The position numbers were made by a program, and so were the translations under genes. DNA of 23,069 nt from Mageeibacillus sp. UBA3708 (GTDB lineage: Bacteria; Bacillota; Clostridia; Saccharofermentanales; Saccharofermentanaceae): NCBI GenBank assembly GCA_002371375.1, contig DFIB01000217.1, positions 1-23,069 on the forward strand, given 5' to 3'. The notes under the pieces are model-generated. The model did not search any database and was not told the DNA's origin. It saw nothing but the letters and a program-made list of their open reading frames with translations. Positions 1-23,069 of this stretch are shown in pieces. The stretch's first letter is position 1. Each line of letters starts with the position of its first letter.

Positions 1-1197
1 ATCACACCTCTCGGAAATGACGTTGAGTCATACTGGGAGGGATTAAAGCGCGGCAAGACGGCTGTAGCGCCTATCACAAAATTTGATACATCAGAGTGCA
101 AGGTACACATCGCAGCCGAGGTTAAGGATTTCGATGTGACAAAGTACATGGATTTCAAGACCGCAAAGAGAATGGAACTGTTCTCGCAGTACGCGGTAGC
201 TGCTGCATCACAGGCAGTAGAGCAGGCAGGACTTGATATGGCATCTGAGGATCCTTACAGAGTAGGTGTCATCGTAAGCTCCGGTATCGGCTCGATGCAG
301 GCTCACGAGAGGGAGCAGGTCAAGATTGCAGAGGGCAAGAAAGTAGCTCCTCTCTACATCCCGTTGATGATCGCCAACATGGCATCTGCCAACATCGCCA
401 TCAAGTACGGCATGAAAGGCAAGAATACCTGTATCGTCACCGCATGTGCAACGGGTGCTCATTCCATAGGCGATGCTTTCAAGTCAATCAAGTATGACGA
501 GGCTGAAGTAATGATCGCCGGCGGATGTGAGGCGGCAGTTTGTCTGTCAGGTGTTCAGGGATTCAATGCGCTTACGGCACTGTCCACGAACGAAGATCCC
601 GAGACTGCATCAAGACCCTTCGACAAGGACCGTGACGGTTTTGTAATCGGTGAAGGTTCCGGCGTAGTTGTTCTCGAAGAATATGAGCATGCCAAGGCGC
701 GCGGTGCGAAGATTCTGGCTGAGGTAGTGGGATATGGTGCAACATGTGACGCATATCACATCACATCACCTGCAGAGGACGGTTCCGGTGCAGGTACCGC
801 AATGATAATCGCCATGAAGGAAGCAGGCATCAAGCCCTCTGACGTTGACTACATCAACGCTCATGGAACATCAACACATCACAACGATCTGTTCGAGACA
901 CGTGCCATCAAGTACGCTTTCGGAGAGGATGCGTACAAGGTTGCCATCAACTCGTCCAAGTCGATGATCGGACATCTTCTCGGCGGTGCAGGCGGTGTTG
1001 AACTTATCGCGTGCGTCAAGGCCATTGAAGACGGCTTTGTTCACGTTACTGCAGGTTCCAAAGTCGCAGGCGAAGAGTGTGACCTCGATTATACTTTCGG
1101 CGAGCCCAAGTCGCTTAATATCCGCTACGCAATGACAAACAATCTCGGCTTCGGCGGACACAATGCAACGCTGATAGTCAAGAAATTCGAAGAATAA
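1..1197 (+). CDS. fabF: 3-oxoacyl-ACP synthase II (KAS II), 5'-truncated by window edge
   Basis: The frame is open from base 1, so the true start lies upstream; the first internal Met is at 136. FabF condenses malonyl-ACP with acyl-ACP in type II fatty-acid elongation in the cytosol. The thiolase-fold triad is visible: the nucleophile Cys in VTACATGAHS (codon 445-447), the first His in NAHGTSTHHND and the second His in SSKSMIGHLLGGAGG. The C-terminal NNLGFGGHNATL is typical of the family. The gene ends 17 bp before fabZ, so the two are probably co-transcribed. About 60 N-terminal residues are expected to be missing relative to a normal protein of about 410 residues. The identification is secure; FabF rather than FabB follows from overall sequence character and the fabZ neighbour. 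Confidence 0.96.
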   Translation: MTPLGNDVESYWEGLKRGKTAVAPITKFDTSECKVHIAAEVKDFDVTKYMDFKTAKRMELFSQYAVAAASQAVEQAGLDMASEDPYRVGVIVSSGIGSMQAHEREQVKIAEGKKVAPLYIPLMIANMASANIAIKYGMKGKNTCIVTACATGAHSIGDAFKSIKYDEAEVMIAGGCEAAVCLSGVQGFNALTALSTNEDPETASRPFDKDRDGFVIGEGSGVVVLEEYEHAKARGAKILAEVVGYGATCDAYHITSPAEDGSGAGTAMIIAMKEAGIKPSDVDYINAHGTSTHHNDLFETRAIKYAFGEDAYKVAINSSKSMIGHLLGGAGGVELIACVKAIEDGFVHVTAGSKVAGEECDLDYTFGEPKSLNIRYAMTNNLGFGGHNATLIVKKFEE

Positions 1198-1214
1198 TTC
1201 TCCGGGAGGTTAAT

Positions 1215-1649
1215 ATGGCTAATTCATTGAACATTAAACAGATCATGGAGATCCTTCCCCACCGTCAGCCGTTCCTGCTGATCGACAAGGTCGAGGATTA
1301 CGAACCGGGCCAGTATTGTATCGCTTATAAGAACATCACTTACAATGAGCCGTTCTTCGCAGGTCATTTTCCCGGAGAGCCCATCGTTCCCGGTGTCCTT
1401 ACCGTCGAAATGCTGGCTCAGACAGGTGCTGTGGCAATTCTTTGCCAGCCTGAGTTCAAGGGAAAGATTGCTGTCTTTGCAGGCATAGACAACTGCAAGT
1501 TCAAGAGACCGATCGTCCCCGGCGACACTGTTCGTCTTGAGACGAAGATCACCGCAATCAGAGGCCCCGTCGGAATGGGAGAGGCAACTGCGACTGTCGA
1601 CGGACAGATTGCGGTTAAGTGTGTGATCAAGTTTGCAATAATGCAATAA
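1215..1649 (+). CDS. fabZ: 3-hydroxyacyl-ACP dehydratase FabZ
   Basis: This 144-residue single hot-dog domain protein dehydrates beta-hydroxyacyl-ACP to trans-2-enoyl-ACP in fatty-acid elongation. The N-terminal ILPHRQPFLLIDKV and the catalytic block AGHFPGEPIVPGVLTVEMLAQTG are diagnostic, with catalytic His51 and Glu65. Length is normal for the family. The start is fixed by a GGGAGG ribosome-binding site 6-7 bases upstream. It follows fabF closely. The acc genes that often follow fabZ in Clostridia are absent; a repeat-rich non-coding region begins right after the stop, so this looks like the end of the fab operon. Confidence 0.97.
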   Translation: MANSLNIKQIMEILPHRQPFLLIDKVEDYEPGQYCIAYKNITYNEPFFAGHFPGEPIVPGVLTVEMLAQTGAVAILCQPEFKGKIAVFAGIDNCKFKRPIVPGDTVRLETKITAIRGPVGMGEATATVDGQIAVKCVIKFAIMQ

Positions 1650-1652
1650 AAC

Positions 1653-1775
1653 GCCCGCAGCGTACTTGCTTGCTACAGTCCTCGGTTTTGGCACTCGCGT
1701 GTAGTTTGAGTAAAGATTTCAGGTGACGTCTCGGCGCCAAAACCTGCGGAAGTCCGCTCGCAAGCAGCTGCGGGC
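1653..1775. repeat. Long imperfect inverted repeat after fabZ
   Basis: Two 40-base arms (1653-1692 and 1736-1775) face each other across about 43 bases. Outer ends GCCCGCAGC and GCTGCGGGC match perfectly (9 bp), as do inner ends GGTTTTGGC and GCCAAAACC (9 bp). The middle of the arms is poorly matched. It could fold as RNA behind fabZ or be a remnant of a small mobile repeat. No coding frame explains it. Confidence 0.6.
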
Positions 1776-1786
1776 TTGACGGGGGA
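1752..1786 (+). repeat. 35-bp direct repeat, copy 1
   Basis: It begins GTCCGCTCGCAAGCAGC and ends ACGGGGGA. It matches the copy at 1896-1930 at 34 of 35 positions; the single difference is G/C at position 27. It overlaps the right arm of the long inverted repeat. Confidence 0.8.
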
Positions 1787-1895
1787 CTTGGATGACCGGA
1801 AATGTAGAACCTGATTTGCATACCCGCTCGTGCTCAAAGCAGTTCCGGGACAGGGCGTTGAGCTGTCACGGATCGTTTAGTATCGACTTGATAGG

Positions 1896-1930
1896 GTCCG
1901 CTCGCAAGCAGCTGCGGGCTTCACGGGGGA
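1896..1930 (+). repeat. 35-bp direct repeat, copy 2
   Basis: This is the second copy of the repeat at 1752-1786, 144 bp downstream and in the same orientation, with one mismatch. Its GCTGCGGGC core can also pair with GCCCGCAGC at 1653-1661, so the two copies could compete for the same upstream arm. Confidence 0.8.
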
Positions 1931-1941
1931 GTCGCTTGGAC

Positions 1942-1956
1942 GACTTGAGTGGCCGG
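1942..1956 (+). repeat. 15-bp dispersed repeat GACTTGAGTGGCCGG, copy 1
   Basis: It is identical to 13663-13677, which follows trmL. A looser relative (12 of 15) lies at 1785-1799. Both exact copies occur at the 3' edge of a gene group. Confidence 0.6.
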
Positions 1957-1978
1957 CATCCTTGAACGGCAGATGACA

Positions 1979-2043
1979 ACACTGAACAATTTGACCTGTT
2001 ACACTGAAATCCGTTCAGTGCAGCAGGCCTTTTTGTTCAGTGT
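1979..2043. terminator. Nested stem-loop, possible terminator between converging genes
   Basis: The outer stem is ACACTGAACAA (1979-1989) with TTGTTCAGTGT (2033-2043), 11 perfect bp. Inside it are CCTG/CAGG (1995-1998 with 2024-2027) and a hairpin CACTGAA-atccg-TTCAGTG (2002-2020). Five T follow the inner stem at 2030-2034. It lies between fabZ and the converging kinase gene, so termination on the plus strand is likely. The repeated CACTGAA unit could also make it a cruciform-type element. Confidence 0.5.
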
Positions 2044-2126
2044 AATTTATGATCGTGCCATCTGAGGCAGTCAGTCACTTATTCGACAGGTGCCCAGATC
2101 GACCTGTACCCCGTTTTCCTGCGGAA

Positions 2127-2157
2127 GCGGCAAAAGCAGACTGTCAGCTTCTGCCGC
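2127..2157 (-). terminator. Hairpin spanning the kinase stop codon
   Basis: An 11-bp stem (2127-2137 with 2147-2157, one G-U) encloses a 9-base loop that contains the kinase stop codon. No T-tract follows on the minus strand, so it may be an mRNA 3' end stabiliser or processing site rather than an intrinsic terminator. Confidence 0.4.
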
Positions 2158-3460
2158 CTGATGCCCTCGGGATCCTTACAGTATGACGGAATTCACGGTC
2201 GTCGTAGCTTACTGAATCAGTACCTCCATGTTTGTTGACGATAGAGCTTATATTCTCCATACCGCATCCGTGGATACTGTCATCTTCTTTGGTCGTAAGA
2301 AGTCTCCCGCCGGATGTCCGGAGGCGGCCGTCGTATGTGTTGGAGACGGAGACCAAAAGACCGTTGGCGCTGTTCTCAAAACCTATCCTGACGATCTTGC
2401 GCGGATCTTTACACCTTATGCACCCTTCGACGGCATTGTCCGTCAGGTTTGCCAGAAGAGTTGTTATCTCCGGATCAGACAGCGGAATGTCAGACAGGTC
2501 ATCGAGAGTCAGAATAAAAATGATGCCGTTATGACGCCCTTTGGAATACCTTGAATTGAGGACCGCATCTGCTGCTGTGTTATGCGTGCATATGATATCC
2601 ATACTGTCATCAAGACCGTTGCTGAATTCGTTAACAATAGACTGAAGCTTACCGTACTCGGATGATCTTACGCAGGCTTTGATAAGATTAAGATTATTCT
2701 TGTACTCGTGCGCAAGTTTTGTGTGTGCCCTGAGTTCATCTCCTATCTTCGAATACTTTTTTATTTCGTCTGTTGCACCGGCAAGCTTTGCCCGGACCTC
2801 GTTTATTTGCCGTTCCTTTGCTGTTACACAGATCATTGTGTGAAATGCATAGATGTTGAGAAAGAGTATTACCACAGCAACTCCATACACTATCATGAAG
2901 ATTTCGCGCGTCATATTTCTGTATGTTCCGTATACTATCGCGAACATGATGAACAGTGTTGAGACAGGGAGAATTAAGACTCTGATCCATTCGCTGCCGC
3001 TTATGATGTCGATCTCTTTGTGACAGATGAATCTTCTTATGAACATTGTGCACATGAACTGAACAAGATAGCTGATGAGGGCGGCGGTCACGACCGTCAT
3101 TTCTGATGACAGCAGATCCAGGTTATTGCCGGGATCCATTGCGGCTACAGCCGCCCAGGCGCAGAGATCTGCAAGAAAGCCGAGGGCGTGATACATGATA
3201 ACGGCAGCTACTGTTCTGAATGAGAATTTGCCCGTAATAAGCGAAGTGAATATTGAGGAGGATATGATGAGAAATAATATCTTAATTATCATGTCCCAGG
3301 CCAGTAAAGAGGTAATCGCAACAGTCGATGTGAACCACAGAGCCATCTGAAGTAGCTTGCCGGCATGGAAGGAGAAGCTTTTCCCGGCGATGGAATCAGT
3401 GAAGAGCATGCACAGTATCACGTAGAAGAGATCACTTACGAGCGGGTGGATGATGTCCAT
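2144..3460 (-). CDS. GHKL sensor histidine kinase, AgrC-like
   Basis: The protein has 438 residues. The N-terminal half (about 1-210) holds about six hydrophobic membrane segments with no clear extracytoplasmic sensor domain, as in AgrC/ComD-type (HPK10) kinases. A helical linker follows, then the phospho-acceptor site LAHEYKNNLNLI (His251). The ATPase domain shows the N box LLANLTDNAVEG (about 335-346) and the G box HGCGMENISSIV (about 397-408). It should autophosphorylate and pass phosphate to the LytTR regulator encoded just upstream. The two genes overlap by 25 bp and the kinase has no good ribosome-binding site, which suggests translational coupling. No agrB or agrD gene lies nearby, so the signal is unknown. 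Confidence 0.9.
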   Translation of the reverse strand: MDIIHPLVSDLFYVILCMLFTDSIAGKSFSFHAGKLLQMALWFTSTVAITSLLAWDMIIKILFLIISSSIFTSLITGKFSFRTVAAVIMYHALGFLADLCAWAAVAAMDPGNNLDLLSSEMTVVTAALISYLVQFMCTMFIRRFICHKEIDIISGSEWIRVLILPVSTLFIMFAIVYGTYRNMTREIFMIVYGVAVVILFLNIYAFHTMICVTAKERQINEVRAKLAGATDEIKKYSKIGDELRAHTKLAHEYKNNLNLIKACVRSSEYGKLQSIVNEFSNGLDDSMDIICTHNTAADAVLNSRYSKGRHNGIIFILTLDDLSDIPLSDPEITTLLANLTDNAVEGCIRCKDPRKIVRIGFENSANGLLVSVSNTYDGRLRTSGGRLLTTKEDDSIHGCGMENISSIVNKHGGTDSVSYDDREFRHTVRIPRASGGRS

Positions 3461-4185
3461 ATGTTGCGTCCATGGTAGTTCGTTATGGCTGCGGCGGCCT
3501 CTTTGGCGAAGGAATGTGACATCGGGAGGCGTGACCCGTTACTGAAGAGGACGGAGTAGAAGCTGAACGATGCTATATATCTCATGTTGACCAGATAACT
3601 CTGATGGATCCTCACGAAATCCTTGTCGGCCATCAGCTCACCGATCCTGCCGAGCCTGATCCCCAGCGGGTCTTTGACATACTCATTGCCGCTTTTTGTT
3701 ATGACGTAGATATAGTTACGCCTGCTCTCGTAATAGACAATGTCGCTGACCCTGATCTTCCTGCGATCGCGGCCGACTCTTACCGTCTCCGTAATGTCAG
3801 CATATCTGCGTTGCCTGAGCACATCGTCAAGGCATTCCTCAAGCTCGGTCCTGAGTATGTCCATATCCTTCAGGATATACCTTACGGCTCCGTATCTGTA
3901 CCCTTCACGTGCATACATCGCATAAGCCGTCACGAAAGCGATCCTCGCTTCCGGGCATTCGGCTCTGATCACCCCCGCGAGGTCAAATCCCGTTTTAACG
4001 GGCATCTCGATATCAAGCAGGAAAAGGTCGTAATAGTTCAGATTCCGCTTATCCCTGATGAGCTCTCCGGCAGACGTGTAGCCCTTGCCTCCAAAACATG
4101 CACCGCGTTTTGAGAGGTATTCCCGCGAATAGTTCTGTATCAAATCAACGTAGTAAGCGTCATCGTCACAAACTGCTATATGCAT
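3436..4185 (-). CDS. LytTR-family response regulator, AgrA-like
   Basis: The protein has 249 residues. Residues 1-120 form a receiver domain: acidic pocket Asp7-Asp9, phospho-acceptor Asp58 in LFLLDIEMP, Thr86 in FVTAY, and Lys106 in YILKDMD. Residues about 140-240 form a LytTR DNA-binding domain (VSDIVYYESRRNYIYV ... FVRIHQSYLVNMRYI ... LPMSHSFAKEA). It is the likely partner of the overlapping kinase. Neither a Shine-Dalgarno sequence nor a good alternative start is seen in front of the ATG; instead a TATAAT box sits 6 bases upstream, so a leaderless transcript is possible. The target promoters cannot be told from this window. Confidence 0.92.
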   Translation of the reverse strand: MHIAVCDDDAYYVDLIQNYSREYLSKRGACFGGKGYTSAGELIRDKRNLNYYDLFLLDIEMPVKTGFDLAGVIRAECPEARIAFVTAYAMYAREGYRYGAVRYILKDMDILRTELEECLDDVLRQRRYADITETVRVGRDRRKIRVSDIVYYESRRNYIYVITKSGNEYVKDPLGIRLGRIGELMADKDFVRIHQSYLVNMRYIASFSFYSVLFSNGSRLPMSHSFAKEAAAAITNYHGRNIWTSSTRS

Positions 4186-4191
4186 GATTCA

Positions 4192-4197
4192 ATTATA
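4192..4197 (-). promoter_or_regulatory. Possible -10 box placing +1 at the response regulator ATG
   Basis: TATAAT on the minus strand ends 6 bases before the A of the start codon at 4185. The -35 region at 17 bp spacing (GTCTTG) is poor, and a TTGTTC at 14 bp is too close. This is a suggestive site, not a confident promoter. Confidence 0.35.
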
Positions 4198-4237
4198 GTG
4201 CAAAAGGCATGGAACAAGACGCACTCGGTGACAAGCG

Positions 4238-4822
4238 TTACTTGTTTTTGGAGAGTTTGGTGCGCACCATGAATTCGATGTATCCGGCAAAGACCGCAGG
4301 GATGAACATGATGAGATAGACGTTGTGAACATAACAGATCCTTGTGGTATGACTGCCGGACAGAACATATGCCCATACGGCAGCGTTGTAGAGGATCATC
4401 GATATCAGCATCACCCTGTCCTTACCGTAGAACACGGCATAATAACAGTTCACGATAATTATCTCAATAACTCCGAATACAACACTGATTATGTTCAGGA
4501 ACAAAAACTCTTTGTTGAATGTCCAGATCCCGTTGGCGAAGAAGCAAGAGATGACGGCACATGCGGCCGGTGCGAATATCCACACGAACGGAATGAGCTT
4601 GCCGTTATCTTTGCGGACGAATGACAGGATGATCTTGACTATGTAGTTGATGATGAACGCTCCGCAGACGGAGATGAAGGTGAGAGTCGAGATGATCTCG
4701 CCTGCCGTCGCCGGTTTGGATGCAAAAAGGCCAAAGTTCTGCAGGACCACAAACATCAGAACATACCATGACGCTATGATAAGGCCGCTCAGTGCCCATT
4801 CCAACTTCTGATTCTTAGTCAT
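4238..4822 (-). CDS. Six-TM membrane protein of unknown function
   Basis: The protein has 194 residues from the ATG at 4822, chosen because AAGGAGGT (4830-4837 complement) lies 7 bases upstream; an upstream TTG at 4846 would place the ribosome-binding site inside the gene. About six hydrophobic helices are visible (roughly 12-33, 44-68, 77-95, 102-125, 131-150, 160-180), with short charged loops and a basic C-terminus (RTKLSKNK). I do not recognise the family. It is similar in size to AgrB peptidases but lacks their His and Cys catalytic pattern. It is the first gene of a leftward group with the response regulator (52-bp gap) and the kinase, so it may be part of that sensory system. Confidence 0.75.
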   Translation of the reverse strand: MTKNQKLEWALSGLIIASWYVLMFVVLQNFGLFASKPATAGEIISTLTFISVCGAFIINYIVKIILSFVRKDNGKLIPFVWIFAPAACAVISCFFANGIWTFNKEFLFLNIISVVFGVIEIIIVNCYYAVFYGKDRVMLISMILYNAAVWAYVLSGSHTTRICYVHNVYLIMFIPAVFAGYIEFMVRTKLSKNK

Positions 4823-4873
4823 AAAGAGTACCTCCTTATCGACCAAAATGCCGTAACCGTCCTATGTGAAAGC

Positions 4874-4901
4874 ATTATAACATGAATAGTTTGATGTTCA
4901 A
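4874..4901 (-). promoter_or_regulatory. Sigma-A-type promoter for the leftward membrane protein group
   Basis: On the minus strand TTGAAC (4901-4896), a 16-bp spacer and a perfect TATAAT (4879-4874) precede the gene with its ribosome-binding site. It lies back-to-back with the aromatic operon promoter. Confidence 0.65.
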
Positions 4902-4919
4902 AGTATTTGTCTGCAATCA

Positions 4920-4948
4920 TTGACAAATAACGGATACCGTGATTTAAT
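4920..4948 (+). promoter_or_regulatory. Sigma-A-type promoter of the aromatic operon
   Basis: A perfect TTGACA (4920-4925), a 17-bp spacer and TTTAAT (4943-4948, one mismatch to TATAAT). Transcription would start near 4955, about 24 bases before the leader peptide gene and about 183 bases before aroF. Confidence 0.8.
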
Positions 4949-4978
4949 AAGCGCAGCCTAATTAGGACGGAGCAACCA

Positions 4979-5056
4979 ATGAAGTCAGAAGTCTTTACAT
5001 TTGCATACTTTTATTTTTACTTTGGCAATGACAGTCAGAGCGATTTGTGTGCATAA
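4979..5056 (+). CDS. Phe/Tyr-rich leader peptide of the aromatic operon attenuator
   Basis: This is a 25-codon ORF with its own ribosome-binding site (GGAG at 4969-4972, 6-base spacing). Residues 6-15 read F-T-F-A-Y-F-Y-F-Y-F: five Phe and three Tyr in ten codons (4994-5023). Its position is 82 bases before aroF and just downstream of the promoter, and its last six codons overlap the antiterminator strand (5040-5051). This is the architecture of leader peptides such as PheL. The peptide is presumably not functional in itself; ribosome stalling at Phe or Tyr codons when charged tRNA is scarce would be the signal. The ORF is short enough for gene callers to miss. Confidence 0.88.
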   Translation: MKSEVFTFAYFYFYFGNDSQSDLCA

Positions 5057-5120
5057 TAATAAGACGGGAATCAAGATAACAAGTGCCGCACGGATCGCAG
5101 GATGACCCGGGCGGTTTTTT
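5002..5120 (+). promoter_or_regulatory. Transcription attenuator: protector, antiterminator and terminator
   Basis: Three competing pairings are seen. 1:2 protector: TGCATAC (5002-5008, within the Phe/Tyr codons) with GTGTGCA (5047-5053), 7 bp with one G-U. 2:3 antiterminator: GCGATTTGTGTG (5040-5051) with CGCACGGATCGC (5087-5098), 12 contiguous bp with three G-U. 3:4 terminator: 5086-5093 with 5107-5114, then TTTTTT. A ribosome stalled on Phe/Tyr codons would open 1:2, allow 2:3 and let transcription enter aroF. A ribosome reaching the stop codon at 5054 would cover segment 2 and let 3:4 terminate. Confidence 0.85.
5086..5120 (+). terminator. Intrinsic terminator of the attenuator (3:4 stem)
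   Basis: CCGC-A-CGG (5086-5093) pairs with CCGGGCGG (5107-5114): seven bp with one A/G mismatch and a loop of about 13 bases. Six T follow directly (5115-5120). It ends 4 bases before the aroF ribosome-binding site and is mutually exclusive with the antiterminator. Confidence 0.8.
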
Positions 5121-5137
5121 AATCAGGAGGAGAATTT

Positions 5138-6136
5138 ATGATCGCACAACTTAAGGCAACGGCAACACCTACAGAGATAGAGATGCTCGTATCGTGGCTT
5201 GAGAAGAAGGGAGTCAAGGTCACTCCTATTCACGGTGAATACTGCACCATCCTGGGCCTCGTAGGTGATACGACGAAGATCGATATCGATGTGCTCGAGA
5301 GTATGAGCATAGTCGAGGCAGTGAAGAGAATATCCGAGCCGTTCAAGGCGGCGAACCGTAAATTCCATCCGGAGGATACTGTTGTCGATATAGGCGGCGT
5401 AAAGATAGGCGGAGGGAACTTCGCCATAATTGCAGGTCCCTGTTCAGTCGAATCGGAGGAGCAGATCATTACCACCGCCAAAGCGGTCAAGGAGGCCGGT
5501 GCCACACTCCTGAGGGGCGGCGCATTTAAGCCGAGGACATCTCCCTATGATTTCCAGGGACTGAAGGAGGAGGGACTGAAGTTGCTTCTGAAGGCAAAGG
5601 AAGAGACCGGTCTTCCCATCGTTACCGAGATTATGGCGATCCATCATCTACCTCTGTTCGAAGATATCGACTGCATACAGGTGGGAGCAAGGAATATGCA
5701 GAATTTCGAGTTGCTCAAAGCCCTCGGCAGGACGAACAAGCCGATATTGTTGAAGCGTGGAATGTCGGCTACGATGAAGGAACTTCTGATGAGCGCGGAA
5801 TATATTATGAGTGAAGGCAATCCCAATGTCATCCTCTGTGAGAGGGGCATAAGGACATATGAGACATATACGCGCAATACTTTCGATCTGTCTGCGATCC
5901 CTATGCTCAAGGAGCTTACGCACCTGCCGGTTGTTGCAGATCCTTCTCATGCGACGGGAAGAGCATCTCTTATCAGACCGATGGCAATGTCGGCGACGGC
6001 AGCCGGTTGTGACGGTCTCGAGATAGAAGTACATCCGAATCCGAACGAAGCGTTGTCTGACGGAGCTCAGTCTCTGAAGCCCGATCAGTTCGCCGTTGTT
6101 GTGGAAGCGGTAAATAAAGTTCGCAGTATTCTCTGA
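5138..6136 (+). CDS. aroF: 3-deoxy-7-phosphoheptulonate (DAHP) synthase, class I-beta
   Basis: This enzyme condenses phosphoenolpyruvate and erythrose 4-phosphate, the first step of the shikimate pathway. Residues 1-70 resemble the ferredoxin-like regulatory domain of the Thermotoga maritima type, which binds Tyr and gives feedback inhibition. The (beta/alpha)8 barrel follows. Visible active-site elements are AGPCSVES (Cys102), [27 protein letters not shown] and [12 protein letters not shown]. The metal ligands Cys102, His271, Glu297 and Asp308 fall where the family has them. Length (332) is normal. The start is set by AGGAGG 7 bases upstream. It is the first structural gene behind the Phe/Tyr attenuator, so both transcription and activity are probably tied to aromatic amino-acid supply. 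Confidence 0.96.
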
Positions 6137-6182
6137 TTTTATTTATAATATATACACTACGCGTTCAGAGGACGGCACATAA

Positions 6183-7118
6183 ATGCTATTAGATAAGATC
6201 GAGGACAGGCTGGAGAAGAGAGGACTTCTGACAGACCGCGGTTGCCCTGAGGGTGGCGTTATCGGACTGGTCGGATTAGGTCTCATCGGAGGTTCATTTG
6301 CCAAGGCATTCAAGGCCAATGCACCCAAGTTTAAGGTGTATGCCGCCAACAGGACAAGATCAACGTTGCAGCGCGCCATTGATGAGGGCGTTGTTGACGG
6401 TGAACTCAATGAAGAGACGACCGGTGAATGTGACCTGATAATCATCAGCCTTTTCCCTGAGGCAGCGATCCGATATATTGAAGAGAACAAACAGTACTTC
6501 AAGCCGAATACGATAGTGACAGATGCATGCGGCAACAAGCGAGGCATATGCAAAGAAGGATTCAGGCTCGCCGAAGACGGGGATTTCATCTTCATAGGAG
6601 CTCATCCGATGGCAGGCACCCAGTATTCAGGATATAGCAATTCCAAAGCTGATATGTTCGAAGGAGCGTCGCTTGTACTTGTCCCGACTCTTGAACACGA
6701 ATTCGACATAACTCCGCATCAGGAGATGGTGATATCACGTCTCAAGACGCTTATGGCTCCGATAGGCTTCGGAGAGTACAGAGTTACAGATGCGGTGACA
6801 CACGATAAGATGATAGCATATACATCGCAGCTGGGACATGTCATTGCCAGCAGCTATATGCGTAATCCCGCAGCCCTCGAGTGCTACGGATTTACAGGCG
6901 GGAGCTGGCGCGACATGACGAGGATCGCATACTGCAATACGCCTATGTGGACGGAACTGTTCATCGAGAACAGGGACAACCTGACGCAGGAGATCGATTT
7001 TATGATCGGTGAGATGACAAGATTCAGGGACGCGATCGGCAGCTGCGACCGCGACAAACTCGCCTCTCTGCTTGATGAGGGGCGGCAACGAAAGGAAAAG
7101 ACAAATTCCCATGAGTGA
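6183..7118 (+). CDS. tyrA: Prephenate dehydrogenase
   Basis: The protein has 311 residues and oxidatively decarboxylates prephenate to 4-hydroxyphenylpyruvate, the Tyr branch. The Rossmann motif VIGLVGLGLIGGSFA lies at about 26-40, and ITDACGNKRG-like and FIGAHPMAGTQYSGY blocks follow, with His141 as the likely catalytic residue. There is no C-terminal ACT domain, so feedback control by Tyr on this enzyme is not evident. The start is less certain: only a weak AGAGGA precedes it, and the first 20 or so residues are not conserved family sequence. It sits 46 bp after aroF and overlaps aroB by 8 bp. No prephenate dehydratase gene is present in this operon. Confidence 0.93.
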   Translation: MLLDKIEDRLEKRGLLTDRGCPEGGVIGLVGLGLIGGSFAKAFKANAPKFKVYAANRTRSTLQRAIDEGVVDGELNEETTGECDLIIISLFPEAAIRYIEENKQYFKPNTIVTDACGNKRGICKEGFRLAEDGDFIFIGAHPMAGTQYSGYSNSKADMFEGASLVLVPTLEHEFDITPHQEMVISRLKTLMAPIGFGEYRVTDAVTHDKMIAYTSQLGHVIASSYMRNPAALECYGFTGGSWRDMTRIAYCNTPMWTELFIENRDNLTQEIDFMIGEMTRFRDAIGSCDRDKLASLLDEGRQRKEKTNSHE

Positions 7119-8199
7119 TAACAGGATACACGTCAGTGCATCACGTGAATATGATGTCGTGATAGGTTCAGGTCTTCTGGCAGACAGCGGTAAGCTTGTC
7201 GCGGAAGCAGTCCCGAAGGCAACGAAGCTCCTTATTGTCAGCGAGACAAATGTTGCTCCGCTGTACATGGATACGGTCGCATCAAGCCTCAGAGAAGCCG
7301 GCTTCGAAGTTACGGAATATGTTTTCGAGGCGGGTGAGAAGAGCAAGAATATCGACACTGTTGCAGGCATGTGGGCTTCCATGGCGAAGGCCGGATTCAC
7401 AAGAACGGATGCAGTTATCGCTTTGGGAGGCGGCGTCACGGGAGATATGGCCGGATTTGCCGCGGCGTCATTCCTCAGAGGTATCAGGGTCGTCCAGATA
7501 CCTACATCACTTCTTGCGCAGGTGGATGCTTCCGTAGGAGGCAAGACCGGTATCGACCTTCCTGAAGGCAAGAATCAGGTGGGGGCCTTCCACCAGCCTT
7601 CGATGGTCATAGAGGATACTGACTGCCTTAAGACACTCCCCAAGGATAAGTTCACGGAAGGTATGGGCGAAGTGCTGAAATATGCTTTCATTATGGATAC
7701 GAAGCTCTATGACAAGCTGGCAATATATGCGGAGGACGGCAAGGCGATGGACCTGCAGAATGATCCTGCAGCACTTGCGGATATAGTAAGGCGGTGCGTT
7801 GAGGACAAGGCCGAAGTCATAGCTGAGGACGAACATGATACGGGCAGGAGACAGATCCTGAATTACGGACATACGATAGGACATGTTATCGAGCGCAACA
7901 GCGGATATACAAAGGATCACGGCATATGCGTTGCGATGGGAATGGGGATAATGACCGACTGCTGCTATGCGGCAGGCAGAATGGACAAGGACACTTATGG
8001 CAAGATGATCGGTCTGATCAACAGCTACGGACTTCCTGCGGATGATGACATCACGCCGGATGATGCTGTGAGCGGTGCCATGAATGATAAGAAGAAGAGG
8101 GGTGATGTAATATCTCTGATCCTGGTCAACAAGATAGGCGAGGCGGAGATAGTTCCCATGACTCCTGATGAATACCATGATTTCCTCACCGGGAGGTAA
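7111..8199 (+). CDS. aroB: 3-dehydroquinate synthase
   Basis: This enzyme converts DAHP to 3-dehydroquinate, the second shikimate step, using NAD and a divalent metal. The protein has 362 residues from the ATG at 7111; an upstream in-frame TTG at 7072 lies deep inside tyrA and is unlikely. Family blocks are ALGGGVTGDMAGFAA, FLRGIRVVQIPTSLLAQVDASVGGKTGI and the metal-binding region with Glu187 (EGMGEVLKYA), His254 (NYGHTIGH) and His270 (DHGICVAMGM). Length is normal. It overlaps the tyrA stop by 8 bp, and its stop codon directly follows the ribosome-binding site of the next gene, so translation along the operon is tightly coupled. Confidence 0.96.
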   Translation: MSDNRIHVSASREYDVVIGSGLLADSGKLVAEAVPKATKLLIVSETNVAPLYMDTVASSLREAGFEVTEYVFEAGEKSKNIDTVAGMWASMAKAGFTRTDAVIALGGGVTGDMAGFAAASFLRGIRVVQIPTSLLAQVDASVGGKTGIDLPEGKNQVGAFHQPSMVIEDTDCLKTLPKDKFTEGMGEVLKYAFIMDTKLYDKLAIYAEDGKAMDLQNDPAALADIVRRCVEDKAEVIAEDEHDTGRRQILNYGHTIGHVIERNSGYTKDHGICVAMGMGIMTDCCYAAGRMDKDTYGKMIGLINSYGLPADDDITPDDAVSGAMNDKKKRGDVISLILVNKIGEAEIVPMTPDEYHDFLTGR

Positions 8200-8205
8200 C
8201 GCAGA

Positions 8206-10605
8206 TTGATAGTATCATTTAGCGACAGAACACTTAATCTTGAGATTGACGCACCTGTATCCAAGTCGATAGCGCACAGGGAACTCATAGTACGTACTTT
8301 CTGCTCGGTCTTCGGGCTGAAGGGCGAAGCGAACTTTGACATCCTCGTTCCCGATCCGGATGACAGCGTGGATATCAGGGCGACCAAGGAATGTCTCACT
8401 AATCTTCTCAACTACAGGAAGACTCCTGACAGGATCGTGATGCCATGTCATGAGAGCGGCTCCACACTGAGGTTTATGATACCTGTGGCGGCTGCTTTTT
8501 TGTCGGTTATGGATGCATCCGACAGGGAGCTTGTTTTTGAGACGGAGGGAAGGCTCTACGACAGGCCTCTCGACGACCTGGAGAACTGTCTTGCACCCCA
8601 CGGACTGACTATCACCAAGAATGATACGGACAGGACCATAAGGATCAACGGAACGATGACGGCCGGCCGTTTTGTTATAGACGGTACTGTGTCGTCACAG
8701 TATATCTCGGGTCTGCTTCTTGCCGTTCCCATGTTCGAGACTACGAGCACCATCGAGGTGACCGGGATCATGTCGTCGATCCACTACATCGGCCTCACCA
8801 TAGAGGCGCTGTTCAAGTACGGTATAAGGATCGAGAAGAACGGGAATTTCTTCCTGATGCGTGAAGAGGATTACTGCTACCGCGAAGTTACGATACCTTC
8901 AAATGAGCTGGAGGTCGAAGGCGACTGGTCGGGAGGAGCATTCCTGCTGTGCCTCGGTTTCCTCATGGAGGGCGGAAGCGTCAGGGTCAAAGGCCTCGAC
9001 ATCAATTCCGCGCAGGGCGACCTGGCGATAATGGATTTCTTTGAAGAATTGGGACTTGATCCGGTGACGGATCCCGACGGCGACATCATTACGGCAAAGC
9101 CTTCGCGGATCGTACCCAAGGATATGGTGACCTTCGACTGCAAAGACATTCCCGACATCGTTCCGTACATGGCGGTGCTGGCTGCGTTCTACAGCAGCAG
9201 AACAGTCTTCTATAACGTTAACCGTCTCAAGGTGAAGGAATCAGACCGCTTTACCGGCGTTATGAAAATGCTCCGCGCCGCAGGCTTTACGGCCGTATCG
9301 GAGGATGACGGCAACACTATGATCATCCGCGGCGGCAAGGTCAACTACAGCAGCGCAGTGCCGCTCAGGCTCACTGCCAGCAACGACCACAGGATGGCGA
9401 TGGCGGCAGTTCTAATTGGCGCGGGATTATCCTGCGACATCGATCTCGATGATGTGCAGTGCATATCCAAATCCTTCCCCGGATTCATCGACGTCATCAA
9501 CAATGAACTGGCACCGTCCAAGATGCAGAGCATCTATAACGGCGATGTGCTGAAGCTCAGGATCTACGGCCAGTCACACAGCAAAAGGATAGGAGTGTAT
9601 ATCGAAGGTCTCCCGGACAGCGTCAAGATAGATGAGAAGTATACTGCCGGTGTGATGGCAAGGAGAGCTCCCGGTAAGAATAAGTGGTCAACGTCAAGAG
9701 TGGAGGCGGATGAGGTGCATTTCGAGAAGATCCGCAAGATGGTCCACGGCTATATAGTGAACACGAATACAAAGCCCAAAGATTATGAATCACTGCTGAA
9801 TAAGCCGCGCCCGTCTCATGCGGACTACACGGCGAGATTCCTCTACGGAGACGACGCGGCAAGGTCGGGAGGCGGAATCTTCTCGGGAAGAATGACGGCG
9901 CCTCTCTGCATTGCAGGATCGATAGCCAAGTGCGAACTGGAGAAGAGAGGAATTATGATCTTCTCGCATCTCCTTCAGATAGGGGAAGCATGTGATGTGG
10001 GCTATTACGAGGGATTTACCCGGGAGGAGATAAGCAAGGTTCAAAAGAAGGATTTTCCCGTTATAGATGATGATGCGGGCAGGCTGATGATACAGGTGAT
10101 CGATGCCGCACGTAAGGACTGTGATTCCGTAGGCGGCGTGATAGAGACAGTTATCTACGGCATGCCGGAGGGGATCGGCGGCCCGCTTTTTGACGGCATT
10201 GAGGGCAAGATTGCACAGATAATCTATGCTGTTCCCGCTGTCAAGGGAGTGGAGTTCGGATACGGATTCGAATCATCATATCTGAGGGGCTCCGAGAACA
10301 ACGATCCTTTCGAGTATGACAAGGACGGCAAGGTTGTCCTCAAGACCAACAAGTGCGGCGGCATCCTCGGAGGAATATCGGTGGGTGGCGACTGTGCGCC
10401 TATAGTATTCAGTACGGCGATTAAGCCTACCCCTTCGATCGGTAAGAAGCAGCAGACTGTGGATCTCGCGGAACACAAGAATACCGTGATTCAGATAGAA
10501 GGGCGTCACGATCCGTGCATTGCACCGAGAGCTGTTCCCGTAATCGAATGCGCCGCAGCTGTCGCAATATACGATATGATACTCGCCAAAGAGAAGGAGA
10601 ACTGA
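8206..10605 (+). CDS. aroA-aroC: Fused EPSP synthase and chorismate synthase (AroA-AroC)
   Basis: This continuous 799-residue frame joins two consecutive enzymes that are normally separate. Residues 1-435 are EPSP synthase: Lys20 in APVSKSIAHRE, ESGSTLRFMIP, RLYDRPLDDL, SSQYISG, DIPDIVP (Asp317), KVKESDRF (Glu345) and ASNDHRMAMAA (His395). A short linker of about 10-15 residues follows. From about 447 on is chorismate synthase: His458 in IYGQSHS, His538 in RPSHAD, SGGGIFSGRMTAP, CGGILGGISVGGD and EGRHDPCIAPRA (Asp769). Both halves have normal length and key residues, so both look active. The start is a TTG with GGGAGG 9 bases upstream; no nearby ATG fits. Channelling of EPSP between the sites is possible but not shown. 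Confidence 0.93.
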   Translation: MIVSFSDRTLNLEIDAPVSKSIAHRELIVRTFCSVFGLKGEANFDILVPDPDDSVDIRATKECLTNLLNYRKTPDRIVMPCHESGSTLRFMIPVAAAFLSVMDASDRELVFETEGRLYDRPLDDLENCLAPHGLTITKNDTDRTIRINGTMTAGRFVIDGTVSSQYISGLLLAVPMFETTSTIEVTGIMSSIHYIGLTIEALFKYGIRIEKNGNFFLMREEDYCYREVTIPSNELEVEGDWSGGAFLLCLGFLMEGGSVRVKGLDINSAQGDLAIMDFFEELGLDPVTDPDGDIITAKPSRIVPKDMVTFDCKDIPDIVPYMAVLAAFYSSRTVFYNVNRLKVKESDRFTGVMKMLRAAGFTAVSEDDGNTMIIRGGKVNYSSAVPLRLTASNDHRMAMAAVLIGAGLSCDIDLDDVQCISKSFPGFIDVINNELAPSKMQSIYNGDVLKLRIYGQSHSKRIGVYIEGLPDSVKIDEKYTAGVMARRAPGKNKWSTSRVEADEVHFEKIRKMVHGYIVNTNTKPKDYESLLNKPRPSHADYTARFLYGDDAARSGGGIFSGRMTAPLCIAGSIAKCELEKRGIMIFSHLLQIGEACDVGYYEGFTREEISKVQKKDFPVIDDDAGRLMIQVIDAARKDCDSVGGVIETVIYGMPEGIGGPLFDGIEGKIAQIIYAVPAVKGVEFGYGFESSYLRGSENNDPFEYDKDGKVVLKTNKCGGILGGISVGGDCAPIVFSTAIKPTPSIGKKQQTVDLAEHKNTVIQIEGRHDPCIAPRAVPVIECAAAVAIYDMILAKEKEN

Positions 10606-10608
10606 TAC

Positions 10609-12141
10609 ATGGCTTACGATATTAATGAGCTCCGCAAGGAGATAGACGCGGTCGATCTTGATCTTCTGGACTGTATTGAGAGAAGAATGGCGATAAGCCG
10701 CAAGATCGGCGTCAGCAAGAGAGAGCTCGGCAAGGATATTCTTGATTCTTCACGCGAGAAATCCAAGATCAGTGCGCTTCTGGCTAATGCCGGATTCGAG
10801 AGCAAGGAGTATGTGGAGGAGATATACAAGACCATATTTGAAGTGTCGCGCGCTCACCAGAACAAGCCGTGCTTCGGCCTCCTCGGAAGGACACTCGGTC
10901 ATTCATATTCACCGCAGATACACAGCCTTCTGACGAATGAGTATTCATATACGATCATCGAGCGCGAGCCGGAAGAGCTGGATGCGCTTTTTGCATCCCG
11001 CGTCTACGGCGGATTTAACGTTACGATTCCTTACAAGAAGGAAGCCTTTGCAAGGTGCGATGTGTGCGATGAGGCAGCTTCCGAGACGGGAAGCGTCAAT
11101 ACGGTCGTGTTCGGCAAAGACGGTAAGACATACGGATACAATACTGACTACTACGGATTTATGTTCATGCTGCGTTCCGCAGGTATCGATCCGTCCGGCA
11201 AGAAAGTGCTTGTTCTCGGAACGGGTGGTGCTGCATGCGCCGTAACGTACGGTCTGCGCACTATGAACGCAGGCGATATCAAGAGCTGCGATCTCGAGAC
11301 GGAGATCAACTATTCCAATGTATACGATATCTGCAAAGACAGCGAGATAATCGTCAACTGCACGCCCGTCGGAATGTACCCCAAGGTCGATAACTGCGTG
11401 ATAGATCTGGACAGGTTCCCGGCTCTTGAGGCGGTATGTGACGTCATCTATAATCCTTCGCGCACGAAGCTCATACAGGAAGCTCAGAAGAGAGGTCTTA
11501 AGACATGCGGCGGCTTGGCGATGCTCGTTGCACAGGCATACAAATCCAGCCGGTTCTTTGCCGGTGATATAGAGGGTGCCGGCCGCATAGACAGCAAGGC
11601 CGAAGAAGCTATCGGACGCGTTGTAGGTATACTCGAATCTAGGATGAAGAATATCACCATAATCGGAATGCCCGGCTGCGGCAAATCATTGCTGGCGAGG
11701 ATGCTCGCACAGCGCACGGGCAGGGAACTTGTGGATCTGGATCAGGCATATGCCGAGAAGATCGGTGAGACACCTGCCGATACCATCATGACACAGGGTG
11801 AGGATCAGTTCAGGCTGAACGAGACCGAGGTCGCCAAAGAATATCTGGTCAAGAGCGGACTGATAATATCATCCGGCGGCGGAATAGTTACGCAGGAGCG
11901 CAACGATTTCTGGCTCAGGTGCAATTCGAACATAATCTATCTCGACCGCCCTCTCGAAATGCTGGCCTCCAAGAACAGACCGCTGTCAGCCGCAAAAGGC
12001 GTTGAAGTGCTTTATGAGCAGCGCAAGGACAGGTACGAAGCGTTGGGTGATATCAGGATATCTCTCGACAGGTTCGAGAGCAAGGACGATTTCTTCGAGG
12101 CGGCTCTCGATATCATGAGACAGGGAGGTCTTGATGTATGA
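10609..12141 (+). CDS. Trifunctional chorismate mutase, shikimate dehydrogenase and shikimate kinase
   Basis: The protein has 510 residues in three domains. Residues 1-85 are an AroQ-type chorismate mutase helix bundle (LRKEIDAVDLDLLDCIERR, Lys37, RE at 49-50). Residues 86-335 are shikimate dehydrogenase: shikimate-site LGHSYSP, NVTIPYK (Lys143), NTD (Asp180), GTGGAACAV and NCTPVGMYP. Residues 346-510 are shikimate kinase: P-loop GMPGCGKS (353-360), VDLD (376-378), FR (401-402), GGG (423-425) and RPLS (457-460). Chorismate mutase-AroE fusions occur in clostridia; a further fusion to AroK is the unusual part. The AroE nucleotide domain is about 13 residues short and lacks the usual NRT motif. 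It begins 3 bp after the aroA-aroC stop and overlaps aroQ by 4 bp (ATGA). Confidence 0.93.
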   Translation: MAYDINELRKEIDAVDLDLLDCIERRMAISRKIGVSKRELGKDILDSSREKSKISALLANAGFESKEYVEEIYKTIFEVSRAHQNKPCFGLLGRTLGHSYSPQIHSLLTNEYSYTIIEREPEELDALFASRVYGGFNVTIPYKKEAFARCDVCDEAASETGSVNTVVFGKDGKTYGYNTDYYGFMFMLRSAGIDPSGKKVLVLGTGGAACAVTYGLRTMNAGDIKSCDLETEINYSNVYDICKDSEIIVNCTPVGMYPKVDNCVIDLDRFPALEAVCDVIYNPSRTKLIQEAQKRGLKTCGGLAMLVAQAYKSSRFFAGDIEGAGRIDSKAEEAIGRVVGILESRMKNITIIGMPGCGKSLLARMLAQRTGRELVDLDQAYAEKIGETPADTIMTQGEDQFRLNETEVAKEYLVKSGLIISSGGGIVTQERNDFWLRCNSNIIYLDRPLEMLASKNRPLSAAKGVEVLYEQRKDRYEALGDIRISLDRFESKDDFFEAALDIMRQGGLDV

Positions 12142-12575
12142 GAATACTCGTTCTCAACGGCCCGAACATTAACATGCTCGGCATCAGGGAGCCTGACATT
12201 TACGGCAAGTCCACATATGATGATCTCATTGACATGATCACGGATCACTGCAGCGACAGGGATATCTTCGTGGAGTGCAAACAGAGCAACCACGAGGGCG
12301 ATCTCGTCGACTATATCCAGCAGGCGTACTTCGATAAGGTTGACGGCATCGTTATCAATCCCGGTGCATACACCCACACATCTGTCGCCATTCTCGATGC
12401 AGTCAAAGCGGTGTCCATTCCGACAGTCGAGGTTCACATCTCGGCCGTAAACGAGCGCGAAGAGTTCAGGCAGATATCGTACATATCACGCGCAGCAGTG
12501 AAGACAGTCATGGGCAAGGGTTTTGACGGCTACATTGAGGCCATCGATTACCTCGCCGATAATGTGATAAAATAG
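12138..12575 (+). CDS. aroQ: Type II 3-dehydroquinate dehydratase
   Basis: The protein has 145 residues and dehydrates 3-dehydroquinate to 3-dehydroshikimate, the third shikimate step. Type II family marks are LVLNGPNINMLGIREPDIYG with the catalytic Tyr, INPGAYTHTSVAILDA with Asn and His, and VEVHIS-EREEFR with His and Arg. The motif usually reads HLSN/HISN; here it is HISA, and the following segment SYISRAAVKTVMGKG departs from the usual SPVA-GVI-G pattern. It overlaps the preceding gene by ATGA and a GGGAGG lies 8-12 bases upstream. It is the last recognised aromatic gene and completes the route from DAHP to chorismate. Confidence 0.95.
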   Translation: MRILVLNGPNINMLGIREPDIYGKSTYDDLIDMITDHCSDRDIFVECKQSNHEGDLVDYIQQAYFDKVDGIVINPGAYTHTSVAILDAVKAVSIPTVEVHISAVNEREEFRQISYISRAAVKTVMGKGFDGYIEAIDYLADNVIK

Positions 12576-12624
12576 CATTGTTAATTCCGCGTAATTACTC
12601 TGCTTATCGAAAGGAGATACCATC

Positions 12625-13125
12625 ATGGCAAACCGTACGGTAGAAGTTATTATAGATAAGATCCCCCGCTCAGTTGAGGAGTTCAAGGCACTGCCGCAGG
12701 CATCACAGACAAGTGAGTTTGACGTTGCCGCACTTACTGTCATTGCACTGTGTGTCTACCCGGAGAACAGGGATGCCTCCCTGGAGATGCTGAACGTGTT
12801 AAGGGGACCAAGACCGCTATCCGAGATGGATAAGCAGTTCATAAGAGACAGATTCATGGACAAGGATTATGTGCCGAGATCTTTCTTGCGCGGTGCTGTT
12901 CCCGGCAATGATTATACTGTTGCCGCTCCTTACGTTATCGAAGTAGAGGAGAATCCCTATTCGTACGAGCAGGAAGGCTATGCAAAGCTCTATCTGAAGT
13001 CCGGCGGAGCCGATTCTCCGAGAGCTGTACAGCTGAGGCTTGCCAAGGACGGCAAGTGGTATCTGTGGGAGCAGTTCCTCCTTGCAGACATAAGACAACC
13101 GGAGTCTTCCAATCTCTGGGCATGA
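12625..13125 (+). CDS. Conserved hypothetical protein, DUF6935-like
   Basis: This 166-residue soluble protein has no signal peptide or membrane segment. The recognisable stretch runs LSEMDKQFIRDRFMDKDYVPRSF through NPYSYEQEGYAKLYLKSGGADSPR to WYLWEQFLLADIR; from memory this matches clostridial proteins annotated DUF6935, whose function is unknown. The start has a strong GAAAGGAG ribosome-binding site. It lies 49 bp after aroQ with no obvious terminator between, and its stop overlaps the start of trmL, so it may be read from the aromatic operon as well as from a nearby promoter that I cannot define. No function is proposed. Confidence 0.8.
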   Translation: MANRTVEVIIDKIPRSVEEFKALPQASQTSEFDVAALTVIALCVYPENRDASLEMLNVLRGPRPLSEMDKQFIRDRFMDKDYVPRSFLRGAVPGNDYTVAAPYVIEVEENPYSYEQEGYAKLYLKSGGADSPRAVQLRLAKDGKWYLWEQFLLADIRQPESSNLWA

Positions 13126-13664
13126 TGGTTCACGTAGTTTTATTCGAACCTGAGATCCCTCAGAATTGCGGAAACATAATGCGCACCTGTGTAGCAGCCG
13201 GGTGCGCGCTTCATATTATCGGCCCGTGCGGATTTGATCTCGACAATCCCAAATTCAGGCGCGCGACGACTAACCACATAACTTGGGCAGATTACACTTT
13301 GTACGATTCGTACGACGACTTTGCCGCGCGCAACAAAGGTCAGTATTATTTCATGACTAGATATGGCAAGGTTCCGCCCTCGGCAGTGGATTTCAAAGCG
13401 GCGTCGTCAGCCGGCGAAGACATATATCTGATCTTCGGCAAGGAGAGCACCGGCGTTCCCTATGACATACTCAGATCGCACCTTGACAGGTGCTTCAGGA
13501 TACCGATGGCAGGCGAGTGCAGGAGTCTGAATCTGTCGAATGCCGCAGCGATAGCCATCTACGAGGTCATGAGACAGCTGGACTACCCGGGACTGTCGAT
13601 GACGGAGGTCCAGAAGGGCGAGGATTTCCTGGAGTCGTATGATGTGGGGAGAGCCTGCAAGTGA
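13122..13664 (+). CDS. trmL: tRNA (cytidine/uridine-34 2'-O)-methyltransferase TrmL
   Basis: This SPOUT-class enzyme methylates the wobble ribose in tRNA-Leu isoacceptors. The protein has 180 residues from the ATG at 13122; the ATG at 13125 is an equal choice, and both overlap the preceding stop (ATGATG). Family blocks are VVLFEPEIPQNCGNIMRTC near the N-terminus, IYLIFGKESTGVPYDIL, and the knot region FRIPMAGECRSLNLSNAAAIAIYE that binds S-adenosylmethionine. The C-terminal 20 residues extend slightly beyond the usual core. Translation is probably coupled to the upstream DUF6935-like gene, since no good ribosome-binding site is seen. Confidence 0.93.
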   Translation: MMVHVVLFEPEIPQNCGNIMRTCVAAGCALHIIGPCGFDLDNPKFRRATTNHITWADYTLYDSYDDFAARNKGQYYFMTRYGKVPPSAVDFKAASSAGEDIYLIFGKESTGVPYDILRSHLDRCFRIPMAGECRSLNLSNAAAIAIYEVMRQLDYPGLSMTEVQKGEDFLESYDVGRACK

Positions 13665-13677
13665 CTTGAGTGGCCGG
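13663..13677 (+). repeat. 15-bp dispersed repeat GACTTGAGTGGCCGG, copy 2
   Basis: It is identical to 1942-1956 behind fabZ. It starts inside the trmL stop codon and is followed by a further GTGACCGG-type segment. Confidence 0.6.
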
Positions 13678-13710
13678 GGTGACCAGTGACCGGATCGACC
13701 TTCAATGCCT

Positions 13711-13836
13711 GTTTCCGCAAGATATTAAGATTTTTCCGCAGAAATTGCGGAAAGAAGCCTGATTATTGCGGAATCCGCAGAAATTGAGATTGTCTTCCGC
13801 AGTTTATGCGGAAGGATTGCTGCTTTCCTGCGGAAA
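13711..13836. repeat. Cluster of TGCGGAA/TTCCGCA palindromes
   Basis: Eight half-sites of TGCGGAA or its complement (one with a changed end base) lie in 126 bp. Perfect hairpins are TTTCCGCA-gaaat-TGCGGAAA (13733-13753), CTTCCGCA-gttta-TGCGGAAG (13794-13814) and TTTCC-tgc-GGAAA (13824-13836). A tight palindrome TGCGGAATCCGCA lies at 13767-13779. The outermost GTTTCCGCA (13711-13719) can pair with TGCGGAAAC at 13829-13837, enclosing the rest. A 12-base piece TTTCCTGCGGAA recurs near 2115-2126. The non-coding stretch 13665-13933 holds this cluster and otherwise nothing I recognise. Confidence 0.75.
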
Positions 13837-13933
13837 CGGTGTGGGTATGATGAGAGCATTCAGTAACTGATGATTACAGATCCAAAAGTATGCATTGGGC
13901 ATACCAAAGACTCAGGATAAGGTGATATAAATA

Positions 13934-14134
13934 CTACGGATGGTCTGAGATGCCGAGAAGGTAATCGACGGACACATCGTAGAACTGTGCAAGTTTGATC
14001 AGAATATCGGTGGGGATGTCCCGCTGGCCTAATTCGTAATTGCTGTAGACCTGCTGGGAGCACTGGAGATATTCCGCAACCTGACGTTGCTTCAGATCTC
14101 TGTCCTCGCGCAGTTCACGAATATGATTATACAT
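13934..14134 (-). CDS. Small XRE-family helix-turn-helix regulator
   Basis: The protein has 66 residues and is essentially a single Cro/CI-type DNA-binding domain: IRELREDRDLKQRQVAEYLQCSQQVYSNYELGQRDIPTD with the recognition helix around SQQVYSNYE. The C-terminal DVSVDYLLGISDHP is typical of small phage-type and chromosomal XRE repressors. The start at 14134 has GGAGG 7-11 bases upstream; a longer frame reaching 14239 would add 35 residues of non-family sequence. It lies alone, divergent from the GGDEF/EAL gene, with a likely operator just upstream, so it may repress itself and its neighbour. Confidence 0.9.
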   Translation of the reverse strand: MYNHIRELREDRDLKQRQVAEYLQCSQQVYSNYELGQRDIPTDILIKLAQFYDVSVDYLLGISDHP

Positions 14135-14173
14135 GCGTCCACCTCCGTTGGGTGGATAGTAGCATACTGCAGA

Positions 14174-14196
14174 TTGCAGTCGTAAATTTACTGCAA
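14174..14196. promoter_or_regulatory. Inverted-repeat operator candidate
   Basis: TTGCAGT (14174-14180) and ACTGCAA (14190-14196) form a perfect 7-bp inverted repeat with a 9-bp centre. Further TGCAG and TGCA units flank it (14167-14172). It lies 40 bp upstream of the XRE start and 120 bp upstream of the divergent GGDEF/EAL gene, a position expected for autoregulation by the XRE protein. Confidence 0.55.
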
Positions 14197-14316
14197 AATG
14201 CGGTAGGCAGGCTAAAGGAACCGTCTGATATTCCTTCATTATTATCTTTCACACATTATTCATACAATTGCAATATTTACCTGTCATAATATAGGCGGAG
14301 GGTTGTAAGCGATATT

Positions 14317-16125
14317 ATGGCAAGGAATGATCACAGAGAAGATCTGAATGTTTTCGGCAGCGGCAGAAGTTTTTTTATGTGCCTGACGCTGGCGTTTGTG
14401 ACGTTCATTGTGCTGCTTGCGATGTGCTGTCTGAGCATGAATGTGACGTCCAGGTTTATGCTCAGTCTGGCGCTCGGTTTTCTGTCATTCCTGATCAATG
14501 TTGCATTCAATAAATTCGGGTTTTATATCTCGTTCATTTTGAGCTTCATGGAGCTTCTGATCCATTCGTATGAATTCCTTGTGATCAAGAAGGAAGGTGC
14601 GGTCAATCTGGCGATCATTACGCTGGTGATCATATTGATCAATCTTATACACCAGATATATTTCAGCAGTGTACTTAAGCGGATCTACACGAGACGCAGA
14701 AAAGAGTCGCAGGAGCGGTCGAAGGTAATCAATAAGCAGTTGGAGGATGATATTTTCGCGAGGACGAAGCTCATCACCAGTCATGATTCCGAGAAGAAGA
14801 GTTCAAGGAATCCGGTCGGCGCTGAACCGGTCATTGACACGCTGACGACGCTGCCGGGGCGCGCGATGATCACGGACAGGCTTAATAAGCTGATCTATGA
14901 GGATCTCAGTGCAATGCAGCAGGCACCGGTTCCCGATAAGAAATGCTCGCCTCTGACGATAATCTATACGTCGCTTGATAATGAGAGTCTGGAGTGCCTC
15001 AATATAGGGCACAAGTCGATGGATCTGTTCATACAGAATATGGCGCACAAGCTGCGCGAGGCCGCGAGACCCGAAGATATGGTGGCGAGGATATACGGCA
15101 CCGAGTTTGTTGTTCTGGCTAAGAGGGCGATCCCTGCAGAGGAATTCGCAGAGTATAAGAAGACGATCACTCGGGCGATCAAGAGCGCTTTCATGGCGGG
15201 CGATGAACAGATTCCGGTTAATCTTGAATTCGGTGTATCCGTCTATCCAGATGACGGAACGTCTGCCGAGGAGCTCATCACCAAGGCGGAAGAGGCAATG
15301 ACCGGCAGAGTGACGTACGGGGGTTCGGCGGTAGTCAGATCGAGATTCACCGACATGCCGTCAGCCGGGATAATCGCAATGTTTGAGAAAGCGATCAGAT
15401 CCGGAGCTTTCCACATGGTGTATCAGCCCTGCTACGATGCCCGACATGAGCTGACCGGGTTCGAGGCGTTCATGCGCTGGACAGATGATGAGGGGCGTGA
15501 GATATCCCCGGCCGACTTTATCAGAGCCGCAGTCAAGTGCGGGTACATCAGGAGGATCGGCAATTACAGTCTCGAGGAGGCTCTCAAGGCACTGGCGCGC
15601 ATAAATATTAATCATCCGACGCTGACTATGAACATCAATATTTCCACCGATCAGCTTAAGGATCCGGGATTTACGACCGAGCTGTCCAACCACCTGTCCA
15701 ACAGCGGGGCGTCACTCGATAATGTCATTCTCGACATAAGCGAAGAAAGCCTTTTTACCGAACTCCCTGAGATAAAGGCATGTATTGAGAAGCTGTCATC
15801 GATGGATGTTAAGATGGCGCTTGATAATTTCGGGCGCGGTTATTCGTCATTCAATGCAATCCCGCTGCTTCCTATCTCGCTTCTCAAACTGGACGGCAAC
15901 TTTACGCACGACATGCTGAACGACATTAACGTGCGCGTCCTGACGTCTGCGGCGGTGACGCTCATGCATGATATCGATATCAAGGTCTGTGCTACGGGTG
16001 TCGGCGATGATGAGCAGCTGAAGCTCCTTAAGGATTACGGGTGCGATTATTTCCAGGGGACATGCCTTGGCGCGCCTGTTGTCTACGACGAGCTGGAGGG
16101 GATCATCCCGGGCGGAGCGCAATGA
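14317..16125 (+). CDS. Membrane GGDEF-EAL protein with degenerate catalytic motifs
   Basis: The protein has 602 residues. Residues 18-120 hold about four membrane segments, followed by a charged cytoplasmic linker (about 121-170). The GGDEF domain (about 172-342) has YGTEF (260-264) in place of GGDEF, so diguanylate cyclase activity is unlikely. The EAL domain (about 350-598) keeps Glu383 (in EAF), Asn441, the SEE glutamate, Lys524 and Gln580. It has DNFG (503-506) for DDFG and ATGVG (559-563) for AEGVE, so two residues needed for metal binding and hydrolysis are lost. It is probably a c-di-GMP receptor or scaffold, or fully diverged in function. The ribosome-binding site GGAGGG is about 14 bases from the ATG, rather far. 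Confidence 0.9.
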   Translation: MARNDHREDLNVFGSGRSFFMCLTLAFVTFIVLLAMCCLSMNVTSRFMLSLALGFLSFLINVAFNKFGFYISFILSFMELLIHSYEFLVIKKEGAVNLAIITLVIILINLIHQIYFSSVLKRIYTRRRKESQERSKVINKQLEDDIFARTKLITSHDSEKKSSRNPVGAEPVIDTLTTLPGRAMITDRLNKLIYEDLSAMQQAPVPDKKCSPLTIIYTSLDNESLECLNIGHKSMDLFIQNMAHKLREAARPEDMVARIYGTEFVVLAKRAIPAEEFAEYKKTITRAIKSAFMAGDEQIPVNLEFGVSVYPDDGTSAEELITKAEEAMTGRVTYGGSAVVRSRFTDMPSAGIIAMFEKAIRSGAFHMVYQPCYDARHELTGFEAFMRWTDDEGREISPADFIRAAVKCGYIRRIGNYSLEEALKALARININHPTLTMNINISTDQLKDPGFTTELSNHLSNSGASLDNVILDISEESLFTELPEIKACIEKLSSMDVKMALDNFGRGYSSFNAIPLLPISLLKLDGNFTHDMLNDINVRVLTSAAVTLMHDIDIKVCATGVGDDEQLKLLKDYGCDYFQGTCLGAPVVYDELEGIIPGGAQ

Positions 16126-16318
16126 TTCTTTTGTGCCTTTAGAACCGCAACTATCCCGCAATTTGTCCTGAACTGTTGAATAGCATTCCCGGAGAATCCC
16201 ATTATTTATTGGGTTTTCAAGAGATTAGTTTGAAAAAACGTTCAACTTGTGTGTTTTTTATGCCATATGATGGAATTACCTGCCGGCTATTGTTATATTC
16301 ATATCAAGGGAGAAGAAC

Positions 16319-16864
16319 ATGGATAAGAATCTTAAGAGGTTTAGAACCGAAAGAGGCATATCTCAGAAAGAACTTGCGAGGTATCTGAATATTTCACCCT
16401 CGCTTATCTCGAAATGGGAGAATGGTGTCACGGTTCCTTCAGGCGATTATATTACTCGAATAAGCAGTTATTTTAATGTTGACTGTCAAACGGTTTATGA
16501 TCTCTTCGGCAATAAGAGAATTGATAAGGTGGAGGACAGTATAGATTGTCTGGAGAGTAAACTGAAAAGCAACCTTGAAGATATCAGACTCACATTATCT
16601 GAAGAAATTGAGACAATGAGTGAACAACAGAAAGCTGTTTTGGATGAGCAGGAATTGCTGATAAGCAGTTTGAGTGACGCCGCACAGAAGTATTATCGGG
16701 ATTGTATTTTTAAGATCAAACGACTGAAGACTTTTATGATAATATGTTTGACCGGCTTGATAATAGCATTATTGGCGTTTATCGTTCTAATGGTCATTGA
16801 TCTCGCTCCGTCAAAGACAGAGGCTGTATATCCTTCAAATTACAGGCAGGGAACATACGAATGA
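16319..16864 (+). CDS. Membrane-anchored XRE regulator, copy 1
   Basis: The protein has 181 residues. Residues 1-62 are a Cro/CI-type helix-turn-helix (RGISQKELARYLNISPSLISKWENG). Residues about 65-135 are charged and helical, likely a coiled coil or dimer arm. Residues about 138-161 form one membrane segment (FMIICLTGLIIALLAFIVLMVI), followed by a polar 20-residue tail predicted to lie outside the cell. The start has GGGAG about 7 bases upstream. The next gene is a paralogue that overlaps it by ATGA. The layout suggests a one-component sensor that stays in the membrane while binding DNA, with the tail or the helical arm taking the signal. Ligand and target are unknown. Confidence 0.88.
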   Translation: MDKNLKRFRTERGISQKELARYLNISPSLISKWENGVTVPSGDYITRISSYFNVDCQTVYDLFGNKRIDKVEDSIDCLESKLKSNLEDIRLTLSEEIETMSEQQKAVLDEQELLISSLSDAAQKYYRDCIFKIKRLKTFMIICLTGLIIALLAFIVLMVIDLAPSKTEAVYPSNYRQGTYE

Positions 16865-17424
16865 ATATGGATAATAATCTGAAAAAAATCAGAACTGACA
16901 GAGGCATCACACAAAAAGAACTTGCGGAGAAGATAAACGTATCTCCGTCCTTGATCTCAAAATGGGAGAATGGAACTGTTGTTCCCGCAGATGAGTATAT
17001 TACATCGATGAGTGAGGTTTTTGATATCGATGCCCATATAATCGAGGATATATTTACCAATGGGAGGTTGACCAAAGCAGAGGATAGAATTAAAAGAATG
17101 GAGGATAGTATCGAATATGATCTGGAGGATTTAAAGCTTACATTATATGACGACATAAAAGCGCTGAACAGCAAACAGAATTCTTCTCTCGATGAACAAC
17201 GTGCAATAATCAGTCGTCTCAATGATATGATCAAAGACCAGAACGATTTATGTATGAGAAAGATCAGACATATTAATCTGATAATGATCATCGGTTTTAC
17301 AATCGTGATCATGGCAATTCTCTATTACATTATTATTCTGGCATTAAACAAACCGGGCAAACCGGAATATAAAGTTCCGGTATCAGTACATACGAATTGG
17401 GAGTATAAGTGGGAAAATGATTAG
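16861..17424 (+). CDS. Membrane-anchored XRE regulator, copy 2
   Basis: The protein has 187 residues and the same architecture as its neighbour: helix-turn-helix at 3-64 (RGITQKELAEKINVSPSLISKWENG), a charged helical region at about 68-135, a membrane segment at about 139-162 and a 25-residue polar tail. The helix-turn-helix parts are about 60 percent identical by eye, while the membrane segments and tails differ strongly, which fits tandem duplication followed by divergence in sensing. The recognition helix SPSLISKWENG is the same in both, so shared operators or heterodimers are plausible. The start overlaps the preceding stop (ATGA); Met3 is an alternative start. Confidence 0.88.
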   Translation: MNMDNNLKKIRTDRGITQKELAEKINVSPSLISKWENGTVVPADEYITSMSEVFDIDAHIIEDIFTNGRLTKAEDRIKRMEDSIEYDLEDLKLTLYDDIKALNSKQNSSLDEQRAIISRLNDMIKDQNDLCMRKIRHINLIMIIGFTIVIMAILYYIIILALNKPGKPEYKVPVSVHTNWEYKWEND

Positions 17425-17580
17425 GAGAATATCTTTTTTATTGTTGTTGTATTTGCATTTCTTCCTGTTACATGTATGTCAGTGGAACAGCAAGTTGTAC
17501 CGGTTATTCCAATAAATACTACGAGCTGAATCTGTATTGTACTGATAAGTGGATACATAAGTGTTTATGGTGTCAGAAAT
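17417..17580 (+). pseudogene. Possible remnant of a small lipoprotein gene
   Basis: An ATG at 17417 overlapping the previous stop opens a 32-codon frame that begins MIRRISFLLLLYLHFFLLHVC, signal-peptide-like. In another frame the same stretch reads CTGYSNKYYELNLYCTDKWIHK and runs to a stop at 17578-17580. One frameshift would join a lipoprotein-like signal to this segment. This could be a decayed gene or chance. Confidence 0.25.
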
Positions 17581-19765
17581 GAGTCGTTTTACAAAGATAG
17601 GATTGACTGCGTTCCTTGTGGCGATAATTGCCTTGCTATCCGTTGGATGCAAAGAGAGAAAAGACGAATCAATTCCTTCCGATCCGCATGATGTTTATTA
17701 TTCATCGCAGATCTATGATCTTGAGATGCCCGGATATCAATTCAGAACTCTGGTCGGCCTCAAGGATAAGCAGATCGTTCTTTTCGATAAGTATAATGAG
17801 AACAGCGGTTTGGAATGTGTATTATGTACTCACGAGGAAGGAGAGAGTAAATGGGATAACAAAGTCACACTGGACACAGGCGGACAAATGATTTACTCGT
17901 TCTGTCGTGCAGGGGACAATACGCTTGCAGCAGGCACAGCCTATGGTTTTATTATATTTGACGCTGACAGCGGCAAGCAGATATGCCGGAATGATGATCT
18001 TTACGTGTATTTAGATGGTGCCTTTCCGAATGTTGCGTATGTCGAAGGTGGTTTTGTCTTAGTTACTTCAGATACCATCTATAAGATATCCGACTCCGGA
18101 GAGGTGCTGGCCACTGTTCAGTATGATTTTGATTGTGAGCTGGCAGATGACATTTCTTTCTTCGGCTGTGATGACAAATACATATTGATAGCAGGAAATT
18201 TTCCCACAGATTATTACGAGGTGGATTTTGATTCCGGAGAAGTGAAGTATCTGTGTAACGTTAGAGAACTGGGACTGGAAGATTACTATGTATATCGTAT
18301 GGGAGGCTATGCCAATGACAGAGGGAAAGGAATCATATACAAACTTGATCCTGCAAACACCACCAAGAAAGAGATTGCATACATTGATAACATGCTTATA
18401 AGGCCAATGAAGTATTTCAGCGGTTTTGATCCTCTCTGGTATGTTTTGGATGACGGAAGTATCGCAGTATTATATCAGTATGGGCAAGGTTTGAACGAGG
18501 TCGTTCTTGTGAAGCCGGATCCTGATTCCGATTTGAAGGACAGAACCGTTCTGACAGTTAGAGGATATTCCGCCCGCTCCGACAGTATTCTGAATACGGC
18601 AGCATATATCTACAATTCATCCCAGGATAAGTTCATGGTCAAGATCGAGGATTATGACAGCAGTTTATACGGCTATACAACCGCAAAAGACGCGCAGGAG
18701 AGCAAGCTTAAACTACTTCAGGAATTCAGCAACGGAAATACCCCGGACATATTCTACGGTGACGGCTTCGACTACGCTCAGATGGGCAGGAACGGACTGA
18801 CTAAGGACTTGTCCGGTTATCTCAAGGATAATGAGGTGATCAACAGTGAGACTGTCAGCAAGAACATTTATGATATGTATTTTGATGGTGATCGCTGTTA
18901 TCAGCTTTTTCCTGCTTATACAATGTACGGTCTGTGGAGTAATGACAGGTTTACGGGTGGCAACAACAGTATGACGCTGGACGATTTGGCATCTGCTCAA
19001 TACAGCCAAAGGATATTTGATGACAGATACGCATCAGATATAGCGGATTTTGCCATAAGGTATCCCATAAGCAAACTGATCAGGAATGGTGAATTCATAA
19101 GTGAGGACGAGCTTGAGAAGATAATCAGCTTCGCGGTTGATAATGGTATGGCTCCGGATGCGGAGATTAAATATATTGCTGATAGAGGAAGTGTAGATGC
19201 AGGTAATTATGCAGTATATTGCAGAATTATAGGAAACATTAAATCTTTTGTTCAGGAGCAGGGTGAATCCGATGACAAGACAAGTTTTGTCGGATTCCCG
19301 ACAATAGGCGGCTCTGTTCACACCTGTATGCCTTTGAGTCTTCTTAGTGTGTCTGAGAATACACAATACCCTGAAGAATGCATGAAGTTTATTGAATTAC
19401 TGTATTCGGACGAAGTGCAAAAGGTTGCCCTTACAACAGGCGGTATACCTGTTAAGAATACTATCTATGATGAAGTCCTTGATATAGCGTTGGATCAATC
19501 CAAGATAGGGGACGATGTTTATTACCGCATGTTTTTTGACAGTGATGATTCCCGGATCCCTGCGAAATACAGCATGGAGGTTGTTGAAGGTTTTCGCAAG
19601 GCAACGGAAGCGATCGATACCGTTAATGTAACCGATTGGGGTCTATATAACATCATTGCCGAAGAAATCAATTCATATTATCTCCAGCACAAGGATATCA
19701 AGGATATCGCGCACTCTATGAGATCGAGGATCAAGCTTTATATTGAAGAGAACGGGGTACACTGA
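17567..19765 (+). CDS. Large lipoprotein: N-terminal repeat domain plus solute-binding domain
   Basis: The protein has about 730 residues. A signal peptide ends in the lipobox LLSVGC, so the mature protein is lipid-anchored outside the membrane. Roughly residues 35-325 look beta-rich with repeating short hydrophobic strands and Asp/Gly turns (for example GGFVLVTSDTIYKISDSGEVLATV), suggesting a propeller-like domain. From about 330 the sequence matches family 1 ABC solute-binding proteins: LNTAAYIYN, FMVKIEDY, FSNGNTPDIFYGDG, GLTKDLSGYL, and the C-terminal hinge region with FVGFPTIGG and CMKFIELLYSDEVQ. Start choice is open: GTG 17561, ATG 17567 or ATG 17579, none with a clear ribosome-binding site. 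No permease or ATPase gene adjoins it, so sensing rather than uptake is possible. Confidence 0.85.
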   Translation: MVSEMSRFTKIGLTAFLVAIIALLSVGCKERKDESIPSDPHDVYYSSQIYDLEMPGYQFRTLVGLKDKQIVLFDKYNENSGLECVLCTHEEGESKWDNKVTLDTGGQMIYSFCRAGDNTLAAGTAYGFIIFDADSGKQICRNDDLYVYLDGAFPNVAYVEGGFVLVTSDTIYKISDSGEVLATVQYDFDCELADDISFFGCDDKYILIAGNFPTDYYEVDFDSGEVKYLCNVRELGLEDYYVYRMGGYANDRGKGIIYKLDPANTTKKEIAYIDNMLIRPMKYFSGFDPLWYVLDDGSIAVLYQYGQGLNEVVLVKPDPDSDLKDRTVLTVRGYSARSDSILNTAAYIYNSSQDKFMVKIEDYDSSLYGYTTAKDAQESKLKLLQEFSNGNTPDIFYGDGFDYAQMGRNGLTKDLSGYLKDNEVINSETVSKNIYDMYFDGDRCYQLFPAYTMYGLWSNDRFTGGNNSMTLDDLASAQYSQRIFDDRYASDIADFAIRYPISKLIRNGEFISEDELEKIISFAVDNGMAPDAEIKYIADRGSVDAGNYAVYCRIIGNIKSFVQEQGESDDKTSFVGFPTIGGSVHTCMPLSLLSVSENTQYPEECMKFIELLYSDEVQKVALTTGGIPVKNTIYDEVLDIALDQSKIGDDVYYRMFFDSDDSRIPAKYSMEVVEGFRKATEAIDTVNVTDWGLYNIIAEEINSYYLQHKDIKDIAHSMRSRIKLYIEENGVH

Positions 19766-19766
19766 T

Positions 19767-20579
19767 ATGGTTAGAAATGGTTGTATTTTGAGATTAATTG
19801 CTCTTGCGGGAATAATCGCGATGGCATTGTCATCCTCCGGGTGCGGCACCGGTTCAGGCAATGTAAGTAATGCAACCACGGCGGATGTCAATACATCCGT
19901 TACGAGCGTTCCTGACGATTATATCAGAGATGCCGCAATGCCTGACGGTGAATACAACTTCAGAGTATATAAGGATCAATTGTTGTTTCATATCGACGGC
20001 AAAGATTACGTCGCTCTCGGACACTATGCCGATACGAAGCCTGAAGGGCCCGGTAAGATGAAGGACGGATATATCCAATACACTGATGACGATATTAAGA
20101 ATATGCGGGTTGGAGATGAATTTGTATACGACCACGACATAAGATTCACCATTAATTCCCTGGAAGTTGAAGATTGGGAATGGCCCTATAATGACCTGAA
20201 CCATCCGGAGATTGCTAACGGCAGGATCAGGCTTAATGACAAATACAGCCTTGTTCACTGTGTGAGGGAATATGATGATTCGGGCCATGTTACCAATGAG
20301 GAGGAGGCGTCCAATTGGAAACTGATATATGATAATCAATTCAGAAATCCCTATACTTGTGTGATGGTCGTCGACAGTGTATATCTTATGGAGTGTCCGG
20401 ATAATTGCAAGTTATCTACAAGTAGCAAAGACGGCCCGGTTGAACTGACCAAGGCCGATCTGCTGACTTTCTTTGATGAGTACTTTCCTGCTGGAAGAGA
20501 ATACTGCTACTGCGAAGTTACCATCAGGCAAAACAAAGCGGCTATGCTCTTCTTTGCGACAATTGTCGATGATATCTAA
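19767..20579 (+). CDS. Lipoprotein of unknown function
   Basis: The protein has 270 residues from the ATG at 19767, one base after the preceding stop; an in-frame TTG at 19743 inside the previous gene is less likely. A signal peptide ends in the lipobox ALSSSGC (Cys26), then a Ser/Thr/Asn-rich linker. The rest is acidic and beta-rich, with YNFRVYKDQLLFHIDGKDYVALGHY and a region VGDEFVYDHDIRFTINSLEVEDWEWP. I do not recognise the family. Its tight spacing to the solute-binding-like lipoprotein suggests that the two are translated together and work at the same surface. Confidence 0.85.
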   Translation: MVRNGCILRLIALAGIIAMALSSSGCGTGSGNVSNATTADVNTSVTSVPDDYIRDAAMPDGEYNFRVYKDQLLFHIDGKDYVALGHYADTKPEGPGKMKDGYIQYTDDDIKNMRVGDEFVYDHDIRFTINSLEVEDWEWPYNDLNHPEIANGRIRLNDKYSLVHCVREYDDSGHVTNEEEASNWKLIYDNQFRNPYTCVMVVDSVYLMECPDNCKLSTSSKDGPVELTKADLLTFFDEYFPAGREYCYCEVTIRQNKAAMLFFATIVDDI

Positions 20580-20590
20580 CGGGCATTGCC

Positions 20591-21226
20591 TTACATCTTC
20601 GAGTGCTTGATCATTCCGTAGATACCTGTGATCAGGGTGAGGAATCCGCCTATCCACAGGCAGTAGTATCCCGCACCGTAGCTGTAATTCACAGTTGAAG
20701 TGACGGATGACTTGAGGAGAACAAGACAAAGCTGGAGAATGCCGATTATCATTATGGTAACTGATCTTTTGGGAGTAGCTGCCGCACCGATACCGAGCAG
20801 ACCGAGGAGCAGTACGAATCCCGCATCGCTCAATATTCCGCCATCGATGAGCGAGATACTGGCAAACAATACTCTTGCATACGGAAGGAATGCTCCCAGT
20901 GCATAAATGCCTGAAGCGATCATGCCGATCACCATTACTTCGACCATCGGCTTGCTTGCTGCATTTGGCTGTGGCTGTTGCATATTATAAGGCGGCATCG
21001 GCTGATAAGGAGGCATCTGCTGATACGGCGGCATCTGGTTAGGCGGCACCTGCTGATACGGAGGCATCTGAGGCGGAACCTGGGGTGCCTGCTGAGGATC
21101 AGCCGGTGTGGCGGGAGCAGGTGCTACAGGCTCCGCAGGTGTGGCAGGTGCGCCCAGCGGAGCACCGCAACTTACGCAAGTTGCAGCAGAGTCTTCATTT
21201 TTGGTACCGCAATACGAACAATACAT
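20591..21226 (-). CDS. Zinc-ribbon, proline-rich membrane protein
   Basis: The protein has 211 residues from the ATG at 21226, which has GGGGGAT 5 bases upstream; the longer frame to 21250 is less likely. Residues 1-24 hold a zinc ribbon (MYCSYCGTKNEDSAATCVSCG, two CxxC pairs). Residues about 25-90 are low complexity, Pro/Gln-rich, with repeated MPPYQQ units. The C-terminal half has about three hydrophobic membrane segments (near 95-120, 130-150 and 158-205). Such proteins are common in Clostridia and their role is unknown; the ribbon would face the cytosol. It converges on the lipoprotein gene with only 11 bp between stops. Confidence 0.87.
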   Translation of the reverse strand: MYCSYCGTKNEDSAATCVSCGAPLGAPATPAEPVAPAPATPADPQQAPQVPPQMPPYQQVPPNQMPPYQQMPPYQPMPPYNMQQPQPNAASKPMVEVMVIGMIASGIYALGAFLPYARVLFASISLIDGGILSDAGFVLLLGLLGIGAAATPKRSVTIMIIGILQLCLVLLKSSVTSTVNYSYGAGYYCLWIGGFLTLITGIYGMIKHSKM

Positions 21227-21352
21227 TTGGTATCCCCCTTTGTAAAACATTTTTGAAATATATCTACTTTATACCACAAATTGCGGTAGTTTGGGAGAAG
21301 CGATTCTCAAGCTATTGTCATTTGATCTTATAAAAGGGCTGCGGTGTATCGG

Positions 21353-21676
21353 TCATTGTATCTCTGCATACACGATATCGATAACTCTATTCAGCAGATC
21401 GGGAGGTATCTGCTCCAGCACCTTATATCCTCTTGAATTGACATCCAGTGATCTGACATGCTCACATAGTATCATCCCCTTTGTTCTGGTGCGTTTATCC
21501 AAAGGAACATGAAGAGGAAACTTGTTATCGGTGCTCGTGATCGGACATATGATAACAACATTGCACCTGCTGTTGAAGGTGTCATTGCTGATGACGAGTG
21601 CAGGTCTCTTGCCGGCCTGCTCGTGACCTTTATTCGGATCAAGATCAATGAGTACGATATCGCCCTGACTTATCAT
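21353..21676 (-). CDS. mazF: MazF/PemK-family endoribonuclease toxin
   Basis: The 107-residue protein has the CcdB/PemK fold pattern: ISQGDIVLIDLDPNKGHEQAGKRPALVISND with Arg24, and ICPITS with Thr47, at the positions of the catalytic Arg and Thr in Bacillus MazF. MazF toxins cut mRNA at short single-stranded motifs and are neutralised by MazE. It lies 8 bp after mazE and is transcribed with it. The cleavage motif cannot be predicted from the sequence. Confidence 0.93.
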   Translation of the reverse strand: MISQGDIVLIDLDPNKGHEQAGKRPALVISNDTFNSRCNVVIICPITSTDNKFPLHVPLDKRTRTKGMILCEHVRSLDVNSRGYKVLEQIPPDLLNRVIDIVYAEIQ

Positions 21677-21684
21677 TCTTCACC

Positions 21685-21921
21685 TCACCATACTTCATTG
21701 CCGACAGGCGAACCCCATGACATCTCCTCAGGTACATAGTCGCCATCGTAATCAGCGAACAAGACATCTATCTTCTTGATCATTGCCTTACGCACGGTAA
21801 TGGTATTGTTCTCGAGTTCGATTATGACCTTGTCGCCGCATTTGATATCTATACTCACAAGGAAGTCCTTGGGGATCCGGACTCCCTGACTGTTGCCCCA
21901 TTTCTGTATTGTAGTAACCAT
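21685..21921 (-). CDS. mazE: MazE-family antitoxin, AbrB-type
   Basis: The 78-residue protein opens with a swapped-hairpin AbrB-type DNA-binding domain (VTTIQKWGNSQGVRIPKDFL ... GDKVIIELENNTITVRK). The acidic, unstructured C-terminal part (about 50-78, VLFADYDGDYVPEE) would bind and inhibit MazF. The start at 21921 has AGGAGG 8 bases upstream; an upstream extension to 21999 covers the promoter and is rejected. A palindrome just upstream is the likely autoregulatory site. Confidence 0.92.
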   Translation of the reverse strand: MVTTIQKWGNSQGVRIPKDFLVSIDIKCGDKVIIELENNTITVRKAMIKKIDVLFADYDGDYVPEEMSWGSPVGNEVW

Positions 21922-21940
21922 GAAGATTCCTCCTGCAGGG

Positions 21941-21955
21941 ATATACTTTGTATAT
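21941..21955. promoter_or_regulatory. Likely MazE operator
   Basis: ATATAC-ttt-GTATAT is a perfect 6-bp inverted repeat. It lies between the mazEF -10 box and the mazE ribosome-binding site, covering the expected transcription start, as expected for repression by MazE or the MazEF complex. Confidence 0.6.
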
Positions 21956-21957
21956 AC

Positions 21958-21986
21958 ATTATAGCGCGGCGAAAAAGGTTTGGCAA
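21958..21986 (-). promoter_or_regulatory. mazEF promoter
   Basis: On the minus strand TTGCCA (21986-21981), a 17-bp spacer and a perfect TATAAT (21963-21958). The -35 hexamer overlaps the candidate -35 of the divergent DUF4250 promoter. Confidence 0.75.
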
Positions 21987-22010
21987 GTGTCCGGGGCATT
22001 GCATTATAAT
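21980..22010 (+). promoter_or_regulatory. Promoter of the DUF4250 gene
   Basis: TTGGCA (21980-21985), a long 19-bp spacer and a perfect TATAAT (22005-22010). Reading TGGCAA as -35 gives 18 bp. The site shares bases with the mazEF -35 on the other strand. Confidence 0.55.
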
Positions 22011-22047
22011 AGACGCAAACAAGATACTAACGTCAGGAGGTCACACC

Positions 22048-22224
22048 ATGCCGATACCATCAGACCCTGTAATGCTCTTAAGCTACATCAACACTCAGCT
22101 GCGGGACGAATACGAATCCCTTGACGAACTTTGCGCTTCACTCGGCGTCGATAAGGACGAGATCTGCAAAAAGTTAGCCACAACTAACTATAACTACGAC
22201 GAAGAACTCAATAAATTTGTGTAA
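22048..22224 (+). CDS. Small DUF4250 protein
   Basis: The protein has 58 residues and is too short for many gene callers. It begins MPIPSDPVMLLSYINTQLRDEYESL and ends NYNYDEELNKFV, the pattern of the DUF4250 family found across Clostridia (from memory). It probably folds as a small helical bundle; no function is known. The start has AGGAGG (22035-22040) 7 bases upstream and its own divergent promoter. It lies 58 bp before gpmI. Confidence 0.85.
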   Translation: MPIPSDPVMLLSYINTQLRDEYESLDELCASLGVDKDEICKKLATTNYNYDEELNKFV

Positions 22225-22244
22225 TATTTTTCGCGCGGGCATAT

Positions 22245-22250
22245 TATAAT
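22245..22250 (+). promoter_or_regulatory. Probable -10 box of gpmI
   Basis: A perfect TATAAT 32 bases before the gpmI ATG. No convincing -35 is seen at 16-18 bp. The surrounding text resembles the DUF4250 promoter around its own -10 (GCAT-TATAATAG). Confidence 0.45.
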
Positions 22251-22282
22251 AGGCGAGGATAACAATATTTGGAGGATTATAT

Positions 22283-23069
22283 ATGAGACAGAAACCAGTA
22301 GTTTTGATGGTTCTTGACGGTTACGGAATCTCCGAGAACCCCGAGGCAAATGCGGTCGCAATGGCGAAGACACCCGTTATGGACAAGCTCAGGGCAGAGT
22401 GTCCCTATGTTAAGGGCTTTGCTTCAGGACTTGCAGTAGGACTGCCTGACGGACAGATGGGTAACTCCGAGGTAGGTCACATGAATATCGGTTCGGGAAG
22501 GATCATCTATCAGGATCTCACACTCATCACAAAATATATCGAGGACGGCGTTTTCTTTGAGAACGAAGAGCTTCTCCGCGCTATCAACAACTGCAAGGAG
22601 AAGGGCTCAGATCTCCACATCTGGGGCCTCCTCTCCGACGGCGGCGTGCACAGCCACAACACACACCTCTATGCCATTATTGAGATGTGCAAGAAGAACG
22701 GCCTCGACCGCGTCTATGTACATCCTTTCTTCGACGGACGTGACACACCTCCGGCATCCGGCAAAGACTATCTGCAGCAGTTAGTTGACAAGATGGCTGA
22801 GATCGGCTGCGGCAAAGTCGCTTCAATGTCCGGACGTTACTATGCCATGGACAGGGACAATAACTGGGACCGTATCCAGAAGGCTTATGATTCACTCGTT
22901 ATCGGCGAGGGTGTTAAGGCAACAGATCCTGTTGAAGCAATGCAGAAGTCTTACGATGACGGCGTAACTGACGAATTCGTTTTGCCTACAGTCATCGTCA
23001 ATGAGGACGGCACACCCGTATCACTCGTTAAGCCCGATGACTCGATCATCTTCTTCAACTTCCGTCCTG
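22283..23069 (+). CDS. gpmI: 2,3-bisphosphoglycerate-independent phosphoglycerate mutase, 3'-truncated by window edge
   Basis: The first 262 codons of about 510 are present, open to the end of the window. The enzyme interconverts 3- and 2-phosphoglycerate in glycolysis and needs two Mn ions. The alkaline-phosphatase fold begins VVLMVLDGYGIS (metal ligand Asp12); the nucleophile is Ser62 in GQMGNSEVGHMNIGSGR. The inserted transferase domain shows LLSDGGVHSHNTH, FFDGRDTPP, SGRYYAMDRDNNWDR and the final IFFNFRP. The start has GGAGG 8-12 bases upstream. It may share readthrough from the DUF4250 gene as well as its own promoter. Confidence 0.97.
   Translation, partial: MRQKPVVLMVLDGYGISENPEANAVAMAKTPVMDKLRAECPYVKGFASGLAVGLPDGQMGNSEVGHMNIGSGRIIYQDLTLITKYIEDGVFFENEELLRAINNCKEKGSDLHIWGLLSDGGVHSHNTHLYAIIEMCKKNGLDRVYVHPFFDGRDTPPASGKDYLQQLVDKMAEIGCGKVASMSGRYYAMDRDNNWDRIQKAYDSLVIGEGVKATDPVEAMQKSYDDGVTDEFVLPTVIVNEDGTPVSLVKPDDSIIFFNFRP

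Follow-up and report, generated by a model that had tools for sequence, protein, structure and literature searches.

The DNA in front of aroF, the first gene of an aromatic gene row in a 23,069-nt stretch from Mageeibacillus sp. UBA3708 (the whole stretch is called the window here), raises the question of whether a translated leader peptide rich in Phe and Tyr codons controls transcription of the genes that follow, and how widely such a leader occurs. A preliminary description of this DNA had proposed a leader-peptide attenuator; reading the sequence again confirmed its promoter, its 25-codon ORF with eight Phe/Tyr codons in ten, its 12-bp antiterminator and its six-T terminator, which are laid out together with the remaining parts as follows.

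4920-4948, plus strand: promoter by sequence reading, with -35 box TTGACA (4920-4925), a spacer of 17 nt and -10 box TTTAAT (4943-4948)
4969-4972, plus strand: Shine-Dalgarno sequence GGAG of the leader ORF, by sequence reading
4979-5056, plus strand: leader peptide ORF MKSEVFTFAYFYFYFGNDSQSDLCA, 25 codons and a TAA stop; an equivalent is present at 80 of 81 genus loci, the window counted
4994-5023, plus strand: control codons, eight Phe/Tyr among ten codons
5020-5040, plus strand: protector hairpin of 7 bp (5020-5026 with 5034-5040), in which the region of the last Phe codon pairs with the head of box 2; covariation in relatives
5040-5051, plus strand: box 2, the 5' strand of the antiterminator, GCGATTTGTGTG
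5087-5098, plus strand: shared strand, CGCACGGATCGC, at once the 3' strand of the antiterminator and the 5' arm of the terminator
5085-5120, plus strand: intrinsic terminator, hairpin 5085-5115 (-13.3 kcal/mol) and T run 5115-5120 (six T)

The 12 bp of the antiterminator (5040-5051 with 5087-5098) include G-U pairs, and the aroF start codon, ATG at 5138, lies directly 3' of the leader terminator; with a transcription start predicted near 4955 from the -10 box, the leader is approximately 165 nt long. A simple promoter and terminator scan omitted the leader promoter, since its rule demands A at position 2 of the -10 box, and also the terminator at 5085; it reported the protector hairpin at 5020-5040 as terminator-like. 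The three pairings had been described as mutually exclusive. This holds strictly for antiterminator versus terminator, whereas the protector, although conserved with covariation, shares a single base (5040) with the antiterminator, and the two coexist in the window model.

The genes behind the leader form a continuous row on the same strand.

5138-6136, plus strand: aroF, DAHP synthase (TIGR01361/NF006421)
6183-7118, plus strand: tyrA, prephenate dehydrogenase (Pfam above cut-off, NCBIfam equivalogs under cut-off)
7072-8199, plus strand: aroB, 3-dehydroquinate synthase (the start is a mechanical ORF call; the true start is probably later)
8206-10605, plus strand: aroA-aroC fusion, EPSP synthase and chorismate synthase
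10609-12141, plus strand: chorismate mutase-aroE-aroK fusion
12138-12575, plus strand: aroQ, type II 3-dehydroquinate dehydratase

From aroF to aroQ, this row covers all steps to chorismate together with chorismate mutase and prephenate dehydrogenase. The operon had been called complete. This is accurate as far as the trunk to chorismate goes, with chorismate mutase and TyrA added; prephenate dehydratase, however, is encoded elsewhere in the source genome, where two matches were found. One of these genes, on L202, appears by eye to be a chorismate mutase fusion, and visual inspection showed no F/Y leader in front of it; the other, on L201 from 1378, encodes a separate prephenate dehydratase-domain protein with an N-terminus that looks like a lipoprotein signal.

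The arrangement has the constituents of an attenuator: a short ORF with start signals between promoter and first gene, a run of codons for the amino acids that the pathway produces, a terminator before the first gene, an antiterminator that shares a strand with this terminator, and, for an assumed ribosome footprint, a placement of the codons that frees or covers box 2. It would work as follows. The ribosome would trail RNA polymerase while translating the leader ORF; when charged tRNA-Phe or tRNA-Tyr is scarce, it would stall in the Phe/Tyr run with its front edge just before box 2 (5040-5051), which would remain free to pair with 5087-5098, so that no terminator forms and the operon is transcribed. 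When both tRNAs are charged, the ribosome would reach the stop codon and cover box 2; the terminator at 5085-5120 would then form, and transcription would end before aroF. The ORF, its codon run, the alternative pairings, and the conservation of these pairings and of the spacing come from computation, and from these we infer ribosome stalling, termination in the cell and a response to both amino acids. As judged from sequence and folding models, the leader is very probably a ribosome-mediated transcription attenuator, which would sense charged tRNA-Phe and tRNA-Tyr.

Chance is a poor source of such codon runs. When the 240 nt before aroF were dinucleotide-shuffled 20,000 times, no shuffle produced a short ORF that attained eight F/Y in ten codons and two produced one with seven; the other 240-nt tiles of the window, taken on both strands (n = 756), reach a maximum of four. 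Within the genus, aroF was matched in 82 of 85 genomes, the window's genome counted, and 81 loci have at least 200 nt upstream of aroF, with a locus cut 91 nt upstream (L186 of genome G072) and a paralogue (L200) set aside; a leader ORF with at least seven F/Y in ten codons is present at 80 of them, a level that was reached by 6 of 16,000 shuffles. No locus of the 81 reaches six F/Y in ten codons on the reverse strand. Counts for residue pairs lacking both F and Y (HQ, NK, DE, CH) were 0 or 1 of 81; control pairs that include F or Y score via the same F/Y runs. The sole genus exception, L015 of genome G020, has a start codon but, behind it, a frame that is shortened and shifted; it retains the remainder of the element, box 2 and terminator included (model match E 2.0e-5). 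The break in this ORF looks like an internal deletion, either a real variant or an assembly error. The preliminary description had turned to aroF-keeping relatives as its comparative test, and these relatives do retain the short ORF with its codon run (80/81) and the terminator (79/80). Promoter scores of at least 10 of 12 were obtained for 74 of the 79 genus leaders scored, with the better of TATAAT and TTTAAT taken as the -10 box.

The composition of the leader peptides bears on what the ribosome would respond to. Trp occurs in none of the 80 genus leaders, and in 79 of them the last six aromatic codons include Phe as well as Tyr, while leader length, stop codon and flanking residues differ between clades. 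In the MKTAV clade (n = 35), F and Y are exchanged at three positions and Tyr codons alternate between TAT and TAC; codons 2-6 are invariant at the DNA level in 35/35 leaders. These patterns have to be set against the proposal of an arrest peptide, in which a Phe/Tyr-rich nascent chain stalls the ribosome upon a free metabolite, as in TnaC, and not upon uncharged tRNA. A short hydrophobic peptide that precedes a terminator and is conserved within clades such as MKTAV would suit this proposal; yet F/Y interchange and variable third codon positions in two tabulated clades, run lengths and flanks that differ between clades, and the lack of a fixed arrest motif by eye speak against it, and an RNA hairpin would better account for the DNA invariance of codons 2-6 in the 35 MKTAV leaders. 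Peptide arrest is therefore very improbable, and stalling on uncharged tRNA-Phe or tRNA-Tyr is preferred. Sensing of both amino acids is plausible and indeed rather likely, although the closest precedent, the aroR leader of Corynebacterium glutamicum discussed below, argues for caution.

Pairing evidence was drawn from the 79 genus leaders with a terminator (L002, which lacks one by the scan rule, is omitted from this set) and from a covariation alignment of 31 of the 42 class A leaders, which leaves out eight near-duplicates and the divergent L022, L196 and L197; a recount with all 42 rows covered antiterminator and terminator only. Terminator and protector each show four doubly changed pairs in the 31 rows, numbers that were reached by 8 and 2 of 500 shuffles, respectively, and with all 42 rows the terminator is 99.7% paired over seven pairs, three of them doubly changed. 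The antiterminator is paired in 97.9% of cells (97.2% with all 42 rows), and its changes in the 31 rows consist of an exchange between UA (18) and CG (11) and of a single column in which GU, AU and GC all occur. Sliding the partner strand by 1-3 columns reduced pairing to 26-53% in the antiterminator, to 35-50% in the terminator and to 40-56% in the protector. Under the two stricter measures, which relatedness affects least, the antiterminator does not surpass its shuffles (one doubly changed pair vs. a mean of 1.0; six further pair types vs. 7.0), and it exceeds them only in doubly changed cells, cells paired and score, all three of which are inflated by relatedness. The compensatory changes sought in relatives are found above shuffles for terminator and protector, and for the antiterminator come down to the one UA/CG pair. 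The antiterminator duplex beats all 100 of its own shuffles in 22 of the 79 leaders (median z -2.3), and L196 has no good duplex of this kind.

Class B leaders (36 rows) have a different box 2. Their protector is 100% paired in 36/36 rows and their terminator 92.3% paired, and the modelled antiterminator is paired in 85.3% of cells with no double change. In 7 of the 36 rows (class B leaders include, e.g., L013 and L016), a synonymous TTC in place of the Phe codon TTT is compensated, on the opposite side of the protector, by a TGA in place of the stop codon TAA.

The position of the codon run relative to box 2 is more constant than that of the stop codon. Across 79 leaders, the last F/Y codon precedes box 2 by 15.2 +/- 1.2 nt, and the distance from stop codon to box 2 is 0.8 +/- 7.3 nt; stop positions relative to the box 2 start fall into two clusters with no continuum between them, 61 leaders at -9 to -1 and 18 at +11 to +20. 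A fixed spacing from run to box 2 with a varying stop is what a ribosome-placement rule predicts. Folding of transcripts that end before the second arm of the terminator, with the front edge of the ribosome assumed 13 nt past the A-site base, gave on average 12.8-13.4 antiterminator pairs for all A-site positions between 11 codons short of the last F/Y codon and two codons beyond it; the mean is 13.4 at this codon itself and drops to 10.7 after three more codons, to 5.4 after five and to 4.3 when the stop is reached. Since the antiterminator forms in truncated transcripts even when the ribosome is far upstream, the protector fails to explain the untranslated state in the window.

The same spacing weighs on the possibility that the terminator acts constitutively and prematurely, with the ORF effective only through translation re-initiation or as a functional micropeptide. 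The distance of 84-177 nt from leader stop to aroF across the genus would be compatible with such a role, and the pairing evidence by itself is moderate; against this, conservation extends to box 2 and its complement, whose position follows the codon run rather than the stop, and the peptide ends vary. Constitutive termination is accordingly given little credence, and attenuation governed by the position of the ribosome remains the preferred reading.

Equilibrium folding of the full leader reproduces the switch in the window: a ribosome that has not yet entered the run, or stands in its first half, leaves the terminator at a probability of 0.89-0.97; this falls to 0.07-0.09 on the last three Y/F codons and returns to 0.98 once the stop is reached. 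The dip to 0.07 inside the run was seen at all footprints tried (10-16 nt), with 0.26-0.30 at the very last Phe codon for footprints of 14 and 16 nt. Shuffled window leaders pass the same rule, terminator off when stalled and on at the stop, in 41 of 1000 cases; the minimum free energy of the whole leader is not unusual (z -0.77) and was rejected as evidence for an attenuator; and the model energies of the window are close (six-pair protector with antiterminator -24.4, protector with terminator -26.7). Because the whole-leader fold is ordinary and 41/1000 shuffles mimic the switch, the structural case for the window rests on its relatives. Among these, the terminator probability at the stop exceeds that at the last F/Y codon by more than 0.3 in 15 of 79 leaders, and in most the terminator dominates at equilibrium at every ribosome position, so that a switch there would have to be kinetic. 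Equilibrium terminator probability was dropped as a general test, as it works in the window and in a minority of leaders (15/79), and the truncated-transcript measure was used instead. A pause of RNA polymerase after the protector hairpin fits some leaders by eye, though not that of the window, and is not claimed here.

T-boxes provide the contrast within the same genome. The T-box model has five matches in the source genome, one of them over cut-off and all on contigs other than the window's; the match C103:378-635, which at 68.6 bits (E 8.2e-15) falls short of the cut-off of 93, stops 158 nt upstream of a trpE match that begins at 794, and in five relatives (G001, G004, G005, G008, G012) a T-box over cut-off lies just before trpE. 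Two further T-boxes of the source genome precede what we take by eye to be leuA-like and aspartyl-tRNA synthetase-like genes. Across the genus, T-boxes were found in 59/59 genomes sampled at E <= 0.001, 53 of them over cut-off. The window has no Rfam match at gathering threshold, and the leader, searched against Rfam 15 at E up to 10, yielded only a chance XIST match, with neither the T-box (RF00230) nor the Leu/phe leader (RF01743) matched; T-box, riboswitch and known leader families were rejected for this leader as they had no Rfam support. That the leader is a T-box or an unknown riboswitch sensing tRNA or a ligand, with a coincidental ORF, can be dismissed almost entirely: the frequency of T-boxes in the genus and the one before trpE in this genome would favour it, but the leader has no credible Rfam match, the five T-box matches lie on other contigs, and the conserved signal consists of codons and spacing. 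In this organism, trp is probably under the control of a T-box and the Phe/Tyr operon under that of a leader peptide; both devices would exert starvation control via premature termination, the T-box sensing tRNA directly and without an ORF.

A covariance model (R1) built from the 31 class A leaders was used to follow the element beyond the window. R1 has exactly one match in the window's genome and one match each in 83 of 85 genus genomes, 31 of which are training rows; the two misses are G072, where the contig ends, and G013, a genome without an aroF match and with a tyrA match. Together with the ORF and codon run and the terminator, this distribution supports the leader-peptide attenuator proposed at the outset; the leader element is real and conserved, and by its sequence and modelled behaviour most likely a ribosome-mediated attenuator. 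In G086 and G087, both without an aroF match, the element lies directly before tyrA, with leaders that are F/Y-rich by eye. G086 is 83% complete, so the missing aroF could reflect incompleteness. Both genomes have unfused aroA and aroC, unlike the AroA-AroC fusion of the window, and G087 has a chorismate mutase-prephenate dehydratase gene inside the attenuated gene row.

Outside the genus loci, at least six F/Y in ten codons were found at 54 of 70 further contig loci whose upstream DNA is not identical to that of genus loci; these 70 are among the best aroF matches, not a random set, and some may belong to the same genus. R1 matched 16 of the 70 at E <1e-3 (E-values are rough), and in the 520 kb searched every one of the 26 R1 matches that reach this level, those of the genus among them, is positioned just upstream of aroF. 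Under the TTTT rule, 23 of the 54 loci with at least six F/Y have no hairpin below -8 kcal/mol; several of these 23 show, by eye, a stem with an interrupted T run. The nearest named matches of the window's aroF come from a sheep gut Clostridiales MAG (97%), a Saccharofermentans MAG (77%) and strain KHP2 (75%). Six MAG records titled Treponema (L047) or Bacteroidaceae (L049, L051, L054, L055, L059) have aroF 66-70% identical to that of the window, and by the scan L047 and L051 carry an F/Y leader and the other four do not; these records represent either mislabelled bins or transfer.

For the class as a whole, 157 genomes with a requested completeness of at least 85 were sampled, 40 of them without an aroF match at E 1e-60. 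The count covers 104 of 112 non-genus genomes with a match, leaving out three with partial matches (G107, G207, G249) and G171, G184, G216, G224 and G229; in G188 the second match was used, as only 142 nt separate the first from a contig end, and L212, with 132 nt upstream, was scored as "none". An F/Y leader ORF precedes aroF in 43 of these 104 genomes, as opposed to 1/104 in the reverse-strand control; leaders with at least seven F/Y occur in 27/104, distributed over 17 of 45 families. A T-box-like motif lies upstream of aroF in 12/104 genomes, and 49/104 have neither this motif nor an F/Y leader. R1 matched 4 of the 100 class loci searched (100 of the 104) at E <1e-3, and with so few matches common descent is supported for only part of the class. 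On balance it is just about probable that an undescribed and largely homologous RNA family extends across Clostridia, with a Phe and Tyr leader peptide, a conserved box near AGYGRTTTGTGC and a shared terminator arm, and that it controls aroF (tyrA where no aroF was found) in response to either amino acid, by tight timing between ribosome and polymerase, with T-boxes serving other amino acid genes such as trpE.

The logic of the element is that of the pheL/pheA and trpL/trp attenuators of Escherichia coli, which combine control codons, protector, antiterminator and terminator, and each of which answers to a single amino acid. The window leader differs from these systems of other genes and another phylum in combining Phe and Tyr codons and in a protector that overlaps box 2 by one base. 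An aroR leader before the aroF operon of C. glutamicum was reportedly described by Neshat in 2014. The passages on aroR in one source present a Phe-Tyr-Phe leader before aroF that acts by attenuation and responds to Phe limitation, with Tyr availability having no effect (PMC11802643); the leader is also mentioned in part of another (PMC4046766). Like the window leader, aroR as portrayed there is a leader peptide with Phe and Tyr codons that works by attenuation before the DAHP synthase gene aroF; compared by description only, it differs in having three aromatic codons instead of eight and in belonging to Actinobacteria. The uORFC-13-1 motif before aroF of Acholeplasma resembles the window leader in being a predicted uORF with at least one Phe codon and a terminator; its 24 representatives come from Acholeplasma and environmental sequences only, and its description, the sole basis of this comparison, mentions no Tyr codons (PMC8632094). 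Amino-acid leader peptides in the same broad phylum, as described in the relevant parts of the sources, include the Leu/phe leader RF01743 of Lactococcus lactis (PMC2864571), the His leader of bacilli before hisS/hisZ (PMC2965389) and the Leu attenuator of Staphylococcus aureus (PMC5794164), which concern other amino acids, genes and orders.

No description of a clostridial Phe/Tyr leader before aroF came up in searches of open-licence full texts. The view that a mixed Phe/Tyr attenuator is little described thus stands for Clostridia but has to yield to the aroR precedent, as presented in the part of PMC11802643 concerned; and leader peptides have other precedents in Firmicutes, namely the hisS/hisZ, S. 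aureus Leu and Lactococcus Leu/phe leaders, to the extent that these sources cover them, and in Acholeplasma. The Phe/Tyr aroF leader of the window type is apparently undescribed, ordinary in its logic and unexpectedly widespread in Clostridia, and in the window it escapes Rfam 15. It points to leader-peptide attenuation rather than T-boxes as the control of aromatic biosynthesis in many Clostridia of the gut and rumen. A 2026 study, in the part that treats this point and following earlier work, classes Bacillota at the phylum level as having runaway (uncoupled) transcription (PMC13323073); a switch widespread in Clostridia that needs the ribosome close to RNA polymerase over a leader of approximately 165 nt would make the coupling question directly testable.

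The start regions of the leaders show some additional variation. Of the 78 genus leaders that score at least 9 for the promoter, 11 have a -10 box that ends only 7 nt before the leader ATG, and in those shown (L009, L160, L161, L163, L144) no SD was seen by eye; the same closeness of -10 box and ATG recurs on the minus strand of L314 at 9500-9550. Judging by this spacing, the attenuator peptide of these short-gap leaders would come from leaderless mRNA; sister clades use an SD. Strong pairing (< -12 kcal/mol, with no shuffle control) between the transcript-start region and the first leader codons was found in 43 of 78 leaders, and none was seen by eye in the window leader. In the MKTAV type (e.g., L018 and L010; leader start -60 to +24), ACCGCAGTTTT pairs with codons 2-5 and encloses the SD and ATG of the leader, a pairing that may control leader translation or may be an operator.
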